Below are positions 1 to 64,000 of a stretch of 64,000 nucleotides of DNA, in pieces (position 1 is the first letter of the stretch; every line of letters starts with the position of its first letter). This DNA is from Bradyrhizobium sp. AZCC 2262. Its GTDB lineage: Bacteria; Pseudomonadota; Alphaproteobacteria; Rhizobiales; Xanthobacteraceae. The notes beneath the pieces were generated by a model. It saw only the letters and a program-made list of their open reading frames with translations, did no database searches and had not been told where the DNA came from. Made by a program: the position numbers and the translations under genes. The stretch covers positions 5,828,001 to 5,892,000 of the forward strand of contig NZ_JAZHRT010000001.1 in NCBI RefSeq assembly GCF_036924535.1, read 5' to 3'.

Positions 1-1101
1 GACCGCGAAAAACTGTCGCAGGCGATCGAGAGCTGGCGCAGCCAGCCGAACGACAGCGATGCCAGCGACCTTCACTTTGCTTCCGAGCCGCAGCGGCAGG
101 AGCTGATCCGCAGGCTCAACCGCGCGCCGGGCGGCACCAGCGATTTGGTGGCGATGCGCGCCGACCTGCTTGCCCTGATGAAGGGCAACAAGGATCTGGC
201 CGCGCTCGACCGCGATGTGGTGCATCTACTGTCTTCTTGGTTCAACAGGGGATTTCTCGTGCTGCGCAGGATAGACTGGTCGACGCCAGCGAATATTCTG
301 GAACAGATCATCCGTTATGAGGCCGTGCACGAAATCCGCGACTGGAACGATCTGCGCCGCCGCATCGATCCCGTAGACCGCCGCTGCTACGCCTTCTTCC
401 ATCCCCAGCTCAACGATGACCCGCTGATCTTCGTCGAGGTCGCGCTGACCGAAACGATTCCGACCGCGATTGCGCCGCTGCTCGCCGCCGAGCGGCAGCT
501 GGTGCCGGTCGAGCGCGCGCGGACCGCCGTGTTCTATTCAATCTCGAATACGCAAAAGGGGCTTGGCGGCATTTCCTTCGGCAGCTTCCTGATCAAGCAG
601 GTGGTCGAGGAATTGCGGCGCGAATTGCCCAAGCTGGATACGTTCATCACGCTGTCGCCGGTGCCGGGCTTCATGCAATGGCTGAAGCAGGCCGAAGACA
701 TTCCGGTCAGCGACGAGGAACGGACGCTGCTGGAAGCCCTCGACAGGCCGGACTGGTTCGAGAACGCGGAACTGACTGCGCAATTGCGGGCTGTGGTCGA
801 GCCGCTGGCGGCGCATTATTTCCTCAAAGCACGGACGCCGAAAGGCCGGCTGATCGATTCGGTGGCGCGCTTCCACATCGGCAACGGCGCGCGGTTGGAG
901 AAGATCGACTGGCTCGGCGACCTCTCGCCCAAGGGCCTGCGTGAATCCGCAGGCGTCATGGTCAATTATCTCTACCGGCTCGAGGATATCGAGAAGAACC
1001 ACGAGGCCTACGCCAATCAGGGCGAGATCGCAGCGTCAGGCGCCGTGAGGAAGCTGCTCAAAACCGAAGGCCGGCGATTGCTGGATATGCGGCTGTCGTA
1101 G
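1..1101 (+). CDS. malonyl-CoA decarboxylase, 5'-truncated by the window edge
   Basis: Decarboxylates malonyl-CoA to acetyl-CoA; in rhizobia the family takes part in malonate use. The reading frame is already open at base 1, so the N-terminal part lies outside the window; 366 residues are visible. Family signatures seen are the FYSISNTQKGL stretch, SPVPGF (about bases 655-672), which carries the serine, and RFHIGNGA (about 868-891), which carries the histidine; these match the Ser and His assigned as catalytic in the human enzyme. The C-terminal VNYLYRLEDIEKNHEAY stretch is also typical. It is followed after 46 bases by an unrelated membrane-protein gene on the same strand. The usual partners, malonyl-CoA synthetase and a malonate carrier, would have to lie upstream of the window. 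Confidence 0.93.
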   Translation, partial: DREKLSQAIESWRSQPNDSDASDLHFASEPQRQELIRRLNRAPGGTSDLVAMRADLLALMKGNKDLAALDRDVVHLLSSWFNRGFLVLRRIDWSTPANILEQIIRYEAVHEIRDWNDLRRRIDPVDRRCYAFFHPQLNDDPLIFVEVALTETIPTAIAPLLAAERQLVPVERARTAVFYSISNTQKGLGGISFGSFLIKQVVEELRRELPKLDTFITLSPVPGFMQWLKQAEDIPVSDEERTLLEALDRPDWFENAELTAQLRAVVEPLAAHYFLKARTPKGRLIDSVARFHIGNGARLEKIDWLGDLSPKGLRESAGVMVNYLYRLEDIEKNHEAYANQGEIAASGAVRKLLKTEGRRLLDMRLS

Positions 1102-1147
1102 TCCGCCGGCGGATTTCATTCTTCGCTGAATTGGAAACCATGTTGCA

Positions 1148-2314
1148 ATGGCCGATGGCGTCGCACGGCCGATAAGCCCGGCAGAGCGGATCGACGCCAT
1201 CGACGTATTGCGGGGCGTTGCCTTGCTTGGCGTTCTTGCAATCAACGTCGTGACGATATTTCGCGTTTCGATCTTTGAACGGTTCCTTTCCCACCAGCCT
1301 ACGAGATCGCCGATCGACAGGGCCGTCGAAACGATCTTGATGCTGTTCGTCGATCTGAAGGCGCTTGCGCTGTTTTCGCTGCTGTTCGGCACGGGCCTTG
1401 CCATCCAGTTCGAGCGGCTTGCAAAGAGCGAGCGCCGCACGTCGCTGCTCGTGCGCCGGCTCGTTGTGTTGCTGGCGTTCGGGCTGATTCATCTTTGCCT
1501 GATATGGAACGGCGACATTCTCACCGAATATGCGCTTGCCGGCCTGATCGTCCTGCCGTTCCTGTTTGGTCCGCGCTGGCTGCTGGCGCTCGCCGCGCTG
1601 GCGTCTCTCGGATTGTACCTTGAGATGCAGGTCTTTCCCCCGTCCGGATGGTGGCCCGGCACGGTCGCGCTAAGGCAGGATATCGCGGAGGCGCATCGCA
1701 TCTATCCGACGGGCGGCTTCCTCGACGTGCTGGCATTCCGGCTTCGCGAGCTTCCCCTTTTCGCTTCCCTGCACGCCTTTATCTTTCCGCGCACGATCGG
1801 GTTGTTTCTTCTCGGCGCGTTCGCCTGGCGCACCGGCATTCTGCGAAAACCGCCTCACCATCTGCTCTTCTCGATCGCCGCCGCGTGTATCAGCCTTGGC
1901 GCGGCATTGATCCTTTTCGAGGCCGGCGGCTACATTAGGGTCGGCCGGATCGGCACCCTGGCGGAACCTCTCGGCACCATCCTGCTGGCACTGGGCTATG
2001 GTGCTGGTATCATCGGCATCGCCAATCTCGAGCGCGGGAAGATGCTGCTCGGCTGGGCCGCGCCGCTGGGGCGCATGGCCTTCACCAACTACCTCGCGCA
2101 ATCCCTGATCTTCGGCTGGATCTTTTATGGCTACGGTCTCGGCCTGTTCGACCGCCTCAGCGTTGCCAGCGCACTCGCCATCGGCGTTGCCGTCTACATC
2201 GGACAGATATTTTTCAGCGCCTGGTGGCTGCGCCGCTACCGCTACGGTCCGGTCGAATGGCTGTGGCGCACGCTGATGTATGGCGTGCGACAGCCGATGC
2301 GGCAGACTGCCTAG
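1148..2314 (+). CDS. DUF418 family multi-pass membrane protein (YeiB-like)
   Basis: Inner-membrane protein of 388 residues and unknown biochemical role; the family has been proposed to be transport- or acyltransfer-related, but nothing here fixes a substrate. The N-terminal ERIDAIDVLRGVALLGVL segment and the C-terminal GPVEWLWRTLMYG motif are characteristic of DUF418 proteins. About nine or ten hydrophobic segments are visible, with an internal LLFGTGLAIQFER motif near residue 80. The ATG at 1148 gives a family-typical N-terminus; a weak GGAA lies 12 bases upstream. It ends 7 bases from the end of serA, which converges from the other strand, leaving no room for a separate terminator. Confidence 0.88.
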   Translation: MADGVARPISPAERIDAIDVLRGVALLGVLAINVVTIFRVSIFERFLSHQPTRSPIDRAVETILMLFVDLKALALFSLLFGTGLAIQFERLAKSERRTSLLVRRLVVLLAFGLIHLCLIWNGDILTEYALAGLIVLPFLFGPRWLLALAALASLGLYLEMQVFPPSGWWPGTVALRQDIAEAHRIYPTGGFLDVLAFRLRELPLFASLHAFIFPRTIGLFLLGAFAWRTGILRKPPHHLLFSIAAACISLGAALILFEAGGYIRVGRIGTLAEPLGTILLALGYGAGIIGIANLERGKMLLGWAAPLGRMAFTNYLAQSLIFGWIFYGYGLGLFDRLSVASALAIGVAVYIGQIFFSAWWLRRYRYGPVEWLWRTLMYGVRQPMRQTA

Positions 2315-2321
2315 CGCCGGC

Positions 2322-3587
2322 TCAGATTTTGTATTCGTAGAGCAAGCGGGCGCGAATGGTGCCTTCCAGCGCCCGGATGTCCGCGAGCACACGCTGGCCG
2401 TCGGCTGCGGAGGCATCGGCGTCGAGCACCACATAGCCCACGTCGTGGTCGGTCTCGTAATATTGCGCGGCAATGTTGACTGAGTGGCGCGCGAGCACTT
2501 CGTTCAGACGCCCGAGCATGCCCGGCAGATTGCGCTGCACCTGAATGAACCGCGTGCCCGATGGCCGCGCCGGCAGCTGGACCTGGGGGAAATTGACGGC
2601 GCCCATTGTTGAGCCGGAATCGCTGTAGTCGACCAGCTTTCGGGCCACTTCGGCGCCGATGCGCTCCTGCGCCTCTTCGGTCGAGCCGCCGATGTGCGGA
2701 GTCAGGATGACATTTTCCAGACCCTGCAGCGGTGACACGAAGCGATCCGCATTCGAGCGCGGCTCGACTGGAAAAACGTCGACCGCGGCGCCACGAAGCC
2801 TGCCTTCGCGCAGCGCGTCCGCGAGCGCGTCAAGGTCAACCACCGTGCCGCGACTGTTGTTGATGAAATACGCGCCAGGCTTGATCGCCGCAATCTCCTC
2901 GCGCCCGATCATGCCATGCGTGGCTGACGTCTCCGGCACATGCAACGTCACGACGTCGCTTTGTGCCAGCAGATCACGCAAGCTCGCGGTCGGCTCGGTG
3001 TTGCCATGACGAAGCTTGTCCGTGTGATCGTAGAAAATCACCCTCATTCCCAGCGCTTCCGCAAGGTTTGAGAGCTGCGAGCCGATATTGCCGTATCCGA
3101 TGATGCCGAGCGTCTTGCCCCTGACCTCATAGCTGTCGTTTGCGGACTTGTCCCAACGTCCCTGATGCGCTGCATTGGAACGCGCGACGATCCGGCGCAG
3201 CAGAATGACGATCTCGCCTATTACCAGCTCCGCGACGCTTCGCGTGTTGGAAAACGGTGCGTTAAATACGGGAATCCCGCTTTGGCGAGCGGCGTCAACA
3301 TCCACCTGATTGGTGCCGACACTGAAGCATCCGATCGCGATGAGGCGGTCCGCGGCCTCCAGAACGTCCGTGGTGATCTGCGTGCGTGAGCGGATGCCCA
3401 ACAGGTGCACGCCCTTGATGGCTTCCTTGAGCGCATCGCCTTCCAGCGCCTTGGACAAGCGCGTCATGCTGGAATAGCCCGCAGCCTCGATCAGCTGCAC
3501 GGCGCTGTCGTTGACGCCTTCGAGGAGCAAGACCCGGATCTTGTCCTTTGCGAGCGAGAGTTGGGGAAGAGAAAGTTTGCTGGGCAA
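2322..3587 (-). CDS. serA: D-3-phosphoglycerate dehydrogenase with C-terminal ACT domain
   Basis: Catalyses the first step of serine synthesis, NAD-linked oxidation of 3-phosphoglycerate. The 421-residue length matches the short E. coli-type enzyme rather than the 520-530 residue form. Seen: substrate-binding N-terminal half, Rossmann motif GYGNIG at 164-169, the NNSRG motif with Arg246, Glu275 in FPVEP and His298 in TPHIGG (the Arg-Glu-His set of D-2-hydroxyacid dehydrogenases). A C-terminal ACT-like domain from about residue 348 has the NLPGMLGRLNEVL start typical of serine-binding regulatory domains, so feedback inhibition by serine is likely (inference). It stands alone, convergent with the DUF418 gene. 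Confidence 0.95.
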   Translation of the reverse strand: MPSKLSLPQLSLAKDKIRVLLLEGVNDSAVQLIEAAGYSSMTRLSKALEGDALKEAIKGVHLLGIRSRTQITTDVLEAADRLIAIGCFSVGTNQVDVDAARQSGIPVFNAPFSNTRSVAELVIGEIVILLRRIVARSNAAHQGRWDKSANDSYEVRGKTLGIIGYGNIGSQLSNLAEALGMRVIFYDHTDKLRHGNTEPTASLRDLLAQSDVVTLHVPETSATHGMIGREEIAAIKPGAYFINNSRGTVVDLDALADALREGRLRGAAVDVFPVEPRSNADRFVSPLQGLENVILTPHIGGSTEEAQERIGAEVARKLVDYSDSGSTMGAVNFPQVQLPARPSGTRFIQVQRNLPGMLGRLNEVLARHSVNIAAQYYETDHDVGYVVLDADASAADGQRVLADIRALEGTIRARLLYEYKI

Positions 3588-3687
3588 GATCGCGGCATCC
3601 TTCAGAGACAGATGATCGGTAAGCTGACGGCCTGGAAATCCACTATTGGCGCCAAGCCGATTTTCCTATCCAAGCCTCTAGTTTCTC

Positions 3688-3785
3688 GTCATGGCCGGGC
3701 TTGTCCCGGCCATCCACGTCTTTCTTGCTGCAACACTGTCAAGACGTGGATGCCCGGGACAAGCCAGGACAAGCCCGGGCATGAC
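3688..3785. repeat. dispersed palindromic repeat, family A, copy 1
   Basis: The left arm reads GTCATGGCCGGGC ... CCACGTCTT and the right arm AAGACGTGGAT ... GGGCATGAC, so the unit can fold into one long imperfect hairpin. Near-identical units occur at 19480-19563 and as a half unit at 57586-57620. This copy carries an extra internal duplication of GGACAAGCC in the right arm. It lies between serA and the DUF3297 gene. I recognise the unit from memory as common in Bradyrhizobium intergenic DNA; the three copies in this window are seen directly. Confidence 0.85.
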
Positions 3786-3817
3786 CGGTGCGTGATGCGC
3801 GCGCAGCGCGTTTTCAA

Positions 3818-4066
3818 TCAGGACGACGGCTTGTCGCGGAAGTACGGCTCGACCGGGCCGTGCACCTTGATCGTCAGCGGGTTGCCGTAGCGGTCCTTGG
3901 CGCTGCCGGCGGTGACGCGCACCCAGCCTTCACTGATGCAATATTCCTCGACATTGGTTTTCTCGACGCCCTTGAAGCGGATGCCGACATCGCGCGCGAG
4001 GATATCGGCATTGTAATACGGGCTGTCCGGATCGACCGAGAGACGGTCGGGGAATTGGTCGCTCAT
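3818..4066 (-). CDS. DUF3297 family small protein
   Basis: Eighty-two residue soluble protein of unknown function. The SVDPDSPYYN, GIRFKGVEKTNVEEYC and SEGWVRV segments are the signature of the DUF3297 family, which is widespread in Proteobacteria as a short stand-alone protein. I chose the ATG at 4066 because homologues begin MSD near this point. A GTG at 4087 that overlaps the gpx stop codon as GTGA would add seven residues and is a real alternative, since it would couple translation to gpx. It is the last gene of a minus-strand run amidase-gpx-DUF3297. Confidence 0.85.
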   Translation of the reverse strand: MSDQFPDRLSVDPDSPYYNADILARDVGIRFKGVEKTNVEEYCISEGWVRVTAGSAKDRYGNPLTIKVHGPVEPYFRDKPSS

Positions 4067-4083
4067 CGCTTTGTTGGTCTCGC

Positions 4084-4560
4084 TCACAGCAGTGCCTCGA
4101 TTTCTCTTCGTATTCCTTCGGGAGTAGCGGTCGGGGCGTAGCGCCCCACCACCCTGCCCGATCGGTCGACCAGGAATTTGGTGAAATTCCATTTGATCGA
4201 CGGACCCAGCAATCCCGATTTCGCGTTCTTCAAATGGTTGAACAACGGATGCGCATGGCTGCCGTTGACGTCGATCTTGGCGAACATCGGAAACGTCACG
4301 TCATACTTGGTTTCGCAGAATGCCTCGATCTGTTTGGCGTCGCCCGGCTCCTGCCCGCCGAACTGGTTGCAGGGAAAACCAAGCACCGCAAAGCCGCGCG
4401 GCGACAGTTCGCGCTGCAATTGCTCCAGGCCCTTGTACTGCGGCGTGAATCCGCAGGCGCTCGCCGTGTTGACGATCAGGAGCACTTGACCTTCAAACCG
4501 CTTGAGCGGAACCTCCTCGCCGGCGAGCGACTGCGCCGTAAAATCATAAACGCCTGGCAT
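4084..4560 (-). CDS. glutathione peroxidase family (Cys-type thiol peroxidase)
   Basis: Reduces hydroperoxides using glutathione or, as in many bacterial members, thioredoxin. The 158-residue protein has the family order NTASACGFTPQY with the peroxidatic cysteine in place of selenocysteine, then GFPCNQFGGQEPG with the conserved glutamine and second cysteine, then IKWNFTKFLVDR with the catalytic tryptophan and asparagine. The ATG at 4560 has GAGAGAAACAGG directly upstream as a ribosome-binding region; longer upstream reading has no family resemblance. It sits 16 bases after the amidase gene and probably shares its transcript. Confidence 0.93.
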   Translation of the reverse strand: MPGVYDFTAQSLAGEEVPLKRFEGQVLLIVNTASACGFTPQYKGLEQLQRELSPRGFAVLGFPCNQFGGQEPGDAKQIEAFCETKYDVTFPMFAKIDVNGSHAHPLFNHLKNAKSGLLGPSIKWNFTKFLVDRSGRVVGRYAPTATPEGIRREIEALL

Positions 4561-4576
4561 CCTGTTTCTCTCGAAG

Positions 4577-5968
4577 TCAGCCCGCGGGATCGATCGCCGC
4601 CGACGGCGTTCCGCCGGCTTCGATCGCCTCGCCGGCAGCAAGGCATAAATCCTCGCGATAACGGCCGGAAACCAGTTGCACGCCAACGGGCACGCGTCCG
4701 ACCAGTCCGGTCGAGACCGTTAGCCCGGGCAGCCCCATGAAGGGAATGGCGATCTGCGGCAATTGCGCATGCCAGACGCGCGCAAACGATGCGTCGTCCT
4801 TGCGGTCGAGCTGATCGGGGAACGGCAATTCACCGGAGACCGGCATCAGCAGCACGGCATAGTTTTCGAAGAACGCCAGCCATTCGCGCGTCAGCGTCGC
4901 GCGCCGCGTCAGCGCTTTCGACAGGTCGAACGGATGCACTTTTGCGCGGTTGCCGCGCAGGCAGGCCAGCGCGCCGGGATCGCCTTCGCGCTCGGCGGTT
5001 TCCAGCTGCGCCTCATAGCCGTCGCCGAGCCAGAGCTTTGTCTGGAGGTCGGCGGCCTCGCGCAGCGGCGGCGTGTTGGTGATTTCCTCGACGATCCAGC
5101 CCGCGCGCGCGAGCCGCTTGCCGGCATCGGCCACGGCGGCCTTCACTTCGGGGACGGGATCGAGGCCGTCAGGGTTGAGGCACATCGCGACGCGCTTTGG
5201 CATCGCCGGTCCTTCGAGCGGCGCCGGCACCCACCAGGGATCGCGATAGTCCCTCGCCGACATCGCGGCCAGCGCGATTCTGATATCGCCGATGGTGCGC
5301 GCCAACGGGCCCGAGACGGCGCTGATCTGCGGCCCGATCGGCCGTTCGGGGAGCGCCGCGTTGAACGCCGCAATGCGCCCCATCGTCGGCCGCAGACCAT
5401 GCACGCCGCAGGCGTAGGCCGGATAGCGGATCGATCCCGCGATATCAGTGCCGTGCGCGATATGGCCGATGCCGGCCGCGACCGCCGCCCCCGCGCCGCC
5501 GGACGAGCCGCCCGGCGTGATGGCGGGATCGCGCGGATTCCTGGTGTCGCCATGAATGAGATTGGTGGTGAACCAGCGATAGGAGAATGCCGGGCAGTTG
5601 GTGCGACCCAGAATGACGGCGCCGGATTTGCGCAGATTGTCGATCACGGGATTATTGCTTTTAGCGATGGCGTCGCGCTGCAGTTTGAGCCCGTTGGTGG
5701 TGGCAAAGCCTTCCTGGTCGATATTGACCTTCACCGTGACAGGCACGCCCCCGAGCGGCCCGGCATCTTCGCCACGCCCGATGGCGGCATCGACGGCGGC
5801 AGCCTGCGCCAGCACGTCTTCAGGCCTGTGGTCGACCACGGCATTGATCTTGGGATTGACCGCGTCCAGCCGCGCCAGCGCCGCGGTCGCCGCCTCCTTC
5901 GCAGAGACTTTCTTCGACTTGACCAGCGAAGCCATTTCCGCGGCCGACAGGCGCCATAGATCCTGCAT
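4577..5968 (-). CDS. amidase signature family hydrolase
   Basis: Hydrolyses an amide bond; substrate unknown. The 463-residue protein has the complete Ser-cisSer-Lys set: lysine in PVTVKVN near residue 80, the GGSSGGAGAAVAAG glycine-serine stretch, and the nucleophile serine in GTDIAGSIRYPA. The C-terminal GLPGLTVSTG and PVGVQLV stretches are also typical. The ATG at 5968 has GGAG six bases upstream; an upstream ATG at 5980 would overlap that site and is less likely. This is the first gene of a three-gene minus-strand run with gpx and DUF3297. GatA is unlikely because no gatB or gatC neighbours it and the sequence looks like a general amidase. Confidence 0.9.
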   Translation of the reverse strand: MQDLWRLSAAEMASLVKSKKVSAKEAATAALARLDAVNPKINAVVDHRPEDVLAQAAAVDAAIGRGEDAGPLGGVPVTVKVNIDQEGFATTNGLKLQRDAIAKSNNPVIDNLRKSGAVILGRTNCPAFSYRWFTTNLIHGDTRNPRDPAITPGGSSGGAGAAVAAGIGHIAHGTDIAGSIRYPAYACGVHGLRPTMGRIAAFNAALPERPIGPQISAVSGPLARTIGDIRIALAAMSARDYRDPWWVPAPLEGPAMPKRVAMCLNPDGLDPVPEVKAAVADAGKRLARAGWIVEEITNTPPLREAADLQTKLWLGDGYEAQLETAEREGDPGALACLRGNRAKVHPFDLSKALTRRATLTREWLAFFENYAVLLMPVSGELPFPDQLDRKDDASFARVWHAQLPQIAIPFMGLPGLTVSTGLVGRVPVGVQLVSGRYREDLCLAAGEAIEAGGTPSAAIDPAG

Positions 5969-6041
5969 GCAAAACTCCATATCGATTGGAGCCCTTGTAG
6001 CGCCGGGCGCAGGGCAATGCCAGCGGGCCCGCCGGCCGAAT

Positions 6042-6608
6042 TTAGCGCATGCGGGCGACGAAATAGGCGAGATCGGCGATCTGCTCCGGCGTGATCGGCG
6101 CCATCACGTCAGCCATGCTGGCGTCATAGCCGTGGCGGCTGTTGTCCTTGTACTCGGCAAGGGTCTTGGCGAGATAATCCTCACGCTGATTGGCGATGCG
6201 CGGGACGTTTTCCTTGCCGGACAAATCCGGGTTATGGCAGGTGTCGCAGCGGTGCTGCTGCACCAGCGCCTGGCCGCGCTGCAACCGCACAGGATCACCG
6301 GCGTCCGCGGGTGGCGCGGGCTTCGGCATCCTGGCGATGAAATCGGAAAAGAGGCGAAGATCGTCGTCGGTCAGCGGCTTCGCCATCTCGTTCATCGGCT
6401 CGAAGGTGCGCAGCTTCTCGCGGAACAAGAAAAGCTGGATCAGCGCGTAAGGCGCCTGCTGCCCGCCGAGCGAGGGCGTGTTCTCGGTTTCGGACTGGCC
6501 CTTTTCGCCATGGCAAGCGAGACACGGCACGATGCGTTCTTCGATCGTCTCGGCGCTTGCGGCAAAGGCGATCGAGGCGAACGCCAGCGCCGTTATTGTC
6601 TTACGCAT
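6042..6608 (-). CDS. di-heme cytochrome c (c4-like), exported
   Basis: Periplasmic electron carrier of 188 residues. A Sec-type signal peptide is visible (residues 1-19, ending ASA). Two heme c sites follow, CLACH near residue 29 and CDTCH in the second half, each heading a class-I cytochrome domain; the second half ends with the usual [14 protein letters not shown] helix. It lies downstream of a sorbosone-dehydrogenase-like gene on the same strand, with a dispersed repeat between them. A role as electron acceptor for that dehydrogenase is an inference from position. Confidence 0.9.
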
Positions 6609-6631
6609 CGTACCCTTTCCTCGCGCTCTCG

Positions 6632-6728
6632 TCGTTCCGGGGCGATGCGAAGCATCGAACCCGGAACCTCGAGATTCCGGGTCTGGTGCTCACGCACCAT
6701 CCCGGAATGACTGCTCCTCGCAATGACG
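6632..6728. repeat. dispersed repeat, family B (CGTTCCGGGG type)
   Basis: The unit begins TCGTTCCGGGGCGATGCG, contains the inverted pairs GCGAAGC/ATCG and GAACCCGGAA/ATTCCGGGT, and returns with CATCCCGGAATGA, followed by the tail CTCGCAATGAC. The two ends are inverted copies of CGTTCCGGG/CCCGGAATG. It separates the dehydrogenase gene from the cytochrome c gene downstream of it, so transcripts across both genes would carry the hairpin. Recognised from memory as a common Bradyrhizobium and Rhodopseudomonas intergenic unit. Confidence 0.75.
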
Positions 6729-6735
6729 GTCTGGG

Positions 6736-8019
6736 TTACTGCTTCCCCGCCACCTTCTGCTTGCCGTAGGTGACGCGATAGACGGCGCCGTTCCAGTCGT
6801 CGGAGACCAGGAGCGAGCCATCCTTCATTTGCATCACATCGACCGGCCGGCCGATATACTTGTTGTCTTCCAGGAAGCCCGTGATGAACGGCTCCATCGA
6901 CTTCACTGTGCCGTCCTTGTTCAGCTTGACGACCACGACGTCGCCGCCAACCTTCTTGGACCTGTTCCAGGATCCATGCCGCGCGACGATGATCGCGTTC
7001 TTGTAGGCTTTCGGGAACATGCTGCCGGTGTAGAAGCGCAGGCCGAGCGAGGCCGAATGCGGGCCCAACAGACCGACGGGCGGGGTGAATTCGCTGCAGG
7101 ACTTGCCCCAGCCGAATTCGGGATCGACGATGTTGCCCTGCAGGCAGTAGGGCGCGCCGAAATGTTCACCGACCTTGGTGACGCGGTTGAGCTCGTCCTC
7201 AGGGACATCTTCCGACATCCAGTCGCGGCCATTGTCGGTGAAGTAGAGCTGCTTGGTCTCCGGATTCCAGTCGAAGCCGACCGTGTTGCGGACGCCCCTC
7301 GCGATCACTTCCACCCCGGAGCCATCGAGATTCATCCGGCGGATCTGGCCGTGATCGTCGTCATGCAGCACGTTGTTGCCGGGCTGGCCGACCGGAACGT
7401 AGAGCTTGTTGTCGGGGCCGATGCCGATGAACTTCCAGCCATGGGCTTCGTCCTTGGGCAGCTTGTCGTAGATCACGGTCGGCTTGGGCGGGTTGTCCAG
7501 GTTGTCTTCGACCTTCTCGATCTTGGAGACCTTCGACAGCTCGGCGATGTAGAGCGTGCCATCCTTGAAGGCGAGGCCGTTCGGCCGATAGAGACCGGAG
7601 GCCAGCACCTTGACTTCCCGTTTGCCGTCCTTGTTGACGATGGCATAGACCTTGTCGACCAGGCGGCTGCCGACGAACACCGTCCCCTTGTCGCCGAGCG
7701 CGAGCGAGCGGGCGTTCGCCATGCCGGCGGCATAGACTTCGATGTTGAAGCCGGCCGGCACCTTCAGTTTTGCGGTCGGCAGTTTGTCCGGCGCCGCGGG
7801 GATCGGCGGCGGCGCAATCGGCGCGAGCTTGGCAGCGGCTTCACTGCCGGCCGGGCGTCCGATCAGCGGAGACCCCGGCGGAAGCGCGGGCGCGGCCGCG
7901 GGGGCTGCGCCGGCGGCCGGCGGCGTGGCGGGCTGCTGGGCGGCAACACTCAATGTAAGGGCACTAAAAAAAGCACCGGCCAGCAACAGGCTGCGCGGTG
8001 TCGGCAAATAACTTATCAT
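6736..8019 (-). CDS. sorbosone dehydrogenase-like PQQ-dependent sugar dehydrogenase, exported
   Basis: Predicted periplasmic six-bladed beta-propeller quinoprotein that oxidises a sugar or aldose. The 427-residue protein starts with a signal peptide ending SVAAQ. A low-complexity Ala/Pro-rich linker (about residues 28-75) leads into the propeller from KLKVPAGFNIEVYA. Segments such as LYRPNGLAFKDGTLYIAE, GIGPDNKLYVPVG, GVRNTVGFDWNPET, YFTDNGRDW and RHGSWNRSKKVGGDVV are typical of the glucose/sorbosone dehydrogenase family. It lies less than 1 kb from pqqA on the opposite strand and upstream of a di-heme cytochrome. The true substrate cannot be read from sequence. Confidence 0.85.
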   Translation of the reverse strand: MISYLPTPRSLLLAGAFFSALTLSVAAQQPATPPAAGAAPAAAPALPPGSPLIGRPAGSEAAAKLAPIAPPPIPAAPDKLPTAKLKVPAGFNIEVYAAGMANARSLALGDKGTVFVGSRLVDKVYAIVNKDGKREVKVLASGLYRPNGLAFKDGTLYIAELSKVSKIEKVEDNLDNPPKPTVIYDKLPKDEAHGWKFIGIGPDNKLYVPVGQPGNNVLHDDDHGQIRRMNLDGSGVEVIARGVRNTVGFDWNPETKQLYFTDNGRDWMSEDVPEDELNRVTKVGEHFGAPYCLQGNIVDPEFGWGKSCSEFTPPVGLLGPHSASLGLRFYTGSMFPKAYKNAIIVARHGSWNRSKKVGGDVVVVKLNKDGTVKSMEPFITGFLEDNKYIGRPVDVMQMKDGSLLVSDDWNGAVYRVTYGKQKVAGKQ

Positions 8020-8204
8020 GCACGTTCTCCCTGGAAGCCTTTCTCTTCGCGCAGGCCGATATGATGCCGGCGCCGGAGGCCTTCCCGGGCGGCACTCTCC
8101 GATATTTATCCGCCGGTGCGCAATCGGAAAACATGGCGTCCGGAAGTTGTACTGCCAAAACGGACGAAGCGCGAAACGCCGACGCCCGCAGGCCTGGCGC
8201 GCTG

Positions 8205-8462
8205 TCAGTGTCTGGTGATGGGACCGCCGGGGGCGTCGAGAATCGCTTCCGCGAACGGAAACTCCAGCACGATCTCGCCGTCGTCGTCGGTGACCTCGAT
8301 GGTCGCGCTGAGAAGCGCGCCGTCGGCGCCATCGGTCTTGAGCAGCTCCCGGATCATGGCACGCGCCATTTCCCAGGCGCGGTCGGGATCCCTGAGCACT
8401 TCGCCGTCGGGGTCGGAAATCAGCTCATCGCCGATACGGGTGTTGAAATAATATCGCGGCAT
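8205..8462 (-). CDS. DUF6894 family small protein
   Basis: Eighty-five residue acidic protein of unknown function. The start MPRYYFNTR followed by a D-x-D-G-E stretch and a conserved AWEMARAMIRELL helix is the pattern of the DUF6894 family, which is strongly expanded in Bradyrhizobium and relatives. I place the start at the ATG at 8462 because homologues begin MPRYYF; the frame continues upstream without family resemblance. It is divergent from pqqA, with about 300 bases between, and is not obviously linked to it. Confidence 0.8.
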   Translation of the reverse strand: MPRYYFNTRIGDELISDPDGEVLRDPDRAWEMARAMIRELLKTDGADGALLSATIEVTDDDGEIVLEFPFAEAILDAPGGPITRH

Positions 8463-8768
8463 CGGCGGAAACTTCACTCTCGTTGGGGTCCAGAAATCGG
8501 GGGACCGCACTTCCCTCACGGGTTTCTTTATGGGACGCCGGGAGCGCCACGCAAGCCAAGCATCGTCATTCGCATTGGCCCGAACAACCGGGAAACACTT
8601 GATCCCACGTTGTTTTGACCAGGGGTTCCCGCACAACTCCGTGAAACCTTTCGCGACGCAGCATAAACATACCTCCTGTTTCAGCAAAAGATTTAACTGG
8701 CGAACTTTTTGATCCACGCTACCTTAACCCTGAGGGCGGAGTTCGTCCGACAGCAAAGGGAGAGCCAA
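8463..8768. other. intergenic region upstream of pqqA
   Basis: This stretch holds the control regions of the DUF6894 gene and of pqqA, which diverge. Just before pqqA there is a clear ribosome-binding site, AAAGGGAGAG, ending seven bases from the start codon. I saw no convincing -35/-10 pair, no EcfG-type motif and no long inverted repeat. Confidence 0.5.
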
Positions 8769-8849
8769 ATGGCCTGGAAGACGCCGAAAATCGTCGAAGT
8801 ATCGGTCGGCATGGAAATCAACATGTATATGTGCGCCACCCGCAAGTAA
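8769..8849 (+). CDS. pqqA: PqqA, precursor peptide of pyrroloquinoline quinone
   Basis: Twenty-six residue ribosomally made peptide whose Glu16 and Tyr20 are cross-linked and excised to form PQQ. The sequence begins MAWKTPKIVEV, contains the EINMY core in which the glutamate and tyrosine have the required spacing, and ends CATRK. The length and the MxWxxP start match known PqqA peptides. A strong GGGAGAG ribosome-binding site precedes it. It is followed by pqqB after a 147-base spacer that can form a large hairpin. PqqE does the cross-linking, with PqqD as the peptide chaperone. Confidence 0.97.
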   Translation: MAWKTPKIVEVSVGMEINMYMCATRK

Positions 8850-8875
8850 GCGGTAGCGCATTTCACATCTCACGC

Positions 8876-8939
8876 AGGTGGACTTCCGGGCCTGACACGT
8901 TCCCGAGAGCGGGATTGTGTCCGACGCCGGTGTCCACTT
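8876..8939 (+). promoter_or_regulatory. nested RNA hairpin between pqqA and pqqB
   Basis: The outer stem pairs AGGTGGAC (8876-8883) with GTCCACTT (8932-8939), including one G-U pair. The inner stem pairs GACACG (8894-8899) with TGTGTC (8916-8921), with one G-U pair, and, after one mismatch, TCCCG (8901-8905) with CGGGA (8910-8914), closed by an AGAG loop. There is no run of T after it, so it is not a standard terminator. A processing or partial attenuation site that leaves pqqA message in excess over pqqBCDE is the likely role; this is inferred from structure and from the need for much more peptide than enzyme. Confidence 0.55.
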
Positions 8940-8996
8940 TGCGGCGTTCGTAATTCAGTTTGTGTCTTCAAGTCTGGAAGCGCCAGGAGACGGATC

Positions 8997-9926
8997 ATGC
9001 TTCGCGTCGTCGTCCTGGGCGCCGCGGCCGGCGGCGGCGTTCCGCAGTGGAATTGCGGATGTCCGGTGTGCCGCAAAGCACGAAGCGAAAATCCCGAACT
9101 GCGAAGCACCCAGGCGTCGATCGCGGTCAGCGCCGACGGTGCGCACTGGTATTTGATCAACGCCTCGCCTGACCTGCGCCAGCAGCTTATTGCAACGCCG
9201 CAGCTTCACCCCAAAGCCGGACAGCTCCGTCACAGCCCGATCGCCGGCGTGATCCTGACCAATGGCGAAGTCGATGCGGTCGCAGGCCTGTTGTCGATGC
9301 GCGAGGGTTCACCGTTTACGCTCTATGCGCATGAGCGGGTCCTTGCGATTTTGCGATCCAACAACATCTTTAACGTGCTCGGCGAGAACAACGTGAAGCG
9401 GCGGCCGATCGAGGTAGACAGGCCATTCGAGCCTACTTTACCCGACGGCTCGCCATCCGGCATGGAAATCCTCCCCTTCGCGGTTCCCGGCAAGGGCGCG
9501 TGGTATCTCGAAGGCAAGGCGCATCCGGCGGGCGGCGATGGCGCGGGTGATACGCTGGGCTTACGGATTCTGGACAAGGGCAGCGGCAGGTACTTCTATT
9601 TCCTGGCCGCCTGCGCTGACGTGACCGACGATCTCAAATCGCGCCTGGCGGGCGCCGCGCTGGTGTTCTTTGACGGCACCGTGTGGCGCGACGACGAATT
9701 GATCGTCCAGGGCCTCGGCACCAAGACGGGACAAGGGATGGGACATATTTCGATGTCGGGCGAACACGGAGCGATCGAAAGCCTTGCCGGCCTCGATATC
9801 GGCCGAAAAATGTTCCTGCATATCAACAACTCCAACCCCGCCCTGCTCTCCGGCTCGGGCGAGCGAAAGGCACTGGAACAGGCGGGCTGGCAGATTCCAG
9901 CCGATGGAACGGAGATCACGCTGTGA
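8997..9926 (+). CDS. pqqB: PqqB, metallo-hydrolase-fold PQQ biosynthesis protein
   Basis: Member of the metallo-beta-lactamase fold required for PQQ synthesis; it is thought to act as an iron-dependent oxygenase on the excised Glu-Tyr intermediate. The 309-residue length is normal. The N-terminus VVVLGAAAGGGVPQWNCGCPVC is diagnostic, including the GCPVC zinc-binding cysteines, and LTNGEVDAVAGLLSMREG and FFDGTVWRDDEL are conserved segments. The ATG at 8997 follows a CAGGAGA site. The stop overlaps the GTG start of pqqC by four bases. Confidence 0.97.
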   Translation: MLRVVVLGAAAGGGVPQWNCGCPVCRKARSENPELRSTQASIAVSADGAHWYLINASPDLRQQLIATPQLHPKAGQLRHSPIAGVILTNGEVDAVAGLLSMREGSPFTLYAHERVLAILRSNNIFNVLGENNVKRRPIEVDRPFEPTLPDGSPSGMEILPFAVPGKGAWYLEGKAHPAGGDGAGDTLGLRILDKGSGRYFYFLAACADVTDDLKSRLAGAALVFFDGTVWRDDELIVQGLGTKTGQGMGHISMSGEHGAIESLAGLDIGRKMFLHINNSNPALLSGSGERKALEQAGWQIPADGTEITL

Positions 9927-10714
9927 ATGTCATGGCCAAGGGGAAAATGACCGCGGAAATGACCGCCCTATCGATCGGCAAGGGCATCACGCTCAACAGC
10001 GCCGATGAACTGGAAGCGATGCTCCGCCACATCGGCGCGACGCGCTATCACAATCTGCATCCGTTCCACCGGCTGCTGCACGGCGGCAAGCTCAACAAGG
10101 GACAGGTGCAGGCCTGGGCGCTCAACCGCTATTTCTACCAGAGCACGATCCCGCTCAAGGACGCGATGGTGATCTCCCGCTTCCGCGACCGCGCCACAAG
10201 GATCGAATGGCGGCACCGGATCGAGGACCACGACGGCGATATCGGCTCCGAAGGCGGCATCGAGCGCTGGCTGAAGCTGACCGAGGGCCTTGGGCTCGAC
10301 AGCGCCTATGTGGAATCGACCGAAGGCATTTTGCCCGCGACGCGGTTTGCGGTGGAGGCCTATGTGCATTTCTGCCGTGACAAGACACCGCTGGAAGCGA
10401 TCGCCTCCTCGCTCACGGAACTGTTCGCGCCGAACCTGCATGAGGAACGCATCTCCGGCATGCTGCAGCACTATGATTTCGTCAACCCCGATATCATGAG
10501 CTATTTCAGCCGCCGCCTGACGCAGGCCCCGCGCGACGCGGGTTTTGCGCTGGAATACGTCAAGGCCAACGCGAAGACGCCCGCCGAGCGCGAGGCGGTC
10601 TGCAATGCGCTGATCTTCAAGACCAATGTGCTATGGGTTCAGCTCGACGCGCTGTATCATGCCTATGTCGAGGGCCATATACCGCCCGGGGCGTTCGTGC
10701 CCGGAGGAGACTAG
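9923..10714 (+). CDS. pqqC: PqqC, pyrroloquinoline-quinone synthase
   Basis: Catalyses the last step of PQQ synthesis, ring closure and eight-electron oxidation with oxygen, without a metal or cofactor. The protein is about 263 residues, an all-helical fold related to TenA/heme oxygenase. FHRLLHGGKLNKGQVQAW, NRYFYQSTIPLKDA, EWRHRIEDHDGD and NPDIMSYFSRRL are conserved. I set the start at GTG 9923: GGAGA lies seven bases upstream and the start overlaps the pqqB stop as GTGA. ATGs at 9932 and 9947 are possible but have poorer site spacing. The frame continues further upstream inside pqqB, but that part is not protein of this family. Confidence 0.95.
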   Translation: MNVMAKGKMTAEMTALSIGKGITLNSADELEAMLRHIGATRYHNLHPFHRLLHGGKLNKGQVQAWALNRYFYQSTIPLKDAMVISRFRDRATRIEWRHRIEDHDGDIGSEGGIERWLKLTEGLGLDSAYVESTEGILPATRFAVEAYVHFCRDKTPLEAIASSLTELFAPNLHEERISGMLQHYDFVNPDIMSYFSRRLTQAPRDAGFALEYVKANAKTPAEREAVCNALIFKTNVLWVQLDALYHAYVEGHIPPGAFVPGGD

Positions 10715-10720
10715 CGATCG

Positions 10721-11032
10721 ATGGCTGCGAGCCGCAACATCAGTGTCAGCGAGGCGAGCCGGCCGAAATTGCCGCGACACACGCGGCTGAAATTCGATGA
10801 GACGCGGCAGGTCTGGGTGATCCTGGCGCCGGAGCGCGTGCTGGCGCCGGACGAGATTGCGGTGGAAGTGCTGCAGCTCTGCGACGGGGTGCGCAGCGTC
10901 GGCGATATGGCCGACCAGCTCGCCGCCAAATATGCCGCGCCGCGTGAGGCGATCTTGACCGACGTCATCGCGATGCTGCAGGACCTTGCCGACAAGGGTT
11001 TTCTGACCGAAGTGCGTGAGAAGACGTCATGA
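10721..11032 (+). CDS. pqqD: PqqD, peptide chaperone for PqqA
   Basis: Small winged-helix-like protein of 103 residues that binds PqqA and presents it to PqqE. The PRHTRLKFDETRQVWVILAPERVLAPDEIAVEVL run and the later DVIAMLQDLADKGFL helix are the family pattern. It begins six bases after pqqC, and its stop codon overlaps the pqqE start as ATGA, which fits the tight stoichiometry expected of PqqD and PqqE. In some genomes pqqC and pqqD, or pqqD and pqqE, are fused; here all are separate. Confidence 0.96.
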   Translation: MAASRNISVSEASRPKLPRHTRLKFDETRQVWVILAPERVLAPDEIAVEVLQLCDGVRSVGDMADQLAAKYAAPREAILTDVIAMLQDLADKGFLTEVREKTS

Positions 11033-12237
11033 GCGACATTCTCGCTGGAAGCAAAACCACCGGCGCCGCGCCCAGTGACGGGCTCGCGGTTCTGGAATCG
11101 CAACGATCGACCGCAGAGACGTTCGGCATTCCGCTTGCCGTGCTCGCGGAGCTGACGCACCGCTGCCCGCTGCAATGCCCCTATTGCTCAAACCCGATCG
11201 AACTCGACCGCGGCGGCAGCGAGCTGACGACCGAGGAATGGAAAAAAGTTCTGAGCGAACTCGCCGAAATCGGCGTGCTGCAGATTCATTTCTCCGGCGG
11301 CGAACCGACCGCGCGCAAGGATCTGGTAGAGCTGGTGCAGCATGCGACCGACGTCGGGCTGTACAGCAATCTCATTACATCGGCGGTGCTGCTGACAAAG
11401 GAACGGCTTTCGGCGCTGGCCGATGCCGGCCTCTGCCACGTGCAGATCAGTTTCCAGGGCAACGAGCCCATGGTTGCCGATCGCGTCGCCGGATTGAAGA
11501 ACGCGCATGAGAAGAAGATCGAGGCCGCGAAATGGACGCGCGAGCTTGACCTGCCGCTGACGGTCAACGCCGTCATGCACCGCCAGAATTTGCACCAGCT
11601 CTCCGACATCATCCAGATGGCGGTCGATCTCGACGCCGACCGGCTGGAAGTCGCCAACGTCCAGTATTACGGCTGGGCATTGAAAAATCGCGCCGCCTTG
11701 ATGCCGACGATCGAGCAGATCGAGGAGACCAGCCGGATCGTCGAGGAAGCCGCCGTGCGGCTGAAAGGCATTTTGGCCATCGACTATGTCGTGCCGGATT
11801 ACTACGCGCTGCGGCCGAAGAAATGCATGGGCGGCTGGGGCCGGCAGTTCTTCAACATCTCGCCGGCCGGCAAGGTCCTGCCCTGCCACGCGGCGGAGAG
11901 CATCACCGGGCTGGAATTCGAATCCGTGCGCTCCAATCATTCGATCGCCTGGATCTGGCAGAATTCCGAGGCCTTCAACCGCTATCGCGGCACCGGCTGG
12001 ATGCCCGAGCCGTGCAAGAGCTGCGAATTCAGGGAAATCGATTTCGGCGGCTGCCGCTGCCAGGCCTTTGCGCTGACCGGCGATGCCGGCAATACCGATC
12101 CGGCCTGTACGCTGTCGCCGATGCACGAGCAGATCTTCAAGGACGCCGAGCGCGAGGCGGCCGCGCACCAGGACCGCTTCCTCTATCGCAATTTCGCCGG
12201 CGGCACGCTGGAGACGGAAGGCGAGCATGGCGCCTGA
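11029..12237 (+). CDS. pqqE: PqqE, radical SAM enzyme that cross-links Glu and Tyr of PqqA
   Basis: Forms the carbon-carbon bond between the glutamate and tyrosine of PqqA. The 402-residue protein has the radical SAM cysteines Cys46, Cys50 and Cys53 in HRCPLQCPYC, the HFSGGEPTARKD glycine-rich SAM-binding segment, and a C-terminal SPASM domain with the cysteines of KCMGGWG, VLPCHAAE, PCKSCEF and GGCRCQAF that ligate auxiliary clusters. The start overlaps pqqD by four bases. Its end overlaps the next gene, an alpha/beta hydrolase, by 11 bases. Confidence 0.97.
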   Translation: MSDILAGSKTTGAAPSDGLAVLESQRSTAETFGIPLAVLAELTHRCPLQCPYCSNPIELDRGGSELTTEEWKKVLSELAEIGVLQIHFSGGEPTARKDLVELVQHATDVGLYSNLITSAVLLTKERLSALADAGLCHVQISFQGNEPMVADRVAGLKNAHEKKIEAAKWTRELDLPLTVNAVMHRQNLHQLSDIIQMAVDLDADRLEVANVQYYGWALKNRAALMPTIEQIEETSRIVEEAAVRLKGILAIDYVVPDYYALRPKKCMGGWGRQFFNISPAGKVLPCHAAESITGLEFESVRSNHSIAWIWQNSEAFNRYRGTGWMPEPCKSCEFREIDFGGCRCQAFALTGDAGNTDPACTLSPMHEQIFKDAEREAAAHQDRFLYRNFAGGTLETEGEHGA

Positions 12238-13213
12238 CGCCGACGCCGGCAAATCCGTCAAACGCGCCGATCCGTTTGCCCCGCTGACGTCGGAGCAACT
12301 CGTCGTCAGCGACGGTCACGACATCTATGTCGAAAGCGTCGGCCGGCCCGGTGGCGTTGCCGCGGTCTACCTGCATGGCGGGCCCGGCAGCGGCTGCCAG
12401 CCGGACCATCGCCGACTGTTCGATCCCGAGCGCTTCCACGCCGTGCTGTTCGACCAGCGCGGCGCCGGCCGCAGCCGCCCCAAGGGCCGCCGCGAAGCCA
12501 ACACGCTGCCGCATCTGATCGCCGACATGGAAGCGATCCGCGAGAAATTCGCACTTGAGCGCTGGATGATCGTCGGCGGCTCCTGGGGCGCGACGCTGGC
12601 GTTGGCGTATGCGCAAGCCCATCCCGACCGCGTCACGGGCATCGTACTGCGGGCTACCTTCCTGGGCACGATCCAGGAAATCGAAAACGGATTTCTCAAC
12701 ACGCTGCCGCGTTTCTATCCTGGCCTTTACAACGACTTCATGAGCGTGCTGCCCGAAGGCGAACGCGCTCAACCGATCCAGGCCTATTTCCGCCGCATCC
12801 TCGACCCCGATCCTGACGTGAATATTCCGGCGGCGCGGGCCTGGGGCGAAACCGAACGCATTCTTTCCGAACACGCGCCGAACCGCACACGGCTCGATCT
12901 GGCGGCGCTTGGTTCATCGCGCGGCCTGCCGGCCACGCCGTTCATGGAAGCGCACTATTTCGCCAATGACTGCTTCATGCAGCCCAACCAGTTGCTGCGC
13001 GAAGCGGGCAGGCTCAAAGGCATCCCAGGGATCATCGTGCAGGGCCGCTACGATCTGCTGTGCCCGCCCGCGACCTCGCACGCGCTTGGCGCGCTGTGGC
13101 GCGAGGCCGAAATTCGTTTCGTCGAGGGCGCCGGCCACACGCTGTACGATCCCGGCGTCCGCGACGCCGTGATGAAGGCGATCGCGGACATGGCATCGAG
13201 AACCAGCAAGTAG
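12227..13213 (+). CDS. alpha/beta hydrolase, proline iminopeptidase family
   Basis: Probable serine peptidase that removes an N-terminal residue, classically proline, from peptides. The 328-residue protein shows the HGGPGSG oxyanion motif at 50-56, DQRGAGRSRP, the nucleophile elbow GGSWG with Ser119, and late Asp and His in GRYDLL and GAGHTLYDPG, completing the triad. I set the start at ATG 12227, eleven bases inside pqqE, because homology begins shortly after; the frame runs further upstream but only as an antisense-like shadow. Position and overlap put it on the pqq transcript. A role in trimming PqqA or its products is a guess; no pqqF-type M16 peptidase is in the window. Confidence 0.88.
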   Translation: MAPDADAGKSVKRADPFAPLTSEQLVVSDGHDIYVESVGRPGGVAAVYLHGGPGSGCQPDHRRLFDPERFHAVLFDQRGAGRSRPKGRREANTLPHLIADMEAIREKFALERWMIVGGSWGATLALAYAQAHPDRVTGIVLRATFLGTIQEIENGFLNTLPRFYPGLYNDFMSVLPEGERAQPIQAYFRRILDPDPDVNIPAARAWGETERILSEHAPNRTRLDLAALGSSRGLPATPFMEAHYFANDCFMQPNQLLREAGRLKGIPGIIVQGRYDLLCPPATSHALGALWREAEIRFVEGAGHTLYDPGVRDAVMKAIADMASRTSK

Positions 13214-13225
13214 GAATCAAGAAAA

Positions 13226-13888
13226 ATGCCGATGGCCGGAAAAGGCATGCTGCTGACGTCGATGAACATAGACGCCGTGCACGAGGCCGAATTCAATCGC
13301 TGGTATGACCGCGAACATCTCGAAGAGCGCGTGGCGATCGACGGCTTCATCGAAGCCCGCCGCTATGTCGCCCACGACGGCAACCCAAAATATCTCAGCC
13401 TCTACTCCACCGAAACCTTTGAGGTGCTGGACAGCCCGGCCTATCGCACCGCGCTTTCGAACCAGACCACGTGGTCGAAGGCCAACATCGCCCGCTTCCA
13501 GAACATGATCCGGGCGGTCGCACGCATCACGGTCAGCCGCGGCACCGGCCGCGGCGCGGCGCTCGGCATTGTCAGGCTGCGTCCGGCAGGCGGCGAGGAC
13601 AAATTGCGTGCGGCGCTGAGCGAGCAACTTGATCCGGCCACGCTCGACGGGATCATCTCCATGCATTTGATCGAGAGCGATCCGGCGCTGTCGAAGCCGA
13701 TCACCGACGATCCCTCCGCGCCCAATCCCGGCGCCGGCGACTGGTTCGTGCTGATCGATGGCACCGATGTGAACGCGGTGCCTGCGGCAATGCTGCGCTT
13801 CAGCGGTAACATCGCACTGAAGCCGCTGACCATCTCAAGCGGCGTCTACCGGCTGATGTGGGATCTGGCGAAGCGCGATATCGGCTAG
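13226..13888 (+). CDS. hypothetical protein, possible EthD-like dimeric alpha/beta barrel
   Basis: I do not recognise a characterised family with certainty. The 220-residue soluble protein appears to be two repeats of a small alpha/beta unit: the first half has the FNRWYDREHLEERVAIDGFIEARRYV pattern seen in EthD-like dimeric barrel proteins, and the second half begins again near ARITVSRGTGRGAALGIVRLR. No signal peptide, membrane segment or metal motif is evident. It starts 12 bases after the proline iminopeptidase-like gene, so it is probably the last gene of the pqq transcript. A link to PQQ is only positional. Confidence 0.65.
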   Translation: MPMAGKGMLLTSMNIDAVHEAEFNRWYDREHLEERVAIDGFIEARRYVAHDGNPKYLSLYSTETFEVLDSPAYRTALSNQTTWSKANIARFQNMIRAVARITVSRGTGRGAALGIVRLRPAGGEDKLRAALSEQLDPATLDGIISMHLIESDPALSKPITDDPSAPNPGAGDWFVLIDGTDVNAVPAAMLRFSGNIALKPLTISSGVYRLMWDLAKRDIG

Positions 13889-14344
13889 GCGCTTTCGCTG
13901 CTGCCAATGGGCGCGCTAAGTTAAGTGAGCCGTGGCGGCTTGATCCGGGCGTTCCGGGACGGGAATTGACAATAGCGCGGCCGTAGAACTACGGATCAAG
14001 GCGCTGTTAACGAGGTGTCGAGTAAAGAGGTGGCCGAGACTTGGCTTCTGCCGGTATTGCTCGACTCAGAGCTGCAGTTTCGCTCTTCTCGTAATGTGCG
14101 AAGGCTTTGATAGCGCGAATGAGAACTTCCGCCGAAGTCTCTAACATCGCTTCCAATTGCCCTGCTGATGTTATCTCTCAGATGTGCGATCGTCGCTCGG
14201 AAGCGCTCCTTCTTCCGGGTGCTGGCGCAACCAATCGGCTGAGGATGCCATGTGCATCACACTTCTCTTTGCTGAAGATCGCCCCAAGCGCTTGGTGACG
14301 TTATCGGTTCCCGCTATCGTCAGCCGACACTGGAGTTGAATTGC
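13889..14344. other. intergenic region before chrA, no gene seen
   Basis: About 450 bases with no reading frame that looks like protein. GGAG at 14332-14335 is the ribosome-binding site of chrA. I saw no convincing terminator, repeat family or sigma-factor motif here. Confidence 0.5.
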
Positions 14345-15541
14345 ATGGCGGATAAGTCCGCAGGCACCGTCGCCGAGGTTTTCGCCGCCTTCCTCAAGCT
14401 CGGACTCACCTCGTTCGGCGGGCCGATTGCGCATCTCGGTTACTTCAGGGCGGAATTCGTCGAACGGCGGAAATGGCTCAGCGAAAGCAGTTTTGCCGAC
14501 ATCGTCGCGCTCTGCCAGTTCTTGCCGGGGCCGGCTTCCAGCCAGGTCGGCTTCACGCTCGGCATCCTGCGCGGCAATGGCCTGTTCGGCGGATTGGCGG
14601 CGTGGTTCGCCTTCACGATGCCGTCAGCAATCATTCTCTTCGCGTTCGCGCTTAGTGCGACGGCCTTCACCGGCCCTTCCGCTGAAGGGATTCTCCACGG
14701 CCTGAAGCTGGTCGCGGTCGCCGTGGTCGCGCAGGCGATCTGGGGCATGGCAAACAGCCTGACGCCGGATCGCGCGCGGGCTGCCATCGCGCTTGCGGCT
14801 GTTGCGATCGTGGTTTTCATCGGCGGATCGTTTGGACAGATCGGCGCCATCGCGCTTGGAGCCATGGCCGGGCTCTGGCTGTGCCGCGGCGACGGGGCCA
14901 CTCCTGCGGGCCACCTCGGCTTTTCGGTATCGCGCCGACACAGCGCGGTCGCGCTGGTGCTGTTCGCGGTCCTGTTCCTGCTCACGCCGCTGGTGGCTGC
15001 AAGGACCGGCTCGCAAGGGCTTGCGCTGTTCGACGCGTTCTATCGTTCCGGCGCGCTGGTGTTCGGCGGCGGCCATGTCGTCCTGCCGCTGTTGCAGGCG
15101 GAAGTCGTGACGCCGGGCTGGGTCAGCAATGCGGACTTCCTCGCCGGCTACGGCATGGCGCAAGCGGTACCCGGACCGCTGTTCACCTTTGCAGCCTATC
15201 TCGGCGCCATAGGACCCGCTCCCAATGGTCTGGCCGGCGCTGCGATTGCACTCATCGCACTGTCTCTGCCAGGACTGCTGCTGGTCTACGGCATGCTGCC
15301 ATATTGGGACGCGCTGCGCCTGCGTCCCTCCGCGCAGGCCGCCATGCGCGGCACAAACGCCGCCGTCGTCGGCATCCTTGGCGCGGCGCTCTACAATCCG
15401 GTCTGGACCAGCGCGGTGCTCACCCCGCGCGATTTCGCCGTGGCGCTCACCGGCTTCCTGCTGCTGACGGTTTGGAAACTGGCCCCCTGGATTGTCGTGG
15501 TCCAGCTGGCAGCGACGGCAGCGGTTCTGCAACTGCGCTGA
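14345..15541 (+). CDS. chrA: chromate transporter, two-domain ChrA
   Basis: Inner-membrane transporter of the CHR family, associated with chromate efflux. The 398-residue protein consists of two homologous halves. The first holds FLKLGLTSFGGPIAHLGYFR, LCQFLPGPASSQVGF and GGLAAWFAFTMPSA; the second holds FYRSGALVFGGGHVVLPLLQ and YGMAQAVPGPLFTFAAYLG. These paired GGP/GGG and PGP motifs mark the full-length bidomain form. The ATG at 14345 has GGAG nine bases upstream; a TTG at 14336 touches that site and is unlikely. No chrB-type regulator is nearby. Confidence 0.93.
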   Translation: MADKSAGTVAEVFAAFLKLGLTSFGGPIAHLGYFRAEFVERRKWLSESSFADIVALCQFLPGPASSQVGFTLGILRGNGLFGGLAAWFAFTMPSAIILFAFALSATAFTGPSAEGILHGLKLVAVAVVAQAIWGMANSLTPDRARAAIALAAVAIVVFIGGSFGQIGAIALGAMAGLWLCRGDGATPAGHLGFSVSRRHSAVALVLFAVLFLLTPLVAARTGSQGLALFDAFYRSGALVFGGGHVVLPLLQAEVVTPGWVSNADFLAGYGMAQAVPGPLFTFAAYLGAIGPAPNGLAGAAIALIALSLPGLLLVYGMLPYWDALRLRPSAQAAMRGTNAAVVGILGAALYNPVWTSAVLTPRDFAVALTGFLLLTVWKLAPWIVVVQLAATAAVLQLR

Positions 15542-15837
15542 GCACGTCATCCTTTTTGCGCGTATTCGTCTGCTCGAAATGCGCGAGTTCATCGCGCTTG
15601 AAACCGTTAAGACCAACTGCACCGCACATGCTGCACTGCCGCATCGACACTGCGACGCTAAGTCCACGCTCCCATGCAGATGAAAGCTGCAGATCGCGCA
15701 AATTTGCCTTTGTGCCGCGTCTGGAATGGCTCTAATAAGATAAGCCTATGATCCAATTCAAAAACCACAAGAACGCTCGTTAAGCGTTCGCAGGCAAACA
15801 AGGCCGCGTTCTCGTTGCTGGCGCGGATAAGGTAGGA
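15542..15837. other. intergenic region before the 2-oxoacid oxidoreductase genes
   Basis: About 300 bases without a convincing gene. It contains the inverted repeat at 15771-15789 (listed separately) and ends in a GGTAGG ribosome-binding region for the next gene. Confidence 0.5.
15771..15789. promoter_or_regulatory. short perfect inverted repeat, possible operator
   Basis: GAACGCT (15771-15777) and AGCGTTC (15783-15789) form a perfect 7-base inverted repeat around CGTTA, 48 bases upstream of the start of the next gene. Size, symmetry and position suit a dimeric repressor or activator site; no regulator gene adjoins it. Confidence 0.35.
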
Positions 15838-17637
15838 ATGAAACCGACTGATATCTCGGCGCCAGACTACTTTCACAAAGTGGTCGATTGCCAATGGGCC
15901 TGCCCCGCTCACACGCCAGTTCCCGAGTACATCCGACTGATTGCCGAGGGGCGTTATAGCGACGCCTACATGATCAACTGGAAATCGAACGTGTTTCCCG
16001 GAATTCTGGGACGCACCTGCGATCGTCCATGCGAGCCGGCATGCCGCCGCGGTCGTGTCGAGGAAACTCCGGTCGCGATCTGCCGCCTGAAGCGCGTTGC
16101 CGCCGACTTCAAGGACGACGTCAAGCACCGCATGCCGAAGCCGCTGGCAAAGAACGGCAAGCGCATCGCGCTGGTCGGCGGCGGCCCCGCCTCGCTGGCG
16201 GTGGCGCGCGACCTCGCACCGCTCGGCTATCACTGCACCGTGTTCGATGCCGATCCCAAGGCGGGCGGCATGATGCGGAGCCAGATTCCAAAGTTCCGTC
16301 TGCCCGACACTGTCATCGACGAGGAGACCGATTACATCCTCAACCTCGGGGTCGACTTCAAGGGCGGCCATCGCATCGACAGCCTGAAGAAGCTGCTCAG
16401 CGAAAATTACGACGCGATCTTTATCGGCTCCGGCGCCCCGCGCGGCCGCGAGCTCGACATCCCCGGCCGCAAGGAAGCGGCCGCCAATATTCATATCGGC
16501 ATCGAGTGGCTGGCGTCGGTCTCGTTCGGCCATGTCGAGAAGATCGGCCGGCGCGTGATCGTGCTCGGCGGCGGCAACACTGCGATGGATTGCTGCCGCA
16601 CCGCGCGCCGCCTCGGTGGCGCAGACGTCAGGGTCATCGTGCGCTCTGGCTTCGAGGAAATGAAGGCGAGCCCCTGGGAAAAGGAAGACGCCCTTCACGA
16701 GGACATTCCGATCCTCAATTTCATGGTCCCGGTGGCGTTCAAGCATGTCAGCGGCAAGCTCATCGGCGTCACCTTCCAGAAGGTGAAGGCCGAATACGAC
16801 GCCAAGGGCCGTCGCAACCTGGTGCCCTCGGGCGAACCCGACCAGACCATTCCCTGCGACGACGTGCTGGTCGCGGTCGGCCAGGAGAATGCGTTCCCCT
16901 GGATCGAGCGCGACTGCGGCATCGAGTTCGACAAGTGGAACATGCCGCAGGTCGATGCAAAGACCTTCGTATCGACCAATCCGAAAGTCTTCTTCGGTGG
17001 CGACGCCGCGTTCGGCCCCAAGAACATCATCTGGGCGGTCGCGCACGGCCATGATGCCGCGCTGTCGATCCACAAGATGATATCGGGCGAGGACATCAAC
17101 GAACGCCCGCTGCCCGAAGTGCATGTCTCCTCGCAGAAGATGGGCATCCACGAGTGGAGCTACGACAACGACATCTCCGGCGACAAGCGCTACAAGGTGC
17201 CGCATCGCGACAAGGTGATCGCGCTGAAGGACATCCGGACCGAGGTCGAGCTCGGCTATGATGTCAAGCTCGCGCTCGGCGAGGCGCAGCGTTGCCTGAA
17301 CTGCGACGTGCAGACCGTGTTCTCGGCGCCCGCCTGCATCGAATGCGACGCCTGCGTCGACATCTGCCCAATGGATTGCATCACATTCACAGAGAACAGC
17401 GAGGAAGAGGACCTCCGGCTGCGGCTGAAAGCGCCCTCGCCGCACCACGACCAGGCGCTCTATGTCGCCGAAGGACTCAAGACCGGGCGCGTCATGGTGA
17501 AGGACGAAGACGTCTGCCTGCATTGCGGGCTGTGCGCCGAGCGCTGCCCTACCGGCGCCTGGGACATGCAAAAGTACCTCATCGATATGACTCACGCGGG
17601 ATCAACATGTCAGTCCAAAGCCCGATCAGCAGCGTAA
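15838..17637 (+). CDS. korC: GltD-like NAD(P)-dependent flavoprotein with two [4Fe-4S] clusters, partner of the 2-oxoacid:acceptor oxidoreductase
   Basis: Probably passes electrons between the oxidoreductase encoded next and NAD(P). The 599-residue protein begins with the glutamate-synthase small-subunit module: N-terminal cysteines 18, 22, 61, 65 and 69, an FAD-binding GGGPASLAVA at 114-123 and a second nucleotide site VIVLGGGNTAMDCCRTAR near residue 240. The C-terminus adds a ferredoxin-like domain with Cys500, 503, 506, 510 and Cys560, 563, 566, 570 in classic CxxCxxCxxxC spacing. The next gene starts 31 bases before this one ends. The symbol follows the three-subunit 2-oxoglutarate:NADP oxidoreductase of Azoarcus evansii and is tentative. 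Confidence 0.85.
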   Translation: MKPTDISAPDYFHKVVDCQWACPAHTPVPEYIRLIAEGRYSDAYMINWKSNVFPGILGRTCDRPCEPACRRGRVEETPVAICRLKRVAADFKDDVKHRMPKPLAKNGKRIALVGGGPASLAVARDLAPLGYHCTVFDADPKAGGMMRSQIPKFRLPDTVIDEETDYILNLGVDFKGGHRIDSLKKLLSENYDAIFIGSGAPRGRELDIPGRKEAAANIHIGIEWLASVSFGHVEKIGRRVIVLGGGNTAMDCCRTARRLGGADVRVIVRSGFEEMKASPWEKEDALHEDIPILNFMVPVAFKHVSGKLIGVTFQKVKAEYDAKGRRNLVPSGEPDQTIPCDDVLVAVGQENAFPWIERDCGIEFDKWNMPQVDAKTFVSTNPKVFFGGDAAFGPKNIIWAVAHGHDAALSIHKMISGEDINERPLPEVHVSSQKMGIHEWSYDNDISGDKRYKVPHRDKVIALKDIRTEVELGYDVKLALGEAQRCLNCDVQTVFSAPACIECDACVDICPMDCITFTENSEEEDLRLRLKAPSPHHDQALYVAEGLKTGRVMVKDEDVCLHCGLCAERCPTGAWDMQKYLIDMTHAGSTCQSKARSAA

Positions 17638-19457
17638 ACGACTTCGTCGTCCGCTTCGCCAACGTCAACGGCTCGGGTTCAGCGAGCGCCAACGAGCTGT
17701 TCGCGCGTTCGATCCTGCGCCATGGGGTGCCGGTCAGCCCGCGCAACATCTTCCCGTCCAACATCCAGGGCCTGCCGACCTGGTACGAGGTGCGCGTCAC
17801 CGAAGCCGGCCATCTCGGCGCCCGCGGCGGCGTCGACCTGATGGTGGCGATGAACCCGCAGACCTGGGACAAGGACGTCGCCTCGATCGAGCCCGGCGGC
17901 TATCTGTTCTACGATTCGACCAAGCCGATGCCGACGTCGAAATTCCGCGCCGACATCACCGTGATCGGTGTGCCGCTAACCGCGATCACCAACTCGACCT
18001 ACACCGATCCGCGCCAGCGCCAGCTGTTCAAGAACATCATCTATCTCGGCGCGCTCTGTGCGCTGCTCGACCTCGACCCGAAGCTCGTCGAGCAACTGAT
18101 CGGCGAGCAATACAAGGGCAAGGAAAAGCTCTTGTCATCGAATGTGCACGCACTGCATCTCGGCCGCGATTGGGCGCTGCAGAATTTGAAATGCCCGATC
18201 GGGCTGCAGGTGAAGAAATCAGACAAGGTCGGCGACCGCATCTTCATGGAAGGCAACAGCGCGGCCGCGCTCGGCGCCGTCTACGGCGGCGCCACCGTCT
18301 GCGCCTGGTATCCGATCACACCGTCGTCGTCGGTGGCGGAGGCTTTTACGAGCCACTGCAAGAAACTGCGGCACGACCCGGAGACCGGCAAGGCAAAATA
18401 CGCGATTGTGCAAGGCGAAGACGAGCTCGCATCCATCGGCATCGTGATCGGCGCCTCCTGGAATGGCGCGCGGGCCTTCACCGCGACCTCCGGCCCCGGC
18501 ATCTCCCTGATGACGGAATTCATCGGCCTGTCGTATTTTGCGGAAATTCCGGCCGTGATCATGAACATCCAGCGCGCCGGCCCTTCGACGGGCATGCCGA
18601 CGCGGACCCAGCAATGCGATATCATCGCCTGCGCCTATGCGTCCCACGGCGACACCAAGCATGTCCTGCTGTTCCCGGAAGATCCGGCCGAAGCGTTCGA
18701 GTTCGCGGCACAGTCGTTCGACCTCGCCGAGCGGCTGCAGACCGTGATCTTCCTGATGCTCGACCTCGACATCGGCATGAACCACCGGCTGTGCCGTCCG
18801 CTGAAGTGGGACGACGCCCGGCAGTATGACCGCGGCAAGGTGATGACCGCGGAAATGCTTGACGAGCCTGGCCGCGATTTCGGCCGTTATCTCGACGTCG
18901 ACGGCGACGGCATCCCCTACCGCACCTATCCCGGTACGCATCCGACCAAGGGCTCTTTCTTTACCCGCGGCACCTCGCGCGACCGCTACGCGCGCTATTC
19001 GGAGGAAGGCGCGATCTATGCCGACAACATGCAGCGGCTGGTGCGCAAGTTCGAGACCGCGCAGGACATGGTGCCGCGGCCGTTGCAGGCCAACGCCGCC
19101 AAGCCGACCAAATACGGCGTGATCTATTTCGGCTCGACCGCACCTGCGATGGACGAAGCGATTGGCTTGCTGGAAGCGCGCGGGCATCAGCTCGACCGTC
19201 TGCGCATCCGTGCGTTCCCGTTCCACTCCAGCGTGGCGAGCTTCATCGCCGATCACGACTTCGTCTACGTGGTCGAGCAGAACCGCGACGGCCAGCTACG
19301 GCAATTGATCGTCAACGAGAACGGCATCGATCCGGTCCGCCTGGTGCCGATCCTGCACTATGACGGCACGCCGATCACCGCCCGCTTCATCGCCAACGCG
19401 ATCGGCGACCATCAGGACCATCTCAAAGTGACCCCTCTCCGCAAGGCCGTGTCATGA
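17607..19457 (+). CDS. korA: 2-oxoacid:acceptor oxidoreductase, fused gamma-alpha subunit
   Basis: Catalytic subunit of a CoA-dependent 2-oxoacid (probably 2-oxoglutarate) oxidoreductase. The 616-residue protein joins a gamma domain (about 1-180, beginning NDFVVRFANVNGSGSASAN) to an alpha domain that starts at FMEGNSAAALGAVYGG and carries YPITPSSSVAEAF near residue 235, GEDELASIGIVIGASWNGARAFTATSGPG and the TQQCDI segment. The ATG at 17607 lies inside the preceding gene; the frame runs further upstream but without family sequence. The TPP-binding subunit follows after 130 bases occupied mostly by a palindromic repeat. The substrate is inferred from family resemblance. Confidence 0.9.
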   Translation: MSVQSPISSVNDFVVRFANVNGSGSASANELFARSILRHGVPVSPRNIFPSNIQGLPTWYEVRVTEAGHLGARGGVDLMVAMNPQTWDKDVASIEPGGYLFYDSTKPMPTSKFRADITVIGVPLTAITNSTYTDPRQRQLFKNIIYLGALCALLDLDPKLVEQLIGEQYKGKEKLLSSNVHALHLGRDWALQNLKCPIGLQVKKSDKVGDRIFMEGNSAAALGAVYGGATVCAWYPITPSSSVAEAFTSHCKKLRHDPETGKAKYAIVQGEDELASIGIVIGASWNGARAFTATSGPGISLMTEFIGLSYFAEIPAVIMNIQRAGPSTGMPTRTQQCDIIACAYASHGDTKHVLLFPEDPAEAFEFAAQSFDLAERLQTVIFLMLDLDIGMNHRLCRPLKWDDARQYDRGKVMTAEMLDEPGRDFGRYLDVDGDGIPYRTYPGTHPTKGSFFTRGTSRDRYARYSEEGAIYADNMQRLVRKFETAQDMVPRPLQANAAKPTKYGVIYFGSTAPAMDEAIGLLEARGHQLDRLRIRAFPFHSSVASFIADHDFVYVVEQNRDGQLRQLIVNENGIDPVRLVPILHYDGTPITARFIANAIGDHQDHLKVTPLRKAVS

Positions 19458-19479
19458 CCTGTGCGTTGCTCTCTCCGGC

Positions 19480-19563
19480 GTCATGCCCGGCCTTGTGCCG
19501 GGCATCCACGTCTTCCTTTTTTCCGGCCAAGACGTGGATGGCCGGGACAAGCCCGGCCATGAC
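19480..19563. repeat. dispersed palindromic repeat, family A, copy 2, inside the kor operon
   Basis: The arms GTCATGCCCGGCC ... CATCCACGTCTT and AAGACGTGGATGG ... CCCGGCCATGAC fold into a near-perfect stem of about 35 base pairs around a T-rich loop. It fills most of the gap between korA and korB, so a shared transcript would carry this hairpin. Read as protein it gives an artefactual extension of korB. It matches the unit at 3688-3785 and the half unit at 57586-57620. Confidence 0.9.
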
Positions 19564-19587
19564 GAGCTGGGATCCGCAGGTGTTCTC

Positions 19588-20643
19588 ATGACCTACATTG
19601 CAAAGCCGAAGTTTCATCATCCCGGCCTGCCGAAGAACGAGCTCGGCTATACCCACCGCGACTACGAGGGCAAGATCTCGACGCTGTGCGCCGGCTGCGG
19701 CCACGACTCGATCACCGCTTCCATCATCGAGGCCTGCTACGAGCTGTCGATCGAGCCGCATCGCGTCGCCAAGATTTCCGGCATCGGCTGCTCGTCGAAA
19801 ACGCCGGACTATTTCCTCGGCAATTCGCACGGCTTCAACTCGGTGCATGGCCGCATGCCGTCGGTGCTGACCGGCGCCAACCTCGCCAACCGCGACCTGA
19901 TCTATCTCGGCGTCTCCGGTGACGGCGACAGTGCCTCGATCGGCTTCGGCCAGTTCGCGCATTCGATCCGGCGCGCCGTGAATATGACCTACATCGTCGA
20001 GAACAACGGCGTCTACGGCCTGACCAAGGGCCAGTTCTCGGCGACCGCCGACCGCGGTTCGAAGTCCAAGAAGGGTGTGACGAACACCGACAACGCTATC
20101 GATCTGGTGGCGATCGCCCTGCAGCTCGGCGCGAGCTTCGTGGCGCGCAGTTTTTCCGGTGACAAGAGTCAACTGGTGCCGCTGATCGCGGCCGCGATCC
20201 GGCACAAGGGCGCGTCCTTCATCGACGTCATCAGCCCCTGCATCGCCTTCAACAACCATGCCGGCTCGACCAAGAGTTTTGATTACGTCCGCGAGCACAA
20301 CGACGCGGTGAACCGGCTTGACGTGCTCACCGGCCGCGACCCGATCACGGTCGACTACGCGCCAGGCACGGTGCAGGTCGTCGAACAGCATGACGGCACC
20401 AAGCTGGCGCTGCGCAAGATCGACGCCGACTATGACGCCAACGACCGGCTCGCAGCCATGACCTTCCTGCAGAAGCACGCCGCCAAGGGCCAGGTTGTGA
20501 CCGGACTGCTCTATGTCGACCCGGATTCGGAAGACCTGCACACCCATCTCGACACCGTCGAGAGGCCGCTCAATACGCTAGAAGCCGAGGACCTGTGCCC
20601 CGGCACATCAGCGCTGGAGAAGATCAACGCCAGCCTGCGGTAA
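19588..20643 (+). CDS. korB: 2-oxoacid:acceptor oxidoreductase, TPP-binding beta subunit
   Basis: Binds thiamine diphosphate and completes the oxidoreductase with the preceding two proteins. The 351-residue protein has LCAGCGHDSI with Cys34 and Cys37, ISGIGCSSKTPDYF, and the TPP motif GDGDSASIGFGQFAHSIRR starting near residue 111, followed by VENNGVYGLTKGQFSAT. The DVISPCIAFNNH segment is typical of KorB proteins. The ATG at 19588 begins MTYIAKPKF, where homologues start; the open frame upstream is translation of the repeat. It ends 18 bases from the end of spoVR on the other strand. Confidence 0.93.
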   Translation: MTYIAKPKFHHPGLPKNELGYTHRDYEGKISTLCAGCGHDSITASIIEACYELSIEPHRVAKISGIGCSSKTPDYFLGNSHGFNSVHGRMPSVLTGANLANRDLIYLGVSGDGDSASIGFGQFAHSIRRAVNMTYIVENNGVYGLTKGQFSATADRGSKSKKGVTNTDNAIDLVAIALQLGASFVARSFSGDKSQLVPLIAAAIRHKGASFIDVISPCIAFNNHAGSTKSFDYVREHNDAVNRLDVLTGRDPITVDYAPGTVQVVEQHDGTKLALRKIDADYDANDRLAAMTFLQKHAAKGQVVTGLLYVDPDSEDLHTHLDTVERPLNTLEAEDLCPGTSALEKINASLR

Positions 20644-20661
20644 CCACGCTGCCGCGAGTAG

Positions 20662-22206
20662 CTAGGCCGCCACGGCGATGTTCCGCGGGTTTGCGACGTA
20701 CTCCTTCAGCACCTTGCCGACCCCGTCGGTCTCGACGAGGGACACGTCGTAGCTCCAGAGATCGGCTAGGTGCTGGAGCACGCGCTTGGTGTCGGCCTCG
20801 CTGAGCTGGGCGCCCTTCACCACGGTGTGACGCAACATCAGGCGACGATCGCCGGCAAGGTCGACGTCGACGACTTCGATGTTCGCGTCGATGAAGCCGA
20901 CGTCGTACTGCCGCGCCAGTTCGCGGCGCAGCCGGCGGTAGCCGCGCTCGTTGTGGATGGCGTCGACCAGGATACCGGCGCGCTCCTCCGGATCGTCATG
21001 CAGATGGAACAGGCGGAAGTGCCGCATCAGCCGCGGGCTCATGAACTGGCTGATGAAGCTTTCATCGCGATAATTGGCCCAGACGTCGCGCAGCACGCCC
21101 ATCGCATCGCCCTTCCCGGCGATATCCGGAAACCACTCGCGATCCTCGTCTTTGGGATTGGTGACGATGCGCTCGATGTCCTGCATCATCGCAAATCCGA
21201 GCGCATACGGGTTGAAGCCGGAATAGCGGGGATCGTCGAACTCGGGCTGGAACACGACGTTGGTGTGCGACTGCAGGAATTCGAGGAAATTGCCGTCGGT
21301 CAGCCGTCCCTGCTGGTGCAGCCGGCTCATGATGCGATAGTGAACGTAGGTCGCCGTGCCCTCGTTCATCACCTTGGTCTGGCTCTGCGGATAGAAGTAC
21401 TGCGCGATGTGCCGCACGATGCGCAGCAATTCGCGTTGCCAGGGACGCAGGCGCGGCGCCGTCTTCTCGAGAAAATACAGCAGGTTTTCCTGGGGCAAAC
21501 CGAGCATCTGGCGGCGGCGCTCGACGTCCAGTATCGCGTCGCTCTTCACTTTGCCGCCCGGAACGGTGCGCCACAGATCGTTGAACGCGCTCTCCTCATG
21601 GGCGCGACGCCGGCCCGCCCGCTTTTCCTCGGCACGCAAGTCGAGACTCTTCTTGCCGGGATAGCGATCGATGCCGTGCGACATCAAGGCATGCGCGGCA
21701 TCGAGCGTGTGCTCGACCGCCAGCCGACCGTGGCGCTCCTCGCAATGCGCCACATAGCGCTTGGCGAATTCGAGATAATCCAGAATGCCGTCGGCGTCGG
21801 TCCATTGCTTGAACAGATAGTTGTTCTTGAAGAAATGATTGTGGCCGAAGGCGGCATGCGCGATCACCAGCGTCTGCATCGTCGCGGTATTTTCCTCCAT
21901 CAGGTAGGAAATGCACGGCGACGAGTTGATGACGATCTCGTAGGCCAGCCCCATCAGTCCCTTGCGATAGGACGCCTCCTGAAAGGCAAAGTGCTTGCCG
22001 AATGACCAATGCTTGTAGAACAGCGGCATGCCGACCGACGAATAGGCGTCCAGCATCTGCTCGGCGGTAATGACCTCGATCTGATTGGGATAGACATCGA
22101 GTCCCAATTCGTCCCGCGCAACCTGCTCGCAGGCGTCGCAGATCCGCTGCAGCGTCCGAAAGTCCCAATCGGCGCCCCGAAACAGCAGTTGGTCGGTCGC
22201 GGTCAT
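20662..22206 (-). CDS. SpoVR/YcgB family protein
   Basis: Cytoplasmic protein of 514 residues from the SpoVR family, named for a spore cortex mutant in Bacillus but present in many non-sporulating Proteobacteria beside PrkA and YeaH. Conserved segments include the IEVITAEQMLDAYSSVGMPLFYKHWSFGK region, YLMEENTATMQTLVIAHAAFGHNHFF and NEGTATYVHYRIM, the last two with His/Glu patterns that could bind a metal. Its start overlaps the yeaH-like stop by four bases. The biochemical role is unknown; the conserved trio points to starvation or stress physiology. Confidence 0.93.
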   Translation of the reverse strand: MTATDQLLFRGADWDFRTLQRICDACEQVARDELGLDVYPNQIEVITAEQMLDAYSSVGMPLFYKHWSFGKHFAFQEASYRKGLMGLAYEIVINSSPCISYLMEENTATMQTLVIAHAAFGHNHFFKNNYLFKQWTDADGILDYLEFAKRYVAHCEERHGRLAVEHTLDAAHALMSHGIDRYPGKKSLDLRAEEKRAGRRRAHEESAFNDLWRTVPGGKVKSDAILDVERRRQMLGLPQENLLYFLEKTAPRLRPWQRELLRIVRHIAQYFYPQSQTKVMNEGTATYVHYRIMSRLHQQGRLTDGNFLEFLQSHTNVVFQPEFDDPRYSGFNPYALGFAMMQDIERIVTNPKDEDREWFPDIAGKGDAMGVLRDVWANYRDESFISQFMSPRLMRHFRLFHLHDDPEERAGILVDAIHNERGYRRLRRELARQYDVGFIDANIEVVDVDLAGDRRLMLRHTVVKGAQLSEADTKRVLQHLADLWSYDVSLVETDGVGKVLKEYVANPRNIAVAA

Positions 22207-23483
22207 GACGCGTTCCTTTCCTGCTGGCTACGGCGCTGGAAGAGATCGTGAAACACCGGGAAGATCTCGCTGCGCTCGTTGACCTTGCGCATCGAGAGCG
22301 GCGCGCCGCTCGCGCGCAGGCTCTCGTAAAGGGTCCACAGCGACGAATTGGGCATTTCGTAGGACAGGCCGTTTTCCTGGCCGACTTCCAGATAGGCAAA
22401 GAACTGGGTGATCGGCAGGATCTTGTCGGTCAGGAGACGGCTCGTGACCTCGCCGTCCGCGTAGGAATTGTCGCCGTCGGAAGCCTGCGCGGCATAGATG
22501 TTCCAGTCCGCCGGCCGGAACCGCGTGCGCACAATGTCATGCATCGCCTGCAACGCGCTCGACACCAGCGTGCCGCCGGAAGCCGGTCCGTAAAAGAACG
22601 TCTGCTCGTCGACCTCTTCGGCCCGGTCGGTATGCCGGATAAAAACGATCTCGACGTGACGGTAGCGGCGCTTCAGGAACACGTAGAGCAGCATGTAGAA
22701 GCGCTTGGCGAGATCCTTCATGTGCTCGGTCATCGAACCCGAGACGTCCATCAGGCAGAACATGACGGCCTGCGCCACCGGTTTCGGCACCGTCTCGAAG
22801 CGCCGGTACCGGATGTCGATCGGATCGATGAACGGGATGCGACTTATCTTGGCCCGCAGGGCCTCGATCTCGGCCATGAGCTCGGCGCGGCGCGCCTCGT
22901 CGCTGCAGTCCGCCAGTTCCGCCTCAAGGGCCGCCAGCGCCTCCGGCCTCGGCCGCCGCAGCGCAACACGCCGCGCCAGGGCGCGGCTTACGGTTCGGCT
23001 CACCGAGATGTTGGCGGGCGAGCCGGACGTCGAGTAACCCGCCCGGCGAATGCCCTCGCTCTCGACCTCCGCCAGCTTTCGCTTGGCGAGATCGGGCAAT
23101 TCCAGATCGTCCAGGAACAGGTCGACAAACTCGTCGCGGCTGAGAACGAAGCGGAACGTATCTTCGCTGTCGCCCTCGCCCGCACCCCTTCCCTTGCCAC
23201 CGCTCGGGTTCGGGCGCGGAAGGATATCGCCCTCGACGAACTTCTTGTTTCCGGGCAGCACCATGTCGCGCGTGCCGCCCTCGCGGCGAAAGCGCGGCTC
23301 GTCCATGCCATCGATCGGGACGCTGACCTCGCCGCCTTCCAGGACATCCTTGATGTCCCGGTCCTGCGACGATTTCTTCACCGCCCCCTGCACCAGCGCC
23401 TTGGCCCGGCGCAGGAAGCGCTGCCGATTCTCCAGACTCTTACTACCCGGATTCAGGCGCCGGTCGACGATGTGAATGGCCAC
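22203..23483 (-). CDS. YeaH/YhbH family (DUF444) VWA-like protein
   Basis: Protein of 426 residues that accompanies the PrkA kinase in most Proteobacteria. The C-terminal half is a von Willebrand A-like domain: DVSGSMTEHMKD provides the DxSxS metal-site motif, with GGTLVSSAL supplying the following threonine. The N-terminal half is charged, with a Gly/Lys-rich linker GGKGRGAGEGD. The start is a GTG at 23483 giving MAIHIVDRRLNPG, the usual family beginning, with GGAT upstream. It lies 13 bases after prkA and overlaps spoVR by four bases. Confidence 0.92.
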   Translation of the reverse strand: MAIHIVDRRLNPGSKSLENRQRFLRRAKALVQGAVKKSSQDRDIKDVLEGGEVSVPIDGMDEPRFRREGGTRDMVLPGNKKFVEGDILPRPNPSGGKGRGAGEGDSEDTFRFVLSRDEFVDLFLDDLELPDLAKRKLAEVESEGIRRAGYSTSGSPANISVSRTVSRALARRVALRRPRPEALAALEAELADCSDEARRAELMAEIEALRAKISRIPFIDPIDIRYRRFETVPKPVAQAVMFCLMDVSGSMTEHMKDLAKRFYMLLYVFLKRRYRHVEIVFIRHTDRAEEVDEQTFFYGPASGGTLVSSALQAMHDIVRTRFRPADWNIYAAQASDGDNSYADGEVTSRLLTDKILPITQFFAYLEVGQENGLSYEMPNSSLWTLYESLRASGAPLSMRKVNERSEIFPVFHDLFQRRSQQERNAS

Positions 23484-23496
23484 GTTTTCATCCGCC

Positions 23497-25440
23497 TCAG
23501 CCAGCCTGTTTTACGCGCATGTACCACTCGACCAGCCGGCGGACCTGCCGCTCGGTGTAGCCGCGTTCGACCATGCGCGCGACAAACTCGCCATGCTTCT
23601 TCTCGGTCTCGCCGTCCTTCTTCGAACCGAACGAAATGACGGGAAGCAGGTCCTCGACCTGGGAGAATATCCGCTTTTCGATCACTTCGCGAATCTTCTC
23701 GTAGCTGGTCCACGACGGGTTCTTCCCGCTGTTCTGGGCCCGCGACCGCAGCGAGAATTTGACGACCTCGTTGCGGAAATCCTTGGGGTTGGCGATGCCG
23801 GCCGGCTTCTCGATCTTGGTCAGCTCCTGATTGAGTAGTTCGCGATCGAGCATTTGTCCGGTGTCGCGATCCTTGAAATCCTGGTCCTCGATCCAGGCAT
23901 CGGCATAGTCGACATAGCGATCGAACAGGTTCTGGCCATAGTCCGAATAGGATTCGAGATAGGCCTTCTGGATCTCATGGCCGATGAATTCGGCATAGCG
24001 CGGCGCCAGTTCAGCCTTGATGAACTCGAGGTAACGCTTCTCGACTTCGTCGGGAAGCTGCTCGCGGCGGATCGCCTGCTCCAGCGTGTACATCAGATGG
24101 ACCGCGTCGGCGCCGACTTCGCTGGTGTCGTGGTTGAACGTCGCCGCGAGAACCTTGAACGCGAAGCGGGTCGAAACGCCGTCCATGCCTTCATCGACGC
24201 CCGCAGCATCCCTGTATTCTTGAACGCTGCGTGCCTTCGGATCGGATTCCTTCAGGCTCTCACCGTCATAGATCCGCATCTTGGCGAACACGGTCGAATT
24301 CTCGTGCTTGCGCAAGCGCGACATCACCGAGAAGCGCGCCATCGTCTCCAGCGTGGCCGGGGCACACGGCGCGTTGGCGAGTTCCGAGCCCTGGATCAGC
24401 TTCTCGTAGATCTTCTGCTCTTCGGCGACGCGCAGGACGTACGGCACCTTGATGACGCAGATGCGGTCGATGAAGGCTTCATTGTTCTTGTTGGTCTTGA
24501 AGCTTTGCCACTCGGCCTCGTTGGAGTGGGCGAGGATCACGCCGGTGAACGGGATCGCGCCGATATTCTCGGTCCCGATATAGTTGCCTTCCTGCGTCGC
24601 CGTCAGCAACGGATGCAGCATCTTGATCGGCGCCTTGAACATTTCGACGAATTCGAGAATGCCCTGGTTGGCGCGGTTGAGGCCGCCCGAATAGCTGTAG
24701 GCGTCTGGGTCGTTCTGGGCGTAGGTCTCCAGCTTGCGAATGTCGACCTTGCCGACCAGTGACGAGATGTCCTGGTTGTTTTCGTCGCCGGGTTCGGTCT
24801 TTGCGATCGCGATCTGGCGCAACCGCGACGGCTGGATCTTGGCGACGCGGAATTGCGAGATGTCGCCACCGAAGGCTTCGAGGCGCTTGTAGCACCACGG
24901 GCTCATCAGTCCGGTGAGGCGACGGCGCGGAATGCCGTACTTCTCCTCGAGCATCGGCCCCAGCGAATCCGGATCGAACAGGCTGAGCGGACTCTCGAAC
25001 ACCGGACTGAGTTCGTCACCCGCCTTCAGCACGTAGATCGGATGAACTTCCATCAACGATTTGAGGCGTTCGGCGAGCGAGGACTTTCCGCCACCGACAG
25101 GTCCGAGCAGATAGAGTATCTGCTTGCGCTCTTCGAGACCCTGCGCCGCGTGGCGGAAGAAGCCTACGATGCGCTCGATCGTTTCTTCCATTCCGTAGAA
25201 ACCGGCGAAGGCGGGATAGAGCCGCATCGTGCGGTTCAAAAAGATACGGCCAAGGCGTGGATCCTTGGCCGTGTCAATCATCTGAGGCTCACCGATCGCA
25301 GCTAGCAACCGCTCGGTAGCATTGGCATATCGCATCGGATCGCTTCGACACGACTCCAGATATTCCGCCATCGACATGTCGGTCTGGCTTCGAGCTTCGA
25401 AGGACCGGGCGAAAGCATTGAACAGAGAATCGTTGTACAT
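23497..25440 (-). CDS. prkA: PrkA family serine protein kinase with AAA+ domain
   Basis: Member of the PrkA (YeaG) family, reported as serine kinases and, in Bacillus, as an AAA+ protease. The 647-residue protein has a Walker A motif GPVGGGKSS at 113-121, a long AAA+ module with LGTENIGAIPFTGVILAHSNEAEW-like sensor region, and a C-terminal PrkA domain from about residue 420. I chose the ATG at 25440, with GGAGAG seven bases upstream, giving the family start MYNDSLFNAFARSFEAR; earlier ATGs at 25455 and 25461 lack a site. It is the first gene of prkA-yeaH-spoVR. Confidence 0.93.
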   Translation of the reverse strand: MYNDSLFNAFARSFEARSQTDMSMAEYLESCRSDPMRYANATERLLAAIGEPQMIDTAKDPRLGRIFLNRTMRLYPAFAGFYGMEETIERIVGFFRHAAQGLEERKQILYLLGPVGGGKSSLAERLKSLMEVHPIYVLKAGDELSPVFESPLSLFDPDSLGPMLEEKYGIPRRRLTGLMSPWCYKRLEAFGGDISQFRVAKIQPSRLRQIAIAKTEPGDENNQDISSLVGKVDIRKLETYAQNDPDAYSYSGGLNRANQGILEFVEMFKAPIKMLHPLLTATQEGNYIGTENIGAIPFTGVILAHSNEAEWQSFKTNKNNEAFIDRICVIKVPYVLRVAEEQKIYEKLIQGSELANAPCAPATLETMARFSVMSRLRKHENSTVFAKMRIYDGESLKESDPKARSVQEYRDAAGVDEGMDGVSTRFAFKVLAATFNHDTSEVGADAVHLMYTLEQAIRREQLPDEVEKRYLEFIKAELAPRYAEFIGHEIQKAYLESYSDYGQNLFDRYVDYADAWIEDQDFKDRDTGQMLDRELLNQELTKIEKPAGIANPKDFRNEVVKFSLRSRAQNSGKNPSWTSYEKIREVIEKRIFSQVEDLLPVISFGSKKDGETEKKHGEFVARMVERGYTERQVRRLVEWYMRVKQAG

Positions 25441-25943
25441 GATCCGTCTCTCCATGGTCACCTGTAAATGCCGGACGCACCACTCGGGTTCCAGTGTCGG
25501 AGCGTCACAGCTTCCGTTCGCGAATCACCATCAGCACATGCACCAATTGGACACGCGAGCGACTTCACAATGCAATGCAATAGTCGTGCTAAGGGCGCTT
25601 GCCTCGTAAAGATACGGTCCCATTTCGCTCGCGTTGTATCCGTGCTGCAACATTTTCACCGGGTAACTACTGAACAACATGTAAGGGACTTTTTAAGGAT
25701 TCCGAGTGGTCGTGCCGGCTCGAATCGGCGTCGGTTTGGCGATCCCAAGCAGCAAAGCTGAAAAATCCGGGGTTCTGAACGGCCCGAACGCACGATAGCA
25801 GCGCCTTTTTTGACATTCGGACGGCCAGCCCGCGGCAAATATGGCCAAGATGAACACGCATTCATTTGGCCACCCGCGCGTTGAACGTGGCGGCCGCCAA
25901 CTGCAACTAAAGTCAAATGCCGCACGTTTAATCCGAGTCTGCC
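25441..25943. other. divergent intergenic region between prkA and an exported protein gene
   Basis: About 500 bases that must hold the promoters of the prkA trio and of the gene at 25944. Base composition is less GC-rich than the genes. A GTTCC at about 25487 (GGAAC on the minus strand) has no matching GTT at 16-17 bases, so I do not call an EcfG-type promoter. No coding frame with protein character was seen. Confidence 0.5.
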
Positions 25944-26549
25944 ATGAAATACGCCTGCATCGCCGCCGCCATTGCCTTCGTCGTCGGAGCCCATGCCTGT
26001 CACGCCCAGGAGGGCGTCGACAAAGCCAAAGCCACCGCCTTCGATACCCGGATGTTCGGCGGCCCGCTCAGCCAGAAGACCTATGCCTGCTTCGTGCGTC
26101 GTTATGACGCCAGCCATCTGGCACAGCATCCGAAGCAGAAGGTCAGCGCGATGAAGCTGCTGGTGACCGCCGAGGACGCACCGGAAGACAAGACCGTCAA
26201 CTATTCGTTCCGCCTCGGCTTCAAATATCGCCACCGCGCCGGCAATTTCGATTCCAGTGGCTTCTGCAGTCACATCGTCGCCGAGAACACCGGCGGCGAA
26301 ATCCCGCTTGGCTGCGGCGTCGATTGCGAAGGCGGCGGCATTCAAGTGGCGATGAAGGACGACAGATCCGCGCTGATCCGGCTGGAGCGCATCAGGATCT
26401 GGCAGCGCAACAAGCCCGACGACGACGCCAGCAATGATCTGGTTGCCGGCGCCGACGACAATATCTTCCGCGTTGATCGCTCCGATCTGCACGAATGCTC
26501 CGAGTTGGTGACGGATCGCAAGGAGCTTGCGGCACTCCGGCACAAGTGA
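25944..26549 (+). CDS. hypothetical exported protein
   Basis: Not assigned to a characterised family. The 201-residue protein has a clear signal peptide (about residues 1-21, ending CHAQ). The mature part is hydrophilic with cysteines in YACFVRR, GFCSHIVAE, LGCGVDCEGGG and HECSEL that could form disulfides in the periplasm. The region around GGEIPLGCGVDCEGGGIQVAM reads like a small beta-rich domain. Its neighbour downstream also encodes an exported protein, but 73 bases lie between them, so a shared transcript is uncertain. Confidence 0.7.
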   Translation: MKYACIAAAIAFVVGAHACHAQEGVDKAKATAFDTRMFGGPLSQKTYACFVRRYDASHLAQHPKQKVSAMKLLVTAEDAPEDKTVNYSFRLGFKYRHRAGNFDSSGFCSHIVAENTGGEIPLGCGVDCEGGGIQVAMKDDRSALIRLERIRIWQRNKPDDDASNDLVAGADDNIFRVDRSDLHECSELVTDRKELAALRHK

Positions 26550-26622
26550 GCCATACTACATAGGTTGGTACGCCTCACTACTTAGGTCTGTGATCCACAT
26601 TACTTTGGTCGGAGAGATTTTC

Positions 26623-27072
26623 ATGCATCGACGCAATATCCTGTGGGGCGCGATTTCAGCTTTCGGCGCAGCCTTTGCCGCCTCTCGCGCCAACGCGGCC
26701 AGCGAGGCAGCACCTCCGGCGAAATTGAAAGTGGTTTATCACCTCAACGATCTCGACAAGGTCAGCTTCGTCCTCGGCAACATCCAGAACCATCTCGACG
26801 GCGTCGGCGGTCCCGACCATGTCACGATCGCGCTGGTGGTTCATGGCCAGGCGTTGCGGGCGTTTCATTCGGCTTCCGCCAGTCCTGATCTTTCGAAGCG
26901 CTTCAACCAGTTCTCCAAAGCCGGCCTCGAACTCGCCGTCTGTGGCAACACCATGAAGTCGCAGAATGTCACGCTGAAGGACTTGCTGCCGGGCTTCATT
27001 GCCGCCGAGCGCGGCGGCGTGGTGCGGATCGCGGAGCTGCAATCGCAAGGCTATCTCTACCTCCGACCTTGA
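26623..27072 (+). CDS. DsrE family protein with twin-arginine-like signal
   Basis: Small DsrE/DsrF-like sulfur-relay fold protein of 149 residues, apparently exported. The N-terminus MHRRNILWGAISAFGAAFAASRANA looks like a Tat signal with an adjacent arginine pair. The mature part KVVYHLNDLDKVSFVLGNIQNHL, VTIALVVHGQALRAF, and GLELAVCGNTMKSQN with one cysteine is the DsrE pattern. GGAGAG ends six bases before the ATG at 26623; the frame extends upstream without protein character. Function in Bradyrhizobium-type bacteria is unknown. A strong hairpin follows nine bases after the stop codon. Confidence 0.82.
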   Translation: MHRRNILWGAISAFGAAFAASRANAASEAAPPAKLKVVYHLNDLDKVSFVLGNIQNHLDGVGGPDHVTIALVVHGQALRAFHSASASPDLSKRFNQFSKAGLELAVCGNTMKSQNVTLKDLLPGFIAAERGGVVRIAELQSQGYLYLRP

Positions 27073-27474
27073 GGCGTTGCCGATTGACGTGAAGCTTTCA
27101 TGTCAATCGCTGGGCGGTTTAATCGCCGTACTTTCGCCCGCTGCATCGAGCTGAATACTTCCTGTGTTCGGATTCAGCCGCGACGGCGCCTGCCTGCCCG
27201 CTCCCACGCCGACATGCGGGTTATGTCATGACGGCCTCCTTCACGAATTCGTGCTTGTGCCCGTTGGTATCACAATTCGGGAGGCCGGCTCGACCGATCT
27301 GCTGGACGAGGCCGACAAGACCAGCCATTTTCGGGATCGAACCGGTGCCAATGGCGTTATCGTCCCGGACCGCCCCATTCCATCCGGCGGCACACCCAAC
27401 CAAATGTTGACTTTCCGGCCCTGCCCCCGAAAGCTGCCGGAAACCCAAGAAACCGACCGAACAGAACAGGCACC
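27073..27474. other. intergenic region before the tal-pgi operon
   Basis: About 400 bases. The first part holds the hairpin at 27081-27109. The rest has no convincing gene; frames here lack family character. It should contain the promoter of the pentose-phosphate operon, which I could not locate. Confidence 0.5.
27081..27109 (+). terminator. hairpin after the DsrE-family gene
   Basis: CGATTGAC (27081-27088), a G-U pair, and TGAA (27090-27093) pair with TTCA (27097-27100), the U, and GTCAATCG (27102-27109), giving 13 continuous pairs around a three-base loop GCT. It begins nine bases after the stop codon. Only a weak GGTTT follows, so termination may be partial or the hairpin may protect the message end. 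Confidence 0.6.
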
Positions 27475-30321
27475 ATGAATCCCGTCAAAGCACTCGAAAA
27501 CCATGGCCAGGCGATCTGGCTGGATTTCCTCGCCCGCGGCTTCGTCGCCAAGGGCGACCTCAAGGCGCTGATCGACACCGATGGCGTCAAGGGCGTGACG
27601 TCGAACCCCTCGATCTTCGAAAAGGCGATCGGCAGTTCGGACGAGTATGACGGTGCGATCGGCAACGCCCTGAAGGCCGGCGACCGCCCCGTCGCCGACC
27701 TGTTCGAGGCGCTCGCGATCGAGGACATCCAGAACGCCGCCGACGTGCTGCGCCCGGCCTACGACCGCCTGGACGGCAATGACGGTTTTGTCAGCCTCGA
27801 GGTCTCGCCCTATCTGGCGATGGACACCAAGGGGACCATTGCGGAAGCCGAACGGCTCTGGAAGGACGTCAAGCGCAAGAATCTGATGGTCAAGGTGCCG
27901 GCCACACCGGAAGGGCTGCCCGCGATCGAACATCTGATCGGCGAAGGCATCAGCATCAACATCACGCTGCTGTTCTCGCAGGACGTCTATCGCGAGGTGG
28001 CGGAGGCCTATATCGCGGGCCTGGAAAAATACGTCGCCACGGGTGGCGATCCCTCCCACGTCGCCAGCGTCGCGTCTTTCTTCGTCAGCCGCATCGATAC
28101 CGCCGTCGACAAGCAGCTCGACGACAAGATCGCGCGGGCCAACGACCCCAGCGAGAAGGAGCGGCTCAGCGCGCTGAAAGGCAAGGTCGCGATCGCGAAT
28201 GCAAAACTCGCCTATCAGGATTACAAGCGGCTGTTCGCCGGGCCGCGTTGGGAAAAACTTGCGGCCAAGGGCGCAAAGCCGCAGCGGCTGCTGTGGGCAT
28301 CCACCGGCACCAAGAACAAGGACTACAGCGACGTGCTGTATGTCGAGGAACTGATCGGTCCCAACACCGTCAACACCGTGCCGCCGGCAACGCTCGATGC
28401 ATTCCGCGACCATGGCAAGCCGAGGGACAGCCTTGAGGAGAATATCGAGGACGCGAGGTTGGTGCTGGAAGAGCTCGAAAAGTCCGGCATCTCGCTCGAC
28501 GCCATCACGGAAGAACTGGTCAAGGACGGCGTCAAGCTGTTTGCGGATGCCGCCGACAAGCTCTATGGCGCGGTCGCGCAGAAGCGCGCGGCCTCGCTCG
28601 GCGGTGGCATCGACCGGCAGCAACTCGCGCTCGGCGACGGCATCAGCAAGGCCGTGGCTGACAGCACCGAGGATTGGCGTGCATCGGCGACCATCCGCCG
28701 CCTGTGGCAGAAGGACCAATCGGTCTGGACCGACGACGACGAGAACAAATGGCTGGGCTGGCTGAACAGCCCCGCGGCGGCCGATGTCGCCGACTACGAG
28801 GATTTTGCCCACCGCGTGAAGGGACAGAATTTCAGCGACGCCGTCGTGCTCGGCATGGGCGGATCGAGCCTCGGCCCGGAAGTGCTGGCGGAAACCTTCG
28901 CCAGGAAATCCGGTTTCCCGAAGCTGCACGTGCTCGATTCCACGGACCCTGCGCAGGTGCGCGCAATGGAGGAGACGGTCGACCTCGCCCACACGCTGTT
29001 TATCGTCTCCAGCAAATCCGGCGGCACCACCGAGCCGAACGTGATGAAGGATTATTTCTTCGATCGCGTCTCCAAGACCGTCGGCAAGGACAAGGCCGGG
29101 CATCGTTTCATCGCCGTCACCGATCCCGGCTCCTCGCTGGAGAAGACGGCGATCAAGCAGGGCTTTGCGCGGATATTCCATGGCGATCCCGCGATCGGCG
29201 GACGCTATTCCGTGCTGTCGCCGTTCGGCCTGGTGTCGGCGGCTGCCGCCGGTATCGACATTCGCAACCTGATCACGCACGCGCTCGCGATGGTGCGTTC
29301 CTGCGGCGCCGACGTGCCGCCGCATGAAAACCCGGGCGTACAGCTTGGGCTGGCGATGGGCCTCGCCGGCCTCGAAGGCCGCGACAAGGTGACGATAACC
29401 TCGTCGGAGAAGGTTGCCGATTTCGGCGCCTGGGCCGAACAACTGATTGCCGAATCCACCGGCAAGGATGGCAAGGGTCTGATCCCGATCGACGGCGAAC
29501 CGCTCGGCGATCCCTCGCTCTACGGCAACGACCGCTTCTTCATCGATATCCGGACCGAAGGCGAAGACGACGCCTCGCATGACGACCGGCTCAAAGCGCT
29601 CGAAGCGGCCGGGCATCCGGTGGCCCGCATCGTCATGAAGTCGATCGACCATATCGGCCAGGAATTTTTCCGGTTTGAGATGGCGACCGCGGTGGCGGGC
29701 GCGATCCTCGGCATCAATCCGTTCAACCAGCCCGATGTGGAAGCAGCCAAGATCAAGACCCGCGAACTGACGGCTGCGTTCGAGAAGACCGGCACGCTGC
29801 CGGCGGAGAAGCCTGTCATTTCGACCGACGAAGCTGATCTCTACACCGACGCGCACAACGCGGCCGAGCTGCGCAAGGCCGGCGCCGACGGCACGCTCGG
29901 CTCCTGGATCAAGGCGCATCTTTCGCGTTCGGAGAGCGGCGACTACGTCGCCCTGCTCGCCTATATCGCGCGAGACCCCGGGACGATCGGTTCGCTGCAG
30001 AAGATGCGGCTTGCGGTGCGCGACACCCGTCACGTCGCGACCTGCGCCGAATTCGGCCCGCGCTTCCTGCATTCCACCGGGCAGGCCTACAAGGGGGGCC
30101 CCGACAGCGGCGTGTTCCTGCAGATCACCGCCGACGACGCCAAGGATCTGCCGGTGCCCGGACAGAAGGCAAGTTTCGGCATCATCAAGGCAGCGCAGGC
30201 GCGCGGCGATTTCGACGTGCTCACCGAACGCGGGCGGCGCGCGTTGCGCGTCCATCTCAAGGGTGATCTCGGATCGGGATTGTCTGCACTCGATGCCGCG
30301 ATTGCGGAAGCGCTCAGCTAG
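27475..30321 (+). CDS. tal-pgi: bifunctional transaldolase / glucose-6-phosphate isomerase
   Basis: Joins two steps of sugar-phosphate metabolism in one 948-residue protein. The N-terminal transaldolase (about 1-365) has VTSNPSIFEKAI and the Schiff-base Lys140 in LMVKVPATPEG. The C-terminal isomerase (about 385-948) has VLGMGGSSLGPEVLAE near 458, the SKSGGTTEPN phosphate-binding motif and, late, HSTGQAYKGGPD. This fusion is known in several Rhizobiales and other bacteria. It heads a six-gene run with gnd, zwf, pgl, gntK and a HAD phosphatase. Whether both activities are expressed from the fusion cannot be judged from sequence, but all key motifs are intact. Confidence 0.95.
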   Translation: MNPVKALENHGQAIWLDFLARGFVAKGDLKALIDTDGVKGVTSNPSIFEKAIGSSDEYDGAIGNALKAGDRPVADLFEALAIEDIQNAADVLRPAYDRLDGNDGFVSLEVSPYLAMDTKGTIAEAERLWKDVKRKNLMVKVPATPEGLPAIEHLIGEGISINITLLFSQDVYREVAEAYIAGLEKYVATGGDPSHVASVASFFVSRIDTAVDKQLDDKIARANDPSEKERLSALKGKVAIANAKLAYQDYKRLFAGPRWEKLAAKGAKPQRLLWASTGTKNKDYSDVLYVEELIGPNTVNTVPPATLDAFRDHGKPRDSLEENIEDARLVLEELEKSGISLDAITEELVKDGVKLFADAADKLYGAVAQKRAASLGGGIDRQQLALGDGISKAVADSTEDWRASATIRRLWQKDQSVWTDDDENKWLGWLNSPAAADVADYEDFAHRVKGQNFSDAVVLGMGGSSLGPEVLAETFARKSGFPKLHVLDSTDPAQVRAMEETVDLAHTLFIVSSKSGGTTEPNVMKDYFFDRVSKTVGKDKAGHRFIAVTDPGSSLEKTAIKQGFARIFHGDPAIGGRYSVLSPFGLVSAAAAGIDIRNLITHALAMVRSCGADVPPHENPGVQLGLAMGLAGLEGRDKVTITSSEKVADFGAWAEQLIAESTGKDGKGLIPIDGEPLGDPSLYGNDRFFIDIRTEGEDDASHDDRLKALEAAGHPVARIVMKSIDHIGQEFFRFEMATAVAGAILGINPFNQPDVEAAKIKTRELTAAFEKTGTLPAEKPVISTDEADLYTDAHNAAELRKAGADGTLGSWIKAHLSRSESGDYVALLAYIARDPGTIGSLQKMRLAVRDTRHVATCAEFGPRFLHSTGQAYKGGPDSGVFLQITADDAKDLPVPGQKASFGIIKAAQARGDFDVLTERGRRALRVHLKGDLGSGLSALDAAIAEALS

Positions 30322-30333
30322 GGAAATCGGGAT

Positions 30334-31329
30334 ATGCAACTCGGTATGATCGGGCTCGGCCGGATGGGCGGCAACATCGTCCGCCGGCTGATGAAGAACG
30401 GCCACACCGCCGTGGTCTACGACAAGGACGCGAAGGCGGTCGCCGGCCTCGCCGGCGAAGGCGCAGCCGGCGCCAGCACACTGGAAGATTTCGTGGCGAA
30501 ACTCGAAAAGCCGCGGACCGCCTGGGTGATGCTGCCGGCCGGCAAGATCACCGAGGCGACCATCGAGGCATTGGCAAAGCTGATGCAGCCCGGCGACGTC
30601 ATCATCGATGGCGGCAATACGTTCTGGCAGGACGACGTCCGCCGCGGCGCGGCGCTGAAGGCAAAAGGCCTGCATTATCTCGACGTCGGCACCAGCGGCG
30701 GCGTCTGGGGCATCGAGCGCGGCTATTGCATGATGATCGGCGGCGACAAGGCCGTGGTTGACCGCCTCGATCCGATCTTCAAGACGCTGGCGCCTGGGAT
30801 CGGCGACATCCCGCGCACGTCCGGCCGCGAGAGCCGTGACCCGCGCGTCGAGCAAGGCTACATCCACGCCGGCCCGTCGGGCGCCGGACACTTCGTCAAG
30901 ATGATCCACAACGGCATCGAATATGGCCTGATGCAGGCCTATGCCGAGGGTTTTGACATTCTGAAGAACGCCAACATCGAGGCGCTGCCGCCCGAGCACC
31001 GCTTCGACCTTGATATCGCCGATATCGCCGAGGTGTGGCGGCGCGGCAGCGTGATCCCGTCCTGGCTGCTCGATCTCACATCTTCTGCGCTCGCGGAAAA
31101 CCAGACGTTGGATAACTACTCCGGCTATGTCGAGGATTCCGGCGAAGGCCGCTGGACCGTCAACGCCGCCATCGACGAGGCCGTGCCGGCGGAAGTGCTG
31201 ACGGCGGCGCTCTATGCGCGCTTCCGTTCGCGCAAGGATCACACCTTTGCGGAAAAGATCCTGTCCGCGATGCGGGCAGGTTTCGGCGGCCACAAGGAGC
31301 CGCCGAAGAAACCTGGCACGAAGGCCTGA
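30334..31329 (+). CDS. gnd: 6-phosphogluconate dehydrogenase, short form, probably NAD-linked
   Basis: Oxidatively decarboxylates 6-phosphogluconate to ribulose 5-phosphate. The 331-residue length is that of the short GndA/YqeC group rather than the 470-residue E. coli form. Seen: Rossmann motif [19 protein letters not shown], the substrate motif [19 protein letters not shown] and the catalytic [14 protein letters not shown] lysine region. The second Rossmann strand ends VVYDKD (Asp30, Asp32), where NADP-specific enzymes have Asn-Arg-Ser/Thr; this favours NAD. It begins 12 bases after tal-pgi. Confidence 0.94.
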
Positions 31330-31335
31330 GCAGTC

Positions 31336-32847
31336 ATGGCGGTCGGTCAGATAGCGCAGAAGAAACCCGATCCCTGCTCCTTCGTCATTTTCGGCGTGAC
31401 CGGCGACCTGGCGCACCGGCTGGTCGTCCCTGCCCTCTATAACCTCGCCGCCAGCGATCTTCTGCCGGACAGGTTCTGCCTGGCCGGCGTCGCCCGCAAG
31501 GGCATGACGAGCGACAAACTGCGCGACAGCCTGATGAAAGGCCTGCGGCAGTTTGCGACCCGCCCCGTGGACGACGCGATCGCCCAGCGCCTCCTGGCAT
31601 GCGTGACCTGCATCGAGGCCGATCCGAGCGAGCCTGAATCGTTCGACGCCATGAGCAAACAGCTCGACCAACTCGAAGCCGCGCGAGACACCGGCGGCAA
31701 TCGCCTGTTCTACCTGGCGACGCCGCCCAACGCGTTCCTGCCGATCAGCCGTGAACTCGGCCGCACCGGCATGCTGGCGGAGAATGGCGCATGGCGGCGG
31801 CTGGTGGTGGAAAAGCCATTCGGGACCGACCTCGCTTCGGCAAAAGCGCTCAACAGTGAATTGCTCAAGCTGGTCGAAGAGCACCAGATCTACCGGATCG
31901 ATCATTACCTCGGCAAGGAGACGGTGCAGAACATCCTGGTGTTGCGTTTCGCCAATGGCATGTTCGAGCCGATCTGGAACCGCAACCATATCGACCACAT
32001 CCAGATCACCGTCGATGAAAAACTCGGCGTCGGGCATCGCGGCAGCTTTTACGACGCGACCGGCGCGTTGCGCGACATGGTGCCTAACCATCTGTTCCAG
32101 CTGCTGTCGCTGGTCACGATGGAGCCGCCGGTGAAATTTGACGCCCATTCGGTGCGCTCCGAAAAGGCCGAAGTGCTCTCCGCAATCCAGCCCCAGAGCG
32201 AGCAGGAGGCGCTGCACAATTCCGTGCGCGGCCAATACCGGAGCGGCAGGATTGGCGATGCCGAAATCGACGACTATCGCAGGACCCCCGACGTCAGGCC
32301 CGACAGCACCACCGAGACCTATGCCGCGCTGAAGCTGACCATCGACAACTGGCGCTGGGCCGGCGTGCCCTTTTACTTGCGCACCGGCAAGGCGCTCGGC
32401 GTCAAGCGCACCGAAATCGCCATCAAGTTCAAGCAGGCGCCGTTCGCGATGTTCCGCGACACGCCGGTGGACCGGCTGTCGCAGAACTACCTCATCATCT
32501 CGACCGAGCCGACCGAAGGCATCGCGCTGCAGTTCAACACCAAGGTGCCGGGGCCGAACATCAACATCGACGGCGTCGAGATGAAGTTCCGCTACAAGGA
32601 CTACTTCAAGGCCGAACCTTCCACCGGCTACGAGACGCTGATCTATGACTGCATGATCGGCGACAACATCCTGTTTCAGCGCGCCGACAGCGTCGAGGCT
32701 GGCTGGCAGGCGGTGCAGCCGTTCCTCGATGCCTGGAAGAAGGCGGGCGGCAAGGGGTTGAAGGTTTACGAACCGGGCAGCGAAGGACCGGAGGAAGCCA
32801 ACGATTTGCTTGAACGCGACGGCCGAAGCTGGCGAAAGCTCGGGTGA
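31336..32847 (+). CDS. zwf: glucose-6-phosphate 1-dehydrogenase
   Basis: First enzyme of the oxidative pentose-phosphate and Entner-Doudoroff routes. The 503-residue protein has the N-terminal nucleotide motif VIFGVTGDLAHR, the VVEKPFGTD segment and the active-site RIDHYLGKETVQN with the catalytic histidine. GVPFYLRTGKAL and PGPNINIDGVEMKFRYKDYF complete the family pattern. Its gaps to gnd (6 bases) and pgl (3 bases) put it firmly in one operon. Confidence 0.97.
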   Translation: MAVGQIAQKKPDPCSFVIFGVTGDLAHRLVVPALYNLAASDLLPDRFCLAGVARKGMTSDKLRDSLMKGLRQFATRPVDDAIAQRLLACVTCIEADPSEPESFDAMSKQLDQLEAARDTGGNRLFYLATPPNAFLPISRELGRTGMLAENGAWRRLVVEKPFGTDLASAKALNSELLKLVEEHQIYRIDHYLGKETVQNILVLRFANGMFEPIWNRNHIDHIQITVDEKLGVGHRGSFYDATGALRDMVPNHLFQLLSLVTMEPPVKFDAHSVRSEKAEVLSAIQPQSEQEALHNSVRGQYRSGRIGDAEIDDYRRTPDVRPDSTTETYAALKLTIDNWRWAGVPFYLRTGKALGVKRTEIAIKFKQAPFAMFRDTPVDRLSQNYLIISTEPTEGIALQFNTKVPGPNINIDGVEMKFRYKDYFKAEPSTGYETLIYDCMIGDNILFQRADSVEAGWQAVQPFLDAWKKAGGKGLKVYEPGSEGPEEANDLLERDGRSWRKLG

Positions 32848-32850
32848 ACA

Positions 32851-33606
32851 ATGGCCGCGAACGACAACCGCCACTTGATCACGGTCGCCGACCCAACGGC
32901 GCTGGCGGCGACCGCCGCCGAACACGTGCTGGCCAGAACAGCCGCCAACAGCGGCCGCGTGGCGATCTGCCTGACCGGCGGATCGAGCCCGAAGCAGCTC
33001 TATCAGTTGCTGGCGACCGAGGCGTATCGCAGCCGGATCCCGTGGCAGCGCGTGCACTGGTTCATCGGCGACGAACGCTTCGTGCCGGCGGACGACCCGC
33101 TCAACAACATGGGCATGGCGCGAACGGCCTTCCTGGATCGATGCGCGCCGGCGGAGAACATTCATCCGATTCCGACCGCGACCGCCGACCCTGCTGATCC
33201 CGACCGGGGCGCCGCGCTTTACGAGCGGGAATTGCAGTCGTTTTACGGGGCCGACACGCTCGATCAAGCCAGGCCGCTGTTCGATCTCGTGCTGATGGGC
33301 GTGGGTCCCGACGGCCATACCGCATCGCTGTTTCCCGGCGATGGCGCACTCGACGAGACCGCGCGCTGGGTGGTCGGCGTGCCACGTGCGAATGTCGAGC
33401 CGTTCGTCCCGCGAGTTACCCTCACGCTGCCCACCCTTGCCTCCTGCCGCGAAATGCTGTTCGAGGTTGCGGGCGCGGAAAAGCGTGCGATCTTGACGCG
33501 CCTCTTCGCAGCCGAGAACCTGCCCGCCAACCGCGCGCGATCCACCGGCGAGACGGTCTGGCTGGTGGACCGCGCCGCGATTCCGGAGAATTTTGGTGGG
33601 CAGTAA
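32851..33606 (+). CDS. pgl: 6-phosphogluconolactonase
   Basis: Hydrolyses 6-phosphogluconolactone, the product of Zwf. The 251-residue protein is of the DevB/SOL type: CLTGGSSPKQLYQ, the WFIGDERFVP motif with conserved Asp-Glu-Arg, NNMGMAR, and LMGVGPDGHTASLFPG are all present. It lies three bases after zwf, and the next gene begins 11 bases before its stop codon. Confidence 0.95.
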   Translation: MAANDNRHLITVADPTALAATAAEHVLARTAANSGRVAICLTGGSSPKQLYQLLATEAYRSRIPWQRVHWFIGDERFVPADDPLNNMGMARTAFLDRCAPAENIHPIPTATADPADPDRGAALYERELQSFYGADTLDQARPLFDLVLMGVGPDGHTASLFPGDGALDETARWVVGVPRANVEPFVPRVTLTLPTLASCREMLFEVAGAEKRAILTRLFAAENLPANRARSTGETVWLVDRAAIPENFGGQ

Positions 33607-34117
33607 GACCCCTTGTGCGCTGGTGGTGATGGGCGTTTCCGGCTCGGGCAAGAGCACCATCGCCGATCATCTCGCTGGACGGCTCGGCTGGTGCTACGAG
33701 GATGGCGACAGGTTTCACCCGGCAAGCAACGTCGCGAAGATGAGCGCCGGCCATCCGCTGACGGACGAGGACCGCTGGCCGTGGCTGCAGGCGATCGCCG
33801 ACGAGATCGACCGCTTTGCGGCCGCCGGTGAGCGCGCCGTGATCGCCTGTTCGGCGCTGAAGCGCGCCTATCGCGACATTCTCGTGCACGGCCGCGACGA
33901 TGTCCGCATCGTCTTTCTCGACGGAACGCAGGATCTGATCGCGGCCCGCCTCGCCGCGCGCAAGGGGCACTTCATGCCGCCGGGCCTGCTCGCCAGCCAG
34001 TTCAAGACACTGGAGCGGCCGGGAACGCACGAACGGCCGATCACGGTATCGATCGATGCGCCGGTCGAAAAAATCGTGGATGACATCGTCACTCAATTGA
34101 ACCTGGTTCCCCAATGA
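33596..34117 (+). CDS. gntK: gluconokinase
   Basis: Phosphorylates gluconate to 6-phosphogluconate. The 173-residue protein has the P-loop GVSGSGKST, the DGDRFHP segment, ACSALKRAYRD and the FLDGTQDLIAARLAARKGHFMP motif typical of the GntK family. The start is a GTG at 33596 with GGAGA six bases upstream, inside the end of pgl; a TTG at 33593 is too close to that site. The ATGA overlap with the next gene shows coupling. Its presence lets gluconate join the pathway without glucose phosphorylation. Confidence 0.93.
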   Translation: MGSKTPCALVVMGVSGSGKSTIADHLAGRLGWCYEDGDRFHPASNVAKMSAGHPLTDEDRWPWLQAIADEIDRFAAAGERAVIACSALKRAYRDILVHGRDDVRIVFLDGTQDLIAARLAARKGHFMPPGLLASQFKTLERPGTHERPITVSIDAPVEKIVDDIVTQLNLVPQ

Positions 34118-34917
34118 CCCGCATTGCGCTTGTTGTCTCCGACGTCGACGGCACCCTGTTGACGAAGGACAAGGTCCTGACCGATGGCGCAAGAGCGGCC
34201 GTGCGCAAACTGCACGAGGCCGGCATCGGCTTCACCATCGTCTCCAGCCGGCCGACCATCGGGATGGGATTTCTGATCGAGCCGCTTTCGATCGCCCTTC
34301 CCATCGGCGCCTTCAACGGCAGCTCGATCGTCGATGACAAGCTCAGGCCGATCGAGCAGCATCTGATCGCCCCCGCCGCGGCGCAGCGCAGCCTCGACGT
34401 ACTCAATGCGTTCGGCGTCGATATCTGGTTGTTCACCAATGAGCGCTGGTACACGCGCAATCCCGACGGCGAATACGTCCCCCACGAAAAACGCGCGATC
34501 AAGGCCGATCCGACCATCATTCCGGATTTCACGCCGTATATCGGAGCGGCCTGCAAGATTGTCGGCGCCAGTTCGGACGCGGCGTTACTGCAGCGTTGCG
34601 AGGTGGCGATGAAGGAGGCGGTCGGCGCCGAGGCTACCGCGGTTCGCTCGCAGACCTATTATCTCGACGTCACGCCGCCCGGTCACGACAAGGGCACCTT
34701 CGTGGAAGCCATGGCGAAGCGGTTGGGTATTTCGGCCGCGGCGGTGGCAACTATCGGCGACATGGAGAACGATCTTCCGATGTTCGCAAAAAGCGGCGTG
34801 TCGTTTGCAATGGGCAACGCGGCCGACAACATCAAGCAGCGCGCGACGCATGTGACCGACAGCAACGAGCGGGACGGCTTTGCCGGCGCGATCGAGACGG
34901 TGCTGCAGCTCGGATAG
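34114..34917 (+). CDS. Cof-type HAD phosphatase
   Basis: Haloacid-dehalogenase superfamily phosphatase of 267 residues, probably acting on a sugar phosphate. Motif I is VSDVDGTLLT, motif II falls in FTIVSSRP, motif III is the lysine of HDKGTFVEAMAK and motif IV is GDMENDLPMF; a C2-type cap sits between them, as in the Cof/YbiV group. It is the last gene of the pentose-phosphate run and overlaps gntK by four bases. The exact substrate is unknown; family members have broad specificity. Confidence 0.9.
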   Translation: MTRIALVVSDVDGTLLTKDKVLTDGARAAVRKLHEAGIGFTIVSSRPTIGMGFLIEPLSIALPIGAFNGSSIVDDKLRPIEQHLIAPAAAQRSLDVLNAFGVDIWLFTNERWYTRNPDGEYVPHEKRAIKADPTIIPDFTPYIGAACKIVGASSDAALLQRCEVAMKEAVGAEATAVRSQTYYLDVTPPGHDKGTFVEAMAKRLGISAAAVATIGDMENDLPMFAKSGVSFAMGNAADNIKQRATHVTDSNERDGFAGAIETVLQLG

Positions 34918-35109
34918 GCCGGGCCGGCGTATCAAGCGCGGGTGAAGGATAAATCGAGGAATTCTCAAAGTCTTCATGCGGTGAATCCGCTCCTGTTGGC
35001 CGGCACGATCGGCAAGCGCGAGCCGGTGTCCGACCGCCGCCTCCTCCCATGAAGGCAGGTTCACCCCAGCCCGGGCCTGCCGCGGCGAAGGCGGATGCCG
35101 GCTCGCGCG

Positions 35110-35572
35110 ACCGCTCTCATAATGGTCTCGTTAGGGATTTGTAGCCACAAAACGCGACTCCGCGATCTCGCGACGCCTTGCGCCCGAGGTTTGCATCTTC
35201 GTTTGCCCTCCCGAAAGTCAGAGGGCGCAGGGAAGACCGGGTGCTTGCTGCACCCGCGGTCTCGCGTGCTATTTGCGCAAACAAAAGTGCACACGAGCAT
35301 ACAGGGCAGCGGGAGCATTCCGGCCTTCCCTGCGCAATGGCTTTACGGCTTACTTCGTGCTCTCCCCGGAGAACGGCTCTTTTGCCTCCGTCGCCAGCGA
35401 GACGGATCCCGCCAACTTAACGCCAGCACCGCGGCGCCCGAACCACACGACTTCGCCGTACGCGTCCGGCGCGTACGTCTTGCGCCATTCACGTCCACCG
35501 CATCTCACCGCACGTTCGTGACGATCGCGAAGCGCCCCTCATCTGCCGTGAGACGAGCGGAGTTATGCGGCT
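35110..35572. repeat. long dispersed repeat, family C, degenerate copy
   Basis: A 460-base stretch without a real gene but with open frames in several phases. It contains GGTGCTTGCTGCACCCGCG, TTTACGGCTTACTTCGTGC, ACCACACGACTTCGCCG and CACGTTCGTGACGATCGCG, which I recognise from memory as parts of a conserved non-coding block repeated across Bradyrhizobium chromosomes, where it is often mis-annotated as small hypothetical proteins. The block fills the space between the HAD phosphatase gene and the adenylate cyclase gene. Only one copy lies in this window, so the repeat nature is knowledge rather than observation. Confidence 0.6.
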
Positions 35573-37626
35573 GATTTGCCTCTCGCGTTAAGCGAAATAT
35601 TTTTGATTCCCGGGCTTGACACGACTTCGGAAAATCCGAATTGATTTGCCTGTCGGGAAAACTCGAAGCCGACCGGAGAGATCAGGCGGACATTTCGATT
35701 GCCTCCGGCTTTCTCTCCTGTCAGTTCGTAAACTTCAAACTCGGCTGCAAAGCCTTTCGGCTTGATCCGACCAACGCTCCTGAATTCGAAACGCGCTTCG
35801 ACCCGCTGCTTGACAGCCTCGCTGGCCAGCGCCGTCGTCCTGTATTCCTTGTTGAGCGATTCAAGGCGCGCGGCGAGGTTAACGGTCGCTCCCAGTACCG
35901 TGTAGTTCATCCGATCCGGCGAGCCGATGTTGCCGACCACGACATCGCCGACATGCAGGCCAAACCGGGTGTGGTAGGCCGGCCAGCCTTCACGCTCGAA
36001 CGCGGCGTTGAGTTCGCGGTTGGCCTTGATGCAGGCAAGCACGGCCGCGCACGCCTTCGCGACATGGTCCTCGTCCTCGATCGGCGCATTCCAGATCGCC
36101 ATCACGGCATCGCCGATAAATTTATCGACCGTGCCCTTGTTCGCCATGATGGCCTCTGACAAGGCCGCGAAGTAGCGGGAGGTGAACTGCATCACCTGGG
36201 TCGGATCCCTGTTCTCGGTGAGGCCGGTGAAGTTGGCGACGTCGGTGAACAGCACCGTCACCTCCCGTCGCGCGCCTCCGAGCGTCATCGCATCGCCGGT
36301 TTCCACGAGCTGCTGGACCAGACGTTTCGGAACGAAGTTCGAAAATGTCTGAACCAGCGTACGCATGGTGAAGACCGATCGGCCCAGATCGTCGATCTCG
36401 CGGATTGGCGAGTGCAATTGCGGCGAGCCGGTAAACCGGAAATTCTGGATATCGTCCGTCTCGCGGGCCAGCGTATGCAATGAACCCGACAGCATCGACC
36501 CCAGCGCGAAGGCGATCGGCAGAGTGGCCAGCACGAAAACGAGGGCGACGATAAACAGCCTCCGGCGATCGGCCTCGATCTCGGCATAAAATTCGTCAAC
36601 CGGCGCAAACAGGCCGAGACGAAGGTTCGCGGGGCCGGCAAGCGCAATGGGACGGATCGCCGCCGCATAGGTTCTGCCCTCGCCATCCCTGAAGAATCGC
36701 TGCGCAATGCCGCCCTTCCGCCATGACGCGATCACACCGGACATGCCGATGGTATCGATGTCGCTGAGCCGCGGCAGCCCATCCGACCGCCCCTGCACCC
36801 GCGCCATTGCCATCAGCCGCGTCATGTCGGGATGGGCGAGTACCCGGCCGGCATCATCGAACAGGAAGGCAAGCCCGGATTGGCCGAGTTGCTGCTTGCG
36901 CAGCATGGTCTGGGCTTCCGTCAGAAAAATATCGCCGGCCACGACGCCGCGGCGGCCTTCGGCGATCGGCACCCGAAGGGTGTAGCCGGCCTCCCCGGTC
37001 GCAAAGAACATGTAGGGCTCGGTGAGCAGGCCGGCATCGGGTTCGTGGGCCCCCTTGAACCAGGGCCGCTCGCGCGGATCGTAGTCGGTCGGTCGCGGGA
37101 GCGGTGCAACAGGTACCAGCTTGTCGGACAAAAACTGGACGGACGACATTGGGCTCTCGCCGCCGTTGGATTTTGCAATGATGACAAGCCGGAATTTGGC
37201 GTCATCCGGAGCCCCAAGACGCGCCCTCCCCGCGGCACCAACACGATCGATGAAACCCATCTCGAGGAACGAGCCGTCATCGTAGCCCATATACAGATTG
37301 TAGAGCTGCTTGTTGTTCCGCAGCATCGACGCCAGCACGACGAGCAGCCGCGGGTTGTCCCGAATATCCGCCGACTGTACCGAGGTCAGTCCCGCAAGAA
37401 TTTCGAGGCTATCGCGCACGGTCTTGAGCTGGGCGTCGATCCGGTCAGCCGAAACTTCCGCGACCGTATCGAGGAAAGAGCTAGCTGCAGACCGCGTGAT
37501 CTCCGTAACCCGGCTGAAGCTCAGATAGACAAGCGTAAGGCCGACGAACAGAACGATCCCGACGAACAGCGCGATGATCGAGGCTCTGAAGCCGACTTGA
37601 AAGCGTGGTTCGGGCGACGCTGGCAT
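35563..37626 (-). CDS. membrane adenylate/guanylate cyclase with extracellular sensor domain
   Basis: Class III nucleotide cyclase of 687 residues. A transmembrane helix near 15-37 is followed by a large periplasmic sensor region (about 38-350) of the double-Cache type, with PRERPWFKGA and TEPYMFFATGEAGYTLRVPI as in chemoreceptor ligand domains. A second transmembrane helix (about 358-380) leads to a HAMP-like linker and then the cyclase domain from VTVLFTDVANFTGLTE; both metal aspartates (FTD and KFIGDAVMAIW) and the GDVVVGNIGSPDRMNYTVLGATVNLAARL stretch are present. The last 40 residues after YELTGEK are not conserved and run towards the repeat. Confidence 0.9.
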   Translation of the reverse strand: MPASPEPRFQVGFRASIIALFVGIVLFVGLTLVYLSFSRVTEITRSAASSFLDTVAEVSADRIDAQLKTVRDSLEILAGLTSVQSADIRDNPRLLVVLASMLRNNKQLYNLYMGYDDGSFLEMGFIDRVGAAGRARLGAPDDAKFRLVIIAKSNGGESPMSSVQFLSDKLVPVAPLPRPTDYDPRERPWFKGAHEPDAGLLTEPYMFFATGEAGYTLRVPIAEGRRGVVAGDIFLTEAQTMLRKQQLGQSGLAFLFDDAGRVLAHPDMTRLMAMARVQGRSDGLPRLSDIDTIGMSGVIASWRKGGIAQRFFRDGEGRTYAAAIRPIALAGPANLRLGLFAPVDEFYAEIEADRRRLFIVALVFVLATLPIAFALGSMLSGSLHTLARETDDIQNFRFTGSPQLHSPIREIDDLGRSVFTMRTLVQTFSNFVPKRLVQQLVETGDAMTLGGARREVTVLFTDVANFTGLTENRDPTQVMQFTSRYFAALSEAIMANKGTVDKFIGDAVMAIWNAPIEDEDHVAKACAAVLACIKANRELNAAFEREGWPAYHTRFGLHVGDVVVGNIGSPDRMNYTVLGATVNLAARLESLNKEYRTTALASEAVKQRVEARFEFRSVGRIKPKGFAAEFEVYELTGEKAGGNRNVRLISPVGFEFSRQANQFGFSEVVSSPGIKNISLNARGKSAA

Positions 37627-37639
37627 TCAACAGACCCTT

Positions 37640-38007
37640 CTAGAAGGGATTGACGTAGTTCGTGATTGCGACCTGCCGCAGCAGCACTTGCCGGATGAAG
37701 TGGCTCGCCTTGACATGATCGGTAAAAATCGCGGCGACGCCCGTGCTGCCGGCAGGCAATCGCGGCGCGAGCGCGGAATCGTCGAGCTTGATCCGGACGA
37801 CGAACGGCGCCGACTGGATCTGCGACGGGGTAACGGCCAGGCCGGATCGTGACCTGCCCGGTCGAGATCGCCTGCAGTACTGTTTCAACACGGCCGGTGT
37901 AGACCTGTCCCGGAAACGTCTTGAAGGTAACCTCGACCGGCTGCCCGCTTTCGATGTAGCGGGCGTTGATCTGCTGGATCTCGGCGCCCAGCAACGCTTT
38001 CTCCCTT
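37640..38007 (-). pseudogene. 3' fragment of an HlyD-family membrane fusion protein, frameshifted
   Basis: Only the last part of a secretion-type membrane fusion protein remains. One frame from about 38000 reads EIQQINARYIESGQPVEVTF and GQVYTGRVETVLQAISTGQV; near 37840-37870 the similarity moves to the next frame, which reads GLAVTPSQIQSAPFVVRI and continues to AITNYVNPF before its stop at 37640. The upstream end meets a stop codon just before 38000, so the whole N-terminal half is gone. No transporter partner is near. I regard it as decayed DNA between the cyclase and the FGE genes. Confidence 0.75.
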
Positions 38008-38124
38008 TATTGCTTTCGTTGTTGAGCCTTCTTCAGTCGACCGCATTCAGCTTCGTCTCACACCGGGCATCGCGTTACGGGGGAGACCGAGTGGATCGCT
38101 TGCGCCGTGGCCTCTTGGTACTGG

Positions 38125-39126
38125 CTATCCGCTCCTTTCGTTCGCTGCTGTTGGACGGATAACGCATCTGAAACTGACGTGGCTGGTCGAGGTATCCACC
38201 GCTTCGGCATGGCGCGCGGCCGGGCGGTAGCGGCGGCAGTAGTTTGGTGCGCAAAGATGCGAGCCGCCCTTCAGAACCTTGCGCGGAATGCGGATGTTCG
38301 GTTGACATGGATCAAGACTTGCTGCTTCGGGGCCGCCGCGCGGATTGAGCGGGATGCAGCACGCCTTCGGCGCATCAGCTTCATGCTTCTGCGACCACCA
38401 GTCGCAGGTCCACTCCCAGACGTTGCCGATCATGTCGTGCAGGCCGTAGCCGTTGGGTGGAAAGGCCGTCACTGGCGAGGTGTGCTCGTAGCCGTCTTCG
38501 TTATGGTTATGCCGTGGAAAATCACCCTGCCAGGTGTTGGCCATATGCACGCCGCCGGGCGTAAACTCGTCGCCCCAGGCGAACTCGGCGCCGTCAAGTC
38601 CGCCGCGTGCGGCAAACTCCCATTCCGCTTCCCTCGGCAAATCCTTGCCCACCCATTTAGCATAGGCCAGCGCATCGGCAAACGAGACATGCACGACAGG
38701 GTGATTATCGAGCACGTTGATATTGGTCCTGGGACCGTAGGGATGACGCCAGTCGGCGCCTTCCATAAACGACCACCACTGGCTCCAGTCGCACAGATCG
38801 AAGGTCGATCGCGGCCTTATGAACACGAGCGAGCCCGCATAGAGCATATGCGGCAGGGCGCCGGGATAGTCCTTCGGGTCGGGGGGGACTTCCGCCGTCG
38901 TCACATGGCCCGTCGCCATGACGAATTGCTTGAATTGCCGGTTCGTCACCGGCGTCCGGTCGATCCAGAAGCCGTCGACCGCAGCCCGGTGGCTTGGCGC
39001 TTCCTCGGGATAGTGCCGGTCCGATCCCATCCGAAACGTACCGCCGGGGATCCAGACCATGTCGTCGGCGCGATCATCGGATGATCGAACGCCCTGCTCC
39101 TTGTCCAGCCGCAGCATCGCTGTCAT
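38125..39126 (-). CDS. formylglycine-generating enzyme (FGE-sulfatase family)
   Basis: Predicted to oxidise a cysteine in CxPxR of sulfatases to formylglycine. The 333-residue protein carries the family start MVWIPGGTFRMGS, the VTNRQFKQFV segment, LPREAEWEFAARGG, GNVWEWTCDWW and, decisive for function, KVLKGGSHLCAPNYCRRYR with Cys292 and Cys297 spaced like the catalytic pair of the human enzyme. Many family members lack these cysteines and do other jobs; this one keeps both. No sulfatase gene lies in the window, so its target must be elsewhere. No signal peptide is seen, so it acts in the cytoplasm. Confidence 0.9.
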   Translation of the reverse strand: MTAMLRLDKEQGVRSSDDRADDMVWIPGGTFRMGSDRHYPEEAPSHRAAVDGFWIDRTPVTNRQFKQFVMATGHVTTAEVPPDPKDYPGALPHMLYAGSLVFIRPRSTFDLCDWSQWWSFMEGADWRHPYGPRTNINVLDNHPVVHVSFADALAYAKWVGKDLPREAEWEFAARGGLDGAEFAWGDEFTPGGVHMANTWQGDFPRHNHNEDGYEHTSPVTAFPPNGYGLHDMIGNVWEWTCDWWSQKHEADAPKACCIPLNPRGGPEAASLDPCQPNIRIPRKVLKGGSHLCAPNYCRRYRPAARHAEAVDTSTSHVSFRCVIRPTAANERSG

Positions 39127-39711
39127 GGCATTTCAACCGGTTTTTCATTCCAATTGCTGCGGACAAGCGCCCCATGAATTCCCAGGTCCGAGCTTCTTGG
39201 TTTCCCTAGATTCACCCTTACGTTGACAGATCAGTGATCGGTAAGTTCCCCTTCCCCATTTTCCCTCAGCGATTCCCGCAACGTAACCGAAGTCAGTGCT
39301 GATGTGATGTACAGTTTGTGCCAATCTTCGAAGCCGCACTTCCCCTGCAAAAACGCTGCAGCACAATCGTTGACCATTCAGCTGTTGCGAACACAGGCTT
39401 GTCCGACAATTCAAATCAAAGCTTCGCATCGCGCCGGAACCGTCAAAGTGACGCTCGCTCAAAAATTGAGTTGTGCTTGTCCGGGTTTCGCATAACCTTA
39501 TCCAGGTCTATCGGGAGTTCGCAACCGTCAACCGAATGGAAGGCTACTTCACGGTGTCGCTGCCGCTAGCCCTTGATACCAATGCAATGACAGTCGATGC
39601 GGGCAAGAGCATAAAGGCCAAATTCCAGGACGACATACGACCTGCACCTCGATTCAGGCGCATTCCGTCGAATGCTATCGAATAGAGCAGCGAATCAGCG
39701 GGCTTTGACCG
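39127..39711. other. divergent intergenic region between the FGE and AraC genes
   Basis: About 585 bases, less GC-rich than the flanks and without a frame that looks like protein. It must contain the promoters of both neighbours. A GGAAC near 39440 lacks a partner at the right distance. I saw no strong hairpin or repeat. Confidence 0.5.
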
Positions 39712-40743
39712 ATGGACGACTTGACCGTCAGTACGTCTCGCGTCGATGGTTTTGAAGGTTTTCGCGACGCCGTCCACGGCTCGCATGTCGATGTGATGCA
39801 GCTTCAGCCCGGCCGGTTTCGCGGCCTGCTGACCCACATCGGCGTCGGCGACTTCTCCCTCAGCGTCGGATCGTTCTCTGTCGGGCTCCGGACACAGCGG
39901 ACCTCGTCCGATCCCAAGCTGATCGTCGGCATGCTGCTGCACGCCGAAAACCGCGTCACACACTGGTCGTACGACATGGATCCCGGAGATGTTCTGGTGA
40001 TCCCGCCTAGCATCGACCATGACGGCCGATTCCACGGCGCCTCGTCGTATGCGGCGCTCCGGCTCGATCTGGCCGACGTGGCCGGCGTGTTCCAGGGCGA
40101 GAGCTGGATGAACGATCCCGCGAACTGGCGCCGCAGAAATCGCTATCGCGCCGACCCGCGCGTCGGCGCAGAGGCCGTGACAAAATTGCGCGCGATCGTG
40201 TCGCGGCTCTCCGATCCGGACGGGCGCGTGTCGCCGGAGGCCGCCGACTTCTGGAGACGGGCGATCATCGATGTCGTCACCGCGACCGTCATGCATTCGC
40301 AACCGCCCACGACAGAACCGGTCCCGTCGGCGATCCGGTTAACGCGGAATGCCGAGCATTATATCGAAGCCGCCGGCCCCAGGCCCGTGCACGTCTCCGA
40401 GATTTGCGCCGAGTGCGGCGTATCCCGCCGCAGCCTTCATCGCGCGTTCGACGAAGTGCTCGGCATCGGTCCGGTCACGTTCCTTCAGCGCAAGCGGCTA
40501 TGCGATATTCATTCCGCGCTTCGTGACTGCGATCCCGCCACGACGACCATCGCGGAAATCGCCCTGCAGCATGGCTTTCTTAATCTCGGAAGGTTTTCCG
40601 GCTACTACCGCGCGCTGTTCGACGAATATCCGTCCGAGACGTTCGGCAAGCGTTATCCCGGCCGGGGCCGGCTGCGGCGGCCGGAGCCTGCCGCTATTTC
40701 GACCGCTGCATCGCCGGCTTCTCGGTCGACCTCGCCGCACTGA
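39712..40743 (+). CDS. AraC family transcriptional regulator
   Basis: Transcription factor of 343 residues. The N-terminal 200 residues form a sensor domain with a cupin-like segment (MDPGDVLVIPPSIDHDG). The C-terminal DNA-binding part has two helix-turn-helix motifs: VSEICAECGVSRRSLHRAFDEVLGIGPVTFLQRKRL and ATTTIAEIALQHGFLNLGRFSGYYRALFDEYPSETF, the standard AraC arrangement. The last 20 residues are Ala/Ser/Pro-rich and overlap, on the other strand, the end of the GH15 gene by 50 bases. What it controls is unknown; the divergent FGE gene is a possible target. Confidence 0.92.
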   Translation: MDDLTVSTSRVDGFEGFRDAVHGSHVDVMQLQPGRFRGLLTHIGVGDFSLSVGSFSVGLRTQRTSSDPKLIVGMLLHAENRVTHWSYDMDPGDVLVIPPSIDHDGRFHGASSYAALRLDLADVAGVFQGESWMNDPANWRRRNRYRADPRVGAEAVTKLRAIVSRLSDPDGRVSPEAADFWRRAIIDVVTATVMHSQPPTTEPVPSAIRLTRNAEHYIEAAGPRPVHVSEICAECGVSRRSLHRAFDEVLGIGPVTFLQRKRLCDIHSALRDCDPATTTIAEIALQHGFLNLGRFSGYYRALFDEYPSETFGKRYPGRGRLRRPEPAAISTAASPASRSTSPH

Positions 40744-42493
40744 GATTGTGCGCGGTGTTGATCAGCGCGATGTGCGTCAGCGCCTGCGGGAAATTGCCGG
40801 TCTGGCGCTTGGCCGCCGTATCGTACTCCTCGGCCAGCAGGCCGAGATCGTTGGCGATCGCGACCACGCGGGTAAACAGCTCTTGCGCGTGAGCGAACTC
40901 GCCCGACAGCACGTAGGCATCGGCGAGCCAGAACGTGCAGGCGAGAAACGCACCTTCGGCCGGTTGCTTCTCCGCTTCGCGGGGATCATGCCGCAGCACA
41001 AAGCCGTCGCGCATCAGATGCCGTTCGATCGCGACGAGCGTGCCGCGGACGCGCGGATCCTCCGGCGGCAGAAATCCCACCGACGGCAGCAGCAGGATGC
41101 TGGCATCGAGCATCTTCGAGCCGTAGGACTCGACAAAGGAATTCAGTTCGGGATCAAATCCCCTTGCGCAGACGTCGCGGTGGATGGCGTCGCGCAGCAC
41201 GCGCCATTTCTCGAGCGGCGCCTTGAAGCCGAATGTTTCCGCGCTCTTGATGCCGCGGTCGAACGCGACCCACGTCATCACTTTCGACGAGACATAATGC
41301 CTGCCCTCGCCGCGGCGCTCCCAGATGCCGTGATCCGGCTGGTCCCATACCTCGGCAAGGTGCTGCAGCACGGCACATTCCATCGCCCAGCTCGTTTCAT
41401 CCATTTCGAGCTTGGCCACCACGCGCCATTGGTGAAAGGCGTCGATCAGTTCGCCATAGACATCGAGCTGCAGTTGCGCATGCGCGGCGTTACCGACCCG
41501 CACCGGCTTTGCGCCTTCGTAACCGGGCAGCCATGAGGCCTCCCATTCCAGGAGGCGTCGCTGCCCCATGATGCCGTACATGATCTGCATGTTGGCGGGA
41601 GAACCCGCCGCAGCGCGCAACAGCCAGCGGTACCAGGCGGAAGCTTCCTCGGTATAGCCCGAGTTCGTCAGCGCCAGCAGCGTAAAGGTGGCGTCGCGCA
41701 GCCAGCAGAAGCGATAGTCCCAATTCCTGCTGCCGCCGAGCTTTTCCGGCAGAGATGTCGTCGGCGCGGCGACGATGCCGCCGGTCGGAGCGTAGGTCTG
41801 CGCCTTCAGCGTAATCAGGGAGCGCATCACGAGGTCGCGGTATTCCCCTTCATAGGAGCAGCGGCTGCACCATTCGGTCCAGAACGCCTCGGTGTCCTGC
41901 AAGGCGTCTGCGGGATTGATCGGCTTCGGCACCGGCAAATGCGAAGGGCCGTAGGTGAGCACGAAGGGGACGGTCTCACCCTCGCCTACTTCAAAGTCGG
42001 CGACCGTCGTAAGGTCCTCGCCGCGGGTCTCGACCGGCGTCCGCAACACCGTCATGTCCTGCCCGCAAATTGCGAGCAGCGCCGAACCGTCCTCGCTTTT
42101 TTTGACCCAGGGAATATCGATGCCGAAGCCGAAGCGGATCACCAGTTGCATGTGCATCCTGATCCGGCCGCGAACGCCGCGCACCAGCCGCACCACATCG
42201 GAGGCTTTGCCGCGCGGCGGCATGAAATCGATCAGATCGACCGCGCCATCAGTGGTCTCGAACCGGGTCTCCAGGATCAGGGTATTGTCCCAATAGCGGC
42301 GCGAGGTGCCAGTGACCTCCCCCGCCGGCGCGATCAGCCAGCGGCCGTGCTTCTCGGTGCCGAGAAGGGCTGCAAAGCAGGCATCCGAATCGAAGGCCGG
42401 CCAGCACAGCCAGTCGATCGATCCGTTCCGGCCAACCAGCGCGGCGGTCTCGCAGTCGCCGATCAGCCCATAATCTTCGATACGGCACGGCAA
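40694..42493 (-). CDS. glycoside hydrolase family 15 protein, trehalase/glucoamylase-like
   Basis: Cytoplasmic glucosidase of 599 residues, related to the GH15 trehalases of mycobacteria and to glucoamylases. It starts RIEDYGLIGDCETAALVGRNGSIDWLC, the usual GH15 N-terminus, and has NWDYRFCWLRDATFTLLAL, the general-acid region DHGIWERRGEGRHYVSSKVMTWVAFDRG and the C-terminal TGNFPQALTHIALINTA. The start must be the TTG at 42493, because an in-frame stop lies two codons further upstream; the repeat at 42507 abuts it. Its position beside malQ and the trehalose genes suggests trehalose or malto-oligosaccharide breakdown. Confidence 0.88.
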   Translation of the reverse strand: MPCRIEDYGLIGDCETAALVGRNGSIDWLCWPAFDSDACFAALLGTEKHGRWLIAPAGEVTGTSRRYWDNTLILETRFETTDGAVDLIDFMPPRGKASDVVRLVRGVRGRIRMHMQLVIRFGFGIDIPWVKKSEDGSALLAICGQDMTVLRTPVETRGEDLTTVADFEVGEGETVPFVLTYGPSHLPVPKPINPADALQDTEAFWTEWCSRCSYEGEYRDLVMRSLITLKAQTYAPTGGIVAAPTTSLPEKLGGSRNWDYRFCWLRDATFTLLALTNSGYTEEASAWYRWLLRAAAGSPANMQIMYGIMGQRRLLEWEASWLPGYEGAKPVRVGNAAHAQLQLDVYGELIDAFHQWRVVAKLEMDETSWAMECAVLQHLAEVWDQPDHGIWERRGEGRHYVSSKVMTWVAFDRGIKSAETFGFKAPLEKWRVLRDAIHRDVCARGFDPELNSFVESYGSKMLDASILLLPSVGFLPPEDPRVRGTLVAIERHLMRDGFVLRHDPREAEKQPAEGAFLACTFWLADAYVLSGEFAHAQELFTRVVAIANDLGLLAEEYDTAAKRQTGNFPQALTHIALINTAHNLSAARSTEKPAMQRSK

Positions 42494-42506
42494 GATGCTT
42501 CACCGC

Positions 42507-42606
42507 TGGAGCGGGATGGCATTTCTTCGAACTGGCATCCCGCTCCACCTTCATCTTTGAGCATGATCTTTTCGGAAAACCGGCAACCACTTTTCCGGAT
42601 CATGCT
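42507..42606. repeat. dispersed double-hairpin repeat, family D
   Basis: Two hairpins in tandem. TGGAGCGGGATG (42507-42518) pairs perfectly with CATCCCGCTCCA (42536-42547), and AGCATGATC (42560-42568) pairs with GATCATGCT (42598-42606) around TTTTCGGAAAACCGG and CACTTTTCCG, which also pair in part. It fills the space between malQ and the GH15 gene, both on the minus strand, so a shared message would carry it. I recognise the AGCATGATC ... GATCATGCT unit from memory as very common in Rhizobiales genomes. Confidence 0.8.
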
Positions 42607-42609
42607 GTA

Positions 42610-44556
42610 TCAGATCGCGGCGCGCGACCGCTCATGGGTTGCCGCTTTGAGCGCGGCGACGTCGACCGTCGATGTCATTTCCTCGAGCGGCACCGGCAGC
42701 CGCCGCCGCCAGTTCGGATGCTCGTTGACGGTGCCGGGGATGTTGGGCTGGTCGACCACCCCGAGCAGATCCTCCAGCGAGACCGCGAGCAGCCGCGATT
42801 TGGTGCGCGCCAGGAAATTCGCCACCGAATAGAGGTCGTTGCGGTCGATGGTATGATGGCGCAGCACCTCGTCCAGCATCGCCAGCGCGTGCCAGCGTGC
42901 ATCGTCGCTCTCCCCGGGATCGATCCCGAGCGAGCGCTTCAGCTTCAGGTCGCCAAACGAGCGCCAGCCGGCATAGGTCGAGAGATCGTGGGTGTTGAAG
43001 GTGACGAGCGCGTTGGTCAGGTAATGATCGATGTTGCGGAACGTGCCGGCGTCGTCGCGCTCGAACATCATCACGAGATAGGACCAGATGCCCCAATCGG
43101 CGATCTGGTCGCGAAAACCTTCCGGCACGGTGCCGAGGTCTTCGCCGATCACGACGCAACGATTAGCAACGCTTTCCTGCGCAGTCACCGCCAACAGCGC
43201 CTCGAACGGCATCTGGACGTAGACGCCGTCGCGTGCGCTGAAGCCTTGCGGCACCAGATAGAGCCGCTTCAGCCCGAGCACATGGTCGAGACGGATGGCG
43301 CCGGCATGGCGCATCGAGGCGCGCAGCATGTCGCGGTACGGGGCAAACGATTGCTGTTCGAGGCCCGCCGCATTGAAGCCGGCAAGGCCCCAGGTTTGGC
43401 CCGCGGTATTGAGCGGATCGGGCGGCGCGCCGACGCCGAGATGGCGGGAGATCGCGACCTGCTCGTTCCAGGCGTCGAAGCCGTCGGCCTGCACGCCGAC
43501 CGCGACATCGAGATAGAGCCCGACCTTCAAGCCGAGCTGCTTCGCCAGATCGGCGGCCGCCCCCAACTGCCGGTCGGCGGTCCATTGCACGAATTCGACG
43601 AACTCGATTTCGGAGGCGTCCTCGCCCTGGCGCAACGCGGCGCACCTGGCATCGTCCGGCTGCCGCCACTCGTCCGGCCATTCCCACCATGGCTTGCCGA
43701 ATTTGTGCCGGAGCACCTCGAAGCAGGCAAAGTGCGACAGTAACGCGCCGCGCTCGGCGCGGAATTTGTCAAAATCCTGTTGGCGGCCCGGCCTGGCGTT
43801 GGCCTTGAAAGCAGCAAAGGCCGTGCGCAGCGCCCGCCACTTCAGGCCGGCGACGCTGACGTAGTCGACGACATCGCCCGCCCGCAACGGCGCCAGCGCC
43901 TCGCTTGTTTCGGAATCGGGCTGAAATTCGGGAAGCTTCTCGATGTCGATATAGAGCGCGTTGAGAAACAGCCGGCTGTTGGGCGAATAGGGGCTGCAAT
44001 CGCCCGGCCGATCGTCGAACAGGGCATGAAGCGGATTGAGGCCGACGCCGTCGGCGCCGAGATGATCGGCGAGTTCGATCAGGCTGGCGAGGTCGGTGAA
44101 GTCACCCATACCCCAATTGCGCGCCGAGCGGACACCGTAAAGCTGGACCGCGAGCAACCAGCAACGGTCGAACTCGCCGCCAAACGCCCGTTCCGGCGCC
44201 GAGATCAGCGGTACGTCCTCGGCGGTCGCAGCGTCGCTCAGCTGTAACCGGTAGACGCCGAGCGGCAGCTCCTTGGGCCAGTCGATGGCGTGATCCGAGC
44301 TTTCACCCTTGGCGATAACTCCTGTGTCTGCAACGATTTTCCACTCCACCGGGAGCTCGGCTTTGGGGAGTTCGGTTCGCGACGGGCGTCCGCACCGCAC
44401 CACGACCGGGTGGCCAACCAGCGGTCCCGGGGCCTGCGGCGGCAGGGCATCCAGGATAATTTTTAGCGCAGCGGCATCCGTCACACGGCGGTGACCCTGA
44501 CCGTCCAGGAACTCGGTCTGGATTCCCAGGGCTTTGGCTTGAGCAAAAAGGTCCAT
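42610..44556 (-). CDS. malQ: 4-alpha-glucanotransferase (amylomaltase)
   Basis: Transfers maltosyl or longer glucan units between malto-oligosaccharides. The 648-residue protein is of GH77: GVRSARNWGMGDFTDLASLIELADHLGADGVGLNPLHALFDD, IRLDHVLGLKRLYLVPQG with the nucleophile aspartate, VIGEDLGTVPEGFRDQI with the acid glutamate, and TFNTHDLSTYAGW with the third acid residue. I set the start at ATG 44556, where homology begins, although no good ribosome-binding site is seen; the frame could be read from 44694, but that lies upstream of the likely promoter. An EcfG-type promoter motif precedes it at 44635-44659. Confidence 0.92.
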   Translation of the reverse strand: MDLFAQAKALGIQTEFLDGQGHRRVTDAAALKIILDALPPQAPGPLVGHPVVVRCGRPSRTELPKAELPVEWKIVADTGVIAKGESSDHAIDWPKELPLGVYRLQLSDAATAEDVPLISAPERAFGGEFDRCWLLAVQLYGVRSARNWGMGDFTDLASLIELADHLGADGVGLNPLHALFDDRPGDCSPYSPNSRLFLNALYIDIEKLPEFQPDSETSEALAPLRAGDVVDYVSVAGLKWRALRTAFAAFKANARPGRQQDFDKFRAERGALLSHFACFEVLRHKFGKPWWEWPDEWRQPDDARCAALRQGEDASEIEFVEFVQWTADRQLGAAADLAKQLGLKVGLYLDVAVGVQADGFDAWNEQVAISRHLGVGAPPDPLNTAGQTWGLAGFNAAGLEQQSFAPYRDMLRASMRHAGAIRLDHVLGLKRLYLVPQGFSARDGVYVQMPFEALLAVTAQESVANRCVVIGEDLGTVPEGFRDQIADWGIWSYLVMMFERDDAGTFRNIDHYLTNALVTFNTHDLSTYAGWRSFGDLKLKRSLGIDPGESDDARWHALAMLDEVLRHHTIDRNDLYSVANFLARTKSRLLAVSLEDLLGVVDQPNIPGTVNEHPNWRRRLPVPLEEMTSTVDVAALKAATHERSRAAI

Positions 44557-44628
44557 TCGGCACGTACTTTGCACGCAAACATCAAACGGATGTCGCGAAA
44601 TTGTCCAATTACGGGAAGGAGATAGAGG

Positions 44629-44759
44629 GTGTCTAACGCCGCGGTCCACCAACGGTTCCGAGGGAACCAAAGCGAGCCGAGCGCTTTCTATCACAGTCCG
44701 GAACGTCTCCCTTTCTGCAAACGAAACGGGGACGTCATTTCCATGGCAATGGCATCACC

Positions 44760-44763
<4 letters not shown>
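44629..44763 (+). CDS. possible 44-codon upstream frame coupled to treS
   Basis: A GTG start at 44629 follows AAGGAG by seven bases, a better site than any near the treS start. The frame encodes 44 residues beginning MSNAAVHQRFRGN and ends with a TGA whose first two bases are the last two of the treS GTG codon (GTGA). Such overlap usually marks translational coupling. The peptide has no recognised family. It overlaps the malQ promoter on the other strand, and a promoter upstream of it has not been identified, so it may be chance. Confidence 0.3.
44635..44659 (-). promoter_or_regulatory. EcfG-type promoter for malQ
   Basis: On the minus strand GGAAC (44659-44655), a 16-base spacer and CGTT (44638-44635) match the GGAAC-N16/17-CGTT consensus of the alphaproteobacterial general-stress sigma factor EcfG exactly. 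Start of transcription would fall near 44628, about 70 bases before the malQ ATG. Confidence 0.65.
44663..44687 (+). promoter_or_regulatory. imperfect EcfG-like promoter facing treS
   Basis: GGAAC (44663-44667), a 16-base spacer and CTTT (44684-44687), one base off CGTT. Its -35 element stands back to back with that of malQ: GGTTCC-GAG-GGAACC is a perfect inverted repeat. Transcription would start about 65 bases before the treS GTG. Confidence 0.4.
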
Positions 44764-50290
<5,527 letters not shown>

Positions 50291-50293
50291 CGC

Positions 50294-52369
50294 ATGCGAT
50301 TGTCCGCGGGAAGCCCCGCCCGCTTAGGTGCAAGCTGGGACGGACGGGGCACCAACTTTGCACTGTTCTCGGCCAATGCGGAGAAGGTCGAGCTTTGCCT
50401 GTTCGACGGCCAGGGCCGCCGCGAACTCGAGCGGATCGAACTGCCGGAGCGCAATGAGGACGTCTGGCACGCCTATCTCAACGACGTCTCGCCCGGGCAG
50501 CTCTATGGCTACCGCGTCCACGGCCCCTATGCGCCTGAGCGCGGGCACCGCTTCAACGCCAACAAGCTGCTGCTCGATCCCTACGCCAAGCGGCTCGCCG
50601 GCCGGCTGGTGTGGAGCGACGCGCATTTCGGCTATCGAACGGGGAGCGCGCGCGAGGATCTTTCCTTCGACCGCCGCGACAATGCGCGCGGCATGCCGAA
50701 GGCGGTCGTGGTCGACGAAACCTTCAACTGGGGCCGCCGCGAGATGCGGCCGAACATCGCCTGGGAAGACACCATCATCTACGAGGCCCACGTCAAGGGC
50801 CTGACGCAGAAGCGCGACGACGTCGCACCAGGCTGGCGCGGCACCTATGGCGGGCTGTGCTCGCCGGCGATGATCGACCATCTCAAGAAACTCGGCGTCA
50901 CCACCATCGAATTGCTGCCGATCCACGGGCTGATCGACGACCGGATGCTGGTGGAAAGGAAACTTGCCAATTACTGGGGTTACAACACGCTGGCCTTCTT
51001 CGCGCCGGAGCCGCGCTATGCGCAGGACAACGCGCTCGACGCGTTCCGCACCACGGTGGCGCGGCTGCACGACGCCGGCATCGAGGTGATGCTCGACGTG
51101 GTCTATAACCACACCGCCGAAGGTAATCATCTCGGCCCGACGCTCAGCTTCCGCGGCATCGACAACGCGTCCTATTACTGGCTCAACAAGGAAAACCCGC
51201 GCTACTACGACGACTTCACCGGCTGCGGCAGCTCGGTCAACCTCGCCCATCCGCGCGTGCTGCAGATGGTGATGGATTCGCTGCGCTACTGGGTCGAGGT
51301 CTGCCACGTCGACGGTTTCCGCTTCGACCTCGCCACCACGCTGGCACGCGGGCCGAACGGATACGACCGCAATGCCGCTTTTCTGACCGCGGTGCGGCAG
51401 GACCCGGTGCTGGCGACGGCAAAACTCGTCGCCGAACCGTGGGATCTCGGCATGGGCGGCTACCAGGTCGGCGCGTATCCGTCGCAATGGTCGGAATGGA
51501 ACGACCGTTATCGGGGCGCCATGCGGCGCTACTGGAGCGGCGAAGGCAGCCTGATCGGCGAAGTTTCGCGCCGGATGACCGCCTCATCCGACCTATTCCA
51601 TCACGACAACCGCGCGACGCGCGCCAGCATCAATCACATCACCGTCCATGACGGATTCACGCTGGCTGACCTGTTCAGCTACAACGAGAAACACAACGAG
51701 GCCAATGGCGAGGGCAATCGCGACGGCTCCAACGACAATCACAGCAACAATTGCGGCCACGAGGGCCCGACAGACGACGCCACGATAAGAGCGCTACGCC
51801 GGCAACTTCGCAAGAACCAGCTCGCCTGCCTGTTCCTCGCGCTGGGGACGCCGTTGCTGCTGGCTGGCGACGAGGTCGGCAATTCGCAGAACGGCAACAA
51901 CAACGCCTATTGCCAGGACAACGAGATCGGCTGGGTGAGCTGGGACAATCTCGGCAAGCAGGGCGACGACCTCACCGATTTCGTCGGCCATCTGACCGCC
52001 CTGCGCCGGCGCTTCGCCCAGCTCCGCAGCCAGCGTTGGCTCGATGGGCGGCGCAAGGACGGCTCCTATGGCGTGCTGTGGCTGACGCCGGCGGCCGCCG
52101 AGATGCAGGAAGCCGACTGGAATTTTCCGGAAGGCCGATTCCTCGCCTATGTGCTCGCGCCGATGGAACAAGGGCAAGCGCCGATCTTTATCGTACTGAA
52201 CGCCGCACCCGAAGAGATCGCTTTCACATTGCCCAAAATGGCCGAATACAAGAACTGGCAGCAGGTGCTGAACACCACCGAGGCGGTGCAGACGTTCGCC
52301 GCCATCGCATCGGGCGCTGAAACCAAAGCGCCACCGCGCTCGGTTCTTGCCTTTGCGGGCGCGGCATGA
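50294..52369 (+). CDS. glgX: glycogen debranching enzyme (GlgX/TreX type)
   Basis: Cleaves alpha-1,6 branches of glycogen or limit dextrin. The 691-residue protein has an N-terminal beta-sandwich beginning GSPARLGASWDGRGTNFALFSANAEKVELCLFD, and a GH13_11 catalytic domain with YEAHVKGLT, DVVYNHTAEGNHLGPTLSFRGIDN, nucleophile in DGFRFDLATTLAR, acid in VAEPWDLG and third acid in NHITVHDGFTL. It follows glgB after three bases, and its stop overlaps the treZ start as ATGA. In this order it feeds linear chains to TreY and TreZ. Confidence 0.95.
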   Translation: MRLSAGSPARLGASWDGRGTNFALFSANAEKVELCLFDGQGRRELERIELPERNEDVWHAYLNDVSPGQLYGYRVHGPYAPERGHRFNANKLLLDPYAKRLAGRLVWSDAHFGYRTGSAREDLSFDRRDNARGMPKAVVVDETFNWGRREMRPNIAWEDTIIYEAHVKGLTQKRDDVAPGWRGTYGGLCSPAMIDHLKKLGVTTIELLPIHGLIDDRMLVERKLANYWGYNTLAFFAPEPRYAQDNALDAFRTTVARLHDAGIEVMLDVVYNHTAEGNHLGPTLSFRGIDNASYYWLNKENPRYYDDFTGCGSSVNLAHPRVLQMVMDSLRYWVEVCHVDGFRFDLATTLARGPNGYDRNAAFLTAVRQDPVLATAKLVAEPWDLGMGGYQVGAYPSQWSEWNDRYRGAMRRYWSGEGSLIGEVSRRMTASSDLFHHDNRATRASINHITVHDGFTLADLFSYNEKHNEANGEGNRDGSNDNHSNNCGHEGPTDDATIRALRRQLRKNQLACLFLALGTPLLLAGDEVGNSQNGNNNAYCQDNEIGWVSWDNLGKQGDDLTDFVGHLTALRRRFAQLRSQRWLDGRRKDGSYGVLWLTPAAAEMQEADWNFPEGRFLAYVLAPMEQGQAPIFIVLNAAPEEIAFTLPKMAEYKNWQQVLNTTEAVQTFAAIASGAETKAPPRSVLAFAGAA

Positions 52370-54123
52370 GCGACCGGCAATTCGGCCCGTGTCTGGCAAA
52401 CTACGGCACGCGGTTTCGGCTATGGGCGCCGGCAGCGAAGCGCGTCGATGTCATGCTGGAGCGACCTCATGCGATGAAGCGCGGCGAGGACGGCTGGTTC
52501 ACGGCCGACATCGCCGGCGTGAAAGCCGGCGCACGCTACAAATTCCGCATCGATGACGAGATCGACGTGCCGGATCCGGCGTCGGCGTTTCAGCCCGATG
52601 ACGTCTTCGGCCCGAGCGAAGTGATCGACCACGAATCCTATCCATGGCGCGCGGCCAACTGGCGTGGCCGGCCGTGGCAGGAAGCCGTGATCGTCGAGGC
52701 CCATGTCGGGACCTTCACCAAGCAAGGCAGCTACCGCGCGATGATCGACAGGCTCGATAATCTCGCAGAGACCGGCATCACCGCGCTGGAATTGATGCCG
52801 CTGGCGGACTTCGCAGGTGTGCGCAACTGGGGGTATGACGGCGTGCTGTGGTACGCGCCCGACAGCGCCTATGGCCGCCCCGAAGATCTCAAGGCGCTGA
52901 TCGACGCGGCGCATCTGCGCGGGCTGATGGTGATGCTCGACGTGGTCTATAACCATTTCGGCCCCGAAGGAAATTATCTCGGCCGCTATGCGCCGTCCTT
53001 CTTCACCGAAGCGCACACGCCCTGGGGCAGCGCGATCGATTATCGGGTGAAGGAAGTCCGCGCCTTTGCGATCGAGAATGCGCTGCACTGGCTGCGCGAT
53101 TATCGATTCGATGGCTTGCGGCTCGATGCCGTCAACTCGATCGTCGAGCCGGGCGGGCTGTCGCTGCTGCGCGATCTCAGCACGGCCGCCGGCAAGCTCG
53201 CCGCGCAAAACGGCCGGCACATTCATCTCGTGCTGGAGAACGGCGACAACCGTGCCAGCATTCTGGATGCCGGCGAGGATCCGCCGCAGGGAAAATATCG
53301 CGCGCAGTGGAACGACGACTATCATCATGCCTGGCGTGTGCTGATGACCGGCGAGAAGCAGGGCTACTATGTCGACTACCAGCGTTCGCCGATCTCCGAT
53401 ATCGCCCGCTCGCTGTCATCAGGCTTCGTCTATCAGGGCGAGCCGTCGGCCTTTCGCGGCGGCAAGCGTGGTGAGCCGAGCGGCCATCTGGCGCCGACCG
53501 CCTTCATCAACTTCGTGCAGAACCACGACCAGATCGGCAATCGCGCGCTGGGCGACCGGCTCGAAAGCTATGCGGATGCGCGCGCCATCGAAGCGGCACT
53601 CGCGGTGCTGCTGCTGGCGCCGTCCATTCCCATGCTGTTCATGGGCGAGGAATGGGGCTCGAAGGCGCCCTTCCCATTCTTCTGCGATTTCGGCGGCGAC
53701 CTCGCCGATGCCGTCCGCAAGGGCCGCCGCGCCGAATATGCCTGGGCCTATGCGGAATTCGGCGACGAAGTGCCGGACGCGCTCGATCCTGCAACCCGCG
53801 ACTCCGCCGTGCTCGACTGGGAAGAGCGTGACGCGCCTGAGGCACGAAGGCGGCTGAAGCTGGTGCGGGAGCTGTTAAGTGTCCGCCGGCAGCAGATTGT
53901 CCCGCGGCTCGCGGGCGTCGCCTTCGGCGAGGCGCATGCGGCACCCACCCGCCTGCTGACGGCCAGTTGGCAAATGGGCGATGGCGCCACGCTTCGCCTG
54001 CTCGCCAACCTGTCGGACCAGGCCATCAGCCATGCGCCCGGCGTGTCCGCGGGAACCCTGATCTGGGGAAACGAGTTGGGCGACAGCGTCCCGCCATGGA
54101 CGGTGCTCTGGCGCATCGGATAG
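52366..54123 (+). CDS. treZ: malto-oligosyltrehalose trehalohydrolase
   Basis: Releases trehalose from maltooligosyltrehalose made by TreY. The 585-residue protein starts with a sandwich domain (FGPCLANYGTRFRLWAPAAKRVDVML), then a GH13_10 domain with EAHVGTFTKQGSY, LMPLADFAGVRNWGYDGVLWYAPDSAYG, DVVYNHFGPEGNYL, the nucleophile in DGLRLDAVNSIV, the acid in HLVLENGDN and NFVQNHDQIGNRALGDR. These segments distinguish it from GlgB and GlgX. It overlaps glgX by four bases, and treY follows after four. Confidence 0.95.
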   Translation: MSDRQFGPCLANYGTRFRLWAPAAKRVDVMLERPHAMKRGEDGWFTADIAGVKAGARYKFRIDDEIDVPDPASAFQPDDVFGPSEVIDHESYPWRAANWRGRPWQEAVIVEAHVGTFTKQGSYRAMIDRLDNLAETGITALELMPLADFAGVRNWGYDGVLWYAPDSAYGRPEDLKALIDAAHLRGLMVMLDVVYNHFGPEGNYLGRYAPSFFTEAHTPWGSAIDYRVKEVRAFAIENALHWLRDYRFDGLRLDAVNSIVEPGGLSLLRDLSTAAGKLAAQNGRHIHLVLENGDNRASILDAGEDPPQGKYRAQWNDDYHHAWRVLMTGEKQGYYVDYQRSPISDIARSLSSGFVYQGEPSAFRGGKRGEPSGHLAPTAFINFVQNHDQIGNRALGDRLESYADARAIEAALAVLLLAPSIPMLFMGEEWGSKAPFPFFCDFGGDLADAVRKGRRAEYAWAYAEFGDEVPDALDPATRDSAVLDWEERDAPEARRRLKLVRELLSVRRQQIVPRLAGVAFGEAHAAPTRLLTASWQMGDGATLRLLANLSDQAISHAPGVSAGTLIWGNELGDSVPPWTVLWRIG

Positions 54124-54127
54124 GACA

Positions 54128-56917
54128 ATGCCCCCGGCGATCCCGATCGCGACCTATCGCCTGCAATTATCGGCGGATTTCGATTTCGAGGCCGCCGCTT
54201 CCGTGGTGCCTTACCTGAAGGCGCTCGGCATCACCCATCTCTATGCGTCGCCCTTCATGCGCGCCCGCAAGGGCAGCACGCATGGCTACGACGTCACCGA
54301 CCACGCGCGATTCAATCCCGAACTGGGAGGCGAAGCCGGCTTCGAGCGGCTGAGCGCCGCGCTGCGGCAACACGGTCTCGGGCTGATCCTGGATTTCGTG
54401 CCGAACCATATCGGCGTGCATTTTGCGGATAATCCATGGTGGCTTGACGTGCTGGAATGGGGTCCCGCCTCGCCGCACGCGGCCTCCTTCGACATCGACT
54501 GGGAGCAGTTGCCATACCGCGCCCGTGGCGGCGTGCTGCTGCCGATCATCGGCTCATCCTATGGTCAGGCGCTGGAAAATGGTGATATCGAACTGCGCTA
54601 CGATCCCGCCGAAGGCAGTTTTTCAGCCTGGTATTTCGAGCATCGGCTGCCGATCGCGCCGGAACGTTACGGCGAAATCCTGCGCATGATCGTCAAGGAG
54701 ACGGGCGCGGAGGAAAGCGCACCAGGCAAGGCGATGCTGGCGCTGGCCTCCCGTTATCAGGGGCCGCGACGCCCCAACCGCAAGGAAGCGCCTGGCTTCA
54801 AGGCCGAGTTGAAGGCGATCTCCGGCGCCGCAGACATCATCGCGCGAGGACTGGATGCCTATCGCGCCGGCGCCGATCGCACTGCGCCGACGCTTTCGCT
54901 GCACCATCTGCTCGAACGCCAGCACTACAAGCTCGGTCACTGGCGGCTTGCTTCCAGCGACATCAACTACCGGCGCTTCTTCGACATCAATACGCTGGCG
55001 GGCTTGCGCGTCGAGGACGCAGGCACCTTCGAGGCGATTCATCGGCTGGTCAAACGGCTGATCGCGGAAGGAAAGCTGCAGGGGCTGCGGCTCGACCACA
55101 TCGATGGCCTGCGCGATCCCGTCCAGTATTTCCAGCGCCTGCGCCGGCTGGTGCGCGAGGCGCATGGCGGCCCAGGCCAGCCCTTCTACGTGGTGATCGA
55201 GAAAATTCTCGGCGAACACGAGAGGCTCCCGTCATTCGCCGGCGTTCACGGCACCACCGGCTATGAGTGGATGAACGCGATCACCCATGTGCTGACCGAT
55301 GGCAATGGTCTTGAACCCCTCGACGAGATCTGGCGGCAGGTCAGCAACCAGTCGCCAAGACTCGAACCGATCCTCCGAGAGGCCAAACGCCGCGTGCTGG
55401 AAACGCTGCTGACCAGCGAGTTCACGGTGCTGACGCGCCTCCTCGCTCGAATTGCCAGCGGGCATTACTCCACCCGCGACTATTCCGCCGACAGTTTGCG
55501 GCAGGCCCTCGAACTTTATGTGCTGCACTTCCCGGTGTACCGCACCTACCTGACATCCTCGGGCCCATCCGCGCATGATCGCGAGTTGATATCAGGGACG
55601 ATCGAACGGGCGCGCGCCGACTGGTTTGCCGCCGATGACGGCATTTTCGACTTTCTCCGCGACACCCTGACGATGGACCTGATCAAGCCCGGGCGCGCGC
55701 ACCACAGCGCGCCGCGCGTCAGACGTTTCGCATTGAAGGTGCAGCAGTTCACCGGCCCCATGATGGCGAAGTCGCTGGAGGACACGACGTTCTACCGCTA
55801 CCACCGCCTGCTCGCCTTCAACGAGGTCGGCGGCGATCCGGCGGCCAAAGCGATTTCGGCCGACGAGTTTCACCGGATGATGCAAGCCCGCGCCCGCGAA
55901 TGGCCGCTTGGCATGACGGCCACCGCGACACATGACACCAAGCGCGGCGAGGATGCGCGGGCGCGCATCATGGCGCTGGCGGAAATTCCGGGCGAATGGA
56001 CCAGCGCGGTGGCCCGGTGGAAGCTGCTCAACGCGCCGCATCTGCTTGTCGATGGCGATGTTCGCGCGCCGTCGGCTGTGTTCGAATACATGCTGTATCA
56101 GGCGCTGCTCGGGGCATGGCAGCCGAACGACGCTTCGCTTCCGGCGCGGATGCAGGAGTACGCGCTGAAGGCCGCGCGCGAGGGCAAGCAGGAAACGAGC
56201 TGGCTCAATCCTCATGAAGCCTATGAGGCGGGCGTCAAGGATTTCATCGAAAAAATTCTCGATCCTTCGCGCTCAGGCGAATTCCTGAACGCACTGCAAA
56301 CGCTGACGCAGCGCCTGTCGTTATTGGGCGCGCTGAATTCGCTCAGTCAGATCACGCTGAAGGCGATGATGCCGGGCGTACCGGATTTCTATCAGGGCAC
56401 GGAGCTTTGGGATTTCTCGCTGGTCGATCCCGACAACCGGCGGCCGGTCGACTTTGCCGATCGCGCGCGCCGGCTCGGCGCGCTGGAAAATCCGGACTGG
56501 GACCGGCTGGTCGAGGCGTGGCCGAGCGGCGATCTGAAGTTGGCCTGGACACGGCATCAGCTCAAGCTGCGGACGGAGCTCGCGGCCGTATTCGCGGACG
56601 GCGACTACGACCCCCTCGAAGTGAACGGAGCGCATCGCGATCATTTCGTTGCCTTCGCGCGGCGGCGGGGCCGCGACGCTGCGATCGTCGTGGTCACGCG
56701 CTGGTTTGCGCCGTTGACCGACGGCGGCAGACATTGGCCTCGTCCGGAGAGTTATGACGCCGCGTTGAACCTCGGCGGCTATGCGGTGGAAGGCTTTGCT
56801 GACGCCGACGCCACGCAATTGCGCCTGTCCGATCTGCTGACCCATTTGCCGGCCGCCGTGCTGAAAGCAAGGTTCAACGGCGCCATAACGCAGGCGCGAA
56901 AGCGCAGCCCCGCCTAG
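54128..56917 (+). CDS. treY: maltooligosyl trehalose synthase
   Basis: Turns the reducing-end alpha-1,4 linkage of a maltodextrin into alpha,alpha-1,1, giving maltooligosyltrehalose. The 929-residue GH13_26 protein starts IPIATYRLQLSADFDFEAAASVVPYLKALGITHLYASPF. It also has GSTHGYDVTDHARFNPELGG, ILDFVPNHIGVH, the nucleophile in GLRLDHIDGLRDP, the acid in YVVIEKILGEHE and the third acid in MTATATHDTKRGEDARAR. It is the last gene of treS-glgB-glgX-treZ-treY and converges on a small minus-strand gene seven bases away. Confidence 0.95.
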   Translation: MPPAIPIATYRLQLSADFDFEAAASVVPYLKALGITHLYASPFMRARKGSTHGYDVTDHARFNPELGGEAGFERLSAALRQHGLGLILDFVPNHIGVHFADNPWWLDVLEWGPASPHAASFDIDWEQLPYRARGGVLLPIIGSSYGQALENGDIELRYDPAEGSFSAWYFEHRLPIAPERYGEILRMIVKETGAEESAPGKAMLALASRYQGPRRPNRKEAPGFKAELKAISGAADIIARGLDAYRAGADRTAPTLSLHHLLERQHYKLGHWRLASSDINYRRFFDINTLAGLRVEDAGTFEAIHRLVKRLIAEGKLQGLRLDHIDGLRDPVQYFQRLRRLVREAHGGPGQPFYVVIEKILGEHERLPSFAGVHGTTGYEWMNAITHVLTDGNGLEPLDEIWRQVSNQSPRLEPILREAKRRVLETLLTSEFTVLTRLLARIASGHYSTRDYSADSLRQALELYVLHFPVYRTYLTSSGPSAHDRELISGTIERARADWFAADDGIFDFLRDTLTMDLIKPGRAHHSAPRVRRFALKVQQFTGPMMAKSLEDTTFYRYHRLLAFNEVGGDPAAKAISADEFHRMMQARAREWPLGMTATATHDTKRGEDARARIMALAEIPGEWTSAVARWKLLNAPHLLVDGDVRAPSAVFEYMLYQALLGAWQPNDASLPARMQEYALKAAREGKQETSWLNPHEAYEAGVKDFIEKILDPSRSGEFLNALQTLTQRLSLLGALNSLSQITLKAMMPGVPDFYQGTELWDFSLVDPDNRRPVDFADRARRLGALENPDWDRLVEAWPSGDLKLAWTRHQLKLRTELAAVFADGDYDPLEVNGAHRDHFVAFARRRGRDAAIVVVTRWFAPLTDGGRHWPRPESYDAALNLGGYAVEGFADADATQLRLSDLLTHLPAAVLKARFNGAITQARKRSPA

Positions 56918-56924
56918 GGTAACA

Positions 56925-57236
56925 TCAGCTTTTCTTGGTCAGGAGCAACTGGCCGCGGCTGCGGATCGCGGCCTGGGCCACTTCGGCAAAGCGCTGCAAC
57001 AGCCATGGCAGCACGACCTCCACCTGCACATGATCTTCCGCCACGTCGACATGGCCGGCCACAGCCTGCCCGAGGGCGCGAACGCGGAAGATCATGCGGT
57101 TGTCTTCCCATCGCTCCTCATCGACGCTCAGCACCGGCACGCCGGAGGCGGCACGCGAAAGCCCCGTCTTGAGGCGGCGCATGGCCTCTTCGCGTCCCAG
57201 GCTATGCGGGATGGAAACAGCCAGCGGTTTGGTCAT
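56925..57236 (-). CDS. polyhydroxyalkanoic acid system family protein
   Basis: Small protein of 103 residues from a family found with polyhydroxyalkanoate granule genes. The start KPLAVSIPHSLGREEAMRRLKTGL and the VEVVLPWLLQRFAEVAQAAIRSRGQLLL end are the family pattern; an acidic central beta region VDVAEDHVQVEV lies between. No signal peptide or membrane segment. It stands alone between treY, which converges on it, and a divergent DUF3309 gene. It may bind PHA granules or act on their turnover; function is not established. Confidence 0.85.
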   Translation of the reverse strand: MTKPLAVSIPHSLGREEAMRRLKTGLSRAASGVPVLSVDEERWEDNRMIFRVRALGQAVAGHVDVAEDHVQVEVVLPWLLQRFAEVAQAAIRSRGQLLLTKKS

Positions 57237-57319
57237 CGCAAAATTCCTCAGTTATCCAACTTCATGTAATCACACGCGCTTCGAAAAGAAGAGCCGCGCG
57301 CATTATCGCGGCGCAAAAC

Positions 57320-57344
57320 GGAACTTAGAGGACTCCCGGCTGTT
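57320..57344 (+). promoter_or_regulatory. EcfG-type promoter for the DUF3309 gene
   Basis: GGAAC (57320-57324), a 17-base spacer and GTT (57342-57344) match the general-stress sigma factor EcfG pattern. Transcription would begin near 57351, about 50 bases before the start codon, which has its own strong GAGGAGAG site. Confidence 0.6.
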
Positions 57345-57399
57345 GTTCCCCATGAAGGGCAGAACATACAGAACGCCCGCTCGGGCTGAGGAGAGTTTT

Positions 57400-57564
57400 A
57401 TGTCTATCGGCACAATCATTCTGATTATTCTCGTCATCGCCCTGCTGGGCGGATTCAGCGGCATCGGCGGCGGTCCGTTCTACGGCACCGGATACTATGG
57501 CGGTGGCGGGCTAGGCCTGGTGATCGTGATCCTGCTGATCCTGCTGCTGCTCGGGAGACTATAG
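57400..57564 (+). CDS. DUF3309 family small membrane protein
   Basis: Fifty-four residue protein made almost wholly of two hydrophobic stretches, IGTIILIILVIALLGGF and LGLVIVILLILLLLGRL, joined by a Gly/Tyr-rich loop GGGPFYGTGYYGGGG. This is the DUF3309 pattern, abundant in Rhizobiales and commonly stress-induced. The ATG at 57400 follows GAGGAGAG. The EcfG-type motif upstream fits a general-stress role (inference). Its biochemical function is unknown. Confidence 0.85.
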   Translation: MSIGTIILIILVIALLGGFSGIGGGPFYGTGYYGGGGLGLVIVILLILLLLGRL

Positions 57565-57585
57565 ACACGCGCAATTCTGGTCTTC

Positions 57586-57620
57586 GTGATGGCCGGGCTT
57601 GTCCCGGCCATCCACGTCTT
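57586..57620. repeat. dispersed repeat, family A, half unit
   Basis: GTGATGGCCGGGCTTGTCC and the following CCGGCCATCCACGTCTT equal the left arm of the units at 3688 and 19480. The right arm is absent and another repeat family begins about 20 bases later, suggesting replacement or deletion. Confidence 0.8.
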
Positions 57621-57637
57621 GTTCGCTGCGACAGATC

Positions 57638-57720
57638 TTAGGGTGGGCAAAGGCGCAGCCGTGCCCACCTTCTCTTACGCGATCAAGAACGGCGGGCACA
57701 CTTCGCTTTGCCCATCCTAC
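57638..57720. repeat. dispersed hairpin repeat, family E, touching the ligD stop codon
   Basis: The left arm TTAGGGTGGGCAAAGGCG and the right arm CTTCGCTTTGCCCATCCTA form a long imperfect hairpin, with inner pairs GTGCCCACC and GGGCACAC. The last bases include the CTA that is the TAG stop of ligD on the minus strand. Recognised from memory as a common Bradyrhizobium unit. Confidence 0.7.
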
Positions 57721-60359
57721 TTTCCGGCCAGCTTCTTCATCGCCGTCTTGATCGACGCCGCCGCATTGTCGTAGCCATCCCACGCCTTTGTCTTTGCCAG
57801 CAACGAAGGCACGGTGCGGACCGTGTACTTCTTCGGGTCGAGATCGCCGCGCACCTGCGGCCAGGTCAGCGGCATCGAGACGGTGGCGCCGTCGCGCGCG
57901 CGTGGCGACAGCACTGCAACTGCGGTCGAAAGACGGTCGTTGCGGAGATAGTCGAGGAAGATTTTTCCCTTGCGCAGCTTCTTCGACATGTTGAGCAGAT
58001 AGCGCTCGGGGTCGTCGTTCGCCATCCACTGGCAGATGCCTTGCGCAAAGGCCTTGGCTTCCTTCCAGCCCACCTTGTCCTTTGCGCCATGAAGCAGCGG
58101 CGTCACGACATGCAGGCCCTTGCCGCCGGTGGTCTTGCAGAAGCTTTCAAGGCCGACCGCCGTTAGCCGCTGCCGCATGTCCTTGGCGGCCTCGATCACA
58201 TCAGAGAATTCAACGTTAGGTGCGGGATCGAGATCGAACACCAGCCGCCCCGGCGTGTCGTAGTCGTCAGGCGCGCAATTCCAGGGATGCAGCTCCAGTC
58301 CGCCGATCTGCGCCACCGCCGCCAGCCCCTCGATCTGATCGATCTGCAAATAGGGTTTGCGGTCGCCCGCGACTTTGGCCAGCTTCATGAGATTGGAGCC
58401 GCCCTGCATCGCGTGGCGCTGGAAGAATTTTTCGCCGCTGATGCCGTCGGGTGCGCGGAGAATCGAGCACGGACGCCCCTTGAGGTGCCCGATCATCCAT
58501 TCGCCGACCGCCTCGAAATATTGCGCCAGGTCGAGCTTGGTGACGGCCTCGCCGTCGCCTCCGTCGGGCCACAACGCCTTCTCGGGCTTCGAGATGGCAA
58601 CGCCCATCACCTCGGCGGATTTGGCCGATGATTTCACGGACCGCGCTGCGGGCTTTGCGATTCCAGTCATGGCAGGCCTCTCCGCGCGTATCTCCTTCGC
58701 CGGCTTGTCCTGACGCAGCCCCTTGAACGCGGCCTGCCGGATGTTGCCGCCATCGGTCCAGCCGGCGAACTCGACCTCGGCGATCAACTCAGGTTTCAGC
58801 CAATGCACGTCGCGGGCCTTTTTCGGCGCGTCCTTGCCGCCGAAAGGGCTTTTGTCGGACGCCGCCGCCTTCAGCGCCGGCATGATGCGGCGAACCGTAT
58901 CCTGGCCGAAGCCGGTGCCGACAAGGCCGACGAACACCAGATGATCGCCGCGATAGACGCCGGCCATCAGCGAACGGAATTTGCCGTTGGTCGTCTTCCA
59001 GCCGCCGAGCACGACCTCCTGCCCGCCGCGGATCTTGGCCTTGGTCCAGCTTTCGGTGCGTCCCGACCGATAGGGCGCATCCAGTTTCTTGGAGACGATG
59101 CCTTCCAGCTCGAGTTTCCTGGCCGATTCCATGACGGTATCGCCGCGATCCTCGAAATGATCGACATAGCGGATCAGCTTTTCCTTTCCGTTCCGCTGCT
59201 CCAGCAGGCGCTTCAAGCGTTGCTTGCGCTCGCGCAGCGGCAGCCCGCGCAGATCCTCACCATTGGCAAACAGGAGATCGAACGCAAAGAAAATGAGATC
59301 GCCGGTCTTGTTGTCCGCGATCGCCGCCTGCAGTGCGGAAAAACTGGGCACGCCGTTGTGGTCCAGCGCGACGATTTCGCCGTCGATCAGCGCATCGGGC
59401 AACGGCTTGGCGGCTCTCGCGATGGCGCCGAACTTGTCGCGCCAGTCCAGCCCTTTTCGCGTCAGCAGCGCCACATCGCCATCTTCGATCCGCAATTGCA
59501 CACGGTAGCCGTCGAACTTGACCTCATGGCACCAGCCTTCCGCGTTCGGCGGCCGCTCGACGGAGGCGCAAAGTTGCGGCGCGACGAAATCCGGCATCGA
59601 TGCGACCTTCTTCGGCCCGGCGCCTTGCGCCGGCGCGCGGGTTTTCGTCTCCGGCGTGGATCGCAATGCCGCGGTCGTGCCCCTGGCACGCGCCTCGGCG
59701 GCTTCGCCCCGGTTGGATTGCCAGACCGCATCGGCCGAAGTCTTGCCTTTGGCCAGCATGAAGGGCTTTGGTGCCTTGCCCTTGCCCTGCGCGATCTGCG
59801 CCATCGCGCGCCCCGAGGCCACGGAGCGATCCTCTTCCAGTATATCGTTGGCCTCGCCTTCTTTCGCGAACTCGTCGCGGTGCTTGATCAAGAGCCAGTT
59901 GGTGCGCTTGCCGCCGTAGCGGTCGCCCTTCATCCGCACCAGCACCCAGCTGCCATGCAGCTTGTCGCCGTGCAGGGTGAATTTCAGGTCGCCCTTCTTG
60001 AAGCCACGCTCGGGATCATCGGATTCCCAGGTGCCGCGATCCCACAGCATCACGGTGCCGCCGCCATACTGGTCGTCCGGAATGGTGCCTTCGAAATCGC
60101 CGTAGTCCAGCGGGTGATCCTCAACCTCGACCGCGAGCCGCTTGTCGTGCGGATCGAGCGACGGTCCGCGCGTCACCGCCCAAGATTTGAAGATGCCGTC
60201 GAACTCCAGCCGAAGGTCGTAATGCAGCCGCGTCGCATCATGCTTCTGGATCACGAACCGACGCTGCTTCGCCGGCGCGACCTTGACGTCGCCCGAGGGC
60301 TCGGCCGTCTTGCCGAAATCGCGCTTCTTCCGGTACGTGCTAAGTTTCTTCAACGCCAC
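57717..60359 (-). CDS. ligD: ATP-dependent DNA ligase LigD (phosphoesterase-ligase-polymerase)
   Basis: Main enzyme of bacterial non-homologous end joining. The 880-residue protein has all three modules in the order phosphoesterase (about 25-170, [23 protein letters not shown]), ligase (about 250-560, with the nucleotidyl Lys281 in [16 protein letters not shown] and [24 protein letters not shown]) and primase-polymerase (about 600-880, with LVFDLDPAP and [11 protein letters not shown]). I set the start at GTG 60359, with GAGG six bases upstream; a longer reading from 60398 would run into the promoter. It is divergent from ku, and the two share an overlapping control region. Confidence 0.96.
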
Positions 60360-60400
60360 GGCAAACCTCGACCATCCGGACCGCTCGCGCGGCGGCATCT

Positions 60401-60425
60401 GGAACGAAAACCCATACTAGCCGTT
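60401..60425 (+). promoter_or_regulatory. EcfG-type promoter for ku
   Basis: GGAAC (60401-60405), a 16-base spacer and CGTT (60422-60425), an exact consensus match. Transcription would start near 60432, about 28 bases before the ku ATG at 60460. Confidence 0.65.
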
Positions 60426-60433
60426 GAAGTTCC
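60409..60433 (-). promoter_or_regulatory. EcfG-type promoter for ligD, overlapping that of ku
   Basis: On the minus strand GGAAC (60433-60429), a 17-base spacer and GTT (60411-60409). It lies over the ku promoter on the opposite strand, so both cannot be bound at once. Transcription would start near 60402, about 43 bases before the ligD GTG. Confidence 0.55.
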
Positions 60434-60459
60434 CAAACCCAACCATGCCGGAGATTGCA

Positions 60460-61344
60460 ATGGCCCCCCGCGCCTACTGGAAAGGCACGCTAAAACTCTC
60501 CCTGGTGTCGTGTCCGGTGGTGCTGTACCCGGCCTCGACATCGGTCGAGAAAACCCGCTTTCACATGATCAATCGGGAGACCGGCAACCGCCTGAAACAG
60601 CAGATGGTCGACGCCGAGACCGGCGATATCGTCGAGAGCGACCAGAAGGGCCGCGGCTATGAGCTGAAAAAGGGCCAGTATGTCGAGATCGAAAAGGATG
60701 AGCTCGAAGCCGTCCAGATCGAGAGCAATCACACCATCGAGATCGATAGTTTTGTGCCGCGGGATGAAATCGACAAGCGCTATTACAATCATCCCTATTA
60801 CGTCGCCCCGGACGGCAAGGCCGCAGTGGACGCCTTCGCCGTGATCCGCGACGCCATGAAGGATGAGGACCGGGTCGCATTGGCCCGCATCGTGCTGACC
60901 AACCGCGAGCACGTCATGGCGATCGAGCCGCTCGGCAAGGGCCTGCTCGGCACCACGCTGCGATATCCTTATGAGCTGCGCGACGAGGACGAATATTTCG
61001 ATGACATCAAGACCCCGAAGATCACCAAGGACATGGTCGAACTCGCGGGCCACATCCTGCACACCAAAGCCGCGCATTTCGATCCCTCGAAGTTCAAGGA
61101 CGAGTATGAGGACGCGCTGAAGGCGCTGGTGCGACGGAAGGCCTCCGGCAAGCCGATCAAGGTCGCCGAGCGCGAGGAAAAGCCTGACAACGTCATCAAC
61201 CTGATGGATGCGCTGAAGGCGAGCCTGAAGGGAAAATCAGCGGCAAAACGGCGGGCGCATGCTCCGGCGTCGCGGCGGGCGCCGGCGCGACGGACGGCGA
61301 AGAAAGCGCACCGGTCCGCGGCCCGGCACCGCAAGGCAGGGTGA
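60460..61344 (+). CDS. ku: Ku protein of non-homologous end joining
   Basis: Homodimeric DNA-end-binding protein that recruits LigD. The 294-residue protein begins APRAYWKGTLKLSLVSCPVVLYPA, has FHMINRETGNRLKQQMVD, YYNHPYYVAPDGK and MVELAGHILHTKAAHFDPSKFKDEYEDAL, all typical of the bacterial Ku core (about 1-250). The tail from residue 255 is rich in Lys, Arg and Ala (KGKSAAKRRAHA, RRAPARRTAKKAHR), as in extended Ku proteins where the tail binds DNA. The ATG at 60460 has GGAG seven bases upstream; an ATG at 60445 is a weaker alternative. Divergent from ligD. Confidence 0.96.
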   Translation: MAPRAYWKGTLKLSLVSCPVVLYPASTSVEKTRFHMINRETGNRLKQQMVDAETGDIVESDQKGRGYELKKGQYVEIEKDELEAVQIESNHTIEIDSFVPRDEIDKRYYNHPYYVAPDGKAAVDAFAVIRDAMKDEDRVALARIVLTNREHVMAIEPLGKGLLGTTLRYPYELRDEDEYFDDIKTPKITKDMVELAGHILHTKAAHFDPSKFKDEYEDALKALVRRKASGKPIKVAEREEKPDNVINLMDALKASLKGKSAAKRRAHAPASRRAPARRTAKKAHRSAARHRKAG

Positions 61345-61352
61345 CGCCACCG

Positions 61353-61458
61353 CCATTGCGAGCGAAGCGAAGCAATCCAAAGTCCCATCGGAATTCTGGA
61401 TTGCTTCGTCGCGTTGCTCCCTTGCGCAAACGCTTCGCGTTTGTCGCAGGCAATGACG
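61353..61458. repeat. dispersed hairpin repeat, family F (CATTGCGAGCGAAG type)
   Basis: The unit starts CATTGCGAGCGAAGCGAAGC, has the inner pair AGCAATCCA/TGGATTGCT, then TTCGTCGCGTTGCTCCCTTGCG and the nested pair GCAAACGC/GCGTTTGTC, ending CAGGCAATGACGG. It fills the gap between ku and the DUF6496 gene on the opposite strand, where it may serve as a two-way terminator. Recognised from memory as a common unit in this group. Confidence 0.75.
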
Positions 61459-61470
61459 GAGGCGAGCGCC

Positions 61471-61698
61471 CTACCGCTTCGCCTTCTTTGCTTTCTTCTT
61501 CGAAGCCTTGCGTTTCTTCGATGCCTTTTTCGGCACCTTCTTGCCCTTGGCCCTCGCCTCCGACAGCCCGATCGCAATCGCCTGTTTGCGGCTCTTGACC
61601 TTCCGGCCGGAACGGCCGCTCCGCAAGGTGCCGGCCTTGCGCTTTTTCATTGCGCGCTCGACGTCGGCTGACGCTTTCTTTGAGTATTTGCGTGCCAT
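61471..61698 (-). CDS. DUF6496 family small basic protein
   Basis: Seventy-five residue, extremely basic protein: MARKYSKKASADVERAMKKR, then GTLRSGRSGRKVKSRKQAIAIGLSEAR, ending in a run of Lys and Ala. The SGRSGRKVKSRKQAIAIGLSEAR block is the family signature, and the tail resembles the Lys/Ala-rich tails of histone-H1-like proteins, so nucleic acid binding is likely (inference). GGAGAAA lies upstream of the ATG at 61698; the frame extends further upstream without family sequence. It converges on ku. Confidence 0.82.
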   Translation of the reverse strand: MARKYSKKASADVERAMKKRKAGTLRSGRSGRKVKSRKQAIAIGLSEARAKGKKVPKKASKKRKASKKKAKKAKR

Positions 61699-61852
61699 GG
61701 CTTTTCTCCGTTGCACAAAATCAATTCCCTTCATCAGGCGAGGTTCCGGATCTGCTTGCATTGACCGGCGACGGCAGGCATTTTGGCCCTTGGGGACACC
61801 TGAAAGGCCGGCGACAAGAACGGCGCCGTCCCACAAGACCGGGGAGGATTGA

Positions 61853-63460
61853 ATGGCATTGACGCAATCTCATGTCGCAGGACCCACCACGCCTGCGGTG
61901 CGGGAGATGACGTTCGGCGATCTCTTGCGCAAGGCGGCTGAAGCGGCGCCCGATCGCCTGGCCCTGATTGCAGGCGTCCCCGACCCAAAACTGCGCCGTC
62001 AATGGACCTACGCGCAGCTTTATCGCGAAACCCAGCGCACCGCACGCGCGCTGCTGTCGCGCTTCAAACGGGGCGAGCGCATTGCCGTCTGGGCACAGAA
62101 CATCCCGGAATGGATGATGCTCGAATTCGGCGCCGGCATGGCCGGCATGGTCCTCGTCACCGTGAACCCGGCGTTTCGCGCGCGCGAGGTGGAGTATGTG
62201 CTGAAGCAGTCGCGCTCGGCCGGCATCTTCGTCGTCAACGGTTTTCGCGGCAACCCGATGCTGGAGACGGTGCAGGCGGTGGCGCCGAACTGCCCCGAAC
62301 TGAGCGAGATCATCTGCTTCGACGACTGGGACGCCTTCATCGCCACGGGCGACGACGCTGCCATCGAGCTGCCGGCGGTCAGTCCCGACGACCCCGTCAT
62401 GATCCAGTACACTTCCGGCACCACGGGCTTTCCGAAGGGCGCCCTGCTCCGGCATCGCGGCCTCCTCAACAACGGCGCCGACACCGCCGACCGGATGGGC
62501 GTCGATCCCGGCGATGTCTTCGTCACCCCGATGCCGCTGTTTCACACCGGCGGCTGCGTCTGCTGCGTGATCGGCGCAGTATCGAAGGCCGCGACCACGG
62601 TGCTGGTCGAGGCGTTCGAGCCCGGACTAGTGCTAGAGATGCTCGGGACTTATCGCGGCAATGCGATGCTCGGCGTTCCCACCATGCTGGTCGCGATGCT
62701 GGAGCACCCGACCTTCGCGACGACCGATCTCTCCTCTGTCAAGGCGATCTGCTCGGGCGGCTCCACAGTGCCGGCCGCGCTGGTGCGGCTATTGGAGGAA
62801 AAGCTCGGCGCGCCCTTCACCATTGTCTTCGGCCAAACCGAGTGCTCGCCAGTCGCGGCGCAAACCCGCACCATCGACAGCGTCGAGGACAAGGCCAACA
62901 CGATCGGCCTGCCGCTGCCCAATATGGAAAACAAGATCATCGATCCCAACACCGGCGAGACGGTGCCGATCGGGACGATCGGCGAGTTCTGCACCCGCGG
63001 CTATCACGTGATGATCGGCTACTTCGAAATGCCGGATGCGACAGCAGCCGCAATCGATGCCGACGGCTGGCTGCATACCGGCGACCTCTGCGCGATGGAC
63101 GCGCGCGGCTACTGCACGGTGGAAGGCCGGCTGAAGGACATGATCATCCGCGGCGGCGAGAACATCTATCCGCGCGAGCTGGAGGAGCTCTTGTTCAAGC
63201 ATCCGAAAGTCGGCGAGGTCGCAGTGGTCGGGATTCCCCACGAGAAGTGGGGCGAAGAGGTCGCCGCCTTCATCCGCCCGGCGCCCGGCGCAACAATCGA
63301 AAAGGAAGAACTGATCGACTACATGCGCGCCTCGCTCGCCCCGCACAAGACACCAAAGCACTGGTTCGTGGTGGACGCGTTCCCGCTGACGGGATCGGGC
63401 AAGATCCAGAAATTCAAGCTGCGCGAAGCCTGGACCAAGGGCGAGATGACGGCGATCTAG
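61853..63460 (+). CDS. fatty-acid--CoA ligase family protein (AMP-binding)
   Basis: Activates a carboxylic acid, probably a medium- or long-chain fatty acid, to its CoA thioester through an acyl-adenylate. The 535-residue protein has the AMP-binding P-loop YTSGTTGFPKGALLRH, the HTGGCVCC region, GQTECSPV, DGWLHTGDL and the C-terminal hinge and catalytic region RLKDMIIRGGENIYPRELEE, ending with the lysine of GSGKIQKFKLRE. The start at 61853 is preceded by GGGGAGG. It stands alone, 12 bases from a convergent gene. The substrate is not determined by sequence. Confidence 0.93.
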   Translation: MALTQSHVAGPTTPAVREMTFGDLLRKAAEAAPDRLALIAGVPDPKLRRQWTYAQLYRETQRTARALLSRFKRGERIAVWAQNIPEWMMLEFGAGMAGMVLVTVNPAFRAREVEYVLKQSRSAGIFVVNGFRGNPMLETVQAVAPNCPELSEIICFDDWDAFIATGDDAAIELPAVSPDDPVMIQYTSGTTGFPKGALLRHRGLLNNGADTADRMGVDPGDVFVTPMPLFHTGGCVCCVIGAVSKAATTVLVEAFEPGLVLEMLGTYRGNAMLGVPTMLVAMLEHPTFATTDLSSVKAICSGGSTVPAALVRLLEEKLGAPFTIVFGQTECSPVAAQTRTIDSVEDKANTIGLPLPNMENKIIDPNTGETVPIGTIGEFCTRGYHVMIGYFEMPDATAAAIDADGWLHTGDLCAMDARGYCTVEGRLKDMIIRGGENIYPRELEELLFKHPKVGEVAVVGIPHEKWGEEVAAFIRPAPGATIEKEELIDYMRASLAPHKTPKHWFVVDAFPLTGSGKIQKFKLREAWTKGEMTAI

Positions 63461-63472
63461 TCATCGCAACAC

Positions 63473-64000
63473 CTATCCTTTGAAGGTCGGTTGCCTTGGA
63501 TGGATGCAGTCCTTGAAATCTGCAAAGCCCTTCCAGGCTGGCTCCGCTGCTTCCTGTCCGGCGATCGGTACGTATATCGACGGTTCGATCGAACTCATCG
63601 TTGGAATATAGCGCGGACAATTCGCAAAGATCGCGCGCGCGGTCACGCGGACGATCAGCTGCGCGCCGACGGTCTCCGTCAGCAGCGGATCGCGGTCGCT
63701 CACGCTGGTGCTGCCGTTGACCCGCAGCCGCCGTGGCTTGTCATGCATGGCGATAAAGAGCAGGCCGACATCGGCATTGGCTACGATGTTGCCGAGGCTC
63801 TTGAACATACCGTTCCCGTCATAGTCGGGGAATGCGATCTCGGAAGGTCCGGTAATGCGCACAAAGCCGGGCGCCCCGCCCTTGAACGAACAATCGGGTC
63901 GCCCCTCGGCATCCGCCGTCGCGAGAAAGAAATAAGGCAGGCTTTCGATGAACCGCTTGTCGTCAGCCGAAAATTCCGTGCGCATCAGCTTCTCTTCCAA
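63473..64000 (-). CDS. pyridoxamine 5'-phosphate oxidase family protein, possibly cut by the window edge
   Basis: Flavin- or F420-type split-barrel protein; the family includes many uncharacterised oxidases and binding proteins. Visible residues are FIESLPYFFLATADAEGRPDCSFKGGAPGFVRI, FPDYDGNGMFKSLGNIVANADVGLLFI and RLRVNGSTSV, the standard barrel strands, followed by a C-terminal part with FANCPRYIPTM, whose cysteine is conserved in a subgroup. The frame is open to the last base; a TTG at 64000 and an ATG at 63985 could be starts, but residues may be missing. No neighbour suggests a pathway. Confidence 0.8.
   Translation of the reverse strand: MEEKLMRTEFSADDKRFIESLPYFFLATADAEGRPDCSFKGGAPGFVRITGPSEIAFPDYDGNGMFKSLGNIVANADVGLLFIAMHDKPRRLRVNGSTSVSDRDPLLTETVGAQLIVRVTARAIFANCPRYIPTMSSIEPSIYVPIAGQEAAEPAWKGFADFKDCIHPRQPTFKG

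Follow-up and report, generated by a model that had tools for sequence, protein, structure and literature searches.

The locus considered here raises the question of how two divergently oriented NHEJ genes, ku and ligD, are transcribed from a common spacer of 100 bases (60360–60459), and whether a single 33-bp sequence within it serves both of them. The window, i.e., the whole 64,000-nucleotide stretch of DNA that was analysed, corresponds to C1:5828001–5892000 of the single 9.48-Mb contig of Bradyrhizobium sp. AZCC 2262, and the best named matches to its Ku protein belonged to Bradyrhizobium. The sequence at 60401–60433 is GGAACGAAAACCCATACTAGCCGTTGAAGTTCC (Table 1). An earlier note had placed there two GGAAC/GTT pairs on opposite strands, and the bases and coordinates of both pairs proved exact on re-reading; its further claim that they represent two opposed, overlapping EcfG-type promoters, one per gene, is supported by the motif geometry and by conservation in relatives. 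The 33-bp element very probably (probability of about 0.88) serves EcfG, the general-stress sigma factor, as a bidirectional promoter.

Table 1. Coordinates of the genes and of the predicted promoter elements in the ku/ligD region of the window.
Feature	Position	Strand	Basis
Superimposed EcfG-type promoter pair (putative), 33 bp	60401..60433	both	GGAAC-N3-AAC-N11-GTT-N3-GTTCC dyad
-35 GGAAC, predicted ku promoter	60401..60405	+	Motif, conserved in relatives
-10 CGTT, predicted ku promoter	60422..60425	+	N16 from GGAAC, or N17 to GTT
-35 GGAAC, predicted ligD promoter	60429..60433	-	Motif, constrained over the Ku tree
-10 GGTT, predicted ligD promoter	60409..60412	-	GTT at 60411-60409, N17 from GGAAC
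ku, 294 aa	60460..61344	+	ATG 60460; Pfam Ku, E 3e-48; start conserved among relatives
ligD, 880 aa from GTG	57717..60359	-	3'-phosphoesterase, ligase and primase-polymerase domains (Pfam)

The EcfG-type -35 motif GGAAC was found on both strands at an EcfG-type spacing from a -10 motif, which was CGTT on the plus strand and the GGTT variant on the minus strand. Each -10 (GTT; AAC on the opposite strand) sits within the spacer of the opposing promoter, and the two -10s are 11 bp apart. With the usual distance of about 7 nt between a -10 and the transcription start, the ku transcript is predicted to begin near 60432 and the ligD transcript near 60402, i.e., about 30 bp apart, and each -35 coincides with the predicted start of the opposing promoter. 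This is the geometry of a bidirectional promoter, with one site, two opposed readings, predicted starts lying outward and both readings constrained. EcfG-RNA polymerase would occupy the 33 bp facing either ku or ligD and would accordingly produce the mRNA of the one or the other, so that the shared site would make both NHEJ genes inducible by general stress; two holoenzymes would never be bound together, since each -35 lies at the predicted start of the opposing promoter, and mutual exclusion of the polymerases is thus the outcome expected from the geometry. The GTG of ligD (60359, minus strand) is preceded by GAGG at 60369–60366, and the ATG of ku (60460) by GGAG at 60450–60453. The ATG at 60398 is unlikely as a ligD start, because this ATG is missing from some close relatives (e.g., L009), while the match counted from GTG 60359 starts at residue 1. 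A sigma70 promoter at the spacer was unsupported. Ku-like matches were also found at G000:C1:2349980-2353383, in three adjoining pieces, one of them with an internal stop, and the same genome contains two other near-full-length ku paralogues.

A single EcfG-type motif is uninformative, because GGAAC-N15-18-GTT occurred 7 times in the window against 5.4 expected, and GGAAC-N15-18-CGTT occurred 315 times in the genome, less often than the reversed-pattern control (598). The outer inverted repeat GGAAC-N16-30-GTTCC was likewise commoner in the control (187 places) than in the genome (126 places) and is therefore meaningless by itself. The full dyad, by contrast with both, was present at one place in the 9.48-Mb genome, with none for the reversed control, which bears out the claim of the earlier note that such a motif pair in one short spacer is beyond chance. 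Across the family, the dyad was found in 58 of 248 genomes and 7 of 47 genera (reversed control, 0), and across the genus in 224 of 265 genomes (reversed control in 2), the matching genomes each carrying it at one place. In the order, 16 of 397 genomes matched (control in 6), 15 of them from the same family; the sixteenth match (G350, locus L267) is probably due to chance, because there is no ku or ligD match at that locus and the dyad falls within an open frame. Each of the 58 family dyads immediately precedes a ku gene and is followed on its other side by a divergent ligase gene. In the 56 family genomes fetched at ku, the dyad was in every case inside the ku–ligD spacer, 25–78 bp before the ku start, and the spacers were 94–152 bp long, plus one of 433 bp (L205); the remaining two dyads are those of the window's own genome and of G213 (L125). 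Consequently, the superimposed pair is far from chance. The G213 pair is a distant one, with a Ku protein 54% identical and a shorter ligase matching LigD only from residue 173, and the same superimposed geometry at this non-orthologous ku may represent old inheritance or convergence.

Among the 81 spacers compared (80 named relatives and the window), the ku-facing GGAAC-N16-18-GTT motif was present upstream of ku in all 81 and the ligD-facing one in 78. The length from GGAAC to GTTCC was exactly 33 bp in 76 of the 81 aligned spacers, which comprised 50 distinct versions; the five exceptions were L012 and L019 (ligD -35 broken), L022 (34 bp), L053 (32 bp) and L048 (no mirror motif). In the 50 versions GTT was invariant, AAC deviated in one, and the middle columns carried 0–0.7 bits, whereas the letters of GGAAC and GTTCC were invariant by construction, the 76 spacers having been picked for these motifs spanning 33 bp. 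Parsimony on a tree built from the Ku DNA of 145 loci gave 0, 3 and 2 changes for the ligD-facing AAC columns and 4, 3, 2, 2 and 2 for the GTTCC columns, against 19–47 for central columns 13–19 and 18–37 for the flanks; it should be noted that the sequences aligned for this count (143 of 145) had been selected for their ku-facing motif, which makes it a test of the ligD-facing columns only, and that the tree sets omit 56 of the 201 loci described below, those with Ku below 69% identity, L125 included. Loss of the motif pairs with retention of the flanking bases had been named in the earlier note as evidence against the promoters, and the reverse was found, both motifs being kept in the relatives' spacers while the flanks diverge. 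Columns 6 and 7 (the A's at 60407–60408, before AAC), which are outside both consensuses, changed once each on the tree, and these A's could extend the ligD -10 to GTTTT.

The sigma factor assignment is based on the consensus, on the genes present and on regulons published for other genera. The window's own genome has neighbouring genes for NepR (Pfam match over the cut-off) and for a sigma factor of EcfG type, and a PhyR-like frame beside nepR/ecfG was recognised from its translation only; a genome with NepR, EcfG and PhyR is what an EcfG-type promoter requires. According to the accessible parts of the respective papers, ku-ligD belongs to the EcfG regulon of Sphingopyxis granuli (PMC7083833), ku of Sphingomonas melonis is EcfG-dependent (PMC6599016), and RpoE2 of S. 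meliloti induces Ku2-LigD2 and Ku3/Ku4-LigD4 (review, PMC12844678), a stress-induced NHEJ under an EcfG homologue to which the control proposed here would be similar. In the RpoE2 section of the S. meliloti TSS paper (PMC3616915), ku/ligD are not named. The general-stress control that the earlier note had considered plausible is thus favoured by inference, from the consensus, the presence of the GSR genes and the published regulons, with EcfG as the probable sigma factor. In the 130 loci with both motifs, the ku -10 was mostly CGTT or GGTT, and the ku/ligD pair of -10s was CGTT/GGTT in 57 and GGTT/GGTT in 56; the ligD -10 was GGTT rather than the consensus CGTT in 120 of them, which counts against the assignment, although the natural EcfG -10 boxes of Sphingopyxis granuli, in the part of the paper available, include GGTT, CGTT being the most frequent (PMC7083833).

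There is a slight chance that the superimposed promoters are real but are read by another ECF sigma factor recognising a GGAAC -35, since, in the excerpts available, the -35 AAC triplet is described as common to ECF sigma factors (PMC7083833) and half of the alphaproteobacterial genomes counted have at least two EcfG-like genes (PMC3892343); however, the published EcfG consensus is GGAAC-N16-CGTT, and ku or ku-ligD appears in EcfG/RpoE2 regulons elsewhere, as far as the same kind of partial texts go.

Other EcfG-type sites of the family served as control promoters. At 43 GGAAC-N17-GTT sites of the nepR/phyR region (30 family loci), as well as at 45 N17 sites before a DUF3309-like gene beside ligD, the mirrored AAC was found 0 times and the mirrored GTTCC 0 times; EcfG-type sites therefore do not carry the mirror letters as a rule. 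Sites pointing both ways were present at 18 nepR/phyR loci, and at 13 of these the -35s were 7–10 bp apart and back to back. One of the 30 loci (L296) had a shorter overlapping pair, GGAAC-N17-GTTCC, of 27 bp and in a different register, perhaps by chance; opposed overlapping matches are thus not wholly unique to the ku/ligD spacer, a point against the proposed reading. The nepR-side site of the window's own genome is GGAAC-N16-CATT, so that -10 matching is loose, which counts against the EcfG assignment. In the window, a further EcfG-type site, GGAAC-N17-GTT, was observed at 57320–57344 (+), about 80 bp before a gene start at about 57400, beyond the 3' end of ligD; this gene presumably encodes a small DUF3309-like membrane protein. 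The corresponding protein pattern was found at 46 of the 80 named loci, with GGAAC-N17/18-GTT 75–88 bp upstream in all 46.

The dependence of each motif on the adjacent gene was assessed by comparing ku genes next to ligD with those apart from it, adjacency being defined as a divergent ligD start at most 300 bp from ku. The first set consisted of 201 ku loci; 120 family stretches had been chosen among the matches listed, that of the window's own genome being one of them. This set omits 28 loci (L118–L146 without L125), whose genomes were fetched again later, and L215, which ends before the ku start. Its 138 adjacent loci had the ku-facing motif in 137 cases, the ligD-facing one in 132 and both in 131, while six orthologous ku genes (at least 75% identity) without adjacent ligD had them in 6 and 2 cases, respectively, and the 57 others, mostly paralogues, in 24 and 10 cases (both in 4). 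The second set comprised 40 of the 41 genus genomes without the strict dyad, the 41st (G220) being already covered. Orthologous ku was found in 19 of the 40 (L320–L338), 20 had distant ku only and one had no ku; hence, 21 of the 41 absences of the dyad mean that orthologous ku was not found. In 7 of the 19 genomes, ligD was located at 98–130 bp and the ligD-facing motif was kept, with N16 or N18 replacing N17. Six of these seven near-dyads had a ku spacer of N17 and a ligD spacer of N16 or N18, a hint that the ku promoter is the tighter one, though no proof of a set Ku:LigD ratio. In the other 12, with ligD 373–821 bp away or beyond reach, the ku-facing motif was present in 12 of 12 and the ligD-facing one (N16-18) in none, one unrelated ligD-facing N15 match in L336 lying beyond this range.

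Several of L320–L338 have ku identical to that of named loci. The loci were merged into distinct ku genes, a merge that omits, besides the 56 loci left out of the tree sets, L339 and eight loci with identical ku. Distinct adjacent ku genes (n = 140) had the ku-facing motif in 138 cases and the ligD-facing one in 134, whereas distinct separated ku genes (n = 16) had them in 16 and 3 cases (L014, L018 and L205), respectively. The Fisher value for adjacency versus the ligD-facing motif (4e-12) overstates the case, because the separations represent few independent events, not 16: parsimony indicated that adjacency and the ligD-facing motif are both ancestral, with four changes each, and the separated loci form two clades (one of them weakly supported, 0.21) and two single lineages. 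Counter-examples were also present, namely, two of the four motif losses with ligD still adjacent (L196/L197 and L207–L210), the three loci retaining the ligD-facing motif without adjacent ligD, a ku -10 of CATT in L188, and loss of the ku -35 with ligD adjacent in L324. Overall, the persistence of either motif tracks the adjacency of the gene that it faces. In L205, the ligD start is 433 bp from ku with both motifs intact, inverted repeats were observed between the dyad and ligD, and the gap is possibly a recent insertion.

The fate of the element was also traced on the side of ligD, which was located in four split genomes, G220, G626 (L012), G628 (L019) and G630 (L018), at 1045 bp from ku in L018 and outside the stretch examined upstream of ku in the other three. 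The region upstream of ligD carried a second copy of the element in all four. The ligD-side copies had an intact ligD-facing GGAAC-N17-GTT in 4/4, and TTATC or GTATC had replaced their ku-facing -35 in 4/4, while the ku-side copies of the same genomes had the ku-facing site in 4/4 and the ligD-facing one in 1/4. The copies compared (L300–L303 versus L150, L019, L018 and L012) have mostly lost opposite halves. We infer that separation of the genes came with a duplication of the two-way element, after which either copy gave up the direction in which it had no gene left to serve, although these losses are probably largely shared by descent; the parted copies would then represent, on a small scale, a bidirectional promoter that has undergone subfunctionalisation. 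In the other split clade, where ten loci were examined and two had no ligD in reach, ligD had its own GGAAC-N17-GTT 95–137 bp upstream in 8 of 8 loci, and the same applied to ligD in the genome of L048. In the split genomes readable on both sides, each gene therefore keeps an EcfG-type site facing it.

Because the motifs survive or decay with the adjacency of their own gene, the element appears to consist of two direction-specific promoters and not of one operator. That a dimeric transcription factor uses the dyad as its operator, the likeness to EcfG promoters being incidental, is very unlikely: the half-sites GGAAC-N3-AAC are conserved and form an inverted repeat at near-fixed spacing, but the halves decay singly according to which gene adjoins, which is unexpected for a dimer site, and they are asymmetric outside the EcfG letters (among 97 versions, columns 6/26 are complementary in 2 and columns 7/25 in 0). 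Moreover, a single GGAAC-N16-18-GTT stands before 17 of 55 lower-identity ku genes without adjacent ligD. Equally unlikely is the explanation that one promoter alone works and the other motif is a by-product, for which the losses despite adjacency (on the ligD side in L196/L197 and L207–L210, on the ku side in L324) would speak, together with the statement, in the part of PMC12825309 available, that divergent transcription in bacteria can arise from sequence symmetry alone; against it, the tree shows constraint on the ligD-facing columns, the ku-facing motif is found in all but one of the adjacent loci of the first set, and parted genes mostly keep their own motif and lose the partner's. Conservation of the dyad as a leader RNA hairpin or terminator is most improbable, since the small stem of the plus strand (-6.5 kcal/mol) has a z-score of -1.23 and is equalled by 25 of 200 shuffles, no terminator-like site was found, the interior columns do not keep pairing, and the predicted transcripts begin beyond the stem.

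The bidirectional EcfG promoter proposed here can be compared with several known arrangements. In E. coli, the bioA/bioBFCD and argE/argCBH spacers contain face-to-face overlapping divergent sigma70 promoters with a repressor operator. The opposed promoters predicted here resemble them in sharing a short spacer, in overlapping there and in being, by their geometry, mutually exclusive, but no operator is evident at the ku/ligD spacer. The boxes and spacing on each strand are those of the EcfG/RpoE2 promoters of Alphaproteobacteria (GGAAC-N16/17-CGTT), whose published consensus is one-directional, whereas the ku/ligD pair is superimposed. A similarity also exists with the E. coli sigma70 bidirectional promoters (Warman et al., PMC12825309), which the accessible text describes as short pseudo-symmetrical sequences giving divergent mRNAs without double binding, with a shared -10 and starts most often 18 bp apart. 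The ku/ligD element differs in its separate -10s, in its predicted starts and in a probable ECF-type sigma factor, and lacks the features of the E. coli type, in which the -10 is shared and the distance between starts is 10, 18 or 23 bp; it is predicted to work like that type but is distinct from it. The terms "ECF" and "sigma factor" are absent from the main text of PMC12825309, and no description of such a superimposed element was found in the open-licence literature among the matches listed (titles and abstract starts). Overlapping and bidirectional promoters are thus known, and what differs here are the boxes, apparently those of an ECF sigma factor, the separate -10s, the predicted starts about 30 bp apart and the strong conservation at a single locus.

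It is rather doubtful that the superimposition was selected because a forced choice by the polymerase fixes the Ku:LigD ratio through the -10 boxes and limits noise, with complementary decay following when the genes part. For five E. coli sigma70 bidirectional promoters, the available part of PMC12825309 reports that exclusion had no effect at basal activity, which is too low for competition, and that competition could appear under strong one-way activation, then also lowering noise. The locus nevertheless offers a strongly conserved case of two superimposed putative promoters for an alternative sigma factor, and it concerns NHEJ, an error-prone pathway that can take in foreign DNA. Some relatives split the pair and so provide a natural control: closely related bacteria have these genes either under overlapping promoters or under separate ones, and a comparison between them would make it measurable how polymerase exclusion acts on co-expression and on noise.

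The lower-identity ku genes without adjacent ligD (L211–L266) that carry a ku-facing GGAAC-N16-18-GTT have it 50–66 bp upstream, and the shuffled mean for the 55 genes was 0.03, with a largest value of 2 in 500 shuffles. Several others of these loci had GGAAC with a looser -10.
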